A stretch of DNA of 64,000 nt from Roseimicrobium sp. ORNL1 (lineage in GTDB: Bacteria > Verrucomicrobiota > Verrucomicrobiia > Verrucomicrobiales > Verrucomicrobiaceae), in contig NZ_CP049143.1 of assembly GCF_011044495.1 (NCBI RefSeq), forward strand, positions 3,968,001 to 4,032,000. The letters run 5' to 3'. This document shows, piece by piece, positions 1 through 64,000 of this stretch (positions within the stretch are counted from its first letter, which is position 1; each line of letters starts with the position of its first letter). The notes under the pieces were generated by a model. The model did no database searches. It was not told where the DNA came from and worked only from the letters and a program-made list of their open reading frames with translations. A program made the position numbers and the translations under genes.

Positions 1-131
1 GCGGCTACAACCATATCAGGCAACTGGCGGCACTATGTCAGCGCCAGCACTGGGCCATGGCAGATGCACAGGAAGGCGAGGACATCGATCTCGATGATCC
101 CGTGAAGTGGTACGAGGAACGCATGGAGTGA
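1..131 (+). CDS. C-terminal end of an unidentified protein (truncated by window start)
   Basis: The frame that begins at base 3 stays open to a TGA at 129-131 and gives 42 residues, starting GYNHIRQLAA and ending in DPVKWYEERME. The tail is strongly acidic (EGEDIDLDD) and then turns amphipathic. I do not recognise the family. The start lies outside the window. Frame 1 hits a stop at 103-105, so this frame is the better candidate, but a 42-codon fragment is weak support. Confidence 0.45.
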   Translation, partial: GYNHIRQLAALCQRQHWAMADAQEGEDIDLDDPVKWYEERME

Positions 132-193
132 CGCACCGCCACTTCTCCTCTCACGGACGATTCATGGAACGAACAAACCCCACTGTTATCTCC

Positions 194-409
194 ATGAGAA
201 TCTTCGTCTACATCCTCGGATACCTCCTCCTCATTGGTGGCCTCGCTTGGGGCGCTTTGGTGATTGGCGTGCCGCTGCTGTATGTGCAGATCGCCAGCGT
301 CATCTTCCTGGGTCTCGGCCTTATCGGCGCTGCCACCCGTACGCGCACTGCCCATGTGGTGACCAGCCCGCCTGCCACGACGGTGGTGGAGGACAGGAAT
401 ACGCTGTAG
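194..409 (+). CDS. small membrane protein, two predicted membrane segments
   Basis: The ATG at 194 gives 71 residues. It opens MRIFVYILGYLLLIGG, continues with a second hydrophobic stretch (about residues 20-46, rich in Val, Leu, Ile and Gly), and ends in a short polar tail with TTVVEDRNTL. The reading frame stays open back to 107, but those codons would overlap the preceding gene and encode a His/Arg-rich stretch that looks non-coding, so I chose 194. An ATG at 164 is the alternative. No family is recognised. It probably sits in the inner membrane as a small hairpin protein. It starts 62 bases after the preceding stop and may share its transcript. Confidence 0.6.
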   Translation: MRIFVYILGYLLLIGGLAWGALVIGVPLLYVQIASVIFLGLGLIGAATRTRTAHVVTSPPATTVVEDRNTL

Positions 410-430
410 CGCCGACACCACGAAGTGGTT

Positions 431-1774
431 TCACGGCGTCGTCACGGCTGGCTTCAGCAGATGCGCGGGCTCCACGCCTGCGGTTGCACTGAAGAGGTCC
501 ACCTTGTCATTGGGTGGCTCGTCAAAGACAACGCCATCGCGGGTCTCCACGATGTAAGGTTTGCCATGGGCCAAGGCAAAGATCACTACGACGGTGCCGT
601 CTGAAGCTTTGATCTCCGCCCGCAGTACCGGCCTGTTCCGCGAGGGTGGTGTACCCGGCGGCAAGGGCGCTACCAGTGTGACGTCACACTCCCCCGGCGC
701 GAGGGCTTTGGAAAAACCATCGTCCACCGTTCCCACCTGACCATCGGGCAGCCTCCCCGTGCTGCGCGCCCGGCCGTCGGGTATGGCGAAGAGCATCTCA
801 TTCTCAAAGACACCACTCTGGAAGAGCACGCGGAACACATCATTGGAGGTCTTCCCTTCGGGATATCTACCCTCGTTCCCAACGGCGTGGATGAAGAGCA
901 TTGTATTGATGCTCGCGAGTTGCTCCTGCACCTTTCTAGCCACCGCGAGCGCCTCTTCACGGCTGAGGCCCGCACCTGTGGGTGACGACACCACCGCTGC
1001 TGCCGGTACCGCTACTGGAGCCTGATCCATGCGTTGCTTAGCCTCTACCGGTACTTCCACTTTGGTCGTCCCGATGTCTGAGAACTTCGCGGTGATATTG
1101 AATCCCCGCGTCACTCCACCTTCCTCAAAGCGCTGCTGCATTTCCATCAACACCGGAAATCCCTGCTCGATGCGAATGCGGACGTTCACCTTCGCGGGAG
1201 TGACGACACCCTTCTTCTTGTCCAGGCCGAGGGCCTTCATCACCTCCTCGGGAGTTAGCTCCGCGGTGTAGAAGTCCCCCTCCATCTTAAAAGAGGTGAT
1301 CGCACGCGCCATTGCCAATGCCATCTCGGCGGGAAGTTTCTTGCTGGTGAGCATGGTGAGTTCCCTCCGCATCGGCCGTGGACGGTCACTCTTCTTCTCC
1401 CGGTCATTCTCTTCCTGAATCAATTCTGCCACGGTCTTCCAGCCGTTTGGCATCTTGATGAGCCCCTTGCGCTTCTTGAACGCAATGTCGTAGGTACCAT
1501 TGGGTGATGTTTGCGTGAGCAATGTCCATCCGTCGCGCTCTGCCTTGCCCGAGATGTCCCCCACCCCCTGTGGCATTGCAGGCACGATCTCGGTGCGCCA
1601 CTGGAACGTCGCATTGGAAGCGTCCGCAAGCCGGGCAAACGCGGCCTGCACTTCGGCACTGGCATCCTCCGCCCAAGCCAGTTGGCTCCCAGCCAGGAGG
1701 CACGTGATGCTACCGACGATTACCAGCCTGCTGGGCATCACGCACCGGGCAAATAACCACGGAAATCTTTTCAT
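431..1774 (-). CDS. exported protein of unknown function
   Basis: 447 residues. The N-terminus is a typical signal peptide: basic MKRFPWLFARC, then a hydrophobic core ending ITCLLAGSQLAWA, with likely cleavage after AWA near residue 35. An in-frame ATG at residue 13 could be the true start. The mature part is soluble and has two halves: residues 40-250 with many charged segments (KKRKG, EENDREKK, TPEEVMKALGLDKKKG), and about 270-447, where a helix (SREEALAVARKVQEQLASIN) leads into a stretch with GNEGRYPEGKTSNDVFRVLF that resembles type II secretion pilin-like G/H domains of Planctomycetes and Verrucomicrobia. I do not assign a function. It is convergent with the small membrane gene upstream in the window. 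Confidence 0.75.
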   Translation of the reverse strand: MKRFPWLFARCVMPSRLVIVGSITCLLAGSQLAWAEDASAEVQAAFARLADASNATFQWRTEIVPAMPQGVGDISGKAERDGWTLLTQTSPNGTYDIAFKKRKGLIKMPNGWKTVAELIQEENDREKKSDRPRPMRRELTMLTSKKLPAEMALAMARAITSFKMEGDFYTAELTPEEVMKALGLDKKKGVVTPAKVNVRIRIEQGFPVLMEMQQRFEEGGVTRGFNITAKFSDIGTTKVEVPVEAKQRMDQAPVAVPAAAVVSSPTGAGLSREEALAVARKVQEQLASINTMLFIHAVGNEGRYPEGKTSNDVFRVLFQSGVFENEMLFAIPDGRARSTGRLPDGQVGTVDDGFSKALAPGECDVTLVAPLPPGTPPSRNRPVLRAEIKASDGTVVVIFALAHGKPYIVETRDGVVFDEPPNDKVDLFSATAGVEPAHLLKPAVTTP

Positions 1775-2084
1775 AAGGCCATCCCTTTCGTTGCCGGAGA
1801 CCCGGCGGTTGGAATTCGAAAATCAATCAACAAGCAGACGCTCGGCAGGGCCCGAGGACGAGGGGTAAAGGCCTTTTGTTCAGCAGAATAGCAGAACGCC
1901 AATTTCCGGGCAAGGATGCTGACGGGCGTTTCCTCTTCGAGTCTGTGGTCGGGACGCCTACTGGGCATCTCCGTCATCCGCCGTAGCTTGTATCCCAGCC
2001 AGCCCTTCGCCTTGCCGGATTCATTTCAACCATTTTCCAAAGACCAGGCCGTTTCCGGCCCGCGATCCCTAGGTGGAGGGTGTC
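1775..2084. other. intergenic region without a supported gene
   Basis: This 310-base gap separates divergently transcribed genes, so it should hold both promoters. Open frames here (a 68-codon one on the minus strand, 1771-1977) have no recognisable product. A short inverted repeat, GGCC-GTTTCC-GGCC, lies near 2048-2061, just before the ribosome binding site of the next gene. I see no RNA gene. Confidence 0.5.
2071..2079 (+). promoter_or_regulatory. ribosome binding site that sets the start at 2085
   Basis: AGGTGGAGG lies 5 bases before the ATG at 2085. A longer reading from a GTG at 2073 would start inside this purine-rich site, so the site decides for 2085. It is a strong Shine-Dalgarno sequence in a genome where most starts show none. 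Confidence 0.6.
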
Positions 2085-2333
2085 ATGCATGAGAAATCAG
2101 CCACCGTTTACGTGCTCGAGATCTGCAGGAGTCGAGGCAGGCAGTTCAGCCTGAGGGACATCGTCTCTCGCATCCACGAGCTGCATCCCGAGCTCACCGA
2201 GGATTTTCCCAATGTCTGGGGAGAACTCGTCCGACGGAAGAAAGTGCGCATCTGCCACGCGGGCGAGACGCTTCTATATGAAGTGGTGATGACCAGTCAT
2301 GGCCATCACCACCCTCAACACAAACATCATTAG
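2085..2333 (+). CDS. small protein, possible winged-helix fold, His-rich tail
   Basis: 82 residues from the ATG at 2085. The body (TVYVLEICRSRGRQFSLRDI, then HELHPELTEDFPNVWGELVRRKKV) looks like a compact helical or winged-helix-type module: an alpha-rich half, then a basic RRKKVRICH and two beta-like strands ending LLYEVV. The C-terminus is GHHHPQHKHH, a natural histidine cluster that could bind metal. No family is recognised; a small DNA-binding protein is one possibility (inference). It converges on lysA, leaving only 4 bases between the two stop codons. Confidence 0.6.
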   Translation: MHEKSATVYVLEICRSRGRQFSLRDIVSRIHELHPELTEDFPNVWGELVRRKKVRICHAGETLLYEVVMTSHGHHHPQHKHH

Positions 2334-2337
2334 CGGA

Positions 2338-3624
2338 TTAGACCGCCACCTTCTCCGAGCACTCCGCCTTCAGCAGGTCTTCCAGCTTTTCACGGCGCGA
2401 AATCATCTGCACCGACCCGTCCTCTTCCAGCCAGAGCTGAGGCGCGCGGCCGATGGAGTTGTAGTTGCTGCTCATCGCGTAGCCATAGGCACCGGCATCG
2501 TGAAGCACGAGCAAGTCGCCTGCTTCAGGCTGCGGAAGGTCGCGGGGCTGCAGGAGTTCCTGGTCGTCTCGCGTGAAGACGTCGCCGCTTTCGCAAAGAG
2601 GACCAGCCACCACGATGGGCACTTCCGGACGCTCGGCGCCATCATGCGGCAGCACGGTGATGCGGTGGTAGGAGCCGTACATCGCGGGACGCACGAGGTC
2701 CACGAAACCGGCATCCACCATCGCAAACGTCGCGCCGGCGCCCTTGGCATTGTCGCGTGTGCGCTTCACATCCGTGACCTGAGCCACGAGGATGCAGGTC
2801 GGCGCCACGTAATAGCGGCCCGGCTCAATCTCCAATCCGATGGGGCGTCCTTCGGCTGCGACGAGACGCTCACGGCAATCGGCAAAGAGCTTCTTCAAGC
2901 GCTCCAGCGGCACCTTCGCGTGCTGGTCGCGATAGTTGTGCGGGATGCCACCGCCGAGGCTCACCGAGCGGAGGTCTGGAAGCTGCGGCAGGAATGAAGC
3001 AAACTCCTCCGCAAGCTGCGTGAGGTTATCCACCAGCTCATCAAACTGCGGACCGCTGCCGATGTGCGCGTGCAGCATGTGGATAGGGAATCCCGCCGCC
3101 TGTGCCGCCTTGTTGATTTCCGCGAAGTCTTCGAACCAGATGCCGTGCTTCGAGCTGGGACCGCCGGTGTCGCATGCGTTCACGTGGCCATGGCCGAAGC
3201 CCGGGTTCACGCGCACGGAGATGCCACCCTTGTAGCCCGCCTTCACGAGGTCTTGAATCTGCCCGGGGCTGCCGATGTTCGGCAACACACCGTGCTTCAG
3301 CACCACGTCGAGCGCGTTGTCGCGGAAGACGTCGCAGGTAAGCGCCACCTGAGCAGGCTCCTGCCCACCTTGGTATCCGGCCGCCAAAGCGCGCAGCACT
3401 TCATTGCCGGACACCGCATCGATCCAGATGCCCGCCTTCTGCATCTCCTGCAGGATCTTCGTGGCCGGGCATGCCTTCATGGCAAAGCGCGCCTGCACAC
3501 CGGGGCTGTCGGTGATGAATTTGATGTCGGCGATGCGCTGGCGCAGGGTCGCGGCGTCATACAGCCAGAAGGGCGTGCCTGCCGTCTGGGCAAGCTTGCG
3601 AAGGAGCTCAGGATTCAGTGTCAT
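2338..3624 (-). CDS. lysA: diaminopimelate decarboxylase
   Basis: 428 residues, the usual length for this PLP enzyme, which decarboxylates meso-diaminopimelate to lysine in the cytoplasm. Family landmarks are all present: the Schiff-base lysine in RFAMKAC (Lys50), HAHIGSG in the barrel, the GGGIPHNY glycine loop, EPGRYYV for phosphate binding, CESGDVF with the catalytic cysteine contributed across the dimer, and DAGAYGYAMSSNYNS near the end. The start MTLNPELLRKL fits the family. Closely related carboxynorspermidine or ornithine decarboxylases share the fold, but the CESGDVF and GAYGYAMSS signatures favour LysA. It is monocistronic, convergent with the small gene at 2085-2333. Downstream in the window lies an inverted-repeat element. 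Confidence 0.9.
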   Translation of the reverse strand: MTLNPELLRKLAQTAGTPFWLYDAATLRQRIADIKFITDSPGVQARFAMKACPATKILQEMQKAGIWIDAVSGNEVLRALAAGYQGGQEPAQVALTCDVFRDNALDVVLKHGVLPNIGSPGQIQDLVKAGYKGGISVRVNPGFGHGHVNACDTGGPSSKHGIWFEDFAEINKAAQAAGFPIHMLHAHIGSGPQFDELVDNLTQLAEEFASFLPQLPDLRSVSLGGGIPHNYRDQHAKVPLERLKKLFADCRERLVAAEGRPIGLEIEPGRYYVAPTCILVAQVTDVKRTRDNAKGAGATFAMVDAGFVDLVRPAMYGSYHRITVLPHDGAERPEVPIVVAGPLCESGDVFTRDDQELLQPRDLPQPEAGDLLVLHDAGAYGYAMSSNYNSIGRAPQLWLEEDGSVQMISRREKLEDLLKAECSEKVAV

Positions 3625-3718
3625 GGAAAGCGAAAGGCGGCCTGTGAGTTAAGCCGGGCTGGGAGGTCGTGCAAGTGTGGGGTGATGGTCGGTGCTGTGG
3701 GGTTAATCCGGAAAGGGT

Positions 3719-3894
3719 AGCCGCAAAAAGACGCAAAAGGCACAAAGGGTTGAGCTGTTGGGTTACATGACACTCACAGTCATTCGCAGCCTCGTGAGAC
3801 CAGTCACTTCTCGATATCCAACTTTCAAAGTCCACGGCGCGTCGCCTCACCACTGAAGAATCCTTTTTGAGCCTTTTGCGTCTTTTTGCGGCTA
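3719..3894. repeat. 176 bp element bounded by 24 bp perfect inverted repeats
   Basis: The left arm at 3718-3741 reads TAGCCGCAAAAAGACGCAAA then AGGC. The right arm at 3871-3894 is its exact reverse complement. Similarity continues with mismatches on both sides of the arms (CACAAAGGG against CTCAAAAAGG inward, AAGGG against AAGGATT outward). The roughly 130 bases between carry no convincing gene. The size and terminal inverted repeats fit a miniature inverted-repeat element or a long cruciform, but I see no clear target-site duplication. It separates lysA from the GT4 gene; both are on the minus strand. Confidence 0.75.
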
Positions 3895-3907
3895 ATCCTT
3901 CAGTTGG

Positions 3908-5227
3908 TCACACCGGTTGAGCCACCTTCGCTGCCGACGTCGCCACCTCCTGCAGCACTTTCTCGAAGTTCTCCGCCATCTTCGCAGAGGAGAAGTGCGC
4001 GCGGGCATTCACCTTCGCGGTGGCTGCCATCTGGTGACGGCGGGCGTCGTCCTTCAGCAACTCCTCCAAAGCAGTGGCCAGCGCCTGCGGATCATCGGGA
4101 TCACAAATCACGCCGCCCTGGGTGACTTCAAGGATTTCCGGAAAAGCGCCATGGCGCGGCTGCACCACGGGGACGCCCACGCCCTGCGCTTCGGCAATGT
4201 ACAGGCCGAAGGCCTCGCCGTAGGTGGCAGGTACGGACAGGACCGAGAGCTCGTGGAGGAACTGGACCTTGTGCTCAAAGCTCAGGTTCGGCTCCCAAGT
4301 CACACGGTTCTCAAACCCGGCGGCGCGAATCTTCTTCTGCAACTCGGCGATGTACTTGTCATCTGCCTCGGTCTTCGTGCCAGCGATGCGCAGGCGGGCA
4401 CCGGGGACAGATTTTTTCTTCGCAAGCAGGATGAAGGCATCCACCAGCGTGGTGAGACCCTTCCCATGAATCATCCGCGCGAGGTAGCCGATGGTCGGGC
4501 TTGGCGGCTCCTGCGTGGAGCGGATGGGCAGGAAGGTCTCGAAGTTGATGCCATTCGGCACCACGGCCATGGCCTCGGGTCCCACAGCGAGCTTCTTGCT
4601 CATCACCTCCGCGTAGAACTTGCTCGGCGAGATGAACTTCGTCACGTACTTTGCGTTCTCCTGCAGCAGCGCCCACGCCTGGCTGCGGTAGGGCTCGATC
4701 AAGGTATCCACGAACGCATCCTCTCCCTGCAACGCGCAGACGATGGGCTTCCCGGTACGGCGGGCAATGGCCGGCGCCAGGCCGATGAGGAGCGCATTGG
4801 AAAGGCAGATGACATCCGCGTTCGCACTCTCGCAGATCCAGTCCACGAGTTCATTCCACACGGGCCACTGCTTCCCTTTCTCACCCTCCAGGCTGCCCAC
4901 GGTCATCTCACCCAGGTCGCGGGCGCTGGTCATGCCCAGCTTCGTGGAAGCCCAGCGCAGGATGGACTCGGAGTTTACCCAGCGATGCACAAACTTCGGC
5001 AGCTTGTGGAAGAAGGAAAACTTGTGCTGCAGGTACAATCCCACCCCGCCCACACGCACCGCCTGCTCCGGATTGGCCTCATCCGCATCCGTCACCAGCG
5101 GGAGATAGAGCGGGAGCAGCAGAGCATCATGCCCGCGCGCTCGCAGCGCCTTGATGAGGGCATTGTCGCGCAGGCAGCTTCCGCAGTGGAAGGAGCCGGT
5201 GCCGGGAGTCAGTTGAAGGACGCGCAT
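3908..5227 (-). CDS. GT4-family glycosyltransferase
   Basis: 439 residues, GT-B fold. The N-terminus MRVLQLTPGTGSFHCGSCLRDN is the nucleotide-independent acceptor half; the Cys-x-x-Cys in FHCGSCLRDN marks a subfamily I associate with Planctomycetes and Verrucomicrobia. The C-terminal half has IGYLARMIHGKGLTTLVDAF (glycosyl transferase group 1 start), ending with GEAFGLYIAEAQGVGVPVV, which carries the E-x7-E motif that binds the sugar nucleotide. It should transfer a sugar from a nucleotide donor onto an envelope glycan or lipid; the acceptor cannot be told. It runs as a single gene on the minus strand, and no other glycan genes are adjacent. Confidence 0.85.
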   Translation of the reverse strand: MRVLQLTPGTGSFHCGSCLRDNALIKALRARGHDALLLPLYLPLVTDADEANPEQAVRVGGVGLYLQHKFSFFHKLPKFVHRWVNSESILRWASTKLGMTSARDLGEMTVGSLEGEKGKQWPVWNELVDWICESANADVICLSNALLIGLAPAIARRTGKPIVCALQGEDAFVDTLIEPYRSQAWALLQENAKYVTKFISPSKFYAEVMSKKLAVGPEAMAVVPNGINFETFLPIRSTQEPPSPTIGYLARMIHGKGLTTLVDAFILLAKKKSVPGARLRIAGTKTEADDKYIAELQKKIRAAGFENRVTWEPNLSFEHKVQFLHELSVLSVPATYGEAFGLYIAEAQGVGVPVVQPRHGAFPEILEVTQGGVICDPDDPQALATALEELLKDDARRHQMAATAKVNARAHFSSAKMAENFEKVLQEVATSAAKVAQPV

Positions 5228-5376
5228 GGGAGATCGAGGACAGACAGCGTAAGGTGACTACAAGGAGGAAAAGGAAGGCACTAATGGGCACACACGAAGC
5301 CTTTGGCAACAGAACGTGAAGAAGAAGAACGCAGCAAAATGCGCTCCCTTCTCTTCTGCTTGATACGTGTGCAAAA

Positions 5377-5411
5377 GAAAAAGCCGGAGGGAAATCCCAT
5401 CCGGCTTTTTC
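5377..5411 (-). terminator. rho-independent terminator after rplS
   Basis: GAAAAAGCCGGA (5377-5388) pairs exactly with TCCGGCTTTTTC (5400-5411), and the loop GGGAAATCCCA can itself close through GGG/CCC. On the minus strand it ends in a T run, 21 bases past the rplS stop. The symmetric A/T flanks mean it could act in both directions. Confidence 0.9.
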
Positions 5412-5431
5412 GAAAAGTTGACTGCAGAGGC

Positions 5432-5803
5432 TTAGGCCTGGTCGTCCTGACGGTCGTCGAGAAGCTTCACGAGCGTAGCTTCCTTGCCCTGGCGCTTGCG
5501 CAGGTAGTGGAGCTTCGCACGACGGACCTTGCCGCGCTTCACGATTTCGATCTTGGAGATACGGGGGGTGTGCAGGGGGAACACGCGCTCCACGCCTTCG
5601 CCGTAGGAGATCTTGCGAACGGTGAAAGCGGCATTCAGGTTGTTGCCGTTGCGGCGGGCCAGCACGATGCCTGCAAAGACCTGCACGCGCTCCTTGTCAC
5701 CTTCCACCACGCGGGTGTGAACCTTGACGGTGTCGCCAGGGCCGAAGTCAGGGATGTTCGACTTCTTCTGCTCGTCCTGGATTTTGCTGATGATAGGGTT
5801 CAT
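5432..5803 (-). CDS. rplS: 50S ribosomal protein L19
   Basis: 123 residues from the ATG at 5803. The frame is open 13 codons further upstream, but [20 protein letters not shown] is the family start. L19 sits at the 30S-50S interface. Family landmarks: [73 protein letters not shown]. The C-terminus has a short acidic tail (DDRQDDQA). In many bacteria rplS follows trmD and rimM; here it stands alone with its own terminator. The 231 bases upstream (5804-6034) hold no other gene and may include a leader. Confidence 0.97.
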
Positions 5804-6034
5804 GGCTCGGGTGCGGTGTCGGAAAGAATATTGCCCCCGCAAGACGGGGAAAGGGGGCGAGATAGTGGCAGAGAATGCAGTCCGTGCAAATGATTTGTTT
5901 TGGAAAGGCGAAGGGAATTTTATCCCGCCCGAAGACTGACGGCTTCCCTGCCCTTCCTCGGAAGGCTACACCAAGGGAGTGAAAAATACCACCGCGGGAT
6001 TCTACCCTTCCCGGCAAGAACCCCTGATTTTCAA

Positions 6035-6412
6035 CTACTTGGCAGGCAACCGCTGTCCGGTAATCCGCCGCTTCTGGTCGAAGTCCAGGACCTCGAACGT
6101 CATGTAGTCCGGGCTGAAGGTCATCACCGCACGTTCCCCGCCCTTCCGATTCAGGTCCACCACGTGGATGTCCTTGATCGTGAACTTCGCGGTGAAGTTC
6201 GGGTGGCGGAAGGTTCCGTCGGGCATGAAGACGCACTCCCGGTCCGGGATGCCGGCAGAGACGTTCCGCCACGACCATTTGTTCGTGAGTAGCAACTGGC
6301 GGAAATCCGCCTCGGTGCTGACCTTCTGGGGTGCCTTGGGCGGCAGCTCCGCGTGCAACCCCACGGCACACACAGAGAACAGGGCGAGGGCGAGGACAAT
6401 GAGGTGCTTCAT
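6035..6412 (-). CDS. small exported protein, lipocalin-like size, function unknown
   Basis: 125 residues starting at the ATG at 6412 (MKHLIVLALALFSVCAVGLHA, a clear signal peptide cleaved near LHA). An upstream extension in the frame is not credible because it lacks such a peptide. The mature part has ADFRQLLLTNKWSW, VFMPDGTFRHPNF, FTIKDIHVVDLN, MTFSPDYMTFEVLDFD and RRITGQRL, an alternating beta pattern like the one seen in small verrucomicrobial periplasmic proteins with a W-x-W...F-x-x-D-G-T-F motif. No enzymatic residues are apparent. The next gene on the same strand starts 226 bases upstream in window coordinates (rplS side), so it is probably transcribed alone. Confidence 0.7.
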   Translation of the reverse strand: MKHLIVLALALFSVCAVGLHAELPPKAPQKVSTEADFRQLLLTNKWSWRNVSAGIPDRECVFMPDGTFRHPNFTAKFTIKDIHVVDLNRKGGERAVMTFSPDYMTFEVLDFDQKRRITGQRLPAK

Positions 6413-6518
6413 AGTCGGGACGACTGGGCGAAAGATGAACTCACCGAGCTTAGAGAAAATCAAAAATCCTGGCGAGCAAATACCAGACCCGAGGACGGTG
6501 ACTTCGCAGAGCCTCACC

Positions 6519-8186
6519 TCACACCGCCTGGTGAATCAGGATCTCGGCCACCCGCATGCCATCCACCGCGGCAGAGATGATGCCTCCCGCATAGCCCGCG
6601 CCTTCGCCTGCCGGCAGGAAGTTTTTCACGCTCACACATTCGCAGGTCTCCGGGTCACGTGGGATGCGCACGGGTGAGGAACTCCGCGTCTCGGCACCCG
6701 TGAGCACAGCATCGGGAAGCGAGAATCCGCGCAGGCCTTTTTCAATGAGCGGCACGGATTGGATCAAGGTCTCGCACACGTAGTCCGGCAGCAGGTCGTG
6801 GAGATTTCCCCAAGTAACGCCCGGCTCGTAGGAGGGCTTCACTTTCCCCTGCCCTGTGCTCGCCTTGCCTTTGATGAAATCCTCCAGGAGCTGGGCGGGC
6901 GCACGGTAGTTTGACCCACCCATGGCAAAGGCCTTCCTCTCCAGCGCTCGCTGGAACTTGATGCCACCCAGCGGGTCATTCGCGGGAAAGTCCTCCGGCT
7001 TCACATCCACCATGAAGCCCGCGTTCGCATTCGACTCGGCGCGAGCGTAGCTGCTCATGCCATTCGTCACCACCATGTCCGGCTCACTCGTGGCTGCGAC
7101 GACCAGACCACCTGGGCACATGCAGAAGCTGTAGGCCGTACGCCCCGTCGCGGCATGCACGGCAAACTTGTACGCCGCCGCGCCCAGCTTCGGGGCGCCT
7201 GCCCACTGGCCAAACTGCGAACGGTCCACCAACCCCTGCGGGTGCTCGATGCGCACGCCCACGGAGAATGGCTTGGCCTCAAAAGGAACCCCCTTCGCAT
7301 GCAGCGCCTCAAACGTATCTCGCGAGCTGTGACCAATAGCGAAGACAAACTTGTCTGCTTCGATGGTCTCACCTGCCGCCGTCACCACGGCACGCATGAC
7401 GCCTTTCTCAAGGACCACGTCCTTCACCCGCGTCTCGAACCGCACTTCGCCACCGAGCGCGATGATTTCCTCACGAATGGTGCGCACTACCTTAATAAGG
7501 CGGTCCGTGCCGATGTGCGGACGGCTCTTCACCAGGATGTCCTCCGGCGCTCCGGCCTTCACCAACTCGCGCAGAATCCACGGGATGCGATGCTCACGGT
7601 CGCGGATCTGCGTGTACAGCTTTCCATCTGAGAACGTGCCCGCGCCGCCTTCGCCGAACTGCACATTCGAGTCGGAATTGAAGTCCAGACCACGGCGCCA
7701 GAAGCCGGTGACGTCACGCGCTCGCGGACCGGCGGCCTTGCCACGTTCCAGAAGGATGGGCTTGAATCCCTGTCGCGCCAGCAGCAGACCGCACAGCAGG
7801 CCACACGGCCCCGTGCCCACCACCACCACACGCGGCTTCTTGTGAATGACAGGCGCCGCAGGAGCTGCAGGGGTGCCCTCACTACTCGCAGCCTTCTCCG
7901 GCTCCGGTGCAGGCGGCTCCGGCAGTTCGCGATACGTCTCATCCGGCACGAGCTCCACGCGACCCGGCTTGCCTGCACGCTTCAGCACGCCTTGCTCGCG
8001 GTCCACCTCGACCAGCAGGGTGTAGCAGAAGAGCACCTCATCACGCTTCCGTGCATCCACCGCACGCTGCTTCACTTTGACGCGACGGATGAAGTCGGGC
8101 TTGATGCCCAGGATTTTGGAGAGTGCCCGGCGCAGATCCTTGTCGGAATGATCCACGGGAAGGCGAAGCTGGCTGACTTGAAGCAT
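6519..8186 (-). CDS. FAD-dependent oxidoreductase (COG2509-type)
   Basis: 555 residues from the ATG at 8186 (MLQVSQLRLPVDHSDKDL); the in-frame extension to 8252 looks non-coding. Residues 1-100 form the small N-terminal domain typical of this family, with KILGIKPDFIRRVKVKQRAV. A Pro/Ala linker follows, then the Rossmann motif VVVVGTGPCGLLCGLLLARQ that binds FAD. Further landmarks: GGAGTFSDGKLYTQI, VFAIGHSSRDTFEALHAKGV, FCMCPGGLVVAAT and a C-terminal GEGAGYAGGIISAAVDGMR. The family is described as uncharacterised FAD dehydrogenases, so the substrate is unknown. It is divergent from the VIT/vWA gene, with about 210 bases between starts. Confidence 0.88.
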   Translation of the reverse strand: MLQVSQLRLPVDHSDKDLRRALSKILGIKPDFIRRVKVKQRAVDARKRDEVLFCYTLLVEVDREQGVLKRAGKPGRVELVPDETYRELPEPPAPEPEKAASSEGTPAAPAAPVIHKKPRVVVVGTGPCGLLCGLLLARQGFKPILLERGKAAGPRARDVTGFWRRGLDFNSDSNVQFGEGGAGTFSDGKLYTQIRDREHRIPWILRELVKAGAPEDILVKSRPHIGTDRLIKVVRTIREEIIALGGEVRFETRVKDVVLEKGVMRAVVTAAGETIEADKFVFAIGHSSRDTFEALHAKGVPFEAKPFSVGVRIEHPQGLVDRSQFGQWAGAPKLGAAAYKFAVHAATGRTAYSFCMCPGGLVVAATSEPDMVVTNGMSSYARAESNANAGFMVDVKPEDFPANDPLGGIKFQRALERKAFAMGGSNYRAPAQLLEDFIKGKASTGQGKVKPSYEPGVTWGNLHDLLPDYVCETLIQSVPLIEKGLRGFSLPDAVLTGAETRSSSPVRIPRDPETCECVSVKNFLPAGEGAGYAGGIISAAVDGMRVAEILIHQAV

Positions 8187-8395
8187 GGAGGAGCGGTATG
8201 GGAAGCCTCGCGCAGTTGCCGCGAGGTGGGGTCGTGCTCTTTGGGATAGCACAGATTGGGCCTAGTCCAATGCCAGGGTTGAAAGGCGCTGAGAAAGAAT
8301 CCCTTCACGCCCAATTCACCTCGGTTTCACCCGGGCTTCACAATCGTTTCACGGCCGCTTGGGAGACTGGCCCTGCAAACAACCCGATTCTCCCC

Positions 8396-10513
8396 ATGCA
8401 ACCTCGAAGCCTGCCCCCACCCCTTGCCGGTACACGCACCCGCTTTCTTACCACCCTCACGCTGACCGTCCTCTGCCTGGTCCGTGTCGCCATGGCGGTA
8501 CCCCAGCCGCACCCCTACGGGGACGGCCCACCGGAAAAGACGCTCTCCCCTTTCTTTAAAGTGGTGGGCGGCGACCCGAATGTGGAGGCCTTCCCGCTCA
8601 AGTCCACGGACGTGAAGGCGAGCATCGCCGGCGTCATCGCGGATGTGCAGGTGGAACAAGTCTACACCAATACCGGCAAGCAGCCCATCGAGGCCACCTA
8701 CATCTTCCCCGCCTCCACCCGCGCCGCCGTGCATGGCGTGGAGATGCACATCGGCGGACGCGTCATCAAGTCCAAGGTGCAGGAGAAGCAACAGGCCAAG
8801 GCCACCTACGAAAAGGCGAAGAGCGAAAACAAGACCGCGTCCCTGCTGGAAGAGCACCGGCCCAATGTCTTCCAGATGAGTGTGGCGAACATCCAGCCCG
8901 GTGACGAGGTCCGCGTTATTCTGCACTACAGCGAGAAGCTGCCTGCCACAAATCATGTGCATGAGTTCGTCTTCCCCACGGTGGTGGGACCGCGCTACTC
9001 CAATCAAGGCACGCAGACGGAGAAGTGGGTGCAGAATCCCTATCTCAGCGAGGGCACGCCAAATCCGACCACCTTCGCCATGCAGGTGAACGTGCGCGCA
9101 GGCATGCCGCTGCAATCACTCGCCTCGCCGAGCCATGACACCGCCGAGGTGAAATTCACCGGCAAGGACCAGGCCACCGTCAACCTCGCCACCGGCAAGG
9201 ACACCGGCAATCGTGACTTCGTCCTGCGCTACCAACTCGCAGGCCAGCAGGTCGCCAGCGGTCTGCTCCTGCACAAGGGTGAAAAGGAAAACTTCTTCCT
9301 GCTGAACATGCAGCCTCCCACCCGCGTGCAACCCGCCGAGGTGCCGCCTCGTGACTATCTCTTCGTGGTGGATGTGAGTGGCAGCATGGGCGGCTTCCCC
9401 ATGGACACATCCAAGGAATTGATGCGCGGCCTGCTGAAAGGTCTGCGCCCACAGGACACCTTCAACGTGCTTCTCTTCGCCGCCGGCAGTGACGTGATGG
9501 CCTCGACTTCGCAGCCAGCCAACAAGACCAATGTGGACCGGGCCATCAAGTTCGTGGACCGGCAAAGCGGTGGTGGCGGCACCGAACTGCTCGCAGCGCT
9601 CAAACGTGCCCTCGCACTCCCACAGGCGGAGGGTGTATCACGAAGCATCATCGTCCTGACGGATGGTTACGTGGACATTGAGAAGGAGACCTTCCGCCTC
9701 GTACGCCGCGAACTGGGCAAGGCGAATGTCTTCACGTTCGGCATCGGCACCTCAGTGAATCGCTGGCTGATTGAAGGGCTGGCTCATGCCGGCATGGGAG
9801 AACCCTATGTCGTGCTGAACAAGGAAGAAGCTCCCGAGGCCGCAAAACGTTTCCAGGAATACGTGAGCACGCCCCTGCTCACGGACATCCAGGTGCGCTA
9901 CGAGGGATTCGATGCCCAGCAGTCACAGCCCGAGACCGTCCCCGATATCTTTGCGAACCGCGCCATCGAACTTATCGGCAAGTGGCAGGGTGAGCCGAAG
10001 GGACGCATCATCGTCAAAGGCAAATCGGGCGGTGCCCCTTATGAAGCCACCTTCGATGTGGCCACCGAAGCCGCCAAAGGGTTGGACAATCCAGCCCTAC
10101 GTCCGCTCTGGGCTCGTGAGAAAGTGCGTACGCTTGCTGATGAGGGCGCCATCGCCAGCAACCAGCGGGGCGGCGGCACCGACGACGAAGCTGCAAAGGA
10201 AATCGCCAATCTTGGCGTGACCTATGAACTCCTCACCGAGTACACCTCCTTCGTCGGTGTGGACGAAACACCCCGAGCCGTGCTGGCCAGTGCGGACGCC
10301 CAAACGGTGCAGCAACCCCTGCCACTTCCCCAAGGCGTGGGCAACGGCGCCGTGGGTGGCGGAGGTGGCCAGCCGGTGGTGATCGCTGCGAACGGTGGCA
10401 CGGTGACTGGCGCCGTGCCTGAGCCTGCCACCACGCTGCTGCTGTTCCTTGCTCTCGCTGCGGTGCTCTTCCACCGCCATCGTGAGCTCAGCGGAAAACC
10501 ACGGATTGTCTGA
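8396..10513 (+). CDS. VIT and von Willebrand A domain protein with PEP-CTERM sorting signal
   Basis: 705 residues from the ATG at 8396; the frame is open to 8198 but only MQPRSLPPPLAGTRTRFL gives a basic start followed by a signal peptide (LTLTVLCLVRVAMA). Residues about 45-180 are a VIT domain (DVQVEQVYTNTGKQPIEATY; EKQQAKATYEKAKSENKTAS; PGDEVRVILHYSE). The vWA domain starts with YLFVVDVSGSMGGF near residue 322, an intact D-x-S-x-S metal site, and continues through GGGGTELLAALKRAL and SIIVLTDG. A Gly-rich linker leads to the C-terminal VPEPATTLLLFLALAAV plus the basic end FHRHRELSGK, a PEP-CTERM tripartite tail. It should be exported, held by the tail and then cleaved by an exosortase. The exosortase gene follows directly at the stop codon. 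Confidence 0.9.
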   Translation: MQPRSLPPPLAGTRTRFLTTLTLTVLCLVRVAMAVPQPHPYGDGPPEKTLSPFFKVVGGDPNVEAFPLKSTDVKASIAGVIADVQVEQVYTNTGKQPIEATYIFPASTRAAVHGVEMHIGGRVIKSKVQEKQQAKATYEKAKSENKTASLLEEHRPNVFQMSVANIQPGDEVRVILHYSEKLPATNHVHEFVFPTVVGPRYSNQGTQTEKWVQNPYLSEGTPNPTTFAMQVNVRAGMPLQSLASPSHDTAEVKFTGKDQATVNLATGKDTGNRDFVLRYQLAGQQVASGLLLHKGEKENFFLLNMQPPTRVQPAEVPPRDYLFVVDVSGSMGGFPMDTSKELMRGLLKGLRPQDTFNVLLFAAGSDVMASTSQPANKTNVDRAIKFVDRQSGGGGTELLAALKRALALPQAEGVSRSIIVLTDGYVDIEKETFRLVRRELGKANVFTFGIGTSVNRWLIEGLAHAGMGEPYVVLNKEEAPEAAKRFQEYVSTPLLTDIQVRYEGFDAQQSQPETVPDIFANRAIELIGKWQGEPKGRIIVKGKSGGAPYEATFDVATEAAKGLDNPALRPLWAREKVRTLADEGAIASNQRGGGTDDEAAKEIANLGVTYELLTEYTSFVGVDETPRAVLASADAQTVQQPLPLPQGVGNGAVGGGGGQPVVIAANGGTVTGAVPEPATTLLLFLALAAVLFHRHRELSGKPRIV

Positions 10514-11917
10514 ATGACCTTCCGGCAACTCGCGCTCCCCGCTTTCCTCGTGGCGAATGTACCGGTGATTGACTGGTACATTCGCCGCACCACAGATGGC
10601 TCGGATGAACCGCTCGGCCTTCTCGCACTCGCGGCAGCGCTGTGCTTCATCTGGAGAGAGCGCCGCGACCTGGCACTGAGGCCATGGGTGTTGTTCGCCG
10701 GAGCATGCACGCTCGTTCTCGCCCAGCTCGCACTCCTTCACCGGGCGCCGCTGATGCTTGGTGCACTGTCGGTGTTTTTCATCGCCTGCGGAGTACACAA
10801 CCGTCGCAGTGCGAGCGGGATTGTCCTGCTGCTTCTGCTTTCCCTGCCGCTGCTCGCCGCTTTGGATTTCTATGCCGGCTATCCACTGCGATTGGTCACC
10901 GCAGAAATCAGCACACGCACTCTGCAATTCATCGGCCTCGATGTCATACGTTCCGGCGTGATGCTGGAGCACCACAATGCCCTCGTTGGCGTGGATCCTC
11001 CCTGCGCCGGAGTACGCATGCTGTGGACGGGACTCTTCGTGGCAGCCTTCTTCTCCGCTCGTCAGCGGGCCACCCTGTGGCACACTGTGTCTCTCGCTGC
11101 TGTGGCCCTCATCGGTGTCGTGCTGGCGAATGCCTTCCGGGCCACGATTCTCTTTTTCCCCGAGTCCGGGCATGTCAGCTGGCCGCACTGGACCCACAAC
11201 GCCGTCGGCCTCGCTTCTCACGCCTGCCTGCTTGTGATGTTGCTACAGTGCGATGGCTGGCTGGCACGCAAGTTCCCTCGCACTCGGCAGAGCACAGAGA
11301 TGCCTCACGATCGCCCTGCCCTCGGTCATTCGCTGCTCCGTCACCAGTTCATCGGAGGTGTTGCCGCGGTCATCGCGTTAATAGCGGGCTTTAGTATCGC
11401 GCATGTCAGCGGTGCCTTCTCCACTCCGTCATCCCAGCGATCAGAGCGCGTCTCCGGTCCATACACCTCCACCTTCACCGATTGGCCCGCTACTTTTGAT
11501 GGCGTACCTCTGCGACGTCTGCCGCTTTCCGCGCGGGAGGAGCAATTCGCGTACTCCTTCCCCGGCGCCATTGCCCGCTTCCAGTGTGGTGATGCGGAGA
11601 TCATCATGCGCCACGTCACGCAAGCAACGCGTCGTCTGCATTCCAGCGCCGATTGCCTGCGTGCCATGGGCTGGCAGATATCGCACCAACCCGTATTCCG
11701 AGACGCGGACGATCGTACCTGGGGCAGCTTCCTCGCCCTCCGTTCCGGCACTCGTTATCTTGTCACCGAACGCATCACACCATCCGCATTCACCAACGGC
11801 GATGCTTTTACCGATGTCTCTGCATGGTACTGGAATGCTCTGTGGGAGCCCGACTCCGGACCCTGGATGGCGGTGACAGTGATGCGTGTCGCTGATGCAC
11901 CTACGTCTCCGCACTGA
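10514..11917 (+). CDS. exosortase with EpsI-like C-terminal domain
   Basis: 467 residues. The start ATG follows the preceding TGA without a gap, which indicates translational coupling to the VIT/vWA gene. Residues 1-300 contain about eight hydrophobic segments. The exosortase triad is present: Cys164 in DPPCAGVRMLW, Arg209 in ANAFRATILFF and His228 in WTHNAVG. The family is a membrane protease/transpeptidase acting on PEP-CTERM tails. After a last membrane segment (IGGVAAVIALIAGFSIAHV), residues 310-467 are extracytoplasmic and include LHSSADCLRAMGW, which resembles the Cys-centred motif of EpsI (DUF3485), the usual separate partner of exosortases. The fusion is my reading. A dedicated exosortase with a VIT-domain partner is known for the XrtN system of Bacteroidetes; this pair may be an analogue. 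Confidence 0.88.
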   Translation: MTFRQLALPAFLVANVPVIDWYIRRTTDGSDEPLGLLALAAALCFIWRERRDLALRPWVLFAGACTLVLAQLALLHRAPLMLGALSVFFIACGVHNRRSASGIVLLLLLSLPLLAALDFYAGYPLRLVTAEISTRTLQFIGLDVIRSGVMLEHHNALVGVDPPCAGVRMLWTGLFVAAFFSARQRATLWHTVSLAAVALIGVVLANAFRATILFFPESGHVSWPHWTHNAVGLASHACLLVMLLQCDGWLARKFPRTRQSTEMPHDRPALGHSLLRHQFIGGVAAVIALIAGFSIAHVSGAFSTPSSQRSERVSGPYTSTFTDWPATFDGVPLRRLPLSAREEQFAYSFPGAIARFQCGDAEIIMRHVTQATRRLHSSADCLRAMGWQISHQPVFRDADDRTWGSFLALRSGTRYLVTERITPSAFTNGDAFTDVSAWYWNALWEPDSGPWMAVTVMRVADAPTSPH

Positions 11918-11985
11918 AGACATTTCACCATCATTTGCACGCAAACACCTCTGATGGTATCTTGCCTACTCCCCTCGTCCTCACC

Positions 11986-12789
11986 ATGGAAGTCAGTCGC
12001 GCCTCCCTGCTCCACGCCGCCGTCCATGGCTGGCGTCTGGCAGAGCATGTGCGTGCGCTGGATGAGAACGGCTCGCTGGCAACGCACCTGCCAGAACTGA
12101 AGGCGTTGCAAGGTCTGGAGCACAACCCCATCCACCATCCCGAAGGCGGTGTGTGGGAGCATGTGCTCCTGTGCGTGGAAGCATCCGAGTCCGATGACCC
12201 GGTGACGAATCTTGCCATCCTCTTCCATGACATCGGCAAAGGCGTGACGCGCTCTTACGGCGACGATGGCCGGGTGCACTACTACGGACATGAATCCGCC
12301 GGGTTGCCGGTGTTTGCAGGCATCACTGAGCGCGTAGGCTTCACGAGTGAGGAGCGCCGGGCGATTGAGTTCGGCATGGAAATGCACATGATCGGTCACA
12401 AGCTGGATCAACTCAGTGGTCGCAAACTGCTGCCCCTGCGCTCGCACCCGAACTGGCTCACACTGTTCCATGTCGTGAAGGCGGATGAAAAAGTGCGCAT
12501 GCACCTCTGGGATGAGCCCGCCTTCACCGCACGCATGCTGCGTGTGGAAGAACTCTATGTGAAGGCACAGGCCGAACTGGAGCGTGAGTCACGCCTTTCG
12601 GCACTCATCGATGGGCGACGCATCATGGAGGCCCGGCCTGAACTCGTGGGCAAAGAAGTCGGCCTCGTGAAGGAAGCTATCCGCAATGAAATTGTCACGC
12701 GTGATTACCAGGTGACGCCCGAGCAGGTGACTGCATGGATCCTCGCATGGCCAGCAGCGCCAGGCTCCGAAGAGCACCCGGCTGCCTAA
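11986..12789 (+). CDS. HD-domain protein resembling the C-terminal half of CCA-adding enzymes
   Basis: 267 residues from the ATG at 11986; a TTG at 11935 could add 17 residues. LPELKALQGLEHNPIHHPEG followed by VWEHVLLCVE is the sequence that, in bacterial CCA tRNA nucleotidyltransferases with an HD domain, opens the phosphohydrolase part. The metal site continues with LAILFHDIGKG and YYGHESAG and an Asp in KADEKVRMH. The nucleotidyltransferase head (GGxVRD, DxD) is absent, so this is a free-standing HD phosphohydrolase, possibly acting on 2',3'-cyclic or 2'-phosphate RNA ends (inference). The last four bases overlap the end of the LtrA-like gene on the other strand. Confidence 0.8.
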   Translation: MEVSRASLLHAAVHGWRLAEHVRALDENGSLATHLPELKALQGLEHNPIHHPEGGVWEHVLLCVEASESDDPVTNLAILFHDIGKGVTRSYGDDGRVHYYGHESAGLPVFAGITERVGFTSEERRAIEFGMEMHMIGHKLDQLSGRKLLPLRSHPNWLTLFHVVKADEKVRMHLWDEPAFTARMLRVEELYVKAQAELERESRLSALIDGRRIMEARPELVGKEVGLVKEAIRNEIVTRDYQVTPEQVTAWILAWPAAPGSEEHPAA

Positions 12790-14063
12790 TGCCCCGCTGA
12801 CCCCGTCTGCTTCGCGAGGGCCTCGGCTTGATAGCGATGCCCCTGCACCTCGTAGCCGACTACCGTCACCACCGGAGCCAGCATCACGATCACCAGGCAC
12901 GTTGCCATTCCCACGCCAAGACTCGCGGCCACCACCGCAATGCCAATCACTGCCAGCGTCCCGGTCAGCAACCACACGTGCAAGGGCTCAATGCGCCGCA
13001 CCAGGTAGAAGTAGAGGGCATAGATGCCCCCGAGAAACAGCGCCACCGGAATGGCCACCGTAAAGACGGTCGCCACCGGACCGATGTGCGCCTTGTGCTC
13101 AATGAAGTAGGCCGCCGCATGCAATCCGGCACCGGTCGCCACGATGGAGGCGATGACCAAGATCAGGCCGTAGCCCCACACAAAAGAGCGATTCCGGTGC
13201 GTGTGCAGAATCTCGGCGGAGGGCAGCATGTAATACACCCACCACATGCCAAAAGTCAGGCCAGTACCGGCGATGCCGACCAGGGCCGTGTCCATCGTCC
13301 ACCCATTCTCCTCCACCACCGCGGATAAGGTGGCCACGCTACCCACCACACCTTCGCCCAGCGCAATGATGGCGAAACAACTGTACCGCTCAGCAATGTG
13401 ATGCGCATGCCAGGGCGTGCCTCCATCCCTGCGTTCAGCGATATAGGGTCCGAGCATCTCAATGACCGCGAGAATCACCGCAAAGATCACGGACACTCCC
13501 ACCGGGAAATCCAGAAAGACCTGCACCAGCCAGCCAATCTGCGCCACCGAAATGGCGGTCGCATAGGTGAGGCAGGCACGGCGGCGTGAGCGATCCTGCT
13601 TCGCCGCGCGCAACCACTGGGTCACCATGGCCACACGCATGATCACATAGCCGAGTACCATGGTTGAATTATCCAGATGCTCCCCGTGCTCAATCGAGGC
13701 AAACATGGGCGGCAGGCCAATCGCCAGCACGAGCACTCCAATCATCTGCACCATGGTCACCACGCGAAAAATCCAGTCGTCCGTGTCGTACGCCGAGGAG
13801 AACCACGAGAAATTGATCCACGCCCAACTGATGGCAAAGCTCGCAAAGCCAAATCCCAGCAAACCGGCCCCGTAGTGCCCCTCAGCCATTGCATGAGCGA
13901 ACTGAGATGCGGCCAGGCCAAACGCGATCACGAAAGTCAGGTCAAAGAGAAGCTCCAGCGGAGTCGCCACCCGGTGCGCCTCATGTCGATCACGCCCACC
14001 CATCCGCCGCCGGTGGTGACTCAGGGATTCAGGCTCAGGACTGGTCGGCTCGCTGCTGCTCAT
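12786..14063 (-). CDS. low temperature requirement protein A (LtrA) family membrane protein
   Basis: 425 residues with about ten to twelve membrane segments. The start has a polar, His/Arg-rich cytoplasmic leader, followed by VATPLELLFDLTFVIAFGLA, the family hallmark. Other hallmarks: WAWINFSWFSSAYDTDDW, a conserved GYVIMRVAMVTQWLRAA, and HHIAERYSCFAIIALGEGV with the ERY...GE motif. LtrA was named from a Listeria mutant that failed to grow in the cold; its biochemical role remains unknown. The gene converges with the HD gene and overlaps its last four bases. Confidence 0.9.
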   Translation of the reverse strand: MSSSEPTSPEPESLSHHRRRMGGRDRHEAHRVATPLELLFDLTFVIAFGLAASQFAHAMAEGHYGAGLLGFGFASFAISWAWINFSWFSSAYDTDDWIFRVVTMVQMIGVLVLAIGLPPMFASIEHGEHLDNSTMVLGYVIMRVAMVTQWLRAAKQDRSRRRACLTYATAISVAQIGWLVQVFLDFPVGVSVIFAVILAVIEMLGPYIAERRDGGTPWHAHHIAERYSCFAIIALGEGVVGSVATLSAVVEENGWTMDTALVGIAGTGLTFGMWWVYYMLPSAEILHTHRNRSFVWGYGLILVIASIVATGAGLHAAAYFIEHKAHIGPVATVFTVAIPVALFLGGIYALYFYLVRRIEPLHVWLLTGTLAVIGIAVVAASLGVGMATCLVIVMLAPVVTVVGYEVQGHRYQAEALAKQTGSAGH

Positions 14064-14228
14064 GGCTGGGGGTCAAGGGGCTGCGGACCACGTAGATCCG
14101 GTATTGCACGGCGGCAAGGGGGATGAGAGGTACGCCGCACCAGTATCTACCCGGCTTCACTACCTCTGATTCCCAGCAACTCCCCACCCGCCCATTTCGT
14201 AACGTAATTTATTCCTGCACACTGAAAA

Positions 14229-14639
14229 ATGTGCTGTAGTGTCATGTCCCGTTTCATGCAGCAGCCGGCGCTCAGACTAGCACTCCTCACCTTCGCGACG
14301 ATCCTCGTCAGCGGATGCGCGGAGCAGTTTGCTACGCACGTGGCGCAGACAAACTGGGGTACCCCGGTGCAGATGCCTCATCGCCGCTCGACGCAGCAAA
14401 CGGCGTCCGAGTCCAGCGGCAAGACCTCCGCGGGCTTCGTCTGGACTGAGAAAAAGAAGAGGACCGGCACCTGGCATTTCGCCAAGGCCATGCCCTTCTG
14501 CCTCTCCAGCGCTGTGGTTGCAGTGCCTGAGCAGGAGGAGACCTCCGCTCCGACCAAGGCCTATGAATTACTGCGGAGCCGCACAAGCCACGAACGCGCG
14601 GTGCGGACCAGTGACTACTGCCGCGAGCGCGTAGGGTAA
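14229..14639 (+). CDS. small putative lipoprotein
   Basis: 136 residues from the ATG at 14229, with alternative starts at 14244 or 14256. Hydrophobic LALLTFATILVSGC gives a lipobox (V-S-G-C), so it is probably processed by signal peptidase II and anchored to a membrane. The mature part is basic and Ser/Thr-rich (RRSTQQTASESSGKTSAGF) with no recognised domain. The upstream bases are AT-richer (GTAACGTAATTTATTCCTGC) than the surroundings, which fits a promoter. The gene lies between ltrA (divergent) and secA. Confidence 0.6.
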   Translation: MCCSVMSRFMQQPALRLALLTFATILVSGCAEQFATHVAQTNWGTPVQMPHRRSTQQTASESSGKTSAGFVWTEKKKRTGTWHFAKAMPFCLSSAVVAVPEQEETSAPTKAYELLRSRTSHERAVRTSDYCRERVG

Positions 14640-14950
14640 GCGGAAGTCACCCGGCCCCTTCGCCATCGACAGAGGCGGATCCTTAATCAAGGGATCCATG
14701 CTTTGCACTTTTTTGGGGGCCGAATCATCACGTGGGACATCCACACCCCCACGGCGCGCTGAGCCGGGCATCCCAGATGCCAGTGAGCAATCGACAGCAC
14801 GCCCGTCGCCGGTTCTTTAATGAGTCCGCGATGTCCCGGGGTTCCCGCTGGTTTTTCAGATGGCGATCTGCCGTCCGCGTGACTTGCGCGGCGGAACTTT
14901 CGAGTCAATCTACCCACCCTCTTTCTCCACCCCCTTCCCTATTTTCAGTC
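14640..14950. other. intergenic region upstream of secA
   Basis: 311 bases without a supported gene. The secA frame stays open here back to 14732, but that 73-residue extension (rich in Arg, His, Ser, Pro) is unlike any SecA start. A hairpin can form from GGATCC (14679-14684) and GGATCC (14693-14698), 16-20 bases before a T run (CACTTTTTTGG); it may end the lipoprotein transcript. No RNA gene is recognised. Confidence 0.45.
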
Positions 14951-17900
14951 ATGTTTGAATGGATTCTAAAGAAAATTCTCGGCACGAAGAACCAGCGAGC
15001 CGTCAAAAAGCTCTGGCCGGTCGTCCACGAGATTAACAAGCACGAAGAAGCACTCAAAGGCCGTCCCGAAGAGTACCTCCGTGAGCGCACCGCCGCCTGG
15101 CAGGACCGCTTCCGCGCCTTTCATGAGCCGAACTTCCTCGCCGGTGTCTGGCTCCGCATCGCGGATGACGAGCAGGTCGATGCCTGCCTCCGCGAGGTAG
15201 CCGGCAAGTTCGCCGCGCTGAAGGAACACTTCCCGAGCCTGGACCAGGCCCTCGTGGAAGAGCGCTCCTGGTCCGGTGAGTCGCTTGAGAAGAAGAAAGC
15301 CCGCATTGAGCAGGCTCGCGATGCCTACACGGAAATCGCCCCCCGCTTCGCCCAGATCGAGCAGGACATCCTTGCCGAAATTCTCCCCGAAGCCTACGCC
15401 GTGGTGAAGAACGGTGCCCGCCGTCTCGCCGGTCGCGAGATCACTGTGAGCGACCAGCCCCTGACCTGGCAGATGACGCACTTCGACGTGCAGCTCATCG
15501 GCGGCACTGCCCTGCACCGTGGCATGATCGCGGAAATGGCCACCGGTGAAGGTAAGACCCTTGTGGGTACCCTCCCCGTGTACCTGAACGCCCTCACCGG
15601 TCGTGGCGTGCACGTCATTACGGTGAACGACTACCTCGCCCGACGTGACTCGGAGTGGATGGGCACACTGTACAAATTCCTCGGCCTCACCGTGGGTTGT
15701 ATCCAGAATGACCAGTCGCCCGATCTGCGTCGTGACCAGTACCAGGCGGATATCACCTACGGAACGAACAGTGAATTCGGCTTCGACTACCTGCGCGACA
15801 ACGGCATGGCCCGCAGCAAGGACCACCAGGTGCAGCGCGGCCACTACTTCGCCATCATCGACGAAGTGGACTCCGTGCTCATCGACGAAGCGCGCACGCC
15901 GCTCATCATCAGTGGCCCCGTAGCCACGGCCAGCTCGCACCAGTATGACCGCTTCAAGCCGCTCGTGGAGCAGCTCGTGCGCCGCCAGAATGCGTTGTGC
16001 ACCCGCCTCGCAACCGAGGCCAATGAACACTTCGAGAAAGGCGAAACGGAACAGGGCGGTCGCAAGCTCTTCCAGGTGCGTCTTGGCCAGCCGAAGAACC
16101 GCGCCCTCCTGCGCTCCATGGAGGACCCGGACAAGCGCCGCGCCCTGCAGAAGAGCGAGCTGAGCTTCTACCAGGACACTCAGAAGACCGAACTCTTCGC
16201 GCTGAAGGAAGAACTCTACTACACAATCGAAGAGAAGACCCACGATGCTGACCTCAGCGAAATGGGCCGTTCCTTCCTCAATCCTGATGACCCGGACGCC
16301 TTCGTGCTTCCCGACCTCGCGAGCGCCTATGTCGACATCGACAATGACACCTCCCTGGTGGAATCCCAGAAGGTGCAGAAGCGCTCCGACATGCAGGCCA
16401 AGCTCGACGTGGCCGGCCAGCGCATCCACAACATCAGCCAGCTCCTGCGCGCGTACTGCCTCTACGAAAAGGACAAGGAATACGTGGTGCACGACAACAA
16501 GGTCATCATCGTGGATGAAAACACGGGCCGTGAGATGCCCGGTCGCCGCTGGAGCGATGGCCTGCACCAGGCCGTGGAAGCCAAGGAAGGCGTGCACATC
16601 GACCAGGAAACACAGACCCTGGCGACCATCACGATTCAGAACTACTTCCGCCTCTATCAAAAGCTGGGCGGCATGACCGGTACCGCCGAGACGGACGCCG
16701 CCGAGTTCCATGACATCTATGGCCTCGATGTGCTGAGCATCCCGACGAACCGCCCCATCCTGCGCAAGGACACGAACGACGCCATCTTCAAAACGCGCCG
16801 TGAGAAGTTCAACTCGGTGCTGAAGCTCATCCAGGAGCGTCACGCCGCGGGCCAGCCGCTGCTCATCGGTACCGCGAGCGTGGAAACGTCCGAGACGGTT
16901 TCGCGACTGCTGAAGCTGCAGAAGATTCCCCACGCCGTGCTGAACGCGAAGTACCACCGCCAGGAGGCGGAGATCGTCGCGCGCGCCGGACAGAAGGGCG
17001 CCGTGACCGTGTCCACCAACATGGCCGGTCGTGGTACGGACATCAAGCTGGGTGAAGGCGTCGCCGAACTGGGTGGTCTCTTCGTGCTGGGCACGGAGCG
17101 CCATGAGAGCCGCCGCGTGGACCGCCAGTTGCGTGGTCGTTGCGCGCGTCAGGGTGACCCGGGCCAGAGCAAGTTCTTCATCAGCTTCGAAGACGACCTC
17201 ATGCGCAACTTCGGCGCCGCCGAGCGCATGACGAAGATCATGGAGCGCTTCGGCATGGAGGAAGGCCAGGAACTCGAACACCCCTGGCTGAACAAGTCCG
17301 TGGAAACCGCGCAGAAGCGCGTGGAACAGCGGAACTACCTCTCCCGTAAACGCGTGCTGGAGTATGACGACGTGATGAACAACCAGCGCGATGTGGTCTA
17401 CACCTATCGCAACGAAGTTCTCACCAGCCCGGATCCCCGTTTGCTCCTCGATGAAGTCGTGGAAAAGGCCGTCCCCGCGAAGGTCGAGGAATTCGTGCCC
17501 AAGGAAAAGAGCGGTGACGAACCCCCTGCTTACGAAGCGCTGCTGAACTGGGCGAACAACACCTTCCCCCTCGGCATCACCGAGAAGGAGGCTGCGTTTG
17601 AGAAGAAGGACTTCGATGGCATCTGCCAGTTCCTCATTGAGCGCATCAAGCGCGCCTATGATCTGAAAACCACCGGCGTGCTGCCGCAGCTCCTCCAGGA
17701 GAGCGAGCGCGTCATCCTGCTCGAGGCCATTGATGAACTCTGGCAGGAGCATCTCTATGCCATGGACGGCCTGCGCGAAGGCGTGCACCTCCGCTCCTAC
17801 GGCCAGAAGGATCCGCTCGTGGAGTTCAAGGCGGAAGCGTACGTGATGTTCGAAGAACTCATGGGCAACATCCAGAACCGTGCCCTGAGCAATCTCTTCC

Positions 17901-18169
17901 GCAGCCACGAACGCCTGCAGATGTTCATGGAGCACCTGCGCCAGAGCATGATGCGAGCGAAGCAGGAAGGTCCGGATACCCAGCCCGTGCAGAGCCCCCG
18001 TCCCCAACAAGCCGCCCAATCGGGCGACGACGACGGTGGAGAGCCCGTGGAGCAGGGTCCGCGCATCACCATTCCGCTCAAGCGTGAAGTTCCCAAGGTG
18101 GGCCGCAATGACCCCTGCCCGTGTGGTAGCGGCAAAAAGTACAAGTCCTGCTGCGGACGCGCTGCGTGA
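14951..18169 (+). CDS. secA: preprotein translocase ATPase SecA
   Basis: 1072 residues from the ATG at 14951, chosen because [20 protein letters not shown] is the family start. SecA powers export through SecYEG. Walker A is [15 protein letters not shown]; the DEVD box is [19 protein letters not shown]; then [14 protein letters not shown], the [10 protein letters not shown] of motif V and [18 protein letters not shown] of motif VI. The C-terminal zinc site reads [13 protein letters not shown] and binds SecB or ribosomes in model bacteria. Length exceeds E. coli SecA (901) because of insertions in the first nucleotide-binding domain and the tail, as in other PVC and Bacteroidetes SecAs. prmC follows after 8 bases and murA after another 29, so the three may form one transcript. 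Confidence 0.97.
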
Positions 18170-18177
18170 CGTGACGC

Positions 18178-19065
18178 ATGACCATGAAGCCCCTCCTCGA
18201 AACGCTGCAATCCGGCACTGAGTACCTTGCCAAGCGCGGCGTGGAGGAGGCCCGGCTGAACATGGAACATCTGCTGGCACACGTCCTCGGGTGCCGGCGG
18301 CTGGATCTGTACCTGCGCTTCGATCAACAGCTGAACGAGTCTGAGCTGCAGCCGCTTCGTGAACTCACGAAGCGGCGCGGCGAGGGCGAGCCGCTCCAGC
18401 ACCTGCTGGGCACCGTGGAGTTTCACGGCAGCGAGTTCGTGTGCGACCACCGGGCTCTCATCCCCCGCCCCGAGACAGAGCACTTCGTGCATCTGCTCAC
18501 GGAGCATCATCATTCCAAGGACCACCCCGCAAGTGTGCTGGATGTGGGCACCGGCAGTGGCTGCATCGGCCTCTCACTGGCGAAGGCGTGGCCGGGTGCC
18601 GCGGTGACGCTGGTGGACCTCTCAGAGGACGCCCTTGAACTCGCCCGGCTGAATGTCGAGCGTGCCGGTCTCTCCGCCCATGCCGTGAAGCTGGTGCGCA
18701 GTGACCTCTTTGAAAAACTCTCCGGCGCCACCTTCGACCTCATCGTGGCGAACCTTCCCTACATTCCCGCGGGTGAGCTGGCAGAGCTGAGCCGCGAGGT
18801 GCGCCGCGACCCCACACTGGCCCTGGATGGCGGTCCCTCCGGGCTGGACATCATCTTCCGCCTCCTCGCCGAGGCACCCCAGCACCTGAGCCCCGGCGGT
18901 CTGATCGCCCTCGAGCTGCACCACGACCAGGCACTTCGTGTGAGCGAGCGCTTGCAAAGTCTCGGTTTCACGGACATTCAGACACACCGCGACCTTCCCG
19001 GCATCGATCGTTTTGTTTTTGCCCGGCATCCCGGCACGCCTCCCGCAGCGATAGAAGAATCCTGA
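18178..19065 (+). CDS. prmC: peptide chain release factor N5-glutamine methyltransferase
   Basis: 295 residues; methylates the Gln of the GGQ motif of release factors RF1 and RF2, using S-adenosylmethionine. The N-terminal helical domain has ARLNMEHLLAHVLGC, followed by EPLQHLLGTVEFHG and IPRPETEHFV, which are characteristic of PrmC. The SAM-binding motif is VLDVGTGSGCIGLSLA. The catalytic NPPY motif reads NLPY here, a substitution that keeps the Asn and Tyr. The start could also be the ATG two codons later. It lies directly after secA. In many bacteria prmC follows prfA; no prfA is present here. Confidence 0.93.
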   Translation: MTMKPLLETLQSGTEYLAKRGVEEARLNMEHLLAHVLGCRRLDLYLRFDQQLNESELQPLRELTKRRGEGEPLQHLLGTVEFHGSEFVCDHRALIPRPETEHFVHLLTEHHHSKDHPASVLDVGTGSGCIGLSLAKAWPGAAVTLVDLSEDALELARLNVERAGLSAHAVKLVRSDLFEKLSGATFDLIVANLPYIPAGELAELSREVRRDPTLALDGGPSGLDIIFRLLAEAPQHLSPGGLIALELHHDQALRVSERLQSLGFTDIQTHRDLPGIDRFVFARHPGTPPAAIEES

Positions 19066-19094
19066 CACCGAACCATCCCCCCGGAACCCATCCC

Positions 19095-20363
19095 ATGCAA
19101 AAGCTCATCGTCCAAGGAGGCACCCGTCTGCGCGGCAAGGTAACCATCAGCGGCTCGAAAAACTCCTCGCTGCCCATTCTCGCGGCCACGCTGCTGACCA
19201 AGGACGAATGCATCATCCGCCAGGTGCCGGATCTCAGCGATACGAACTACATGCTGCAGATCCTGCGCGAGCTCGGCGCCGAAGTGGAGCGAGCCAGCGG
19301 CACCATGCACATCAAGGCGGAGAAGATCATCTCCGACACGCCCTACGATCTCGTGCGTAAAATGCGCGCCTCGATCTGCGTGATGGGCCCTCTCACCGGA
19401 CGCCTGCGCAAGGCCGTGGTCTCCATGCCCGGCGGCTGCGTCATCGGTGACCGTCCGGTGGACCTCCACCTCAAGGGTCTCGAATACCTCGGAGCCAAGG
19501 TGCAGATGGATGGCGGCAACATTCACATTGAAGCCACCGAGCCTCTCAAGGGCACGACCATGAATCTCTCGGGCAAGTTCGGCTCCACCGTGCTGGGTAC
19601 CGACAATGTGCTCATGGCGGCCGTGCTCACGAAGGGCACGACCATCATCGAAGGCGCTGCTGCCGAGCCTGAAGTGGAAGACCTCGCGAATTTCCTCATC
19701 AAGATGGGCGCGAAGATCGAAGGCGCTGGCACCACACGCATCGTGGTGGAAGGCGTGGAAGAGCTTCACGGCGCCGAGCACACCGTCATTCCGGATCGTA
19801 TTGAAGCTGGCACCTTCCTGGTCGCTGGCGCGATTTGCGGTGATGGCGTCATGGTCCGCCGCGTGAATCCTGCCCACCTCAAGACCACCACGGACGTTCT
19901 GCTGGGTTGCGGCTACGACGTGGCCATTGCCGATGACACGGTGACCGTGATGCCCGGCAACGGCGACCTCAAGGGCTTCCACTTCACCACCCGCCCCTAC
20001 CCCGGGTTCCCCACGGACATGCAGGCGCAGTTCTGTGCGTTGGCTTGCACTCTTCAAGGTCAGCTGAGCACCGCGCGTGAGACCATCTTCCCCCAGCGCT
20101 TCATGCACGTGCCTGAGCTCAAGCGCATGGGAGCCAGCATCGAAATGGAAGGCGACACCGCCCGCATCACCGGGGTTCCCCAACTGAGCGGTGCACCCGT
20201 GATGGCCAGTGACCTGCGCGCCTCCGCTGCCTTGGTGCTCGCCGCCTTGAATGCCAAGGGCACCACCGAAGTGCACCGCCTCTACCACATCGACCGCGGC
20301 TACGAGCACCTCGATGAGAAGCTCGCCACGCTTGGCGCGGTGCTGCAGCGGGCGAAGGAGTAG
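19095..20363 (+). CDS. murA: UDP-N-acetylglucosamine 1-carboxyvinyltransferase
   Basis: 422 residues, the family length. MurA adds enolpyruvate from PEP to UDP-GlcNAc, the committed step of peptidoglycan synthesis, in the cytoplasm. [17 protein letters not shown] carries the Lys-Asn pair that binds PEP. The loop [16 protein letters not shown] places the catalytic cysteine at residue 115, the same number as in E. coli; this Cys is what fosfomycin alkylates, so the enzyme should be sensitive (inference). [12 protein letters not shown] and [13 protein letters not shown] are further family segments. It ends a secA-prmC-murA run and is followed by a strong terminator. Confidence 0.97.
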
Positions 20364-20416
20364 GCGGTATTTCGCCAGTCTGCTGGCTCAGTCCAAGTTG
20401 ACTCAATTCCGATCAG

Positions 20417-20443
20417 AGGGGCCGAAAAATTTCTTCGGCCCCT
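20417..20443. terminator. bidirectional terminator between murA and the giant repeat gene
   Basis: AGGGGCCGAA (20417-20426) pairs with TTCGGCCCCT (20434-20443) over a 7-base loop. T-rich bases follow on the plus strand. It lies between two convergent stop codons, 53 bases after murA and 22 bases beyond the giant gene's stop on the other strand. Confidence 0.85.
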
Positions 20444-20465
20444 TTGCCTTTGGCAGGCAGGACCT

Positions 20466-23400
20466 CTATGCCTGCCTTCTCCTTCTGCGGAAGGTCACCA
20501 GCACGAAGCCGAGGCCAAGCAGAATCATCCGTGAAGGTTCGGGCACGACCGCAACCGCGATGTAGAGGCCAGTGTTGTCGGTGATGACGTTCCACTTGAG
20601 ACCGCTGTTGTTCAAGGTCGGCAGGTCCAGTGTGCTGAAGCCGGCGTAGGAGGTGCTGGGTGAAGGAACGGCACCGGCAAATCCGGCCCAATCGATCAAC
20701 TTCCACATGTCATCGACGTTCCACGTCGTAGCACTGGTGCCGGTGGTATCCACGACTCGGAGAGTGCCCGTGAGCGTGATGGTATCCGCGGCATTGGCGC
20801 TGGTGAGCGTCAGCAGGTCATTGTTCGCGACCGGGTTCGAGTTATCCTGACGATTGAAGATATCGAACTGCAAGGTACCGCTGCTGATGAGCGAGCCGCC
20901 AACGTTCACGTTCAAGCGTGAGCCGTCGCCGATGGAGAGGGTGCCGGTCGAAGTCACCGTGACACTGCCCGAGCCGAGAGCGGCGGAGTTGTTGGCCACC
21001 ACGGTGCCGGCGCTCACGGTCGTTCCGCCAGTGTAGGCGTTGGCAGCTCCGAGCCGCAACGTTCCGGCGCCCAGCTTGTTCAGCCCACCCGTGTTCGTGG
21101 AAGCGAGCGCGGTGGCGTAGGTGACCGTCTGGCCATTCGTATCCACCCGCATGGCAGCAGAGCTGTTCGCGATGCGAGCGGAGTAGTCGGCAGTGTTGTT
21201 CGCGGTGTACTGCAGGATACCACCCGTGCTGGCGAATTTGATCTCACCCACCGTGCCCAGCGCACCCGCGCTGTTCACCTGCAGGGTGCCTGCGTTGATG
21301 CTGGTGCCGCCGCTGTAGTCGTTGTTGCCCTCAAGCACGGTCACGCCTGTTCCCGTCTGTTCCACTTTGCCCGTGCCAGTGATCTGGTTGGTCACCGTGT
21401 AGGTGTTGTTCCTGTTGAACCGGACAATGGCATTGCTGTCGCTGATGTTCACCGTGCCGCTGCCCAGATTACCGGTGGTCGAGTTCGTGCCAACCTGCAG
21501 GACACCACCGGTCACGTTTGTGCCACCTGTGTAGCTATTGAGACCTTCCAGGATGAGGAGGAGCAGACCGCTCTTCGTGAGTCCAGCGCCGCCGTTCAGC
21601 TCACCCAGATTCATCAGGGTACCCTGCTGGGCATTGAAGGTCATCTGGTTCGTCGCTGTGCCGATGTCATCTCCGGTCATGTCCAGCACCGCGGTGCTGC
21701 CATTCAAGGTCACCGTGGCACTGGCGTTTGCCACACTAGTGCGGACGATGTCGCCATTCACCGTCACCGTACCACCGGTGATGTTCACGAAACCATTGGC
21801 TGAACCGGTTCCGGAGCCGCCAGTGGCCGTATATTCCCCCATCCGGATGGCGACGCCACCCGTTTGCCCGATGTTCACCGTGCCGCCCGTGATATTGATC
21901 GTCGCATTCATGGTCGGCGCCGGTTCCCCAGCGGTGGTGTAGGAACCCGAGGCGCGCCCCAGAGCCAGGATGCCGTCCTGAATATTCACGGTGCCACCCC
22001 CAAGATTCATGGTGCTGGTTGTGGTACGGGTGAGGGGCGGGGTGCCATTGGCGGAGTTCGCCGTCCGCGTGGACATGGTCAGGCTCGTCATATCCAGTAT
22101 GCCCTGATCGAAGGAGAAGACGTTGTCGTAGGAAATCCCGCGATTCTGCGTGCCGATGTTCACCGCACCCAGCAGCAGATCCGCGTTGTGTCCGGTCACG
22201 TCGAAGAAGTTCGTAGCGGCAAGCCCTGTCGTAGCACTGCCTGTGCCCATGTTGAAGGCGGCTCTGCCAGTGCCTGCGGTGTTGCGGATGACAACACTCC
22301 CGGCTCCGGATCCGACAAATACGATCTTGCCACTATCGCGGGAACCCGTGCCCAGGTTGATCGTGCTCGCATTGATGACGTTTGTTCCGTTTCCAAGGAT
22401 AAGCGCTTGCTGCCCACCGGTCGCGCTCCCGCCCACCGTGACCGAAGCCGCGGTGATATTGTTTGCCGTATTGCTCAGCGTCAGCGTTGAGATATTGGCA
22501 GGCACGTTGTCCCCCGCGAGCTGAACGGTGAGCGCACCTGTGAGATTCGCGGTAAACGAACTGAGAGCCGAGAGATTCCAGTTGGCCCTACTGGCCTGGC
22601 CGCCCGTGGTATGGTTGCCCAGCGTGATGGTGGCGCCATTCACCACCAACGCGCCGCCACCGGCCATGGTCAGGTTGGTGACACCGTTGTTGGTGGAGTT
22701 CGAGATCAACACGTTGCCATTGACCGTGAGGGTCTCTCCCGAGGAGACGGTGATGTTGCTGATACCAGCGGTGTTGGCAGCGGTGGCGTTCAGCCCACCG
22801 ACGGTCTGGCTGAAGGCTCCCATGTTCAACGTGGCCACGGTGGTGCCGCTGCCCACGGTAAGAGCCGTGCCGGTAGGCAGGGCATTGTCCACCCCCAACG
22901 TGACCGTGCCGGCCTGGATGACCGTAGCTCCACCATAGGTGCTGTTGTTGGTCAGGGTCAAGATGCCGGTGCCCGCCTTGGTGAGCGAGAACGTGCTGGC
23001 TCCGTCATCAATGACGCCACCGACCGTCAGGTTGTTTGCCGAAGCGGTCACGGTTACGTTGTTGCCGAGAGTCACGGCTCCAGTTCCCATATTCATGGAA
23101 TTGGTACCGGTGAAGGTGAAGCTTCCATTCCACTGCATCAGATAGTTGGCCAGGTTGAGGACACCGCCACTGGTGTTGTTGATGGTGCCGCCGTTGATGG
23201 TGAAGAGGCCGGTGCCGAGCGCCGTGCTGGAGGCCATGTTCAGCGTGCCTGCATTCAGAACCATGCCGCCGCTCCACGTATTGGCGCCTGAGAGCGTGAG
23301 CGCTCCGGCTCCGGCTTTGGTGAGCGTGAAGTCACTAGCACCGTCCCCGATGACCCCACCGACCGTCAGCGTGTTTGCAATCGAATTCACGATGAGGGAG

Positions 23401-26400
23401 GCTCCCATGGTCACTGTACCAGTGCCAAGGTTGAGATCTCGCGTGCCGGTGAAGGTGAAGTCGCCTTCCCACAGCATGGTGTTGTTCGTCGACAACATGA
23501 CCCCTCCCGCGGAGGTGTTGTTGATTGTGGTTCCCGTGCCAATGGTGAAGGAGCCCGTGCCGAGCGCGGTGGCGCTGTTGATGTTCAGCGTGCCCCCCAT
23601 GAGATCGATACCGCCGGTGCCGCTGTTGTTTCCGCTCAAGGTCAAAGCACCGCCACCCGACTTCGTCACGCGTCCGGTAAAGGTGGTATTGCCCGTGACG
23701 GCGAGCGAAGAGATTCCGGTACCATCCACACTCCAGGTCTGCGTCACCGCGGCAATCAGCGGCGCGGAGATCACAATGGCTCCTCCATTGGCCGCGACAA
23801 AGATGCCGTTGGCGGCCGTGGCCGGCGAAATGGTGAGGGTGCCGCCACTTCCCTGCGCAATCGTCACATCCGTCACTCCCGTGGGAAAGCTGATGAACTG
23901 CAGGCTGTCGATGGTCCTGCTACCATCCAGCGTGGTGGAGATGCTGGTGGAGGGAGCATTCTCTGCACTGAAGATCACCGTATCCGAAGCTCCAGGCGTG
24001 GTCGGAGAAAGAGCATCTCCAGCGGCATCCGTGGACCAGTTGGTGGTGCCTCCGATATTCGAGGACCAGGAACCGTCGAAGTTAAAGCCGTTCCAATACT
24101 TGCGGTTCAGAAGGGAGGCAATCAACTGCACCGTGGTGTCAGTCCTGTTGATGGAATAGTTGAAACCGGCAGGTGCATTCCCCAGCACAAAGTTCGCAGC
24201 GTTCAGGCCTCCTCCACCTCCAAGAATGGAGATCAGATTGTAGGTACCCGCGCTCATGGTACCCAGGTTGTAGAGATTCAACGTGATGATACCGTTGACC
24301 ATCGCTGTGCCTCCTGCCGCGACGATGATGGCATCATAGTTACCTGCGGAGGGAGCGCCGAGCTCGAAGCCCAGTGTGGCTCCACCGCTCAAGGTCAGGG
24401 CGCCAGGTGTGCCCGCTTGTAGTGTCAGGGTCTGCGCCGCATTGTTCACGAGTTCGAATGTACCCACGCCGCTCACCGTGATGGATGAGGTGCCGTTCGT
24501 GCCAAAGCCCGCACGCAACGTGCCCGCCACCACGTTGGTCGCGCCGCCCGCGCCGAGATTGTTTGTGCCAGCGAGTACCAAGGTACCGGTGCCGGTCTTG
24601 ACCAAGTCTCCACCTGCGCTGCCTGTGACATTGCCTGCGACAGTGAGCACGCCCGTGGCGTTGCTGACATCGAACGTGGCACCGGATGCGCCGACGTTCA
24701 CGGACTGCGCGGCAGTGAGGGCTGTCGTTCCCGCCCCCGTGTAGTTCAGCGTGCCACCATTGAAGTTGAGCGTGTTGGTCGCGGAGCCGTTACCAAGGTT
24801 TGCCGCGGTGGAAAAGGCCAATACACCGCCGTTGAGATTGACGGATCCGCTGAAGGTGTTGGCTCCGCTCAGGGTCACCGTTCCACTGGTACTCTTGTTC
24901 AGATTACCTGTGCCGCCGAGAATGGCGCTGACCGTGCCGCTTTCGAAATTATAGCTGGAGCCCGTGAGCACGCCGGTGGTACCGGTGATGCCGCCGCTCT
25001 GCAACGTCACAACACCGACGGTGTCATTGAACGTGGCGACATTGAACGTGCCTCCATTCACCGTGACTGCTCCCACATCCGCCAGACTGTCAGCCACGCC
25101 AAGGGCGAGAGTCCCCGCCGTCACGGTGGTGCCACCGGTGTAGGTGTTGACTCCGCCCAACGTCAGCGTGCCCGTGCCAATCTTCGTGAGGCCTCCCGAC
25201 GCATTGGCAATCAAGCCCGCCGCAGAAACGGACGCCCCGATGCCGCCCCCACCGACCAAGGTCACCGTAGGTGTTGAGGTATAGTTCACACCCGGATTGG
25301 TCAGAACGACCGCCGTGACCTGGCCGAAGGTGGGGCTGGAAGGATTGAGATCCACCACGGCGTAGCCGGTAGCGCCTGTCCCTCCGCCACCCGTGATTTC
25401 CACGTAGGGAGCTCCCACATATCCACTGCCTCCGCTGCCAACCGAGAGGCCAGACACGCCGTTGCCCGTGGGCGCCAGCAATGCCTCGGCGAACGTGATA
25501 TCAAAGCCATTGGTATCCACCACGGCACCGCCGTTGAAGGTGCCGAAAGCCGCATTGACGTAGGCGGCAGTCACGGATGTCGGCAGGAAAGTCGTGGAGG
25601 AAGCGGAGGCCTTGAGCGTGCCACCGTTGAAATTGATGTAAGACGTCGCGCCGTTCGCACTGGTCACGGGGTGCGTGATGAGTGTCCCAGCATTGAGGTT
25701 GAGGCTGGCAGTGATGGTGTTGGCACCTCCCTGTCCAAAGGAAATGTTCCGGCCCGTGTTGTCCACGGTACCGCCGGCCACCGTCATCGCGCCAAACGTG
25801 TTCGTGCCGGTGTAGCCCAGCGCGATGTTCTGTGATGCCGCATTGTGGATCACGTTGCCTCCTGTCACCGTAAACTCCCAGCGGTTGTTGCGGAGGATGA
25901 TGTATTCGTCCGAGTTCAGGGAACCGCCGTCCACCCGAATCACGGAAACGGAGCTGGTGCCCGTGCTGTTGTTTTCCACCCGGTGAGTGGTCACCGAGCC
26001 TCCATTGGAAATGAAGAGTCCGCCGTACCCGCCGCCGCCGAGGAGCACTCCGCTGCTGATGGTGGAGGTAGTCGATGCCACCGTCCCGCCATTGACGACG
26101 ATACTCCCCGCCCCCGTGGCGTTGCCACCCGCCGTAAGCGTGGTGGAGCTATAGCTGCCTCCCGGCGCCACGTAGAGCAGCCCCTTGGTGCTGGCATTGC
26201 TTCCCACCGTGGTGGCTCCCACACCATTGTCAAAAATGCCAGTGATGGCCAGCACGCCTGCGTTCACAGTCACGGCCCCAGTCATGCTGGAAGAACTTCC
26301 CGACAGCGTAAGTACGCCATTGCCTGTTTTTGTAAGGGCAAGCGTGCCGGTGGAGCCATTCCGCAAGATCCCGCTGAAGAGGGTGCTGGTGTTGTTGGCA

Positions 26401-29400
26401 CCCGTCGTAAGCGTGATGTTGGCCGTGCCGTTGTTCTCCACAATACCCGCGCCCGCGAGTGAACCGATGGCATTGCTCAGGCCATTCAAGCGCAGGATGC
26501 CGCTCGCACCCACCGTGTAGGCGGACGCCACGCTAAACCGATTGGCGGACCCCGATGCCTGCAGCACTCCTCCGGTGATGGTGGTGCTGCCCGTGTAGGT
26601 GCCTGCTCCCGAAACGGTCAGGATCCCCAGCCCCGTTTTCTCGAGATTCCCCGAACCCGAAAGGGCGCCGCTGATCGTCAGTGAAGAACCATTGGCCCCC
26701 GTGCCAGCCACGCTCCACGTTTGATTCGCCCCTAGAATGAGAGCCGCAGAGATGGTGATCGCGCCGGCGTTGTCCGCTACCTCAATGCCGACTCCAGAGG
26801 AGGAAGGTGCGATGGTGAGGGTACTCGATGATGGAGTCCCCGCCGCGATGGTCACTGAGGTCACACCCGCCGGACTCGCGATGAACCGGAGGTTATTGAT
26901 GGTGAAGTTCGCATCCAGCGTGGTCGCGATGGTGGGACCAGTCACATTCTGCGCGCTGAAGATCACTGTGCTGGCAGCGCCCGGAGTGCCGTTGGCATTG
27001 ATGGTGCCTGCGAGATCCGTGGTGAAGTTGGTATTCACACCGCTGATCCCCATCCAGCTGTTGTTGATGCCGCCCCTCCAATAGAAGTCACCCGTTGAAG
27101 CCACTGCGTTGAGTCTCACGAAGGTCGGATCGACCTGGAGGCTGAGAGTCACGCCGTTGAGCGTTCCTGCCAGTGTGCCAATCGAATAGGCGGCATTGTT
27201 GAGTCCACCGGAAGCCGTGAGGAGATTGTAGGTGCCGGCGCCGAACCCGGTGAGCCCTGTCAGATTAAACACAACGCTGTTGGCCGTGATGGCGGCCAGG
27301 GCGGTGTTGAAGCTGTCATAGGCACTCGTGGATCCCAGTTCCATGCCCAGCGTGGCGATGCCGCTTCCCCCACCCAGATTCAGGGGACCCGAGCCGAGGT
27401 TCACGGCCTGTCCCACGGTATTGACCGTGTTCAGCGTTCCTCCGCCGGCAACGATCACGCCGGTGGTGGACAATCCGGAAGCAGCTGCCCCGGTGATACT
27501 CAGGACACCGGCGTTCACCGTAGTGGTGCCCGTGTAGCCAATGTTTGCCCCGGAGAGCGTCAGCCCCGAGGTGATGCTGTCCTGGGTGATGTGCGTCACA
27601 TTGGTGCCAATGTCCGCGCTGATGAGGGTAGCCACCGTGGCGAAGCCATTGTTGGTAATCGAACCGGTGTGGTTCACCGCCGCCGTCGTCATCTGGATGA
27701 CTCCGGTGGTGCCCATGTTGCCGATGACCACATTACCAGTGCCCGTGATCCCGCCCGTAAGCGTGAAGTTCCCGGTGGTGCCCAGCTTGCCGATGATCAG
27801 ATTGTTATTGAGGATGATGCCTCCGGTCAAAGTGGGAGCACCCGTGGTGGCGCCTCCAAGAATCGAAAGCGGACCCGTACTGCCTGCCGCCACCGTGATG
27901 GTCTGGGCATACGTTTGTGTATTCTGGATGTTGAGTGTGGCTGCCTCAGAGCCGGAGGTGTCACCCAGCGTGATGGCATTGGTGGCGCCACCCAGAGCAC
28001 CCGCCGAGTTTCCAGTAATCAACGAACCTGCCTTAATCGTGATACCACCGGTGTAGGTGCTGTTGCCCGTGACGGTCAGCGCACCACGACCGGTCTTCAC
28101 GAGTGCAATGTTGTTTTCATTCGCTCCCGCACCGCCGAATACTCCCGCGTAGGTGCTGGCGCCGGCCTGGTTCACCGTCAGCGTGGAGACGGAAGCATTG
28201 CCGCCCACAACGGCATTGGCGGTTCCGCTGCCGGAGCTCGAGAATTCCGAAACCGTCTGATCCGAGATGGAGGTAGCGCTGCCCAACTGAAGTACCCCGG
28301 ACGTGGTGCCGCTCCCGATAACTAGGGCCGCACCGGTATTGAGGCGATTGTTCCCACCTTCCAGGATGAGGCGCCCGTTCGCCACGGTAGTGGTGCCCGA
28401 GTAGGTGGTTGCTTGTTGCAGGGTCAGTGAGCCGGCGCCTGCCTTGGTGAATGCGCCCGGGCCACCCCCGCCGAGAGCAGTGGTAAGAACAAAACTGCCT
28501 GCATTGGTTTCAAGGATGCCTCCACCTTGCAGCAGAGTTAGCGTGCGGCCACTCAGGTCGTCAGCGAAGACAGTTCCAAGACGCAGGGTGCCACCGGCAA
28601 ATACGATCGAGCCACTGTTGCCGCCAATGTTGTCCAGATCACCAATCTCCAGCACACCTTCGTTGATGGTGGTCTTCCTCGCTCCGCCACCCGCGGTGTT
28701 TATTCCAGAGAGGATCAAGGTACCGCGACCCGCCTTGGTGATGTCCGCCGTGGAAGTCAGCTTGGAGGAGATGGTAGCGGTCAGAACCGGAGTTGCCGCA
28801 GCAGCGGAGGGATTCACCACGTGGATCACATACTCATTGGTGCTTCCAACGGCGATGCCTCCGTCAAACCCGCCCAGTCCAATGCCGTGCACGCCCGTGG
28901 CGGTGGAGTTCAACGTGAACAGCAGCGCACCGCTGGTAAGGGTGAGGGTCTGGCCAGCACCGGTCCCATTCAGAGTAATCGTGGACGCGGCGCTCGCATT
29001 GTTATTGTGCAGCACGAGGCTGTTGATGGTTCCACCAGCTACCGGAGTGGGATCCGCAGTCAGGCTTTCACGGATGTTATCCGTATCGCCCTGCTTAGTG
29101 GCAAATGCATTGTACTCCGTGGTGAAGTCAAGCGGACGGAAGCCGGTGCCTGCCGTGTAAGTCACGAGGGAGTTACCCATGGCGGTAGGCGTGGTATTAT
29201 CAACTGTCCCGTTCTGCCCAATGGCCCATGGCACGATGCTGATCTGCTTCGTGCCAGCGGCACCGCCTCCTCCCACAAGGTTGGCTGCCATGAAGGCGGT
29301 TTCATTGGCGCCGGTGCCAATGCGGAGCTGGGCTCGAGCATTCGTAGTACCACCAAGGTTGGTGCCACGAGCGTTCAGGGTGGCATTGTTGTTGCGCACA

Positions 29401-32400
29401 AAATCACTGGCAATCAAGTGAGTGACGGAACTGGTACTCCCCGTGGCATTCCCCGAGAAGTAGCTGGCTCCGGAATTGAACGTGAGCACCCCGATGGTCT
29501 CATTCTCACCGTTGTTATTGTTGGTGCGAATCATCAGACCGCGCACGATCGCTTCCCCACTGAAGGTGCCGTCCGCCGAGTTCAACGTGACAGCCACGGA
29601 GTCAGAGAGGCGATCGTTGGGAGAACTATCGTCATCGTTATCAATCAGGAAACTGCCTCCCTTGTTGACGGTGAAAGATGTCGCCTGGTTCATTCTTCCC
29701 ACCGCGCCAGCAATCTGGAACAGGCCGCCATTCACAATCACGGAGCCTGTAAAACCGACGTTGTTATTCGTGAAGGCTTGATTCCCCGTGTTGGCAGAGC
29801 TGTCCTTGATGATTTGACCGCTCCCAACCAGGAGACCACCGTAGCTGGCGCCACCTTTGAGATACAGATTATTCGAACCAAAGTCCACCAGACCAAACAT
29901 GAGTCCCGTGGTGGCAGTGCCACCCCCGAGGCCGCCGAAAGTTTCGTTGCCTTGAATCAAGAACGTGCTGGCGCGCTCGTCCGCGAGTGTCACCACGGAG
30001 TTGTCCCCAATGGCAAAGCCGCCCGAAGCAATCAGGGTACCTCCCTGGATGTCCGTGGGACCGCTGTAGATGTTGTAACCACTCAATGTCAGGGTGCCAT
30101 CCCCCACTTTGGTCACGCCGGATCCACCGATGATCGCAGAAGAAACGGTGAGACTCTGCGCAGCGTTGTCCATGGTGAAAATCATTTCCCCCGCCACGGA
30201 GCTCAAGGTGCCGCCGGAAATCGAATGCGGCGAAGCAGTGGAGACGTTCTCAGTCATCAGCAAGCCGCCACTGGCAATGTGAAGATAACCGCCGGGGTTA
30301 ATGTTGAGGTTCATCGCCGCGTTGGCATCCATCCGAAGGCTGCCAATGCCGGTGAATTGACGTGTGCCGGACACACTCCCTACATTGGTGATATGCTGTC
30401 CGGCTGCCCACAGCGCCATGCTGTCCTGTGCGGTCGTAGTCACCGCAATGATGCGATTGGTGACATCTTCCTTGGCGGCGAAGTTCACCTGGCCGGACGC
30501 ATCCCGCACCGTAGCCCAGCCACCGAGAATGCCATTGGTATTCGTCGTGGTGGTGGTGATGCCGCCCAGAAGAGGCAGCTCAAAGCGAATCGTGCCGTCG
30601 TTGGCCAGGCTTCCTCGCGTGATGGCGCCCAGGTTCACCGTGGTGGCGGTGCCATTACTATTCACGTCCATCTTGTTCGCACCGCCGCCGCCCAAGGTGA
30701 AGGAAGATACTGTCATCGTTGTCGGGGCGGACGCATTGCCATTGACCGTGAGAGTGCCGCCGCGCATATCCAGACCGCGACTGTCCGGGATCTTCTTGGT
30801 ATTATTCACCGTGTAGTCGAGGATCAGATTGCCCGCATCAATACGTGTCGCCGCAGCGGTCAAACCGGTCAGTCCGCTGTTGTCTCCGGAGAGGGTGACG
30901 TCTCCCAATCCTTGCTTGTAGATCACGGCGCTCCCCGCCAGGTTCGCTGTGATCTCACCGCGATATACGCGGATACCCTGGGTATAGTCCGTCGTTCCGT
31001 TGTTGATCGTGAGGGTGCCACTGCCGAGAACTCGTCCTTCGAATCCTGTCGCAATGGCCCCGAGCTCAAGCCGGCCCGTGGTCATGCTGAACGTGTTTGT
31101 ATTCAGGGTGCCGATACCGGTGGTGGTACTGTCCGCGATGATGAAGCCTTCCGTTCCATTCGCGTTGTTCACGCCACTTACGTCATTGGCATTCAGGTTC
31201 ACCACGGCTCCCCCACGAATGTAGAGGAAGCTGCTGGTCCCTGCCGGATCGAATGGCGCCCACACCCCTGTGCTATTAAGGTTGACCACGGTGGTCGCTC
31301 CCGTGATGACGATGTCATCCCCAGGTGCCAGGGCCACATTCTCCGCAGTTACGGTCCCTCCGTTGATCAAGAGGTCGTCCACGGGTTGAATCGCTCCTCC
31401 CGTGAACATCCATGCGCCCGAGTTGACCACCAGGTCCCCGCCGGATCCAGATTGGGTGAATCCGCCGGACAGCACATTTTGTCCAGTGCTTGTGCCTGCC
31501 AGATTGAGGACGCTGTTGGCGGTCGCTGTGACGAGGCTGACGGGTCCTGAGAGAATCAGCTTCGCCCCTCCTGTCCCGTTCGCATTGATCGTTCTGCTGG
31601 CCGTCATCGCGATGGCGCCCCCCAGTTCCAGCGAGTTGTTCCCAGAAAAGGTCAGGGTGCCATTCAAATTGATGGCATTCATGACCGCGTTTGCGCCGGT
31701 CAGATTCGTGGAAGCGCTCAGGGTGGCGGAAACCATGGTCAGGGCGCCGGTGCCGATGGCGTCCTTGTGACCGAAGCGCAGACCACCACCGCTCAGCGTG
31801 GTGCCTCCGGTGTAGCTGCTCGCGGCATCGATCTGCAGGGTGCCAGCGGTGCCGGTCCAGACGGAGAGATCGTTGATGGTCAGACTGCGTGGTCCGCCGA
31901 CTCCGCTTTCGCTGATGCCTGTGCCGGTGATCACGGCCACGGAGGTGGCCGCATCGCGCACCTCAATCCGGCCATTATTCGCGAGAACCACACCACCACT
32001 GAAGATGGGGGTACTGTTCGTCCCATCCGCAAGGAACAGCCGGATTTCACCCGTGCTACCCGCGCTGCCCAGAGTCAGCGTGCCGCTGTTGTTCACGCTG
32101 AAGACATCCGTGCCGGAGGTGCGGTCCGTATGCCACTCCAGGATGGCGGCGCCTGCGGCACTGGCGACGGTGATGTTCTTGGCGATGTTGTAGGTGACTC
32201 CGCCTGCGCCGGTGTAGGATATCTTGCCCAATTCCGCGTTGATGGCGCCAGTTCCGAGAGCGTTCGCATTGCTGGCAATGATCGTGCCGCGCAGGAGGTT
32301 GAGCGCGCCGCTCCATCCGCTGTTGTTCCCGCTGATGGTCAGGGTCCCGGTAATCTGGTTGCCGCTGCCTACTGTGTTGATGCTGTCCACCGTGATGTTG

Positions 32401-35400
32401 CCGGTGCCGCTCACCAGGCCGGTGAGGTTGATGGATCTGGCGGTGGTAGTCAATACGGCGGAATTCAAGTCCCTCATGTTGATGAAGGAGTTTGCAGCCA
32501 CACTGATGGCCCCGCTGTAGGTCTGGGTATTCGCCCCGGCAGACAATGCGCCGCCACCGAGAGTGATGCTGTTGATGGTGGTGCTGGAAGCGCCATTGAA
32601 GAAGAAGGCGCCTCCGTTCACGGCGACACTGGCCACGTTGTTGTTCGCCACGGTGCCAAGTGCTCCCACGTTACTGATCTCAAGCGAGCCGCCTGTCACA
32701 GTGAAGACGGTGGTGAGGCCGGTGTTGAAGGACACATCCGCCACACCGGACAACAGCACCCGTCCAGCACCAGCCTTCGTCACATTGGCACTTCCCTGGA
32801 GAGCTCCGGAGATGGTCAGCAGTGAGGCGGGATCGACGACGGTCCACGTCTGTGCGGCGCCGAGTGCGAGAGGAGCGGCAATGGTGACGGAGGGTGGCGC
32901 GCCTGCCGAGAGCGTGATGCCCGTGGAGGAGTTGAGCGGAGCAATCTCCAGCCGGTTCGTGGCAGAGGCACCGGGACTGATGGTGACCGAAGTGGGCGTG
33001 TTCGCCGGGGTAGTGCTGGCTTCGAAGGTGAGCGACTGGATTCTGAAATTCTGCTCCAGCGTGGTGGTGATGGCGCCTGTCGGGGCAGTGTCCGCCACAA
33101 AGACCACGTCGGAACCCGTCGTGGGGATGCTGGTGGCAGCGGCAGAGCCAGGTTTGTTCGTGGACCAGTTCGCCACATCGTTCCAGTTGTCAGCCGCTCC
33201 GTTTGCGGACCAATACAGGCTTCCAGTGATGAGCGAGCCGGTGGTGATGGAGATGGCGGTGTCCGTGGCGTTCAGCGTGATGGTGCTGAAACCGGTGGGT
33301 GTAGCACCCAGCTGCCAGCCGCTGACACCCAGCACTCCGAGGGTGAGACCACCGCTGGCAGAGGATATCAGGGTGTACGTGGTATTGGCACGCAGACCAG
33401 TGTCCGTGAGGTTGAGCAGGATCGTGTTGTCCGCGAACAACGAGAGGCCCAAGCCTTGGAGCGCCAGGCGGTCGGTGTTGAGATTGTCGCCTGCGGCAAG
33501 TTTGTCCCCCACATTGAGATTCAAGGTGGCGGTGACGGTGCCTGATTCGCCCAAGGAAAGCGAAGTGAGGTTGGTGAGCTTGGTTCCGGTACCGTCCAGG
33601 AGGCTCAGGGTGGAGCCACCACCAACCGTGACGCTGGTGATGACCGAAGTGTTGGCAATGGCTCGGGTGACGGAGAGCACGCTGTTGGCATTGGTGACAC
33701 TGAGGCCTGTGGTGCCATTCAGCGCCGCGCCAATATTCATGGTGCCACCCGTGACGGAAGTGGTGCCCTGGTAGGTCAGGTTCACCGCTGGTCCAATGGT
33801 CGCGACACCTGTTCCTGTCTTGACGACGGACAGTGCGCCGGAGCCGGAGTCCGTGATGGTATTCACGCCCGTGCCTGCGGTGCCGATGTTCACCGCAGCA
33901 TTGTTTCCGCCGAAGACGAGGGCGGAGGTGGTGCTGGAGGTGTTGTCGATGATGGAGTTTCCAGCGCCATTCATCGTCAGACCATTGATGGTCTCCAGGC
34001 TGCCGTTCATGTCGAGCGTCGCGGTCACGCCTGCGGCCGGATTGAAGACCACATTCCCCTTCCCTGTCCCGTCGGGAATCACTTCATGGATGTCGGAGCT
34101 GTCGAGGATGACCTTGCCACTAAGGATGTTTGTGGCGCCGGTGTACGTATTGGCCCCGCGGAGGGTGAGTGTTCCAGTACCCGCATACGAGATGCCGAAA
34201 TTGGTCATCGTCGTGCTGATGATGCCATTGATGATGGTGTCGCCCGTGCCATCAAACGTGACGCCCGTGCTGGTGGTTCCGGCGGTGGCGGAGTAGTTGC
34301 CGTTGATCTGCAGCACTTTTCCGGAGACGATGTTGTTGCGAATGATGCGGCCGGAGCTCGTCGTCGAAGGGTCGATCCAAGCACCGTTCAGGAACAGGCT
34401 GTATTCGCCGAAAAAGGTGGCGATGGTGCCGCTGGTGGCGGATTGGGTGACGGTATTCGTGAGCGTACGATCCGCTCCGTAGGCGAAGACGGCGCCGTTG
34501 CTGATGGTCAGCGTCCCGGTTCCCAGCGCATTGTTATGTCCGATGCCGATCGCTCCGGCAGTGACGCTTGTTCCGGCGGTGTACTGATTGTCTCCGGTGA
34601 GGATCCAGGTGCCCGGTGCATCATGCGTGATAGCCAGCGTTCCCCCAGTAGGATCATTGGTGAGCTGGCTGGTGATCATGTTCTCGAAGTTGTTCGAGCC
34701 GCGCAGGAAGAGTGTCTTGGCGCCGGTGATGCTCGCATCATTTTTGAGATTGGTCAGGATGAGGGCTCCGGTGCCGTCGGCGAGGATTTGCGTGTTACCC
34801 GTGGTGGTATTGATCTGGATATAGCGGTCGCTGACTTCTCCAGCCCCCGTGTACACGAGGACTCCCGCGCCGGTGCCCCCATTGCCGAGGGAGAGGACGT
34901 TTGCGATAAGGTTCGCTCCGGTCGTGCTGCCCACGCTGCTGGTGCCACCAATCACGCTGCTGTTCCCGAGCGACTGAACCAGCAGAGTCCCCGCCGTGAC
35001 CAATGTGGGTCCGGTGTAGGTGTTTGCCCCCACCAGCTGCAGAAGGCCGGCGCCCGCCTTGCTGATGCCACCACTTCCTGAGATCACCCCTGACATGGTG
35101 GCGAAATCCGTGAAGGTGGACGTGTTGTCGTTCACCGTAATCGTGCGCGTGGAGCCACCGAGGTCGATGGCGTTGCGAAACTCCACTTCACCCAGCGCGG
35201 TCGCGGAGCTCAGAATCAGGCTCTGCACCCCGCCCGTGCCCACAAAGCCGCCGGTGCCCCAGGTCAACGCCGTGGGAGAGGCCAGGCCACCCAGCGCGAC
35301 CACCAGCTTGCCATCGGTGGCAGAGAAACCACCGCCGCCCGTAGTGCCATTCCATGACACCGTATTTGCCCCAGCCGAGGCGACTTGGACGACATTGCGC

Positions 35401-38400
35401 GTGAATGTACCGGTGCTCTGGAAGATGCCCGAGGTGGTGGTCGCCCCCAGGAGAAGTCCGCTACCATTTGAAAGGCTGGTCCCGTCCACGGCCTGCAGAA
35501 TGCCGTCCGTGATGGTGGTGGTGCCAGTGTACGTGTTGTTGCTATTCCCAAGAATCCACGTGCCGGCGCCATTCTTTACCAGGCTGGTCTTGAGCGAGGC
35601 GTTGTCGGTGATCTGGGGGTTGAACTGGTTCTCCCCGGTGGACGCGCCGGCCAGGATGATGGTCTGGGCCACGGTCGCGTTCGCACCGAAGCGGATGGCG
35701 CCGGTATTGCTAAACACGAGTGCGGCGTTGATCGCGGAGGCATTCGCGATTTGCACGCCACTGCTCGCCGCAGAACCATTCAAGGTGAACAGGCGGTCCG
35801 TGGAGATGGTGGCAGCGCCGGTGTAGTTGAGTCCACCCGTCGTTCCATCGAAGACGAGGCTGGCGGCGTTGGTCGCTTCACTGGTGTTGTTCCCGCTGCC
35901 GATGCTGCTCGCGGCACCGATGTTTGACAGGGTATTGACGGAGACGAGCCCGGTAGAGCCAATGGTGGTCACCCCCGTGTACGTGCTCGGGCCGTTCCAC
36001 GTCATGGCGCCGGTACCGATCTTCGTCACACTCAGGGCGCCACCACCCGAGCCATCCGTGATGACACCGGTGAATGTACCCGTACCAGTATTATTCCCGA
36101 GGGTCAGGGTCGCTGCGGTAGAAGAAGTGCCGTTCGTGATGGTGCCGGCGCCATTGAGTGAGCGAATGGCTGTTCCTGTGCTGACGCCATTCAAATCGAG
36201 CACAGCTCCCTGGCGCACGGCGAGGTCCGTGGTGGTGGAGGAACCGCTCAACCGGGCGGAGACTCCGGAGAGACGCACGGTGCCTTCATTGATGGTCGTA
36301 GCGCCCACTTGAAGGTTGTTTCCGGTGAGCACCAGCGTGCCCGCGCCGTTCTTCGTGAAGCCACCCGTGGTGCCAGACAGCATGGGAGTATTCAGCGTCA
36401 GCACGTCGCTCGCGCCATCCACGCGGAACACCAGCGTGCCCGCACCACCCGTGGTAAGTCCACCGCCGGTGATCGAGGCGGTATTCCCACCGGTGACAAG
36501 GATGCCGCCGTCATTCGCCGCGCCACCCGTGTTCACCGTGAGGTTGCCCGTCAAGGTAAGAGTGTTCGTCGTCATCTTCAGCGACGTGATGGAAATGGCC
36601 GTCTGAGCGGTGATATTTCCCGTGATGAGATTGTGACTGGCTGCGGTCAAGGTGGCCGCTCCCGCTGCTGCGTTCACAAAGCCTGCATCCGTGCCATACA
36701 CGGGCGCGACGAGCACACCGCCATTCGACCGGGCGAAGTCGGCGCCATTGATATAGAAGTGGCCATTCCCCGCGAGCGTCGTGGCCGTGGAGGTGGCCAC
36801 GCCGGTGAGCGTGATCGTGCCGCCACCGCCAGCGGTGATGACGAAGTTCAAGCCACCCGCCTTTCCGGGAGCAACGAGGGAAGTGAAAATCAAGTTCGCC
36901 GCGGCGCCACCGCCACCAGACACCAGCCGTATCGTGCCCATGCCCGCGGTCGTGGTGAGATCACTCAGCGTCTCCGTGGTCGCCACCCCGTTCATCCCCA
37001 TGAACTCCAGCACACCACCCGCACTCTGCGTGGTGGCATTGGCATTGAAGGTGATGTCGTTGGTTCCTGTTTCCTTGATGATATCCGATGCCGCCGCGCT
37101 TGCCTTGAGCTTGAGGATGCCGTTGGTAATGGTGGTGGCACCGGTGTAGGTATTGTTGCCTGCGAGCACCCAGGTGCCCGCATCAGCCTTGGTCACGCTC
37201 ACCAGACCGCCGGCCGCGTTGTTCTGGATGACGCTGTTGATCGTGTTGTCCGCGGTATTGGAGCCACCGAGCGTGAGCACCTTCGCGTCGCCTACCGCTC
37301 CCGCCGCGGTGAAGGTCCCATTGAAGACCAACCCGGGGCTCGTTCCCGTCTGGTTTGCGAGAATGATGCCACCGCCCGAGGTTCCAGCCAGGTTGATGGC
37401 CTTGCTGGTTGTCACGTCGGCGAGCACCAGGTTGTTTCCGATGATGTTGAGCGTGCCCGCCGTGGTGGTCGCACCGAGATTGATCACTGCCGTGTTGTTG
37501 GTGATAGCGCGGAAGTCACTGATGGCGATGGTGCCATTTCCACTCACGCTCGTAGCGCCGGTGTAGGTGGACCCTGTGCCCGTGAGCGTAAGCGTGCCAG
37601 TGCCCGTCTTGATGATCCCGTGAGCCTGGGCGTTGGTGGCCAGGATATTTCCGGTGATGAGGGTGTTCCCGTTGCCCGCGATGGTGAAGCTGCGTGCGGT
37701 GTCCGTCTCGCCGTAGTTCCAGAAGTTGCCATTGATGCTCAGCAGGCCGCTGAGGTTGTTCGTGAAGGTCGTGGGGCCGTCCGCGGTGCTGGTCAACAGG
37801 GCGGAGGTGAAGCTGATACCGTAGCCGCTGCGTCCGTTGAAGGTGATGTCCTCATTATCCAGGAACGAAAGTGCTCCAAACGTGAACGTGCCATTCACAC
37901 CAGAGCCGCCGACACCCCGTCCGACGAAGATGGTGGTGCTATTGGTCAGGTTCACATTCTTACCCATGGCGATGGTGCCGCCGTCAGCCCGCAGTTCCAG
38001 CACGCCGCCATTCAAGTCGATGGTGGCATTCGTGGTCGTACCCGTATTCGTGCCCAGCGCTGAACCCGATGAAAGGCGGAGCGAGCCTGCAGTCAGGCGT
38101 ATGGTGCCGGAGAAGCCCGTGGACGACGAGGGTTCAAGAATGAGCGTACCACTTCCTGCCTTCTGAATGCTGCCGGTACCGCTGAGTGCGCCGGTGATGC
38201 GATAGTTGCCCATGCTGTTGGCCGAGCCAAACGTGGTGTACTGGGATACCGCAGTGCCGCCGATGGCGACATCTCCAAGCGTCAGCATGCCCGCCACGGA
38301 AGTAAGCCCGGTATTGGTCGTGCCCACATTCGGAATCGCGGTGAGCGAACCCGTGATGGTGTTGTTGCCATTGCTGATAAGGGCATTGCCATTGATGGCT

Positions 38401-39089
38401 GCAGCTCCCGCCCCGCCACCGCCGCCGCCACCACTGATGGAGACATTGCGACTAAGCGTGAAGCCCGTGTTGTATCCCGAGCCTGCAAGGTACAGGCCAC
38501 CGAGATTGTTCCCCACGGCCACCGTGACCGTGGATGAATCCGAACCGAGAGCATTGCTGCTTCCCACTACGAGGGTGCCGTTGTTGATGGTGGTGATGCC
38601 AGCGTAGGTATTCGGCCCGTTGAGATACACCGCGCCCGCGCCGGTCTTGGTCAGGCCCGCGGTGCCCTGAAGTTCGGTGTTTATCCGAGTGGAGGTGCCC
38701 GCATAAGAATAGAGGGTGGGCGTGGTGCCCGCGAGCGTGAGAGGCGCGCCGTTGAACACATACCCGCCGGATTGGAACGTGAGACGATTGACGATGATGC
38801 CAGGCGCCACCGTGACCGTGCCCGGTGTTCCAGCGAAGACGGCATGGTCCACATTGGTATTCGGCCAGTTCACCAGCGAGCCCAGGTTCCACCAGTTCGG
38901 AGTGGAAGTGTTCCACGTACCCGTGCCACCAATGTTGGTGCCATCGACGTTGTTGAGCGTCGTTGACCCATCCGTATCCCAATACAAGGTGACTGCCCCT
39001 GCCGGCACAGTTGAAGCAATCTGCCAGAACGCCACTAGAAGCGTCATGAACCAGCCCAAGGGCCTGCGGAAACGGCGTAGGTGCTTCAT
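20466..39089 (-). CDS. giant autotransporter-type beta-strand repeat protein with PEP-CTERM signal
   Basis: 6207 residues from the ATG at 39089 (MKHLRRFRRPLGWFMTLLVA, signal peptide ending near TVPAGA). Almost the entire protein is built of the autotransporter-associated beta-strand repeat: G-x-L-x-K-x-G-x-G-T-L-x-L-x-G-x-N-T-Y-T-G-x-T-T-x-x-x-G-x-L, for example KTGTGTLTLTGTGSTYTG and GGVNTYTGGTTVTAGTL. This predicts a long right-handed beta-helix. Gly, Thr, Asn, Ser and Ala dominate and I saw no cysteine in the mature part. Four times a YW-initiated module restarts (near residues 34, 1957, 4000 and 4995). The C-terminus is VVPEPSRMILLGLGFVLVTF then RRRRRQA, a PEP-CTERM tail, and there is no autotransporter barrel. 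It should be secreted by Sec and processed by an exosortase; surface adhesion or cell-cell contact is inference. Confidence 0.93.
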   Translation of the reverse strand: MKHLRRFRRPLGWFMTLLVAFWQIASTVPAGAVTLYWDTDGSTTLNNVDGTNIGGTGTWNTSTPNWWNLGSLVNWPNTNVDHAVFAGTPGTVTVAPGIIVNRLTFQSGGYVFNGAPLTLAGTTPTLYSYAGTSTRINTELQGTAGLTKTGAGAVYLNGPNTYAGITTINNGTLVVGSSNALGSDSSTVTVAVGNNLGGLYLAGSGYNTGFTLSRNVSISGGGGGGGAGAAAINGNALISNGNNTITGSLTAIPNVGTTNTGLTSVAGMLTLGDVAIGGTAVSQYTTFGSANSMGNYRITGALSGTGSIQKAGSGTLILEPSSSTGFSGTIRLTAGSLRLSSGSALGTNTGTTTNATIDLNGGVLELRADGGTIAMGKNVNLTNSTTIFVGRGVGGSGVNGTFTFGALSFLDNEDITFNGRSGYGISFTSALLTSTADGPTTFTNNLSGLLSINGNFWNYGETDTARSFTIAGNGNTLITGNILATNAQAHGIIKTGTGTLTLTGTGSTYTGATSVSGNGTIAISDFRAITNNTAVINLGATTTAGTLNIIGNNLVLADVTTSKAINLAGTSGGGIILANQTGTSPGLVFNGTFTAAGAVGDAKVLTLGGSNTADNTINSVIQNNAAGGLVSVTKADAGTWVLAGNNTYTGATTITNGILKLKASAAASDIIKETGTNDITFNANATTQSAGGVLEFMGMNGVATTETLSDLTTTAGMGTIRLVSGGGGAAANLIFTSLVAPGKAGGLNFVITAGGGGTITLTGVATSTATTLAGNGHFYINGADFARSNGGVLVAPVYGTDAGFVNAAAGAATLTAASHNLITGNITAQTAISITSLKMTTNTLTLTGNLTVNTGGAANDGGILVTGGNTASITGGGLTTGGAGTLVFRVDGASDVLTLNTPMLSGTTGGFTKNGAGTLVLTGNNLQVGATTINEGTVRLSGVSARLSGSSTTTDLAVRQGAVLDLNGVSTGTAIRSLNGAGTITNGTSSTAATLTLGNNTGTGTFTGVITDGSGGGALSVTKIGTGAMTWNGPSTYTGVTTIGSTGLVSVNTLSNIGAASSIGSGNNTSEATNAASLVFDGTTGGLNYTGAATISTDRLFTLNGSAASSGVQIANASAINAALVFSNTGAIRFGANATVAQTIILAGASTGENQFNPQITDNASLKTSLVKNGAGTWILGNSNNTYTGTTTITDGILQAVDGTSLSNGSGLLLGATTTSGIFQSTGTFTRNVVQVASAGANTVSWNGTTGGGGFSATDGKLVVALGGLASPTALTWGTGGFVGTGGVQSLILSSATALGEVEFRNAIDLGGSTRTITVNDNTSTFTDFATMSGVISGSGGISKAGAGLLQLVGANTYTGPTLVTAGTLLVQSLGNSSVIGGTSSVGSTTGANLIANVLSLGNGGTGAGVLVYTGAGEVSDRYIQINTTTGNTQILADGTGALILTNLKNDASITGAKTLFLRGSNNFENMITSQLTNDPTGGTLAITHDAPGTWILTGDNQYTAGTSVTAGAIGIGHNNALGTGTLTISNGAVFAYGADRTLTNTVTQSATSGTIATFFGEYSLFLNGAWIDPSTTSSGRIIRNNIVSGKVLQINGNYSATAGTTSTGVTFDGTGDTIINGIISTTMTNFGISYAGTGTLTLRGANTYTGATNILSGKVILDSSDIHEVIPDGTGKGNVVFNPAAGVTATLDMNGSLETINGLTMNGAGNSIIDNTSSTTSALVFGGNNAAVNIGTAGTGVNTITDSGSGALSVVKTGTGVATIGPAVNLTYQGTTSVTGGTMNIGAALNGTTGLSVTNANSVLSVTRAIANTSVITSVTVGGGSTLSLLDGTGTKLTNLTSLSLGESGTVTATLNLNVGDKLAAGDNLNTDRLALQGLGLSLFADNTILLNLTDTGLRANTTYTLISSASGGLTLGVLGVSGWQLGATPTGFSTITLNATDTAISITTGSLITGSLYWSANGAADNWNDVANWSTNKPGSAAATSIPTTGSDVVFVADTAPTGAITTTLEQNFRIQSLTFEASTTPANTPTSVTISPGASATNRLEIAPLNSSTGITLSAGAPPSVTIAAPLALGAAQTWTVVDPASLLTISGALQGSANVTKAGAGRVLLSGVADVSFNTGLTTVFTVTGGSLEISNVGALGTVANNNVASVAVNGGAFFFNGASSTTINSITLGGGALSAGANTQTYSGAISVAANSFINMRDLNSAVLTTTARSINLTGLVSGTGNITVDSINTVGSGNQITGTLTISGNNSGWSGALNLLRGTIIASNANALGTGAINAELGKISYTGAGGVTYNIAKNITVASAAGAAILEWHTDRTSGTDVFSVNNSGTLTLGSAGSTGEIRLFLADGTNSTPIFSGGVVLANNGRIEVRDAATSVAVITGTGISESGVGGPRSLTINDLSVWTGTAGTLQIDAASSYTGGTTLSGGGLRFGHKDAIGTGALTMVSATLSASTNLTGANAVMNAINLNGTLTFSGNNSLELGGAIAMTASRTINANGTGGAKLILSGPVSLVTATANSVLNLAGTSTGQNVLSGGFTQSGSGGDLVVNSGAWMFTGGAIQPVDDLLINGGTVTAENVALAPGDDIVITGATTVVNLNSTGVWAPFDPAGTSSFLYIRGGAVVNLNANDVSGVNNANGTEGFIIADSTTTGIGTLNTNTFSMTTGRLELGAIATGFEGRVLGSGTLTINNGTTDYTQGIRVYRGEITANLAGSAVIYKQGLGDVTLSGDNSGLTGLTAAATRIDAGNLILDYTVNNTKKIPDSRGLDMRGGTLTVNGNASAPTTMTVSSFTLGGGGANKMDVNSNGTATTVNLGAITRGSLANDGTIRFELPLLGGITTTTTNTNGILGGWATVRDASGQVNFAAKEDVTNRIIAVTTTAQDSMALWAAGQHITNVGSVSGTRQFTGIGSLRMDANAAMNLNINPGGYLHIASGGLLMTENVSTASPHSISGGTLSSVAGEMIFTMDNAAQSLTVSSAIIGGSGVTKVGDGTLTLSGYNIYSGPTDIQGGTLIASGGFAIGDNSVVTLADERASTFLIQGNETFGGLGGGTATTGLMFGLVDFGSNNLYLKGGASYGGLLVGSGQIIKDSSANTGNQAFTNNNVGFTGSVIVNGGLFQIAGAVGRMNQATSFTVNKGGSFLIDNDDDSSPNDRLSDSVAVTLNSADGTFSGEAIVRGLMIRTNNNNGENETIGVLTFNSGASYFSGNATGSTSSVTHLIASDFVRNNNATLNARGTNLGGTTNARAQLRIGTGANETAFMAANLVGGGGAAGTKQISIVPWAIGQNGTVDNTTPTAMGNSLVTYTAGTGFRPLDFTTEYNAFATKQGDTDNIRESLTADPTPVAGGTINSLVLHNNNASAASTITLNGTGAGQTLTLTSGALLFTLNSTATGVHGIGLGGFDGGIAVGSTNEYVIHVVNPSAAAATPVLTATISSKLTSTADITKAGRGTLILSGINTAGGGARKTTINEGVLEIGDLDNIGGNSGSIVFAGGTLRLGTVFADDLSGRTLTLLQGGGILETNAGSFVLTTALGGGGPGAFTKAGAGSLTLQQATTYSGTTTVANGRLILEGGNNRLNTGAALVIGSGTTSGVLQLGSATSISDQTVSEFSSSGSGTANAVVGGNASVSTLTVNQAGASTYAGVFGGAGANENNIALVKTGRGALTVTGNSTYTGGITIKAGSLITGNSAGALGGATNAITLGDTSGSEAATLNIQNTQTYAQTITVAAGSTGPLSILGGATTGAPTLTGGIILNNNLIIGKLGTTGNFTLTGGITGTGNVVIGNMGTTGVIQMTTAAVNHTGSITNNGFATVATLISADIGTNVTHITQDSITSGLTLSGANIGYTGTTTVNAGVLSITGAAASGLSTTGVIVAGGGTLNTVNTVGQAVNLGSGPLNLGGGSGIATLGMELGSTSAYDSFNTALAAITANSVVFNLTGLTGFGAGTYNLLTASGGLNNAAYSIGTLAGTLNGVTLSLQVDPTFVRLNAVASTGDFYWRGGINNSWMGISGVNTNFTTDLAGTINANGTPGAASTVIFSAQNVTGPTIATTLDANFTINNLRFIASPAGVTSVTIAAGTPSSSTLTIAPSSSGVGIEVADNAGAITISAALILGANQTWSVAGTGANGSSLTISGALSGSGNLEKTGLGILTVSGAGTYTGSTTITGGVLQASGSANRFSVASAYTVGASGILRLNGLSNAIGSLAGAGIVENNGTANITLTTGANNTSTLFSGILRNGSTGTLALTKTGNGVLTLSGSSSSMTGAVTVNAGVLAITGIFDNGVGATTVGSNASTKGLLYVAPGGSYSSTTLTAGGNATGAGSIVVNGGTVASTTSTISSGVLLGGGGYGGLFISNGGSVTTHRVENNSTGTSSVSVIRVDGGSLNSDEYIILRNNRWEFTVTGGNVIHNAASQNIALGYTGTNTFGAMTVAGGTVDNTGRNISFGQGGANTITASLNLNAGTLITHPVTSANGATSYINFNGGTLKASASSTTFLPTSVTAAYVNAAFGTFNGGAVVDTNGFDITFAEALLAPTGNGVSGLSVGSGGSGYVGAPYVEITGGGGTGATGYAVVDLNPSSPTFGQVTAVVLTNPGVNYTSTPTVTLVGGGGIGASVSAAGLIANASGGLTKIGTGTLTLGGVNTYTGGTTVTAGTLALGVADSLADVGAVTVNGGTFNVATFNDTVGVVTLQSGGITGTTGVLTGSSYNFESGTVSAILGGTGNLNKSTSGTVTLSGANTFSGSVNLNGGVLAFSTAANLGNGSATNTLNFNGGTLNYTGAGTTALTAAQSVNVGASGATFDVSNATGVLTVAGNVTGSAGGDLVKTGTGTLVLAGTNNLGAGGATNVVAGTLRAGFGTNGTSSITVSGVGTFELVNNAAQTLTLQAGTPGALTLSGGATLGFELGAPSAGNYDAIIVAAGGTAMVNGIITLNLYNLGTMSAGTYNLISILGGGGGLNAANFVLGNAPAGFNYSINRTDTTVQLIASLLNRKYWNGFNFDGSWSSNIGGTTNWSTDAAGDALSPTTPGASDTVIFSAENAPSTSISTTLDGSRTIDSLQFISFPTGVTDVTIAQGSGGTLTISPATAANGIFVAANGGAIVISAPLIAAVTQTWSVDGTGISSLAVTGNTTFTGRVTKSGGGALTLSGNNSGTGGIDLMGGTLNINSATALGTGSFTIGTGTTINNTSAGGVMLSTNNTMLWEGDFTFTGTRDLNLGTGTVTMGASLIVNSIANTLTVGGVIGDGASDFTLTKAGAGALTLSGANTWSGGMVLNAGTLNMASSTALGTGLFTINGGTINNTSGGVLNLANYLMQWNGSFTFTGTNSMNMGTGAVTLGNNVTVTASANNLTVGGVIDDGASTFSLTKAGTGILTLTNNSTYGGATVIQAGTVTLGVDNALPTGTALTVGSGTTVATLNMGAFSQTVGGLNATAANTAGISNITVSSGETLTVNGNVLISNSTNNGVTNLTMAGGGALVVNGATITLGNHTTGGQASRANWNLSALSSFTANLTGALTVQLAGDNVPANISTLTLSNTANNITAASVTVGGSATGGQQALILGNGTNVINASTINLGTGSRDSGKIVFVGSGAGSVVIRNTAGTGRAAFNMGTGSATTGLAATNFFDVTGHNADLLLGAVNIGTQNRGISYDNVFSFDQGILDMTSLTMSTRTANSANGTPPLTRTTTSTMNLGGGTVNIQDGILALGRASGSYTTAGEPAPTMNATINITGGTVNIGQTGGVAIRMGEYTATGGSGTGSANGFVNITGGTVTVNGDIVRTSVANASATVTLNGSTAVLDMTGDDIGTATNQMTFNAQQGTLMNLGELNGGAGLTKSGLLLLILEGLNSYTGGTNVTGGVLQVGTNSTTGNLGSGTVNISDSNAIVRFNRNNTYTVTNQITGTGKVEQTGTGVTVLEGNNDYSGGTSINAGTLQVNSAGALGTVGEIKFASTGGILQYTANNTADYSARIANSSAAMRVDTNGQTVTYATALASTNTGGLNKLGAGTLRLGAANAYTGGTTVSAGTVVANNSAALGSGSVTVTSTGTLSIGDGSRLNVNVGGSLISSGTLQFDIFNRQDNSNPVANNDLLTLTSANAADTITLTGTLRVVDTTGTSATTWNVDDMWKLIDWAGFAGAVPSPSTSYAGFSTLDLPTLNNSGLKWNVITDNTGLYIAVAVVPEPSRMILLGLGFVLVTFRRRRRQA

Positions 39090-39295
39090 TCTTCGGGAGG
39101 GGTTATGCTGGGGTTGGCAGCAAAGGGAAATCCGTTTTGTGTACGCAATAACCAAAACGCAGCATGGCCGCAGCCACTTCTGACAGCGGAAAAATGGGAG
39201 CCCACGACTGCTTGGTGTAAATACTAAGCAATGTCTTTGGCGACAGCTAGATTAATTTTCGAACCCCTCTTAAGCTAAGAAACTCCTTTAGAAAA

Positions 39296-39383
39296 CTATA
39301 GAGCGATGCACGCAAAATGCCCGCTTATCGGCTCAACAAAAACGCGTAATGACGTCATTTTTGGCTCATCGTAAGCTCTATAG
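39296..39383. repeat. inverted repeat with inner palindrome, upstream of the giant gene
   Basis: CTATAGAGC (39296-39304) is matched by GCTCTATAG (39375-39383), and with a 3-base interruption the pairing extends through GATG/CATC. Inside lies the perfect 12-base palindrome AATGACGTCATT (39348-39359). The position, about 210-290 bases ahead of the start codon, fits a regulatory structure. Confidence 0.5.
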
Positions 39384-39612
39384 GCACCACGAAGAGTTCG
39401 ATTGCAGGCTTATGCACTCACATTCTGGGAGTTGGTGCCTGCACACACCTCTGCCATTCTCGGCTGACACCTGTATTTCCTGGCAAGGCGCGACGTACGA
39501 ACGATGCAAATTGCCATGATCAGGCCCGCCCGAACACAGCGAAGCGCATGTCCGAAGATGCCCTCGCAGTATCGATCTGGGCTATTTACTACGGTCGCAT
39601 GACCGTGACTTC

Positions 39613-39641
39613 GCCTGCGAAGGGATTTCCCTTCGTCAGGC
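39613..39641. terminator. hairpin just past the PP2C stop
   Basis: GCCTGCGAAGGG (39613-39624) pairs with CCCTTCG-T-CAGGC (39629-39641) with a 4-base loop and one bulged T, a 12-pair stem starting 24 bases beyond the phosphatase stop codon. No T run follows on the minus strand, so termination may be factor-assisted, or this may be a 3'-end stability element. Related sequence occurs at 43113-43166. Confidence 0.55.
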
Positions 39642-39664
39642 TGCGCCAACGCGAGACACGTTGG

Positions 39665-40498
39665 TTACGGCACCTTTACCAGTGCGATGGTCGTGTTGTC
39701 CTGCTTGGGATGTTCCGCACAGCGCACGCCAAACAGGAGGGCATCCACGAGTTTGCCGGCGGACGAGGTCTTTCCGAAAGTGAGCAACTCTTCGATTTGA
39801 TCCATGTCCAGAGTCAGCAGACCATCGCTGGCCACGACAATGATGTCGCCGCTCTCGATGGGGTACGGTTCCATGCGGGCATCAACAAGTGTAAGTGGGA
39901 GGCCCATGCAGGCGGACTGGAGCACGTGGCGGTCAGGATGGCGTGCCGCCTCCTCTTCCGTCATCTCGCCCTTCCTCACGCGCTCTTCCAAGATGGGCGC
40001 GAGGGAGTGATCCGCGTTCAAGCGGGTAAGCTTGTCCTTGCGGAAGAGGTACAGCAGGGAGTCCCCCACGCTTACCCAATGCAGATGCGACTGCGTCACC
40101 ACGATTCCCACGAAGGTGCTGCCCATGGGCGCCTTGTCGCAGTTCAGCCGGTTGGAAATCACACGCAGGCTTTCATTCGCCGACTCCAAAGAGACACGCA
40201 TGCGCCACGGCACGCTGAGGGTGCTGCGCTTGTAGGCCTTTACGAATTCGGTGACCAATTGATAGCTGGCTACATTTCCGCCGATGTGCGCGCCGAGGCC
40301 ATCGCCCAGGGCGACAAGCAACTTGGTGACGGGCTTCTCCTTTTTGTCAGAGGCGTCGGCGAAGGCATAGTAATCCTCCTGCTTTTCACGATAGCCGACA
40401 TACTGTCGACCGGCGAAGTCCCGTTCCACATGGAAGGGGCCGGCGGAGTCTGCGGTTGCTGCTGCTGGTGGTGGTGTTGGGGCCGCGATGTCGTTCAC
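39665..40498 (-). CDS. PP2C-family protein phosphatase
   Basis: 277 residues, soluble, with no membrane segment. Motifs of the metal-dependent PPM/PP2C fold appear in order: VGYREKQEDYYAF (first metal Asp), LLVALGDGLGAHIGG (the D-G-x-G-x-H loop), APMGSTFVGIVV, HWVSVGDSLLYLF, SGDIIVVASDGLL and finally KQDNTTIALV, the D-N metal motif. It removes phosphate from Ser/Thr of proteins and normally reverses a Hanks-type kinase; no kinase is in the window. The first 25 residues are Pro/Ala-rich and probably disordered. The aldose epimerase gene precedes it by 8 bases on the same strand, so the two are likely cotranscribed. Confidence 0.88.
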   Translation of the reverse strand: MNDIAAPTPPPAAATADSAGPFHVERDFAGRQYVGYREKQEDYYAFADASDKKEKPVTKLLVALGDGLGAHIGGNVASYQLVTEFVKAYKRSTLSVPWRMRVSLESANESLRVISNRLNCDKAPMGSTFVGIVVTQSHLHWVSVGDSLLYLFRKDKLTRLNADHSLAPILEERVRKGEMTEEEAARHPDRHVLQSACMGLPLTLVDARMEPYPIESGDIIVVASDGLLTLDMDQIEELLTFGKTSSAGKLVDALLFGVRCAEHPKQDNTTIALVKVP

Positions 40499-40506
40499 GT
40501 GTAATG

Positions 40507-41643
40507 TTACTCCGCGCTAAACTTGAAAATGGTGGTGTGCTGGTAGGTATCGCCCGGCCGCAGAACGGTGGAGGGGAATTCGGGGCGATTGGGGCTGTCT
40601 GGATAATGTTGAGTCTCGAAGCAGAAACCAGTGCGGAAGTCATAGGTGTGGCCATTTTTGCACCCCGTGAGCTTCTTTTGGTGATTTCCTGTGTAAAACT
40701 GTACACTAGGTTCGGTGGTAAGCACCTCCAACACGCGTCCAGATGCAGGATCTTTGGCGCGAGCGGCGGTTTTCATGCCCGTACCCCCATTTAATACATA
40801 GTTGTGGTCATATCCTTCGCCGTAGCGCACGGCGGGATAAGACGACCCGATGCGCGCACCGATGCGCTGGGGTGACCGGAAGTCGAGTGGAGTGCCTTCC
40901 ACCGAGGCTATCTGCCCGGTCGGAATAAGTCCTGAGTCGGTCGGCGTGAAGGAGTCCGCATTGATGCTCACCACATGGTTGGTGATGGGACCGCTGCCTT
41001 CGCCGGCGAGGTTGAAATAGCTGTGGTTGGTGAGGTTCACCACCGTCGGCGCGTCCGTGGAGGCCGTGTATTCGACCTCCAGGGAATTGTCATTGGTCAG
41101 GACATAGGTGACCTTGCTGTCGAGTTTACCGGGATACCCCTCTTCCATGTTCGGGCTGGAATAGGTCAGCTCCACGCCGACACCGTTGGAGCGGGAAACC
41201 TCGCGGGACTTCCACACTTTCTTGTCAAAACCGACCTTTCCACCGTGCAGGTGGTTGGGACCATTGTTCACCGCCAGGGCGTATTCCTTGCCATCCAGCG
41301 TGAATTTCCCCTTGCCTATGCGGTTGGCATAACGGCCAGCGACACAGCCAAAGAAGGGATTGCGTGTTTCGTAGTCCTGCAGGGTGTCGAACCCAAGCAC
41401 GACATCGGCAAACTTGCCGTCACGATCCGGCGCGGTGAGGCTCACGATGGTAGCGCCATAGTCGGCGATGCGAACCTCCATCCCCCTGCTGTTACGCAAG
41501 GTATAAAGGGTGACTTTATCACCGGATTTAGTAGTGCCCCAAGTTTGATGATTCACGCTCATGCCGCCCTGACCAATGGACTGGCAGGAACTCAAGCCGA
41601 GCGTGGCAGCAACGGCAAAGAAAATCAAGGGAGCGTGCTTCAT
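40507..41643 (-). CDS. galM: aldose 1-epimerase, lipoprotein form
   Basis: 378 residues from the ATG at 41643 (MKHAPLIFFAVAATLGLSSC). The LSSC lipobox puts the mature N-terminus at Cys20, so this mutarotase is exported and lipid-anchored, whereas classical GalM is cytoplasmic. It interconverts alpha and beta anomers of hexoses. Family landmarks: ADYGATIVSLTAPDR, GCVAGRYANRIGKG, NHLHGGKVGFDKKVW, VVNLTNHSYFNLAG with the catalytic His, GEGYDHNYVL, and the catalytic Glu in FCFETQHYPDSPN. Outer-membrane or periplasmic placement suggests use with polysaccharide breakdown products. It starts the galM-PP2C pair on the minus strand; a longer start at 41664 is possible. Confidence 0.92.
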   Translation of the reverse strand: MKHAPLIFFAVAATLGLSSCQSIGQGGMSVNHQTWGTTKSGDKVTLYTLRNSRGMEVRIADYGATIVSLTAPDRDGKFADVVLGFDTLQDYETRNPFFGCVAGRYANRIGKGKFTLDGKEYALAVNNGPNHLHGGKVGFDKKVWKSREVSRSNGVGVELTYSSPNMEEGYPGKLDSKVTYVLTNDNSLEVEYTASTDAPTVVNLTNHSYFNLAGEGSGPITNHVVSINADSFTPTDSGLIPTGQIASVEGTPLDFRSPQRIGARIGSSYPAVRYGEGYDHNYVLNGGTGMKTAARAKDPASGRVLEVLTTEPSVQFYTGNHQKKLTGCKNGHTYDFRTGFCFETQHYPDSPNRPEFPSTVLRPGDTYQHTTIFKFSAE

Positions 41644-41795
41644 CTTGTGCAATTTAGGACGCATCATTGCAACTTGGTTGTGCGGCGTCAATACCTACGG
41701 TGCGGTCATGAAAACGACATCGTTCCTGAAGGCGAAAGTTCATTGAATATCACGGCGTATTCGCCAACCAATCCGATTCGCAATCTCTCCCGCTC

Positions 41796-43067
41796 ATGAA
41801 GCATTGCTTACTCATTGCCAGCGCCACCGCCTTCATCTCCGCCGCAGTCCTGCCCTCCTCCTTGTTGGCGCAGGCTACACCTGCGGCACCGGCCCCAGCT
41901 CCGAACGCCACCGAGACCAAGCCGGCTCCTGCGCCCGCGCCCTCTCCGGCCCCGGCTCCCGCGCCCGCGCCAGAAAAGAAGGCCGACGCTCCCAAGCCCG
42001 CCGAGCCCAAACCTGCTCCGGCTCCGGCTCCCGCTCCTGCACCGGCACCGGCCAAACCAGAAGAGAAAAAGCCAGAGGCGGCCAAACCTGCGGAAAAGAA
42101 ACCAGAACCAGCCAAGCCTGCGACTCCGGCACCCGCACCCACTCCAGCTCCAGCCACGGCTGAGAAGAAGCCCGACGCGCCAAAACCTGCTCCCGCTCCT
42201 GCGGAGAAGAAACCTGATGCACCAAAACCCGCTGCTACCGCAGCAGCACCGGCACCTGCCAAGCCCGAGGAAAAAAAGCCTGAGCCTCCCAAGCCCCAGC
42301 CCATCTTCAAAGACAAGAATCTGGAGGCTGCCGTACGCAAGCAGGTCTTCGCCAAGCGGGAGAACAACGAACCCATCGTGGCGGCAGACGTGGAGAGCGT
42401 CTCTTTTGTGCAGGGCAAGGGCATGAAAATCACCGACCTGAGCGGCCTGGAACACTGCAAGGCATTGGCCCAGCTCGAACTGCCCAACAATGAGATCAAG
42501 GACCTCTCCCCCATCAAGAATTTGGAGCGTCTCCAATTCGTGGATCTGCAGAACAACCAGATCAGCGACATCGGCCCGATTGGTACGCTGAAGGCGCTGC
42601 AGTACCTGGAGCTCACGAACAACAAGGTCACAGACGTCACTCCGCTGGGGAACATTCCCGCCCTTACGTCCGTCTATCTGACGAATAACCAGGTCAAGGA
42701 CGCCGCCGCTCTTTTCAAGCTGCCCAAGCTTTCCTCGCTGTACCTTGAGGGCAATCAGCTCACCAGCCTCAACGGCATCGGCGCCTGCAAGTGGCTCGGC
42801 ATGCTCAACCTGAAGAACAACCAGATCGTGGACCTGGCGCCGCTGGAACCGCTGATGGAACTACGCTGGCTCTTCATCGACGGCAACAAGGTTGCCGATA
42901 TCGCGCCTCTGCATCGCATGCTGAAGAAGGACATGGATGGCCCGCGTGAGTTCGCCCCCTACTTGAACCTCTACCTCGGCGGCAACCCGCTTTCGGATCC
43001 GTCAAAGGCGCTCGTCGAAGAACTCAAGAAGATGAGCCTGAGGGTGAACGACGTGGTGACGAAGTAG
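41796..43067 (+). CDS. exported leucine-rich-repeat protein with Pro/Ala/Lys linker
   Basis: 423 residues. Signal peptide MKHCLLIASATAFISAAV...SLLA is cleaved near residue 25. Residues about 27-168 are a low-complexity linker of APAPAP, EKKPE and AKPE units; this type of sequence commonly spans peptidoglycan. Residues about 200-395 hold roughly eight 22-residue leucine-rich repeats of the internalin/SDS22 type, such as LAQLELPNNEIKDLSPIKNL and LQYLELTNNKVTDVTPLGNI, with N-N-x-I/V at the turn. The repeat cap at the N-side (DLSGLEHCKAL) is preceded by KDKNLEAAVRKQVF, as in many bacterial LRR proteins. It is a probable protein-binding surface or periplasmic scaffold. The start at 41796 has no strong ribosome binding site. 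Confidence 0.88.
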   Translation: MKHCLLIASATAFISAAVLPSSLLAQATPAAPAPAPNATETKPAPAPAPSPAPAPAPAPEKKADAPKPAEPKPAPAPAPAPAPAPAKPEEKKPEAAKPAEKKPEPAKPATPAPAPTPAPATAEKKPDAPKPAPAPAEKKPDAPKPAATAAAPAPAKPEEKKPEPPKPQPIFKDKNLEAAVRKQVFAKRENNEPIVAADVESVSFVQGKGMKITDLSGLEHCKALAQLELPNNEIKDLSPIKNLERLQFVDLQNNQISDIGPIGTLKALQYLELTNNKVTDVTPLGNIPALTSVYLTNNQVKDAAALFKLPKLSSLYLEGNQLTSLNGIGACKWLGMLNLKNNQIVDLAPLEPLMELRWLFIDGNKVADIAPLHRMLKKDMDGPREFAPYLNLYLGGNPLSDPSKALVEELKKMSLRVNDVVTK

Positions 43068-43081
43068 CCAACGTAGCTTGC

Positions 43082-43166
43082 GAGTCCCTTCACGAGGATG
43101 GCCTGACGCCAAAACTCGCGAAGGGATTCCTCCCACGTCGGGCTGCGCTAACGCGAGTTACGTGGA
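43082..43166. repeat. stem-loop element related to 39613-39660
   Basis: AACTCGCG (43113-43120) pairs with CGCGAGTT (43152-43159); GAGTCCCTTCACGAG upstream also nearly pairs with CTCGCGAAGGGATTC, giving alternative folds. The stretch GCGAAGGGATT...GGCTGCGC-AACGCGAG matches 39617-39655 at about four positions in five. It follows the LRR stop at 43067 and could end its transcript. Confidence 0.55.
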
Positions 43167-43236
43167 GCTTGGACTACTTTTCACATCCACTTGTATTGAG
43201 GAGATTTGTGCCTATGTAGTGTGCTTGTCTCCCTTC

Positions 43237-43938
43237 ATGAAATCCACTCTGTCCTCCGCCAAAGCACCGTTCGTCCAGCTCCTGACAGCCCGGTTTTTGA
43301 CATTGGCAGTCGCTTCTGCATTTGGCCTCACTCTCGCCTCGTGCGCCTCCAAGCCCAAGCCTGCTCCCCAGCCCCAGAAGTCGCAGGCATTCCAAATGTA
43401 TGAGTGGAACGCCGAACTGGCCGCGAAGACCACCGCGCCGGCTTCCGTGGTGATCTATCTGGACAAGCAGAAAGCGCACTTCTTCAAGGGACGCCAGCAG
43501 GTCGGCTGGACCTACGTAGCCTCCGGCACCGCCTCGCACCCGACCCCAAGCGGCAGCTTCAAGGTCATGGAAAAGACGCCGGACAAGATTTCCAATCTGT
43601 ACGGCAAGCTGCTGGACTTCGACGGCAATGTCGTGGACGGCGATTTCAACATCTCCAAGGACACCCTCCCGGAGGGCTACCGCTTCTCCCCTGCCCGCAT
43701 GCCACTCTACATGCGCCTGACCAGCGACGGCGTGGGCATGCACGTGGGCCCCATCCCGAAGCCCGGCCGCGCAGCCTCCCATGGGTGCATCCGCCTTCCC
43801 CGCTTCATGGCAGAGAAGTTTTTCGCCAATGTGTCCGTGGGCACCCCGGTGACCATCCACGCGACCAGCCCGGCGGATGGCGTTGCTGTGGCACCGACCG
43901 CTGCGGAAAAGAAGAAGGGACTCTTCAGCGGATCGTAG
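43237..43938 (+). CDS. L,D-transpeptidase (YkuD family) lipoprotein
   Basis: 233 residues from the ATG at 43237; the frame is open to 43078 but only MKSTLSSAKAPFVQLLTARF starts a signal peptide. LTLASC gives a lipobox with Cys36. The YkuD domain spans about residues 70-210: VVIYLDKQKAHFFKGRQQVG, ASGTASHPTPSGSF, then GVGMHVGP and the catalytic SHGCIRLP with Cys184 and the His before it. The family makes 3-3 crosslinks in peptidoglycan or attaches proteins to it by acting on a tetrapeptide donor. The short domain between GSFKV and the active site includes DGDFNISKDTLPEG. A run of AAEKKKGLF closes the protein. It follows the LRR gene and its 3' stem-loop. Confidence 0.9.
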   Translation: MKSTLSSAKAPFVQLLTARFLTLAVASAFGLTLASCASKPKPAPQPQKSQAFQMYEWNAELAAKTTAPASVVIYLDKQKAHFFKGRQQVGWTYVASGTASHPTPSGSFKVMEKTPDKISNLYGKLLDFDGNVVDGDFNISKDTLPEGYRFSPARMPLYMRLTSDGVGMHVGPIPKPGRAASHGCIRLPRFMAEKFFANVSVGTPVTIHATSPADGVAVAPTAAEKKKGLFSGS

Positions 43939-44047
43939 GATTCGCTTGAAGGTACTCCAGGGCGGTTTGATGAACCGCGGCTGCACGAAGTTCCGAGCGA
44001 ACGCCCCGCTCCGCAGTCGCTGGGCTGGGAGCTCGTGAAGCAAGGCC

Positions 44048-44506
44048 ATGCGCGCGCTTTCCTCGATCCCACCGCTGCCTCCAGAGCACCTCGAAGGTGA
44101 CTCTGTCACGTTGCGATTCGCGACCCTCGTTCCGGGTGATGCGGCACTCGGGTTCGTGCCCTACTACCATTTCCGCATTTTGGTGGGTGGCACCGATGTT
44201 GGTCACATCAATTTGCGCGTAGGCGACACTGAGCACGTCCTGCGGAGCGCTGGGCACATCGGGTTCGAGATTGCCGCACCTCACCGGGGCCATCGGTACG
44301 CCCTTTCCGCCTGCCGTGCGCTCGCTTCGTTTGCCCGCTCCCTTTCCGAACGATTCATCCTCACTTGCGATCCGGACAACCACCCCTCCCGGCGGACCCT
44401 CGAACTCCTCGGCGCGGCATTTATCGACGAGGTTTCAGTGCCCATGCACGACCCTCACTATGCGCGCGGATCACGGACCAAGCTACGATTTGAGTGGACT
44501 CCCTGA
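44048..44506 (+). CDS. GNAT-family N-acetyltransferase
   Basis: 152 residues, the usual size for a single GNAT domain, which moves an acetyl group from acetyl-CoA to an amine. FRILVGGTDVGHINLRVGD forms the beta2-beta3 hairpin; HIGFEIAAPHRGHRYALSAC carries the pyrophosphate-binding R-G-H-x-Y/G-x-A region (motif A, with Arg/Gly spacing as in RimJ/RimL-like members); LTCDPDNHPSRRTLELLGA is motif B with the typical D-x-x-N-x-x-S. The substrate is unknown. It lies between the L,D-transpeptidase and the convergent small membrane protein. Confidence 0.82.
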   Translation: MRALSSIPPLPPEHLEGDSVTLRFATLVPGDAALGFVPYYHFRILVGGTDVGHINLRVGDTEHVLRSAGHIGFEIAAPHRGHRYALSACRALASFARSLSERFILTCDPDNHPSRRTLELLGAAFIDEVSVPMHDPHYARGSRTKLRFEWTP

Positions 44507-44532
44507 ATGCGGCTGACCCTGCTTGTCGCCCG

Positions 44533-44919
44533 CTAGAAAACCCCGTCACACCAGAGGCGGTAACGCTGGAAAATCGAGGCAAAAGGAGGGTACTTCTCCG
44601 CGAAATGCACCGGCGCGTAGATGATCTGCATCCACACGGGTCTCTTGGGCAGCTCGTTGTATTTGAGCTGCACAATCTCGAACCCTCCCTCACGAGCAGA
44701 CATACTGGAGGGTCCTGAGGTTGAAGTACTGGCACCGCTGCCTGCCGCAGTCGCATCCGCAGCGGGACCTGGCGCAATACCCACGGGCAGCGTGCGGCTG
44801 TTCTGTGCGTAGTGTCTCTCATGCCACGCCTCCACCGGCGGACAGCTCGCCACGTAGAGCAGGACACCGGCGGACACCCAAAACCAAAGATGTGTTCTCC
44901 CACCCGCGGGGCTGCTCAT
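44533..44919 (-). CDS. small membrane-anchored protein of unknown function
   Basis: 128 residues from the ATG at 44919 (MSSPAGGRTHLWFWVSAGVL); the in-frame extension to 45168 is Ser/Arg-rich and looks non-coding. One N-terminal hydrophobic stretch, HLWFWVSAGVLLYVASC, acts as a signal anchor or lipoprotein signal. The middle is low complexity (GPAADATAAGSGASTSTSGP) and the C-terminus is conserved-looking, with VQLKYNELPKRPVWMQIIYA and FAEKYPPFASIFQRYRLWCD. No family is recognised. It is convergent with the acetyltransferase gene, 26 bases between stops. Confidence 0.6.
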   Translation of the reverse strand: MSSPAGGRTHLWFWVSAGVLLYVASCPPVEAWHERHYAQNSRTLPVGIAPGPAADATAAGSGASTSTSGPSSMSAREGGFEIVQLKYNELPKRPVWMQIIYAPVHFAEKYPPFASIFQRYRLWCDGVF

Positions 44920-45182
44920 GGGCGGAGTATGTGCAAAACGTGCACATAAGGCAATACTTAAGCGAAATCTGCCTGTGCGTGAGGGGGATGGGGCCTCATG
45001 GGCGGATGAAGATTGGCTGCAAAGCAGCGAAAGCAGCAGGGCAACAAAGGTTGATTGGTGCCGTGAGGGCACCCATCCGCTAAGATCAAAAAAATGGAAG
45101 GTCCCTCTCGGAAACCTTCCATCAAGTCTTTGCTGGTTGGCTGCTTTGCGTTTTCCCAAAACAGCCACGAGCCAGCACCCGA

Positions 45183-47033
45183 CTAGGCCGCAGCCGTGAT
45201 GTACGGGCGGATGGCTACAACGCGCACCTTGCGGCTGGCTCCGGAATCAGTCGGCACCTCGGACTCTTCTCCGGGCTTTTTGCCGATGAGAGCCTTGGCC
45301 ATTTCGGACAGGTAGGAAAGGATGTGCTTATCCGGATCGCCATCCCACGCGCCGAGGATGGTGTAGGTCTGCTTCGCGCCGGTCACGACGTCTTCGATGT
45401 CCACAATGGTGCCGATGCCCACCGTCTCGGTGCTGGAGCCGACGAAATCCGTACCACGAGCGTTGCGCAGTTCGCGCTCGTACTTGGACTGCAAACGCAA
45501 GAGCACCGCCTGCTGCTGACGGGCAGACTTGTACTCGAAGTTTTCGCGAAGGTCGCCGTACTCGCGGGCAATCTGGATATCCTTCTTGTTTTGCGGAATC
45601 TTGTTCTTGACCAGATCCTCAAGGTCCACCTTGCGCTTCTCCATGCTCTCCCACGAGACCACGAGTGCGGACTCCTGGCGGCTGGCATTGTTCTCCATGA
45701 GCTCCTGGAGTTCCGGTCGCGCCTTGATGAGGCGGCCCATGAGGGAGCGGCGGGTGAGGTCGTCAAACACCTGGGAGGCGAGGATGCGCTTCGAGAAGAG
45801 GCGCAGCTCGTCATCATCCGCATCTTTCACCATCTCGCCAACAAGTCCGGCGTCTTCGGCGAAGGCATCATAGAGACGGCCCACGCGTTTCGGTCCGCCA
45901 GCGGCATTGTCGTCCTCGATGGCACTGATGATGGCATTGCCGAGATCGATGTCGAACACGCTCTCGGACTTGCCATTGCGCTCCTTGCACATCCAGATGA
46001 GGAGATCCGTGCTGAGCTGGCGGTTGCGCACGGAGCGCTTCAGGAACTCGGCGAGCTGGTCCAGCTCATCATTGGCATCGAGCACAGCGGCGATTTCCGC
46101 CACGGCACGGCCACCGGTCTTGGTGAGGTGGTTCAGCGATTCCTGCACCCAGGCGCGCTCAGGGAAGGCGGATGGGAAGGCGCGGTAGAAACGGCTGAGC
46201 AAAGCGGCTGGCAGCGCGGAGCTGGCCTCTGCGAGCGTAGGACGTGCATCGCGCAGCAGTTCCTCAATCTTAAAGGAACCCTCTGGTAGCGCGGCCTTGG
46301 CCACTTCTGCGAGTTCGTCACGGGCGAGCAGGAGCTGGAGCGCCTCCTTGGGGTGCAGCTTCCAAGCCTTGCGCACGGTATTGCTCACTTCGTCAAAAGC
46401 AGGAGCGAGCTGCGTGGACCTGTCGGTAAAAAGATCGAGATCCTTCTGGATGCGGGCCAGAGCGGTGAGCTTGGCCTTCATGTCGCGGGCTTTCGCAAGA
46501 TCCGCGATCATGGCATCCGCGGGGGTGACACCTTCAGCATCGCGGCGCATCAGCAGTTCCGTACGCTTCGCGGGCACCACCACATGGCGGCGGTCCTTCA
46601 ATGCCTTCTTCGCTGCTGACCACCAGGTCTTGTAGTCCGCGGCAGAGACAACGCGGGGCGACAGAAGCGCTTCCAAGGCATCGAGCGACATGGAATTGCC
46701 GTGGCTCTTCAAAGAGAGCTCCACGAGTTCGGCGGGATTTTCCGTGGCCAGTTTCTTGAGTCCATCGAGATCCGCCACGCGGCGGGCCAGCAGGTGTTCG
46801 TCGGGAAGAAGGTCGAGAGAACCAATGGCAAAGGAGAGCTTGAGCGGATGGCCCTTCTTCTCTTCGAAGTCCACCACCAGGCGATCACCCAGGAGGTCCC
46901 ATTCAGCGATGCGGCCTGCTCCCCAGCTTTTGTGCACGACACAGGCTCCTGCTTGCAGCTTGCTGAGTTTTTCTCCGTCAGGGCGGGAGAGCTTGCCTGC
47001 TTGAACCAGTTTTTCAGCCTCGGGGTGCATCAT
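45183..47033 (-). CDS. greA: GreA-type transcription elongation factor with long N-terminal extension
   Basis: 616 residues, against about 158 for ordinary GreA. The last ~150 residues are the GreA module: IQIAREYGDLRENFEYKSAR (about residue 485) matches the coiled-coil tip of GreA with its Asp and Glu that coordinate Mg in the RNA polymerase channel, and YTILGAWDGDPDKHILSYLS through AKALIGKKPGEESEV is the FKBP-like C-terminal domain. The first ~75 residues (VVHKSWGAGRIAEWDLLGDR, VVDFEEKKGH) resemble a CarD/Tudor-like beta domain, and about 380 residues of helical sequence lie between. Chlamydial GreA proteins have a comparable extended form. It should rescue backtracked RNA polymerase. The start could be either of two adjacent ATGs. 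Confidence 0.88.
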   Translation of the reverse strand: MMHPEAEKLVQAGKLSRPDGEKLSKLQAGACVVHKSWGAGRIAEWDLLGDRLVVDFEEKKGHPLKLSFAIGSLDLLPDEHLLARRVADLDGLKKLATENPAELVELSLKSHGNSMSLDALEALLSPRVVSAADYKTWWSAAKKALKDRRHVVVPAKRTELLMRRDAEGVTPADAMIADLAKARDMKAKLTALARIQKDLDLFTDRSTQLAPAFDEVSNTVRKAWKLHPKEALQLLLARDELAEVAKAALPEGSFKIEELLRDARPTLAEASSALPAALLSRFYRAFPSAFPERAWVQESLNHLTKTGGRAVAEIAAVLDANDELDQLAEFLKRSVRNRQLSTDLLIWMCKERNGKSESVFDIDLGNAIISAIEDDNAAGGPKRVGRLYDAFAEDAGLVGEMVKDADDDELRLFSKRILASQVFDDLTRRSLMGRLIKARPELQELMENNASRQESALVVSWESMEKRKVDLEDLVKNKIPQNKKDIQIAREYGDLRENFEYKSARQQQAVLLRLQSKYERELRNARGTDFVGSSTETVGIGTIVDIEDVVTGAKQTYTILGAWDGDPDKHILSYLSEMAKALIGKKPGEESEVPTDSGASRKVRVVAIRPYITAAA

Positions 47034-47194
47034 GGGAGGGTGAGGATAGAAAGCAGGGCCCCCGGTGCAAAGGAAATGTCATGTCGCACCGCGGATGTGT
47101 GGTGGATGTTTCAGGGAGAGAGATTTCCGTGGTAAGAATGTGGTTTTCAGGCTTGCCAAGGCATGGCGGCTTTGGCTAACTGGAATGGAATTTC

Positions 47195-47614
47195 ATGAAA
47201 AACCGAATTATTCTCCTCCTCGCCGGTGCTCTTCTCGTGAGCACGCCTGTATTTGCTGACATCCAGGCATCCCCTGCCAGCAAGTGGGACTGGAGCCGCA
47301 AGCTCTCCCGCTCGCTCGCCAACGTCGCCTACGGCTGGTCGGAATACCCCATTCAATGGCAGAAGGTGAATGAGGAAGACGGCAACAGCGCCGCTTTCAC
47401 CTCCGGCATCGTGCAGGGCACGCATCGCACCGTGGTGCGCCTCGGCTACGGTTTGTATGAGTTCACCACCTTCCCCTTCCCCACTTACAAGGGTGGCTAT
47501 CGCCCACCTTACCGGACGAAGGAACGCTTCAACACCTGGAAAGGTTATCAGGAGTTCCCGCCGCAGGTGGGCTTCACCTCGCAGGCAGGATACAGCCGCA
47601 ACCAGAGCTGGTAA
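47195..47614 (+). CDS. exosortase system-associated protein, TIGR04073-type
   Basis: 139 residues. Signal peptide MKNRIILLLAGALLVSTPVF ends near FAD. RKLSRSLANVAYGWSEYPIQ is the hallmark of a family (TIGR04073) that occurs in genomes with PEP-CTERM/exosortase systems; the next part, GIVQGTHRTVVRLGYGLYEF then TTFPFPTYKGGYRPPY, also fits. Its function is unknown. It is likely periplasmic. No exosortase or PEP-CTERM gene is adjacent; the nearest ones in the window are the giant protein (20466-39089) and the exosortase at 10514. It is followed by a strong terminator, so it is a single-gene unit. Confidence 0.82.
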   Translation: MKNRIILLLAGALLVSTPVFADIQASPASKWDWSRKLSRSLANVAYGWSEYPIQWQKVNEEDGNSAAFTSGIVQGTHRTVVRLGYGLYEFTTFPFPTYKGGYRPPYRTKERFNTWKGYQEFPPQVGFTSQAGYSRNQSW

Positions 47615-47648
47615 GCTGGCTGACAGCCTGACCACATCTTAGCCTTTC

Positions 47649-47678
47649 AAAAAGCCCGGCAGTGATGCCGGGCTTTTT
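47649..47678 (+). terminator. rho-independent terminator after the TIGR04073-type gene
   Basis: AAAAAGCCCGGCA (47649-47661) pairs exactly with TGCCGGGCTTTTT (47666-47678) over the loop GTGA, and a T-rich tail follows. It starts 35 bases after the stop at 47614. Confidence 0.92.
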
Positions 47679-47760
47679 GTTTGGTGCGCGCAAAGTCCCG
47701 CCCCCCCCGCATTTCGAAAATAGTTGCAGCGGAATGCTGCGGTCGACGGTCTAAGGAGGG

Positions 47761-48318
47761 ATGAACTCGACCAAAATCGTGCGGGCTGTTTTGGCCCTCT
47801 CGCTTGCGGCGAATCTCGCCCTCGGCTGGATGCTATGGCAAGAACGGCAGCATCCGGTACAGCCAGACACCCGAAGCATTTCGGCTTCCTCCACGAAGGC
47901 CATGACCAAGCTGGAGCCCCAAATCCAGGCTCTGGCTCAAGCTCAGGCACCAGCCCAAGCACCAGCCCAAGCACCAGCCCAAGCCCAAGCTCAACCTCAG
48001 ACTACGCCGGTCTCCGCGGTGGAATCCGCCATTGAACGCGCTCCGCGCATCGAGCCCCCGTTACCCCCGTCCACCCGCGCGGGAATGACAACGAACCGGC
48101 GAGACGCAGCGCTCTTCCTCAACCCGACAATCGCGCCTCCGGTGGATCCCAGCAAGATGCCCGCCTACCTGAAGCTCGAACGGCCCGAGCGCAAAGCCTA
48201 CGGACCGCCCCTACCGCCAAACCCATACGCCGCGCCCCCCTGGGAGGAACGTCTTCCCTATCGTGAAGACCAGTTCAAACGGGGCCTGTATTCGGTTCCA
48301 TTGAAACTCGACAAATAG
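47761..48318 (+). CDS. membrane-anchored protein with AQAP tandem repeats
   Basis: 185 residues. The start ATG at 47761 comes directly after AAGGAGGG, an unusually close ribosome binding site. Residues 5-25 are hydrophobic (VRAVLALSLAANLALGWML) and make a single anchor. Residues about 58-80 are a tandem of Ala-Gln-Ala-Pro units (LAQAQAPAQAPAQAPAQAQA), coded by a near-perfect 12-base DNA repeat at about 47937-47990 that could change copy number. The rest is proline-rich and ends with PWEERLPYREDQFKRGLYSV. No domain is recognised. recN starts 45 bases after its stop on the same strand. Confidence 0.7.
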   Translation: MNSTKIVRAVLALSLAANLALGWMLWQERQHPVQPDTRSISASSTKAMTKLEPQIQALAQAQAPAQAPAQAPAQAQAQPQTTPVSAVESAIERAPRIEPPLPPSTRAGMTTNRRDAALFLNPTIAPPVDPSKMPAYLKLERPERKAYGPPLPPNPYAAPPWEERLPYREDQFKRGLYSVPLKLDK

Positions 48319-48363
48319 TTAAGATGCGTTTCACTCCGGGCGCACGATTTTCGCACGCGTCCG

Positions 48364-50028
48364 ATGCTCTCCCTGCTCAAGATCCAGAACCTCGCCCTCG
48401 TCGAAGATCTCTCCTGGGAACTGGCCCCCGGTCTGGTCGGGGTGACTGGTGAAACGGGCGCGGGCAAGTCCATCATTGTCGGTGCGCTGAAGCTCATCCT
48501 CGGAGAGCGCGCGGACCGCGGACTCATCCGCACCGGCGCGGAGACCTGCTCCGTGGAGGCGATGTTTGACCTGAAGAAGACCGATGCGGTCGATGCCATC
48601 CTCGCTGAGAACGGACTGGATGCGTTGAATGGCGAGTCGCTCATCATCCGGCGTGTCATCGGCGCGAGCAGCAACAAGCAATTCGTCAACGGCTCCCCAG
48701 TCGTCTCGCAGATGCTGAAGAAACTGGGCGAGCACCTCGTGGACCTGCATGGTCCTCATGATCACCAGACGCTGAATTCCCAGGAGCGGCAGCTGGAAAT
48801 GCTTGATGCCTATGCGAGCGCTGATGACCTTGCAGGGAAATACGCCATCGCCTACTCCGCCTGGCGGGATGCCGTGCAGGAATATGAGAGCCTGGCCACC
48901 AGCGAGCGCGCCTCCGAACAGGAGATCGACATGCTGCGCCACCAGATCAAGGACATCGAAGGCGCCAACCTGAAGGAGGGTGAGGAGGAAGAAATCGAAG
49001 GCCGCCACCGCATCGCCGCCAATGGCGCGCGTCTGGTGGAGCTGTGCAACGGCGTAGCGGACCGCCTGAGCGAAGGTGGCAGCAGCATATTAAATGGCCT
49101 GCGGGACGTCGCCCGCATGGTGCATGAGTTGGAGAAGATCGACCCGAAGCTGGCCGAGAGTCTTGGCGGCTTCCAGTCCGCGCAGATCGAACTGCAGGAG
49201 ATGGAAATCACCATGCGCGACTACGTGGAGGGCATCGAGATCGAGCCTGCCGAACTGGAGCGCATGGAGGAGCGCATGCACGTCTTCCAGACCCTGAAGC
49301 GGAAGTACGGCGGGAGTGTTAAAGCGGTGCTCGAGTTCAAGGAGCAAGCCAAGCTGAAACTGGATCGCTTGGAGAACCGGGGAGATGCCCTGGAGAAACT
49401 CAAGCAGGCCGTGGACCGCGCTCGTGCCGAGGTGGACAAGGTCGGCGGTGAACTGTCTGCCAAGCGCAAGGCCGCCGCGCCTAAACTCGCCAAGGACATC
49501 AGCGGTCATCTCGCGGACCTCGGTTTCAAGAAGGCGGTCTTTGAAGTGCCTCTCACTGCGAACAAGGAACCGGAGCGGGACGGCTTGGAGACGGTCGATT
49601 TCCAGTTCGCACCCAATCCTGGCGAACCTCTGAAGCCTCTGCGTTTAACCGCTTCCAGCGGGGAAATGTCCCGTGTACTGCTGGCAGTGAAGAGTGCTCT
49701 CGCAAAACAGGACGGCATCCCGCTGATGGTCTTCGATGAAATCGACGCCAACGTCGGCGGGAACATTGCCGAGGCGGTCGGCCGCAAGATGGAGACCCTG
49801 GCCACACGGCACCAGATCATCGCCATCACCCACATGCCGCAGCTCGCGTCCCTGGCGCAGAGCCACTTTGTCGTGGTAAAAGAATTTAATGAAAAGAGAA
49901 CGCGCTCCCTTCTCCGTGAAGTGAAAACGGAAGAACGCGTGGACGAATTAGCCCGCATGCTGGGCGGCAAGACCGAAAGCGCGCGGAAGCATGCGGAGAG
50001 TTTGTTGGCGGGGGCGGCGCGGGGGTAG
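48364..50028 (+). CDS. recN: DNA repair protein RecN
   Basis: 554 residues, matching E. coli RecN length (553). RecN is an SMC-like ATPase that acts at double-strand breaks. Walker A is GVTGETGAGKSIIVGALKLI; the N-terminal Q region includes HGPHDHQTLNSQ. A long coiled coil (about residues 150-370) separates the ATPase halves. The signature motif is ASSGEMSRVLLAVKSAL and Walker B is LMVFDEIDANVGG, followed by IIAITHMPQLASLA. All catalytic parts are present. No LexA-type box is obvious ahead of the gene. The start follows the AQAP-repeat gene closely. Its downstream neighbour is the REP/RAYT element. Confidence 0.95.
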   Translation: MLSLLKIQNLALVEDLSWELAPGLVGVTGETGAGKSIIVGALKLILGERADRGLIRTGAETCSVEAMFDLKKTDAVDAILAENGLDALNGESLIIRRVIGASSNKQFVNGSPVVSQMLKKLGEHLVDLHGPHDHQTLNSQERQLEMLDAYASADDLAGKYAIAYSAWRDAVQEYESLATSERASEQEIDMLRHQIKDIEGANLKEGEEEEIEGRHRIAANGARLVELCNGVADRLSEGGSSILNGLRDVARMVHELEKIDPKLAESLGGFQSAQIELQEMEITMRDYVEGIEIEPAELERMEERMHVFQTLKRKYGGSVKAVLEFKEQAKLKLDRLENRGDALEKLKQAVDRARAEVDKVGGELSAKRKAAAPKLAKDISGHLADLGFKKAVFEVPLTANKEPERDGLETVDFQFAPNPGEPLKPLRLTASSGEMSRVLLAVKSALAKQDGIPLMVFDEIDANVGGNIAEAVGRKMETLATRHQIIAITHMPQLASLAQSHFVVVKEFNEKRTRSLLREVKTEERVDELARMLGGKTESARKHAESLLAGAARG

Positions 50029-50091
50029 TTTTTTGGGGGCGGTGAGAGCGACTGAGTAGTTTCGCGCGCGGTCGGGTTGTGATGCACTGAG

Positions 50092-50147
50092 CCTACCACC
50101 TCCGCCCGCTATAGACGGACGCGCAGGAGCGCATCCCCTACCGTCCA
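50092..50147 (-). repeat. REP unit 1
   Basis: Read on the minus strand this is GTAG, one extra G, then the hairpin GGATGCGCTCCTGCGCGTCC (50117-50136), then the tail CGTCTATAGCGGGCGGAGGT. The stem GGA-T-GCGC / GCGC-G-TCC closes on TCCT with a T-G wobble. It is head-to-head with unit 2. Confidence 0.88.
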
Positions 50148-50272
50148 TTTTTTGGGGGAGCGCTTACCTCGAGGATCTTGGAGGGCGGAACCGCTGCCAA
50201 AGTGGATAGGCGAAACGCATCAGAGCGTCTGATGTGCTACTCGCTCAGCACGTGAGCGCGCTCCTTCTAAAG

Positions 50273-50327
50273 TGGACGGTAGGGATGTGCTCCTGCGCGT
50301 CCGTCTATAGCGGGCGGAGGTGGTGGG
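50273..50327 (+). repeat. REP unit 2
   Basis: On the plus strand GTAG (50279-50282) is followed by the hairpin GGATGTGCTCCTGCGCGTCC (50283-50302). The single C-to-T change relative to the other units turns a C-G pair into T-G, so the stem survives. The tail is identical to unit 1 over 25 bases. It lies 121 bases ahead of the transposase start codon. Confidence 0.88.
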
Positions 50328-50447
50328 TCTGGACCGTTGCAAACCAAACCCACGTCCTATTTCCCCCGTCATTAACACGCCTTTTTGTCTTCACCCTGAC
50401 CATTTCTATTGCACCTGCCTCTACCCACCTGTTCCATCGCACCACCC

Positions 50448-50966
50448 ATGGCACGTTTGAATGAACACGACGCCAACCGGATCGGGCGGCATACACCCGC
50501 CCAAGGCATCGTGCTTTCGCCGACCATGCCCCTGATTCTGTTCTGCACCGTCCGCACCAAGGCACAGTCCGCATGGACGGCACAGGAGTTGGTCCACAAC
50601 ACTCTCCACGACATCTGGGTAAGTGACGCCACTGTGTGGCTGGTCGGACACTATGTCCTGATGCCTGACCATCTCCATTTCCTCTGTTGCCCACGCGCCG
50701 CCAGTGACAATGTGTCGGTCGAGGACTGGACCCAGTATTGGAAATCGCGCTTCTCGAAGCGGGTGCAGCAGCCGGAGTGGAAGTTTCAACGTGGGGTGTT
50801 TCATCATCGCGTGCGCAACGATTACCAGCTTCGTGAGAAGTTGGACTATATCCTCGAGAACCCTGTGAAGGCGGGGTTGGTGGAGAAAGCCGAAGATTGG
50901 CCGTGGCGTGGCTGTGTGCATGACCTTTCGGCGCACAATCGTTCGTTCGGGCGTGGGGGTGAGTAA
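50448..50966 (+). CDS. REP-associated tyrosine transposase (RAYT, IS200/IS605-related)
   Basis: 172 residues from the ATG at 50448; a TTG at 50409 is possible. It is a Y1 single-strand transposase: the HUH metal motif lies in GHYVLMPDHLHFLC (His75, His77), and the helix with the candidate nucleophile follows in FHHRVRNDYQLREKLDYILE (Tyr126 or Tyr134), then NPVKAGLVEKAEDWPWRG, a RAYT hallmark. The frame is intact. RAYTs bind REP hairpins with a GTAG or GGAG foot and cleave beside them; the four units around this gene have a GTAG foot. Such genes are usually single-copy and domesticated, so this may be a REP-spreading housekeeping-like activity rather than a classical transposon. Confidence 0.92.
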   Translation: MARLNEHDANRIGRHTPAQGIVLSPTMPLILFCTVRTKAQSAWTAQELVHNTLHDIWVSDATVWLVGHYVLMPDHLHFLCCPRAASDNVSVEDWTQYWKSRFSKRVQQPEWKFQRGVFHHRVRNDYQLREKLDYILENPVKAGLVEKAEDWPWRGCVHDLSAHNRSFGRGGE

Positions 50967-51023
50967 GAGTGGCGACGGCGAAGCGTTTGGGGTGGTGCGT
51001 GTGATGGTTTGCGATGGCCCTGT

Positions 51024-51078
51024 CCCACCGCCTCCGCCCGCAACAGCCGGACGCGCAGGAGCGCATCCCTACCGTCCA
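51024..51078 (-). repeat. REP unit 3
   Basis: On the minus strand GTAG (complement of 51069-51072) precedes the hairpin GGATGCGCTCCTGCGCGTCC (51049-51068). Its tail differs from units 1 and 2 (GGCTGTTGCGGGCGGAGGCG) in the TATAG segment while keeping the GGGCGGAGG core. It begins 58 bases after the transposase stop. Confidence 0.86.
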
Positions 51079-51220
51079 TAATTTTGGGAGGGGCGCTTTC
51101 GTCCAGAGCAAGTAGCACCTCAATCGCTTGGGTACATATTTGCTGCCCCATCAGTCTGAAGGCTCACAGAAGCGACTCCGCTCACCACGTCTCGGAAGGT
51201 AATCGTCCCTCCACCAAAAC

Positions 51221-51273
51221 TGCGGTAGGGATGCGCTCCTGCGCGTCCGTCTATAGTGGGCAGAGGCGGTGGG
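51221..51273 (+). repeat. REP unit 4
   Basis: GTAG (51225-51228) and the hairpin GGATGCGCTCCTGCGCGTCC (51229-51248) are identical to the consensus; the tail reads GTCTATAGTGGGCAGAGGCG. It ends 38 bases before the stop codon of the DMT transporter, so it lies in that gene's 3' region. Confidence 0.86.
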
Positions 51274-51310
51274 CACGGCATATCGTCGCGCCCATTCGTA
51301 TCGCTATCCC

Positions 51311-52297
51311 CTACCCCTCCCGCCTCGCCATCCACAGGCCGATGAGCAGAATTACCCCGCCCGCCAACTGGGCGGGCGCGAGGGCTTCTCCCAAGATCAC
51401 CCATGCGGCAATCGCGGCAGTCGCGGGCTGGATCAGCAGACCCAAGGATGCAGGTGCGGCGGATAACCTGGCCAGAGCGTAGGTGATCAGCGTCTGCCCG
51501 CCAAACTGGGACACCAACGCCAAGCCAGCCACGACGAGCCACCCTTTCAAGCTCATGGGCACAATGGCCTCACTCGAAAGCCCGGCCGTTGGCAGAAGCA
51601 AGGTGGCCGTCAGCACGCCGCTCAGGATCATGATGGTGACCGTGCTCAGGCCGCGGTCCCGGGCTGCTTTCACGCTCAAGATGTAACCAGCATAGAACAC
51701 GCCCGAAAGCACTCCCAAGGCATCGCCCTTTAGTGTGTCCGGCGTGATGTAGGCATTCTTGCCCACCAGCAGCGCAGTGCCAGCCAAGGCCACAACCATG
51801 GCGCCCAAGAACTTCCGGCTGACCTTGGTCCCGAAAAAAAGCCAGCCCATGAGCACGACGAAAATGGAGGCCAGGTTCGCCTCCAAGGTCGCGTTCGCCA
51901 CGGTGGTGTACTTGATGGACCAATGCCAGATGGCGAGGTCGGCGGCGAAGCACGCACCGACCAGTGCCAGCACGGACCAGTCCTTGGCGCCCAGCCGGGT
52001 GAATCTCCCAGCCGACGACGTCGCAGCCCACAGTCCCATCATGGGCAGGGCCAACGCGATCCGCCAGAAGGCGGTGGCGCTCGGACCGACCTCACTGAAC
52101 CTCACAAAGATGGGAGCAAAGCCAATGCCGATGGCTCCGGCAATGAGGGCAAGGAGGCTGCGCGTATGCAAGGTCACGAGGGAAATGAGGAAGGCACGAA
52201 GCGAGAAGACAGGCACTACAATTCGTCTGCCACAATGAAAGGGACGGCGCTTTTCATACTCGCAGATGTGATAGCCAACAGGAACACGCCCCAGCAA
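51311..52297 (-). CDS. EamA/DMT-family transporter
   Basis: 328 residues if the TTG at 52297 is used; GTG codons at 52216 and 52177 are likelier starts because the first ~28 residues (ICEYEKRRPFHCGRR) look non-coding. Ten membrane segments in two EamA halves: LLALIAGAIGIGFAPIFVRF opens the first and GDALGVLSGVFYAGYILSVK the second, and the end has PASLGLLIQPATAAIAAWVI with the conserved proline and GEAL. The family exports amino acids, metabolites or drugs; the substrate cannot be told. Its 3' end carries REP unit 4, and a palindrome lies just upstream. Confidence 0.85.
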   Translation of the reverse strand: MLGRVPVGYHICEYEKRRPFHCGRRIVVPVFSLRAFLISLVTLHTRSLLALIAGAIGIGFAPIFVRFSEVGPSATAFWRIALALPMMGLWAATSSAGRFTRLGAKDWSVLALVGACFAADLAIWHWSIKYTTVANATLEANLASIFVVLMGWLFFGTKVSRKFLGAMVVALAGTALLVGKNAYITPDTLKGDALGVLSGVFYAGYILSVKAARDRGLSTVTIMILSGVLTATLLLPTAGLSSEAIVPMSLKGWLVVAGLALVSQFGGQTLITYALARLSAAPASLGLLIQPATAAIAAWVILGEALAPAQLAGGVILLIGLWMARREG

Positions 52298-52299
52298 TC

Positions 52300-52320
52300 A
52301 AGTGTCGCCATGCGACACTT
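52300..52320. promoter_or_regulatory. candidate operator palindrome ahead of the DMT gene
   Basis: AAGTGTCGC (52300-52308) is followed by CAT and the exact complement GCGACACTT (52312-52320). This 9+9 palindrome with a 3-base centre sits about 85 or 125 bases before the likely start codons, where a repressor could block the promoter. The regulator is not identified. Confidence 0.5.
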
Positions 52321-52339
52321 CCCCGCCATGTCTCATGGG

Positions 52340-52368
52340 AAAGTTAGCATTTAATCCATGCTAACTTT
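52340..52368. promoter_or_regulatory. inverted repeat between the DMT transporter and parC
   Basis: AAAGTTAGCAT (52340-52350) pairs exactly with ATGCTAACTTT (52358-52368) over 7 bases. It is AT-rich and lies in the 182-base gap between the parC stop (minus strand) and the transporter. It could be a second operator or a weak terminator. Confidence 0.45.
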
Positions 52369-52479
52369 TGTGCTACCACACGAGGAGCCTTTTCAATAAG
52401 AGCGGCTTAAGACCCGAATTTATCGATCTAGATCCACAATAAATACCAGAAAACACGCTGTAAGCGGGCAGTCTCGAAA

Positions 52480-54483
52480 TCAGGATTGCTTCTCACTTCT
52501 GTCGTGAATGATCTTCTCCACCGACTTCTCAGTGACGATGTTGCCCTTGCTCTCGCGACCCTTGATCGCCAGATCCGCGAAGGGATATGGGAATTCATCC
52601 ACCCGCATGCGCAGTTCATGCTTGAGTTTGATGAGCAACCTCTGCGAGTTACTCTCCTCCTCGGTCTCATGCCGGGCGAAGTAAAGCACGCGGGTACCGG
52701 CTTCCTCGGAGGTGAGGTGATACTCCTTGTCCCGGGTGATGCCTCCGACGCGGAATCGCTTGGCATACACTTTCCCCGCCTTGCCGTCGCGGTAGATCAT
52801 GGAGTAGACCGCCTGCTCGTCGCGCTTGAACACGGCGACATGGCAGGGGTTCTTGCCCACGTGGAACTTCGGCGCGGCCTTCACCACGCTCATGCTTCCC
52901 TCGCGGGTGATGAAAAGGACCTCATCCAACGCAGAGCATTTGCCGATGGCCTCCCCTTCCTTCTTCAGGCCGTAGCCAGCGAAGCCTTCCTTGGAGTCGA
53001 GGTACAGGGTCTCGTTAGCGATCGCCACATCTGAGGCGGCCACGCGCTCGAAGCCCATGATTTGGGTGCGGCGTTCCCGGACCTTGCCGTAGTCCTTCTT
53101 CAGGCGCTCGAAGTGAGAGATGGCGTACCGCGTGAGCTGCTTGAGATGCTTCTGGGTCTGCTCAATTTCCCGCTCCAGGGCGACGATGGCCTCGTCCGCC
53201 TCGAAGGAGTTGAACTTGGAGATGCGCTTGATGCGGATCTCAGTGAGGCGGTTGATGTCCTCCTCGGTCACCTCGCGTTTGAGCAGGCGGAGGTAAGGTT
53301 TGAGCCCCTTCCAAATGGCGCCGATGACGGCATCCCAGCTCGTGGCTTCTTCGATGTCGCGGTAGATGCGCTTCTCGATGAAGATCTTCTCCAGGGATGA
53401 GAAGTGCCACTTCTCCTCGAGTTCGTTGAGTTCCACCTCGAGTTCTTCCTTGAGAATCTGCTTGGTGTGCTCGGCGCTGTCGCTCAGGAGTTCGGTGACG
53501 CTGATGAAGCGGGGCTTGTCATCCTGAATGACGACGGCGTTTACCGCGATGCTGACCTCACAGTCGGTGAAGGCATACAGCGCCTGGATGGCCTGCTCGG
53601 GATCCGTGCCGCTGGGCAGGTGCACGAGGATCTCCACAAACTCAGCCGTGTTGTCCTCCACCTTCTGGACCTTGATCTTGCCCTTCTCATTCGCCGCCAC
53701 AATCGACTCCTGAATGCTGGTCGCCGTGGTGCCGAAAGGAATCTGGACGATGCGGACCATATTCCGCTTCGGCACAATCTCGATCTTCGCCCGCACGCGG
53801 ATGCGGCCGCCGCGCTGGCCGTCGTTGTAGTCACTGGCATCCATGATGCCGCCCTGCGGGAAGTCGGGGTACAGCACGAAGACTTCATTCCGCAGTGCCT
53901 TGATGGAAGCATCACAGAGCTCGACGAAGTTGTGTGGCAGGATGCGGCAGGAAAGACCCACGGCGATGCCCTCCACACCCGAGGCGAGCAGCAGCGGGAA
54001 CTTTACCGGCAGGGTGACGGGCTCCTTGTTTCGACCATCGTAGCTCTGGGCCCAAGTGGTGACCTTCGGGCTGTACACCACATCCAGTGCGAACTTGCTC
54101 AGACGAGCCTCAATATATCGTGGGGCAGCCGCGCCGTCGCCGGTGAGGATGTTTCCCCAGTTCCCCTGCGTGTCGATGAGGAGTTCCTTCTGCCCAATCT
54201 GGGTCATGGCATCGCCAATCGAAGCGTCCCCGTGCGGGTGGTACTTCATGGTGTTGCCCACCACGTTGGCCACCTTGTTATACCGGCCGTCTTCCAGCTC
54301 GCGGAGCGAGTGCATGATACGCCGCTGCACCGGCTTGAAGCCATCGTTGATGTGCGGCACGGCGCGCTCGAGGATCACGTAGCTGGCGTAGTCCAGGAAC
54401 CAGTCGCCATAGAGTTCATCCACGTGCTTGGTGTGCTGCTCGGGTGCGGGAGATGAGGAGGAATCGGGGGAAGCGGGGGCCAC
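52480..54483 (-). CDS. parC: type IIA topoisomerase subunit A (ParC/GyrA-like)
   Basis: 667 residues. The breakage-reunion domain begins VDELYGDWFLDYASYVILER; helix motifs follow (HINDGFKPVQRRIMHSLREL, YHPHGDASIGDAM), and the catalytic tyrosine is Tyr123 in GAAAPRYIEARL. GLSCRILPHNFVELCDASIK and a coiled coil around EEKWHFSSLEKIFIEKRIYR continue the family pattern. The C-terminal domain is short, with only a few GyrA-box-like blades, so I favour a topoisomerase IV ParC over a gyrase GyrA of about 850 residues. It passes one DNA duplex through another with its partner ParE, whose fragment lies at the window end. It is divergent from the glycine-zipper gene. Confidence 0.88.
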   Translation of the reverse strand: MAPASPDSSSSPAPEQHTKHVDELYGDWFLDYASYVILERAVPHINDGFKPVQRRIMHSLRELEDGRYNKVANVVGNTMKYHPHGDASIGDAMTQIGQKELLIDTQGNWGNILTGDGAAAPRYIEARLSKFALDVVYSPKVTTWAQSYDGRNKEPVTLPVKFPLLLASGVEGIAVGLSCRILPHNFVELCDASIKALRNEVFVLYPDFPQGGIMDASDYNDGQRGGRIRVRAKIEIVPKRNMVRIVQIPFGTTATSIQESIVAANEKGKIKVQKVEDNTAEFVEILVHLPSGTDPEQAIQALYAFTDCEVSIAVNAVVIQDDKPRFISVTELLSDSAEHTKQILKEELEVELNELEEKWHFSSLEKIFIEKRIYRDIEEATSWDAVIGAIWKGLKPYLRLLKREVTEEDINRLTEIRIKRISKFNSFEADEAIVALEREIEQTQKHLKQLTRYAISHFERLKKDYGKVRERRTQIMGFERVAASDVAIANETLYLDSKEGFAGYGLKKEGEAIGKCSALDEVLFITREGSMSVVKAAPKFHVGKNPCHVAVFKRDEQAVYSMIYRDGKAGKVYAKRFRVGGITRDKEYHLTSEEAGTRVLYFARHETEEESNSQRLLIKLKHELRMRVDEFPYPFADLAIKGRESKGNIVTEKSVEKIIHDRSEKQS

Positions 54484-54816
54484 AGAGCGGAAGCGGGTGA
54501 GAAAAGTACGGAACGGTTAGGTATCCGCAGGTTTGCCCGGTTTTCAAGCATCAATCCATCCGGGCCCAAAAGCGTGCATGCAAAATGCAAACCGGCCGTG
54601 CAACGGGCACGTATCTGTTCATGCAGGTTGCCTCACTAGCGCTCCCAAACCCACCTCACAACCACCTCATCCCGTGCAGAATACACGACCAGAGGATTAT
54701 GATGGCCTTCCGGCGCAATTTATGCATAAATTTTGAAGAAACGAAGCATCTGCACGTCCAAAGAAACCCCACTCAGTGGTTCTGTTCCAGAAACCCAATA
54801 CCAACCCCACCAGACC
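54484..54816. other. divergent promoter region with 16 bp palindrome
   Basis: 333 bases between two divergent starts. AATTTATGCATAAATT (54717-54732) is a perfect palindrome about 85 bases upstream of the glycine-zipper gene. The part near parC is GC-rich; the part near the lipoprotein gene is AT-rich. I see no coding potential. Confidence 0.5.
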
Positions 54817-55155
54817 ATGAAAAACGTTAAGCGACTCACCCTCGCTCTACTCACAACCCTTTCCATCAGTTCCATGTCGTGCACCAGCGGCCCGAATGCC
54901 CAAACGGGCACGGTGCTTGGCGCGCTTGGTGGTGCCGGCCTCGGCGGCATCATCGGCCATCAGAGTGGTCGCGGCCTGGAAGGCGCAGCCATCGGTGCCG
55001 GTCTCGGCGCTCTCGGCGGCAACCTGATTGGCGGTGCACAGGACCAGCGGAACTACTACAACAGCCAGGGCTACTACGGCGGCCAGGGCAACGGCTACTA
55101 CCGCAACTACGGTCCCCCGCCCCCTCCTCCCCCCCGCGGCGGCTACTACTATTGA
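54817..55155 (+). CDS. glycine-zipper lipoprotein
   Basis: 112 residues from the ATG at 54817; the in-frame extension to 54733 lacks signal features. MKNVKRLTLALLTTLSISSM then SC gives a lipobox, so the mature protein starts at Cys and is lipid-anchored. The body is a glycine zipper: VLGALGGAGLGGIIGHQSGR and AIGAGLGALGGNLIGGA, which forms a tight helical hairpin that inserts into or lines membranes (family knowledge from RcpB/OmpA-like zippers). The tail is Tyr/Gly/Pro-rich (YYNSQGYYGGQGNGYYRNYG then eight prolines). Such proteins are often stress-induced; the palindrome upstream may be the control site. A terminator follows. Confidence 0.82.
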   Translation: MKNVKRLTLALLTTLSISSMSCTSGPNAQTGTVLGALGGAGLGGIIGHQSGRGLEGAAIGAGLGALGGNLIGGAQDQRNYYNSQGYYGGQGNGYYRNYGPPPPPPPRGGYYY

Positions 55156-55245
55156 TCGTATAGTCTTGAGCCACCCGTCTCTGCTCCTGACGGCTTGTCA
55201 GGGCGGATGGGGATGCTGAGCCGGGCTCGAATCTGCGACCATTCA

Positions 55246-55280
55246 CCGCGCTTCGCCACTGGCTGGAGCGCGGTTTTTTG
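55246..55280 (+). terminator. terminator after the glycine-zipper gene
   Basis: ACCGCGCT (55246-55253) pairs with AGCGCGGT (55268-55275), and six T residues run from 55275. A smaller hairpin, CCTGAC-GGCTT-GTCAGG, is found at 55186-55202. Confidence 0.8.
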
Positions 55281-55314
55281 TCGATGAGCAGCGCTCTGCT
55301 GGAGGACTTCCCGC

Positions 55315-56400
55315 CTACTTCACAGCGGTGTGGGTCTGCACCACCCACTCCATGGCCTTGACCTCGCCCTCAATACTCATGCGACGGAGGAACTGCTTCA
55401 CCTCGGTATCACTCAGCTTTGGCATCAACCGTTTGCAACGTTCCACGAGCGCCATGATCTCGCTGGACTCGTACCTCCCCTTCTCCAACTGCTCGATGGT
55501 AAAGACTCCGGTCCCCGGCACATCGTCCGAAAGTTCGAACTGGCTCAGCAGATGACTGTCAATCATGGTTGCCGCCATTCGGTCCATCACCATGCCCCGT
55601 CCTGTGGATGTTCTCAGCTTTTCCGCAAGATCCAGCATTTCCTTGCCAGCGGGTCCTCGAGCAAATGCCGGCTCAGCGCTGACTAGCGTGGCGAGTTCCA
55701 CCAGAAGACTGAAGTGCTGGCCTTCCATTCGGGACGCCCCCAGCGACTCTGCCTGCAGGGCTTCATAACCTGCGCTCCGGTAGGCCTTCGACACCTCCCG
55801 GCTGAACTCCTCATGATACTGGGACGGCCGGCCCCGGCTGACGGCGGACTGAAGTGCGTCCAACGCGTCGTCGCTGTTTCCATTTTTGAATGCGGTCAGC
55901 GCGGCCTGATACCAACCCAGTGAATTTTTGGGATCATTCTCCTGCATCCGCCGGATCCACTCCTTGGAGCCACCGCCCAGTTCACTCCCTCGCATGAGCA
56001 TGGTCGCGGAGACTCTGGGGTTTTCAGGATAACGCTCCGCGGCCTCCCGCAACCAAGATGCTTCGCCATTGGATAGAACAAATGCAGTCAGCAGACTGGC
56101 GGCGCTACGTCCCTCCTGCACGACATACGCCTCCAGTTGCGAGGGAGTGAGCTCCGGATAGCCGTCCTCACCCGGCCCCATGAATATCAACTTGGCGGCA
56201 GATGGGATTTTCTGTCTTCCCAAAACGGAGGTGGCTCCTGCCTTGGTATCGGGATCTACTTCGGCAGAAACCGTTTCGCGATTGGAGGACGGCTTCACCT
56301 CCCTACCGCGGAAGAGCCACATGCCCAATGCCACAGCCACACCTGTCAGCACGACGCCGATGGTGGCAAAGGCGCGAGGATACACGTTCGAGGAAGGCAT
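55315..56400 (-). CDS. membrane-anchored protein of unknown function, paralogue of its neighbour
   Basis: 361 residues from the ATG at 56400 (MPSSNVYPRAFATIGVVLTG); a GTG at 56496 would add 32 residues but overlap the gene ahead by 11 bases. A single hydrophobic segment (FATIGVVLTGVAVALGMWLF) anchors the N-terminus. The middle is helical and repeat-like (AAERYPENPRVSATMLMRGS, NDPKNSLGWYQAALTAFKNG, DDALDALQSAVSRGRPSQYH), suggestive of TPR-type helix pairs. The C-terminus, MPKLSDTEVKQFLRRMSIEG then VKAMEWVVQT, aligns with the end of the next gene. No function is recognised. It reads in the same direction as its paralogue. Confidence 0.7.
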   Translation of the reverse strand: MPSSNVYPRAFATIGVVLTGVAVALGMWLFRGREVKPSSNRETVSAEVDPDTKAGATSVLGRQKIPSAAKLIFMGPGEDGYPELTPSQLEAYVVQEGRSAASLLTAFVLSNGEASWLREAAERYPENPRVSATMLMRGSELGGGSKEWIRRMQENDPKNSLGWYQAALTAFKNGNSDDALDALQSAVSRGRPSQYHEEFSREVSKAYRSAGYEALQAESLGASRMEGQHFSLLVELATLVSAEPAFARGPAGKEMLDLAEKLRTSTGRGMVMDRMAATMIDSHLLSQFELSDDVPGTGVFTIEQLEKGRYESSEIMALVERCKRLMPKLSDTEVKQFLRRMSIEGEVKAMEWVVQTHTAVK

Positions 56401-56485
56401 GCCTGAAGGAAGTTTTCTCCAAAAACTCAATGGGCGAATGACATCAGTTTCCCCGACGATTGGCGATAGGAAAATCACCCGTTTG

Positions 56486-57517
56486 TCACCTTCCACCCTT
56501 CGTTCGCACGACCCACTGCATCGCGGGAATCTTGCCCTCGGTCTCCACGCGGCGCTGGTACTCCTTCATTTCTGCTTCGCTCAGCTCAGGGAGCACGCGG
56601 CGATATTCCGTGACCAGAGCAGCTGCTGCGGCGAGCTGGGATGAATCAAGCTCGACCACCGGCACTGTCGGAGAACCGACGGGAGGTGTCATGTAGCTGT
56701 CGCCGCTCATGAACGGAGACACACTACCCAAGCCAGACCCCGAGCCTGAACCGCCAAGGACATTCGCCACCATGTTTCCCACAGCCCGACGGGTGCCACT
56801 GGAGAGATTGAGGCCGCTTCCATTTCCCGATCCGAGGATGTTGTCCAATGATCCACCCCGCCCCTGCTCCAGTCGACTTTGCACTTCCTGTTGCAAGTCC
56901 ATGAGCGCGGACACCTGGTTCAGCGTCATGTCCGCAGCTGCATTGGCATTGGCTCGCAAGGCGGCATTGCCGGGGCTGTTGAATGCCTGCAACGCCTCTC
57001 TCAAGACATCCTGCGAATAGCCACCCAAGGTCGACGCATCACTCCTTCCCAATACTCCTGGAAAAAATCCGTTTTCGAACAGGCTGCCGCGCATCGCATT
57101 CGGTTTGTTGATCAGTTCCTCGACGAGCGGATGGTCCGGCGGTTTCTGACTCGATGTCTGGTTGAGTTTGGGCAACTCCTCCTGCGAAAGGATGTAGGAG
57201 GTCAGGGCTTCATTCGCCGCCTTTTGTTTTTCCTGTTCAAGCATCGCGGCAAACTCCTCCCGCGTGGGCTGCCGTTCCTCATCCACGAAGGCACCCTGCG
57301 TCAGGCTGGGAAGTGCGGAGGTGGATGATGTGGCAGCATGTCCTCCGCCTGCTTTGGTTTCAGGCGTGGACCTTGCCTCGTTTGCGACGCTGCCACGCTG
57401 GAAGTGTTTCAGGAAATCCTTGTTCCGAAAATGCCAGGCACCCAACGCAAGGGCTACTCCCGCTGCAAAGGCACAGGGGACGGCAATGACCCAGCGGAGG
57501 ACTTTCGGCGAAGACAT
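56486..57517 (-). CDS. membrane-anchored protein of unknown function, paralogue of its neighbour
   Basis: 343 residues. MSSPKVLRWVIAVPCAFAAG then VALALGAWHFR gives one N-terminal membrane segment. Residues about 75-110 have TREEFAAMLEQEKQKAANEA, matching the start of the helical part of the downstream paralogue. A disordered Gly/Ser/Asn-rich block (LGSGNGSGLNLSSGTRRAVG, GGSGSGSGLGSVSP) lies at about 225-275. The C-terminus VLPELSEAEMKEYQRRVETE then GKIPAMQWVVRTK aligns with LSDTEVKQFLRRMSIEGEVK of the neighbour. The two stretches identify a tandem duplication that has diverged strongly. No known domain is seen. Confidence 0.7.
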   Translation of the reverse strand: MSSPKVLRWVIAVPCAFAAGVALALGAWHFRNKDFLKHFQRGSVANEARSTPETKAGGGHAATSSTSALPSLTQGAFVDEERQPTREEFAAMLEQEKQKAANEALTSYILSQEELPKLNQTSSQKPPDHPLVEELINKPNAMRGSLFENGFFPGVLGRSDASTLGGYSQDVLREALQAFNSPGNAALRANANAAADMTLNQVSALMDLQQEVQSRLEQGRGGSLDNILGSGNGSGLNLSSGTRRAVGNMVANVLGGSGSGSGLGSVSPFMSGDSYMTPPVGSPTVPVVELDSSQLAAAAALVTEYRRVLPELSEAEMKEYQRRVETEGKIPAMQWVVRTKGGR

Positions 57518-57632
57518 GACGAGGACCCTTGTCGCGGTTGGTTGACCTCCTTATAGGAGCAAAATTCACGCACGCTGGCGACACAAAACTCTCCGTGGAC
57601 ATGACACTCTCGAGCAGTAGGATGAAGTTCGC

Positions 57633-58046
57633 ATGAGCAAATTGGCAAAGGGAACAGGCACTCCAGCATTTCTCGTCACCCTGGCCTTCCTGATTATAGG
57701 AATCCTGGCCCTGTTGTTCGTCTCAGACTCAGTCGTCGGAGCACTGTTTTTTCTGCCGTTTTCGCTGGGACCGCTTCTTGTCTCATTATTACTGGCCGCC
57801 ATCTCCCCCAGCAAGTCTTCCCAGAAGGCACTGATCACCGGTTCAGTCCTGTATGCCGCGTGGTTCACCTACATGTATTTGGAGGTCTTTCACTGGCATC
57901 CGGATCCACAGGGTGCCATCGCCATGCTCTTCGTGGGTGTGCTGTCGTTGCCCGTAATGATTCCTGTCTGGATCATCTCCCTGGTCGTGATGCGTCGGCA
58001 ACCCTCTCAAGACTCGGTGCCACAAGACGGTGAGCGTTCGGCGTAG
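57633..58046 (+). CDS. small multi-pass membrane protein
   Basis: 137 residues with four hydrophobic segments: TPAFLVTLAFLIIGILALLF, ALFFLPFSLGPLLVSLLLAA, ALITGSVLYAAWFTYMYLEV and AIAMLFVGVLSLPVMIPVWI. The loops are short and the C-terminus is polar (RRQPSQDSVPQDGERSA). No family is recognised. It is divergent from the tandem paralogues and precedes the LysR gene by 253 bases, which hold no supported gene. Confidence 0.68.
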   Translation: MSKLAKGTGTPAFLVTLAFLIIGILALLFVSDSVVGALFFLPFSLGPLLVSLLLAAISPSKSSQKALITGSVLYAAWFTYMYLEVFHWHPDPQGAIAMLFVGVLSLPVMIPVWIISLVVMRRQPSQDSVPQDGERSA

Positions 58047-58299
58047 CCCTCGGCGACCGCTGCCACCTCTGCCGACCTCGATGGCCGCACACTTGGCCAG
58101 TGACGCGAGCACGGCGGCAGAGAGAGTCGTCAGGCATGGGGTCCGTCCGGGCCATTCAAAGATCCGATGAACTCCATCAGGGAATGCAATTGGCTGTTCC
58201 TCTGCCTTGGAGGCATTCTGGGGCGTAATCCTTCCCCAAGAAGACACCCCTCTTCCTTTCTCATCGCGCACCACCTGCAACCACCTTCACCTCACAGAC

Positions 58300-59295
58300 A
58301 TGGAACTCTACCAACTCCGCACCTTTCTCACGGTCGCTGAAGAAGGGCACCTCACCCGCGCGGCAGAGAAGCTTTTCACCAGCCAGCCGGCGGTTAGTGC
58401 GCAAATCCGCGCGCTGGAGGATGAGCTGGGGATGAAGCTCTTTGAGCGCAGCTCGCGTGGCATGCAGCTCACCCAGGCAGGCAAAACCCTGTGCGAGCAG
58501 GCACGACGCGTGGTAAATGCGGCACGCGACTTCAAGCACAGCGCCGACGGCCTGCGTGGTGCGGTGTCTGGCGAACTCGTGCTGGGGCTGAACAACCGCC
58601 CGGAAATCCTGCGCCTCATGGAGATTCTCCAGGAGCTGACGTTGCGCCACGCGGACCTCAGCTACGAACTGGTCAATGGCAGCAGCGGCGTGATCATCCA
58701 GGGACTGGAAGAAGGCAGCATCTCCATCGGTTTCTTCGAAGGGCAATGCGAGAGCCCGAAGATCACCTACCACGAGTTGGACACCATCGAGCTCTGTCTC
58801 GCCGCTCCTGCTGCCTGGGCGGAAGAATTGACCACACCCGATTGGAAGGCGCTGGAGTCGAAGCCCTGGATCTTCGTCTCGCCCATGTGCTCCTACTTCC
58901 GGACCATCCAGCACATCTGCCGCGAGCAGGGACTGCAAATCGCCCCGCGCTTCCGCGTGAATGAAGAGCTGACCGTGCTCAATCTGGTGGCGGAGGGACT
59001 GGGTGTCACCCTTCTGGCTCGCCGCCAGATCGAACTGCACCAGTTTGAGGGACGCGTGGTTCCCCTGCCCCATTTCCGCGCCGTGGTACCTCTTAGCCTG
59101 GGCTACCTTACCGAGCGCGCGAATGACCCGGCCATCATGGCTGTGCGCGACACGGTGCTGGATGTCTGGGGCAAGCCGAAGGAGAACAGCGATCCTGCAC
59201 CTTACACGAGCGCAAAGACCGTGCCGTCGGCTTCACCATCCCGTCGCAGCACCAGCACGAGCACGACCAATTCTTCCAACCTCCGCCGACAATGA
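58300..59295 (+). CDS. LysR-family transcriptional regulator
   Basis: 331 residues from the ATG at 58300; the open frame back to 58207 lacks the family start. The DNA-binding helix-turn-helix is MELYQLRTFLTVAEEGHLTR then AAEKLFTSQPAVSAQIRALE and LFERSSRGMQLTQAGKTLCE. The effector domain starts with GELVLGLNNRPEILRLMEIL and contains GISIGFFEG-like and ITYHELDTIELCLAAP segments. Its inducer is unknown. The C-terminal 20 residues are Ser/Thr-rich. The stop codon overlaps the ATG of the next gene (ATGA at 59292-59295), so the two products are translationally coupled. Confidence 0.92.
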   Translation: MELYQLRTFLTVAEEGHLTRAAEKLFTSQPAVSAQIRALEDELGMKLFERSSRGMQLTQAGKTLCEQARRVVNAARDFKHSADGLRGAVSGELVLGLNNRPEILRLMEILQELTLRHADLSYELVNGSSGVIIQGLEEGSISIGFFEGQCESPKITYHELDTIELCLAAPAAWAEELTTPDWKALESKPWIFVSPMCSYFRTIQHICREQGLQIAPRFRVNEELTVLNLVAEGLGVTLLARRQIELHQFEGRVVPLPHFRAVVPLSLGYLTERANDPAIMAVRDTVLDVWGKPKENSDPAPYTSAKTVPSASPSRRSTSTSTTNSSNLRRQ

Positions 59296-59627
59296 TCATG
59301 AGAGCTTCTGTTTGGTCCGATGAGACAACGCTGGATCGTGAGACTGCGAGTCCAGCAAGCAAGAGTTCCCGCTCCACGAACCCCTCTACATCGTGGAAGC
59401 CCACACCCAAATCGCCCACCGTACAACTTGCGCGCGGCGGCACCTTTAGCAAGCCGTTGGAGAAAGGTGAACGTGTGTCCGTGACAGTTACCGCAGGTCA
59501 TGCGTGGATCACCATGGAAGGTGATGCACAGGATCACGTGCTGACGGTTCATGAGAGACATGAGTTCGCCGGGCCGGGATTGCTGGTGATCGAGGGACTG
59601 GAACAGGGAGCAAGAATCCAACTTTAA
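59292..59627 (+). CDS. DUF2917-like small protein coupled to LysR
   Basis: 111 residues. The ATG at 59292 overlaps the LysR stop by four bases. The first 45 residues are Ser/Thr/Pro-rich and probably disordered. Residues 45-111, VQLARGGTFSKPLEKGERVS then VTVTAGHAWITMEGDAQDHV and FAGPGLLVIEGLEQGARIQL, have the small cupin-like beta pattern of DUF2917: L-x-x-G, G-x-x-W-I-T, G-D-x-x-D, then a hydrophobic end. DUF2917 genes commonly sit next to regulators in Proteobacteria (family knowledge). Its role is unknown; a small effector-binding partner of the LysR protein is one possibility. Confidence 0.72.
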   Translation: MIMRASVWSDETTLDRETASPASKSSRSTNPSTSWKPTPKSPTVQLARGGTFSKPLEKGERVSVTVTAGHAWITMEGDAQDHVLTVHERHEFAGPGLLVIEGLEQGARIQL

Positions 59628-60907
59628 CCGGAGCGCCCTTGAGCCGTTGAGAGCCCGCTTTTGATCTGACCCTCCACCAGATCCGCTGCCGCAGCAATCC
59701 CATCCGTCTCGCGGATGCGCTGGGCGAACTCTTGAGTGCGTCGTTTCGCTTCGGTATTGGCCAGCATCTCCTGCACGGCAGCGCGCAGATGAGCGGCTTT
59801 CAGTGCGGCGATGGGAATCACCTTCGCCACGCCAAGATGCCGCAGTCTCGCGGCCACACCCGGCTGATCGTTGGTGATTGGCAGGGCCACCATGGGAACG
59901 CCAGCGGCAAGGGTCTCCAGGGCGGTGTTCAAGCCTGCGTGGGTGATCACAAGCGAAGCACGTTTCAGCAAGGCAACTTGAGGCGCAAAGGGCACCACGA
60001 TGGGATTGCCCGGCAGCGCGGGCATTTCAGTGCGAGCCTTTGATCCCAGCGCAATGACGAGTTGCGAGTCGAGCCCCTCGCATGCCTCTGCGATGCAGTG
60101 GAAAGTTTCATCCACACGATTCTGCAAGGTGCCGAGGCTCGCATAGATCAGCGGCCTGCCATCCAGCTTGTCCCAGGGAAAAGAGCCATCCGTTGAGCCG
60201 TTAGCCTCGTGACGATGCCAAGGACCCGTATAGTGGAAATTCGCAGGCATCTGACGGGGCAAATCAAACCAGGCCGGCTGCTGCGAGAGGTAGGTGAACT
60301 GCGGAAGCACGGCGACCTGAATGGGCATGGGTTTGAGCTTCCACCTACGGCGCTGGATATTCACGCTCGCATGGAAGTCGGCGCAAAGCAGGCTCATGGT
60401 TTTGTAGGTCAACCAGACACCGAATCGCTCCCTGGCGTTCCGCGGGGGCGCCCAATGCGTGGGAAAGGGAGGCACATTGGGATCCGGATGGATGGCCAGG
60501 GCATTGCACAAACCGATGGTGCGCACACCGGCATGTTCTCCAGCGGTGAGTGCGCCCGAGACAGTCTGATCGGCAAGAAGCAAATCGGTCTGGTGTTCGC
60601 GTAGCAGCGCGGGCAGTTCACGCATCCAGGCTGCTGAGGAAGCGCGGAACCAGGTCACCGTGTAGCGCAGCGCTTTGAAGCCTTGCAGCTTCCCAAGCTC
60701 CGCCGTTCGGCGTTTCACTTCACCAGCAGGGAAGCCGTCCTCACCCACGGGATGAAAAGCCAGCCCCGTGGCTTCCGCCTTCTCCTTGCCATCCAGGAAG
60801 GCGTAGACCGTCACGTCATGCCCACGCCGTGCCAGTTCCTTGCCCAAGGTGGTGGCGGGATTCATGTGACCCGGAATCGGTGGCACAGCGAGGGCGATGC
60901 GGCTCAT
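59624..60907 (-). CDS. GT1-family (MGT-type) glycosyltransferase
   Basis: 427 residues. GT-B fold: N-terminal MSRIALAVPPIPGHMNPATT then LGKELARRGHDVTVYAFLDG, the start typical of macrolide, steroid and zeaxanthin glucosyltransferases. The donor half has LIYASLGTLQNRVDETFHCI and, near residue 310, VVPFAPQVALLKRASLVITH then AGLNTALETLAAGVPMVALP, the UDP-sugar signature with H-A-G-x-N and a late P-x-x-N-D-Q-P. It transfers a sugar to a lipophilic acceptor; the acceptor (terpenoid, sterol or carotenoid) is open. Its stop overlaps the DUF2917-like gene end by four bases, convergent. Confidence 0.88.
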   Translation of the reverse strand: MSRIALAVPPIPGHMNPATTLGKELARRGHDVTVYAFLDGKEKAEATGLAFHPVGEDGFPAGEVKRRTAELGKLQGFKALRYTVTWFRASSAAWMRELPALLREHQTDLLLADQTVSGALTAGEHAGVRTIGLCNALAIHPDPNVPPFPTHWAPPRNARERFGVWLTYKTMSLLCADFHASVNIQRRRWKLKPMPIQVAVLPQFTYLSQQPAWFDLPRQMPANFHYTGPWHRHEANGSTDGSFPWDKLDGRPLIYASLGTLQNRVDETFHCIAEACEGLDSQLVIALGSKARTEMPALPGNPIVVPFAPQVALLKRASLVITHAGLNTALETLAAGVPMVALPITNDQPGVAARLRHLGVAKVIPIAALKAAHLRAAVQEMLANTEAKRRTQEFAQRIRETDGIAAAADLVEGQIKSGLSTAQGRSG

Positions 60908-61039
60908 GGCGGTAATCTACCGACATCCTGCCCACCACGCCTTAGATTTGGATTCAAATGTGGGACACACTCCCCCCGTTCGCATCTCATGGTGAAACCC
61001 GGCGCAACTCATGCTTGAATAGCATGCCTGCGCAACGCC

Positions 61040-61681
61040 ATGAATATTCTCGTATCCGACTTCGACGGCACGCTCACGGAGCATGACTTCTTTGAGCTGG
61101 TGCGTCGACGCTGGCCGCTGCCGCCGGAGCAGGATCCGTGGAATCAATATTGGGCAGGTGAGATCACTCACTTCGAGGCACTGGCCCGCATTTTCGCTGG
61201 GATACGTTCGCGGCCTGGGGAGCTTGAAGCCATGGCGGAAGCCACCGGGCTGGACCCGAATGTGGGCAAAGCTGTGCAGAATCTCAAGGATGGCGGTTGG
61301 GAAGTGGTGATCGCCTCTGCCGGCTGCGGTTGGTATATTGAGCGTCTGCTGAAGAACGCAGGCGTGGCGGTCAAAGTGCACACGAATCCCGGCAGCATCG
61401 GCTCGCAGGGTGAATTGCTAATGACGCTACCCTACAAGGACAAATTCTTCAGCGACACCACAGGCGTAAACAAGCTCGCCGTGGTGCAGGATGCGATGGA
61501 GCGCGCGGAACGGGTCGCCTTTGTGGGTGATGGAAGGCCTGACCTCGAGCCGGCGCTGCTGGTGCCACCGCAATTGCGATTCGCCCATGGATGGCTGGCG
61601 CAGGAACTGGAGGCACGTGGAGAATCCTTCCAGCCGTTCCAACACTGGTCGGAGATTGCTGAAATCCTCACCCGCTGCTGA
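61040..61681 (+). CDS. MtnX-like HAD-family phosphatase
   Basis: 213 residues, HAD superfamily IB. Motif I is MNILVSDFDGTLTEHDFFEL (nucleophile Asp), motif II VVIASAGCGWYIERLL, motif III a Lys in NKLAVVQDAM and motif IV VAFVGDGRPDLEPALLV. MtnX in methionine salvage removes phosphate from 2-hydroxy-3-keto-5-methylthiopentenyl 1-phosphate; the resemblance lies in the SDFDGT, SAG and GDG-x-x-D spacing, so the actual substrate may differ. The next gene starts 7 bases after its stop, so the two are an operon. It is divergent from the GT1 gene with a 132-base gap. Confidence 0.82.
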   Translation: MNILVSDFDGTLTEHDFFELVRRRWPLPPEQDPWNQYWAGEITHFEALARIFAGIRSRPGELEAMAEATGLDPNVGKAVQNLKDGGWEVVIASAGCGWYIERLLKNAGVAVKVHTNPGSIGSQGELLMTLPYKDKFFSDTTGVNKLAVVQDAMERAERVAFVGDGRPDLEPALLVPPQLRFAHGWLAQELEARGESFQPFQHWSEIAEILTRC

Positions 61682-61688
61682 CGCCCCC

Positions 61689-62738
61689 ATGCTGCCCTCA
61701 CGACAAACCGTAATCCCCTCCCTCGTGCGCGTGAAACCGCACGCACTGGACCGCATGGGGGTCTATGCGAAACGGCACGCCTTTGAGCAGGTGCTCCTGC
61801 TCGTGAGCAAGGATCTGGATGAACGGATTGTCAGCCGGGTCACCAAGGCCTTCGCGACAGAAAGGATTCACCTCCTCGAACGGATCGATGTGGCATCGGG
61901 GAGCTTTGAAGCAGCCGTCGAATTGTTTGAGCACGCCGCACCAAAGGCTGATGCCATTGTGGGATTGGGAGGTGGCAAGGCGCTGGATGTGGCGAAGTAT
62001 CTATCCCATCTGGCGCGCCTTCCTTATCTCGCGGTGCCCACCTCGCTCTCGAACGATGGCATTTGCAGCCCGCAGTCCAGCCTCACCGTTTCGGGAAAAA
62101 GACGTTCGCTACCATCAACCATGCCTTTTGGTGTGATCATCGATACGGCGGTGTGCCTGGGAGCGCCTGAGGTACTGTGGCATTCGGGCATCGGCGACAT
62201 CGTGGCCAAGCTTACTGCGGTAGCCGATTGGAAACTCGCCTTCCATGCCAATGGCACTGCAGTGGATGACTTCGCCGCACTGCTTTCAGATGCCAGCGTT
62301 TACCAGTTCCTTGGGCGACCCATCCGGGATCTTGAGGGCACCAAGCTGCTGGGCACCGCTCTCATGCTCAATGGCATTGCCATGTCCATCTGTGGCTCCT
62401 CGCGACCAGCGAGCGGCAGTGAGCATCTCATCTCTCATGCGCTCGATCATCTCTCTGCCAGGCCGCGACTTCACGGTCTGCAAGTCGGCGTGGCCTCGTA
62501 TCTTGTAAGCCGATTGCAGGGTGAGAATACCGACTCCATTGCGCAGGCCTTCATCACCACTGGATTCTGGCAATCCATCATCCGCGATCCTTTCCTAAGG
62601 GCGGAGTGGTTGGATGCCATCAAGATGGCACCCACGATCAAAGATGATTTCTACACCGTGCTCTCGTCCCGAGACTGCCTCCCCGAGGTGGCGGAGATGC
62701 TGAAGAGTGACGCGCTGCTGAGGGCGTGTTTTGTTTAA
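61689..62738 (+). CDS. sn-glycerol-1-phosphate dehydrogenase (EgsA/AraM family)
   Basis: 349 residues from the ATG at 61689, which gives the family length. It reduces dihydroxyacetone phosphate to sn-glycerol-1-phosphate, the backbone used by archaeal ether lipids. The NAD(P) loop is IVGLGGGKALDVAKY; PTSLSNDGICSPQSSL carries a metal Asp; GSEHLISHALDHLSARPRLH and GLQVGVAS carry two metal His residues. GVIIDTAVCLGAPEVLWHSG then IGDIVAKLTAVADWKLAF fits the EgsA type rather than a glycerol dehydrogenase. In Bacillus the related AraM feeds PcrB; no PcrB or other prenyl-glycerol gene is here. It follows the HAD gene by 7 bases and converges with parE. Confidence 0.85.
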   Translation: MLPSRQTVIPSLVRVKPHALDRMGVYAKRHAFEQVLLLVSKDLDERIVSRVTKAFATERIHLLERIDVASGSFEAAVELFEHAAPKADAIVGLGGGKALDVAKYLSHLARLPYLAVPTSLSNDGICSPQSSLTVSGKRRSLPSTMPFGVIIDTAVCLGAPEVLWHSGIGDIVAKLTAVADWKLAFHANGTAVDDFAALLSDASVYQFLGRPIRDLEGTKLLGTALMLNGIAMSICGSSRPASGSEHLISHALDHLSARPRLHGLQVGVASYLVSRLQGENTDSIAQAFITTGFWQSIIRDPFLRAEWLDAIKMAPTIKDDFYTVLSSRDCLPEVAEMLKSDALLRACFV

Positions 62739-62776
62739 GACACGCCCTGCATTACGCTCCCGGAAAATATCGCTCC

Positions 62777-64000
62777 TCAGAACGGCGCCATGAGCGAGGG
62801 ATCGGCGGCAGCGTCCTTGGCTTTCTTCTTCTGCTTGGCGGCGAAGGCGGCATCGCTGGTGGGGTCGAGGTTCTCCTCTTCCTTTTCGGCTTCGTCTTCG
62901 ATCACATCGCGCTCGACGCGCAGGTGCTTCACGATGTACTCCTGCCGTTCAGGCGTATTCTTGCCCATGTAGAACGAGAGCAGCTCTTTGACATTCTTGT
63001 GCTCGGGAGCGCTACCGTCCGCAGAGGCGTGTTCGTCACGAACCGGCATCAGCACGGGCTCCAGACGCATCTTGGGTCCGATGAAGTGCTTGAACTCATC
63101 GGGTGAGATTTCGCCGAGTCCTTTGAAGCGGGTGATCTCGGGATTGCGGCCCAGCTTCGCCATGGCCTTCCTCTTCTCGTCCTCGCTGTAGCAGTAGATG
63201 GTTTCCTTCTTGTTGCGCACACGGAAGAGCGGCGTCTGCAGGACGTGCACGTGGCCGCGGCGGATGACTTCCGGAAAGAACTGCAGGAAGAACGTGATCA
63301 TCAGGAGTCGGATGTGCATGCCGTCCACATCCGCATCAGTCGCGAGGATGATGTGGTTGTAGCGCAGCTCCTCGAGGTCCTCCTCGATGTTCAACGCGTG
63401 CTGGAGCAGGTTGAACTCCTCGTTCTCGTAGCAAACCTTGCGTGAGAGGCCGAAGCAATTGAGCGGCTTTCCACGAAGGCTGAAGACGGCCTGGGTGTTC
63501 ACGTCGCGGCTCTTGGTGATGCTGCCGCTGGCGCTGTCACCTTCGGTGATGAAGAGCGTGCTGGATTCGCGCGCCTTGTCCTTCGTGTCGAGGTGCACGC
63601 GGCAATCGCGGAGCTTCTTGTTGTGCAGCTTGGCGCGGCGGGCGTTCTCACGCGCCACCTTCTGGATGCCGCTGATCTCCTTCCGTTCCTTTTCGTTGGC
63701 CTGGATTTTTTCCAGCCACGCCTTCGCCACCGCAGCGTTCTTGTGAAGGAAGTTGTCCAGTTCCTTGGTGATGGTGTTGACGATGTGCGTGCGCAGGTTG
63801 CGCCCGTTGGGCTCCATCACGTTGCTGCCGAGCTTCGTCTTGGTCTGGGACTCGAAGACGGGCTCCTGCACCTTCACACTCACCGCGCCGACGACGCTGT
63901 TGCGCACGTCCGCAGGGTCGAACTGTTTGTTGAAGAACGCGCGCGCTTCCTGCACCAGCGCTTCGCGGAAGGCCGCGAGATGTGTCCCCCCCTGCGTGGT
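62777..64000 (-). CDS. parE: type IIA topoisomerase subunit B, C-terminal part (ParE/GyrB-like, cut by window end)
   Basis: 407 codons of the 3' end; the frame runs off the window at 64000. The first complete segment reads [19 protein letters not shown], which matches GGTH-x-x-x-F in GyrB/ParE at the end of the ATPase half. Then [10 protein letters not shown]-type [17 protein letters not shown] is the Toprim Glu motif, followed by LRGKPLN; the Asp motif is [39 protein letters not shown] fits both families. The extreme C-terminus is charged and Lys-rich ([20 protein letters not shown]). It should pair with the ParC-type subunit at 52480-54483. Confidence 0.92.

Follow-up and report, generated by a model that had tools for sequence, protein, structure and literature searches.

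A RAYT gene amid four GTAG hairpins in a verrucomicrobial genome, with dispersed repeats that seem to lie within larger elements

The RAYT locus and its four hairpin units

The window, that is, the whole stretch of 64,000 nucleotides that was analysed, comprises bases 3,968,001-4,032,000 of a genome that forms a single contig of 7,957,748 bases (7.96 Mb). The locus under study consists of an open reading frame (ORF) for a RAYT protein and four REP units, arranged in the order REP(-) REP(+) RAYT REP(-) REP(+), with the GTAG feet facing inward within both pairs (Table 1). Its neighbours are a RecF/RecN/SMC-domain gene, an EamA transporter gene and a gene for a gyrase/topoisomerase IV subunit A. 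The number, order and inward orientation of the hairpins had been proposed in an initial annotation of this DNA, and a pattern search of the window with the 20-nt hairpin core recovered all four of them, as against a shuffle expectation of 0.01 for the window (four matches were reached in 0 of 100 shuffles). Because a REPtron is a RAYT gene with at least two inverted REPs beside it, the locus, with four units in two inverted pairs, belongs to this category.

Table 1. Features of the RAYT locus (positions are those of the window)
Feature	Position	Strand	Details
REP unit 1, left outer	50092..50141	-	hairpin 50117-50136; GTAG 50138-50141; one additional base separates them
Spacer of the left TT pair	50142..50278	.	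outer arm with equal A and B flank scores; inner arm of B type
REP unit 2, left inner	50279..50327	+	GTAG 50279-50282; hairpin 50283-50302, in which one C is changed to T and still pairs as G.T
RAYT / TnpAREP-type HUH-Y1 endonuclease ORF	50448..50966	+	172 aa from ATG; H75, H77, Y134
REP unit 3, right inner	51024..51072	-	hairpin 51049-51068; GTAG 51069-51072
Spacer of the right TT pair	51073..51224	.	B-type arm adjoins unit 3; A-type arm adjoins unit 4
REP unit 4, right outer	51225..51273	+	GTAG 51225-51228; hairpin 51229-51248
Left long inverted repeat (whole left TT copy)	50091..50346	+	pairs inverted with 51005-51274
Right long inverted repeat (whole right TT copy)	51005..51274	-	pairs inverted with 50091-50346

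Each of the four units carries a GT(A/G)G foot at a GC-rich hairpin, for which folding predicts an 8-bp stem and a 4-nt loop in every case. The fractions of shuffled sequences that fold at least as stably are 0.002, 0.050, 0.000 and 0.000 for units 1 to 4, respectively (500 shuffles each). The annotated hairpin with its GTAG is thus present four times, although not in identical form, given the extra base in unit 1 and the base change in unit 2. The arms of the units pair as inverted repeats of 46-74 nt that are 86-96% alike. At a larger scale, the two TT copies form long inverted repeats of 256 and 270 bp, with 74.1% identity over 278 columns (E 2e-21). An Rfam search of four loci (L112, L099, L039 and L038) gave no matches.

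The RAYT protein

The ORF is open from its ATG to its stop codon, and an alternative TTG start at 50409 would extend the product to 185 aa. As annotated, the gene is intact and encodes an HUH motif (HLH, residues 75-77) and the sequence NPVKAGLV, together with a tyrosine at position 134, within DYI. These HUH histidines and the single catalytic tyrosine are invariant in the ten homologues aligned. At the profile level, the protein scores 70.2 bits (E 1.7e-19) against NCBIfam NF047646, the REP-associated tyrosine transposase, which is below the curated cut-off of 80, and 13.1 against Pfam Y1_Tnp, below the cut-off of 23; the Pfam profile fits most subfamilies of the TnpAREP class only partly (PMC6006769). 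The sequence also matches the chain of the E. coli RAYT-REP crystal structure 4er8 (E 1.5e-7), which is the best Foldseek match (E 3e-6), and the sole one below 0.001, of a weak structure model built from three sequences (mean pLDDT 54).

In the E. coli protein, the residues that contact GTAG are W94, Q95, E100, H101 and R104 (PMC6006769). When the window RAYT was aligned by eye, Q95, H101 and R104 were found to be kept, while W94 is replaced by F and E100 by H; the first of these positions is W in the nine relatives described below. A tree of ten RAYTs left six of its seven inner branches open and grouped the window protein with that of G006 (94/99).

The REP1 family across the genome

The 20-nt core, which defines the family termed REP1, occurs in 82 copies at up to two mismatches (64 exact, 16 with one mismatch and two with two); ten further matches with three mismatches were set aside as near chance. 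The reversed pattern, used as a control, gave two matches in the whole genome at up to three mismatches. The unit is therefore genome-wide, and its absence elsewhere, which the initial annotation had named as a ground for abandoning its reading, does not occur.

Inverted pairs account for 76 of the 82 units. According to their orientation, these can be divided into 32 HH pairs (64 units), in which GTAG faces outward as in REPINs and the cores lie 106-110 bp apart, and six TT pairs (12 units), in which GTAG faces inward and the cores lie 166-180 bp apart. The TT type is thus rare (6 of 38 pairs), and the window accounts for two of these. The dispersed form of the family is accordingly the inverted doublet, the form described as REPINs (PMC3116915, PMC3686654). 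Inspection by eye assigned two of the six other units to HH pairs split by inserts and one to an HH pair whose partner is decayed, the remaining three being solitary. Whether the copies lie outside genes was judged from reading frames: 28 of the 32 HH copies, taken with 150 nt per side, contain stops in all six frames, and four contain an open frame.

Two inserts of ~0.3 kb, at L101 (G000:C1:2891676-2892007) and L114 (6526257-6526554), share the ends TTACCCACA/TGTGGGTAA together with CAGGAGC as a direct repeat of 7 bases, and both lie at the identical point of the REP1 hairpin. A 16-base pattern from their left end has just these two matches in the genome at up to one mismatch.

RAYT homologues and repeats in related genomes

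In a protein search of 115 genomes, 84 had some match at E 0.001 and eight besides that of the window had one below 1e-40. The latter value, set by ourselves, was taken to define RAYT-positive genomes, nine in total with that of the window; G066 (3.5e-27) was counted as negative. The flanks of the gene were inspected in the nine best relatives, namely the eight below 1e-40 and G066. Hairpin repeats adjoin the gene in all nine, and they do so on both sides except in G034, where they are confined to the downstream side; a '+' unit lies within ~65 bases of the RAYT stop in every case. They are GTAG-footed in eight, the hairpins of G066, whose protein has 37% identity, being without GTAG. The hairpins of the relatives differ from those of the window, and one variant is common to several genomes. 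The homologue of G011 has an in-frame TAG. A scan of the contigs of named relatives gave three distant loci.

Some of these loci present further details. At the G006 locus (L122), the RAYT gene ends in a TAG stop codon that is at the same time part of the GGTAG foot of the repeat that follows. At L124, L126, L127 and L129 (genus g8), the pairs beside the gene are often heterodimers with unlike '+' and '-' stems, and at the last three of these loci the repeat pairs are arrayed with a period of ~210 bases.

A second ground that the initial annotation had named for abandoning its reading, abundance of the unit in genomes that lack any RAYT, does not apply as a rule. At least five units were counted in eight of the nine RAYT-positive genomes versus six of the 106 others (Fisher 4e-8; within the family 3e-6), and the repeat count is associated with RAYT presence (Mann-Whitney p 2e-9 for the 115 genomes, 1e-6 within the family); the count for each genome is the larger of those from two patterns, and these p-values overstate the association, since the RAYT-positive genomes were the source of the second pattern and the genomes compared are related to one another. 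On the other side, three genomes without a close homologue hold 10 (G001), 15 (G051) and 17 (G053) units, the first of them having weak RAYT-like matches. As hairpins stand beside the nine best homologues and repeat numbers broadly follow the gene, a cognate RAYT/REP system is well supported.

The units retained in G001 without a close RAYT would also fit a decayed or chance cluster of hairpins around a transposase gene, with no working relation between them, as would the likeness of just 74% between the long inverted repeats of the window. This explanation is already disfavoured by the recurrence of a like association in the nine relatives inspected, and the ORF is intact with its catalytic residues, which makes it very improbable.

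Proposed mode of action

The reading preferred here, with a probability of roughly 0.8, is that of a RAYT/REP locus (REPtron) whose TnpAREP-type enzyme acts in trans on HH dimers and raises their number. The molecular steps would be those of TnpAREP, on which they are modelled (PMC8266576, PMC3733652), that is, binding of the GTAG foot and stem on single strands, a cut made nearby through the tyrosine, and rejoining. The window RAYT would most likely recognise the GTAG foot and the 8-bp hairpin in single-stranded DNA, for instance on the lagging-strand template; Tyr134 would cut beside the GTAG hairpin and the ends would then be rejoined. By acting in this way on the HH dimers of the genome, the protein could produce more copies of them. 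Binding, cutting and rejoining are thus ascribed to it by analogy, and it was presumably this RAYT, rather than another of the 17 RAYT-like genes of the genome, that spread REP1.

There is no settled account of the way in which REPs are spread by RAYTs, and the biochemistry cited here comes from gammaproteobacteria. The genome studied is a closed case: it has a single candidate for the cognate gene, 82 countable units, and relatives with and without the gene. The conservation of sequence around the repeats, described next, suggests that more than the GTAG-bounded doublet is copied. Taken together, the closed case and the conserved flanks allow a direct test, in another group, of what the true mobile unit is.

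Conserved outer flanks and a second hairpin family

Alignment of the 32 HH loci revealed that conservation runs well past GTAG and that the outer flanks of the two sides, termed A and B, are distinct. The conserved sequence extends ~65-200 nt past the doublet in most copies and ~0.4 kb in the longest. Flank A is recognisable in 24 of the 32 copies and flank B in 26, a flank being called at a score of at least 20 (a threshold of our own choice) against consensus words derived from the same copies; the repeat unit is therefore not bounded by GTAG, as that of a REPIN is. Mean pairwise identity is 0.66 for A and 0.60 for B, compared with 0.84 from GTAG to GTAG; the shuffled baseline of 0.26 for A is ungapped and not strictly comparable with these aligned identities. 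Distances in the flanks track those from GTAG to GTAG (Mantel r 0.46, p 0.003 and r 0.32, p 0.017), and those of A and B correlate with each other (Mantel r 0.66, p 0.0002). A search for flank A, in which 40 of 56 candidates were scored, gave 28 matches; all but one of them, 27, are located at REP1 loci, and two of the 27 are REP2-like pieces.

In the longest HH copies the terminal hairpin has the form GGGGGCA-nnnn-TGCC, found on the left in nine and on the right in seven of the 32. Hairpins of this form make up a second family, REP2 (GGGGGCATTCCTGCCCCC), of which the genome holds 153 copies at up to two mismatches (control, 0) and whose units stand on both sides of another RAYT-like gene, L038 (G000:C1:1038415-1039229). 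Among the REP2 matches listed, a number of copies carry compensating stem changes. No report of RAYT-linked repeats nested inside a second REP family was found among the open-licence papers listed by literature searches, and the nearest parallel among them concerns repeats of P. putida and P. fluorescens that adjoin other stem-loops (PMC3733652).

That most HH copies share sequence well past GTAG counts against the preferred reading, as it is not predicted for a GTAG-bounded mover; the profile scores below cut-off, the changes at two GTAG-contact positions and the repeat-bearing genomes without a close RAYT also weigh against it. RAYT action alone leaves the outer flanks unexplained, and either recombination or the copying of some larger unit must be assumed in addition. 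The same observations, namely conserved flanks with mutually correlated distances, the near confinement of flank A to REP1 loci and the REP2-like ends, would be expected if the repeats had spread mainly as composites (A flank, HH dimer, B flank and sometimes REP2 ends) by means of another enzyme or recombination, with RAYT as a mere hairpin-sharing neighbour. Such a history is nevertheless considered unlikely: conservation in the HH copies is highest at the hairpin and GTAG, eight of the 32 copies lack a recognisable flank on at least one side (six on both), and hairpins are kept alongside the RAYT homologues inspected.

The ends of the HH elements were probed with 20 flank pieces from ten HH loci in G001, a genome of the same genus, and both flanks were recovered close together for four loci, which were compared by eye. 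The element of L113 is absent at the matching site, where a REP2-like palindrome remains. That of L117 is also absent, and the site holds another insert with an IS200-like frame (L161, G001:C9:47300-49000). At the site of L119 (L160, G001:C9:124900-126200) an HH-like element with different hairpins is found, an indication that an element can persist through a change of its hairpins. For L083, G001 has part of one flank only and could not be aligned. One clean empty site, that of L113, is too few to fix the ends of the element, and no target duplication was established by eye in these four comparisons.

TT pairs and the shifted order of units

The spacers of the TT pairs resemble B and A flanks joined together. 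A comparable B/A-like junction arises at L094 through tandem duplication of an HH element; the two cores, of which one has decayed, are 159 apart there. The right pair of the window reads B and then A, the left inner arm is of B type, and the left outer arm is a tie (12 and 12); the scores of the two inner units favour B (20 and 20) over A (7 and 6). Elsewhere the typing of TT arms is weak, since among the 12 arms there is one tie and for four (3226292, 3235515, 3235686 and 7756034) neither type exceeds shuffles at 0.05. Given the B scores of both inner units, the view that the RAYT gene is carried in an HH element flanked by A at one end and by B at the other, like the dispersed copies, was rejected.

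The order of units in the window also differs from that of its relatives. The unit directly 3' of the gene is '+' in all nine relatives and '-' in the window, and the nearest 5' unit is '-' in six of the eight relatives that have one and '+' in two (G011 and G041), as in the window. The window order is thus shifted by one unit, so that the gene occupies an HH interval, between two inverted TT copies, rather than a TT interval. On account of the 3' unit, the symmetric arrangement was rejected as the normal form of the family.

A gene in an HH interval could be cargo of an autonomous mobile REPtron, carried within an HH dimer and moving together with it. The inner units, '+ RAYT -' with B-type flanks on both sides, have this form, a similar stretch (CCGTTGCAAA / CCATCGCAAA) stands on both inner arms at equal distance from the hairpin, and similarity to G001, which has no such gene beside recN, stops at the 3' end of recN. 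However, the gene with REP1 repeats is present once in the genome, so no transposition of the locus is seen; the inverted repeats differ by 26%; no empty site of the window RAYT locus was found; and published REPtrons do not seem to move as units, according to passages of PMC6006769. Movement of this kind is accordingly regarded as quite improbable.

A further proposal, doubtful in our own estimate, is that the replicating unit in the genus is a nested composite instead of a GTAG-bounded REPIN. It would consist of an HH dimer of one RAYT family with fixed A and B flanks, closed at its ends by the REP hairpins of a second RAYT, so that each of two single-strand endonucleases could set the whole of it, or portions, in motion. 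Under this proposal, the TT pairs would mark where A and B meet in tandem or circular forms, and the window locus would be an array of this kind whose HH spacer has been replaced by the gene.

Comparison with known systems

The RAYT/REP system itself is of a known kind; the order of its parts is unusual, and its repeats seem to be carried within larger elements. RAYTs between inverted REPs, and the co-evolution of the two, have been described (PMC2817692). With the gammaproteobacterial REPtrons, such as those of E. coli TnpAREP and S. maltophilia, the system shares an HUH/Y1 enzyme, inverted REPs beside the gene, a GTAG foot at a GC-rich hairpin, dispersed inverted pairs, and hairpins that vary between RAYT lineages. 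In contrast to them, the window order is phase-shifted relative to its own relatives, most dispersed pairs have conserved flanks outside GTAG, and the copy number is modest (82). Inverted REP doublets are also the dispersed form of the REPINs of Pseudomonas fluorescens (Bertels and Rainey 2011, PMC3116915); passages of that paper mention shared flanks for tandem clusters, whereas here they accompany most copies.

The initial annotation presented the verrucomicrobial setting as a new example. It is not new, since GTAG repeats of Opitutus terrae, a member of Verrucomicrobia, were published in 2013 (GTAG-17, -19 and -20; Di Nocera 2013, PMC3733652), together with GTAG repeats in the PVC group and their HH/TT dimers. 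O. terrae is highly enriched in GTAG repeats (PMC3733652). Compared by description, its repeats and those studied here are both GTAG-tagged palindromes that form HH/TT dimers; the GTAG-17 and GTAG-19 dimers are 1-2 bp apart, unlike the widely spaced cores of the present genome. According to the same paper, REPtrons occur in most of the species hosting GTAG repeats; a description of one in O. terrae itself was not found in its passages.

The TIRtrons of that study likewise have a RAYT-like gene between long inverted repeats (PMC3733652). Their repeats are unrelated to GTAG, whereas those of the window contain GTAG units, which places the locus outside this class. The RAYT-like matches in the window's genome number 17 (L031-L047), and at 16 of these loci, that of the window included, a repeated sequence is common to both flanks (E 0.01), L031 being the one with none.
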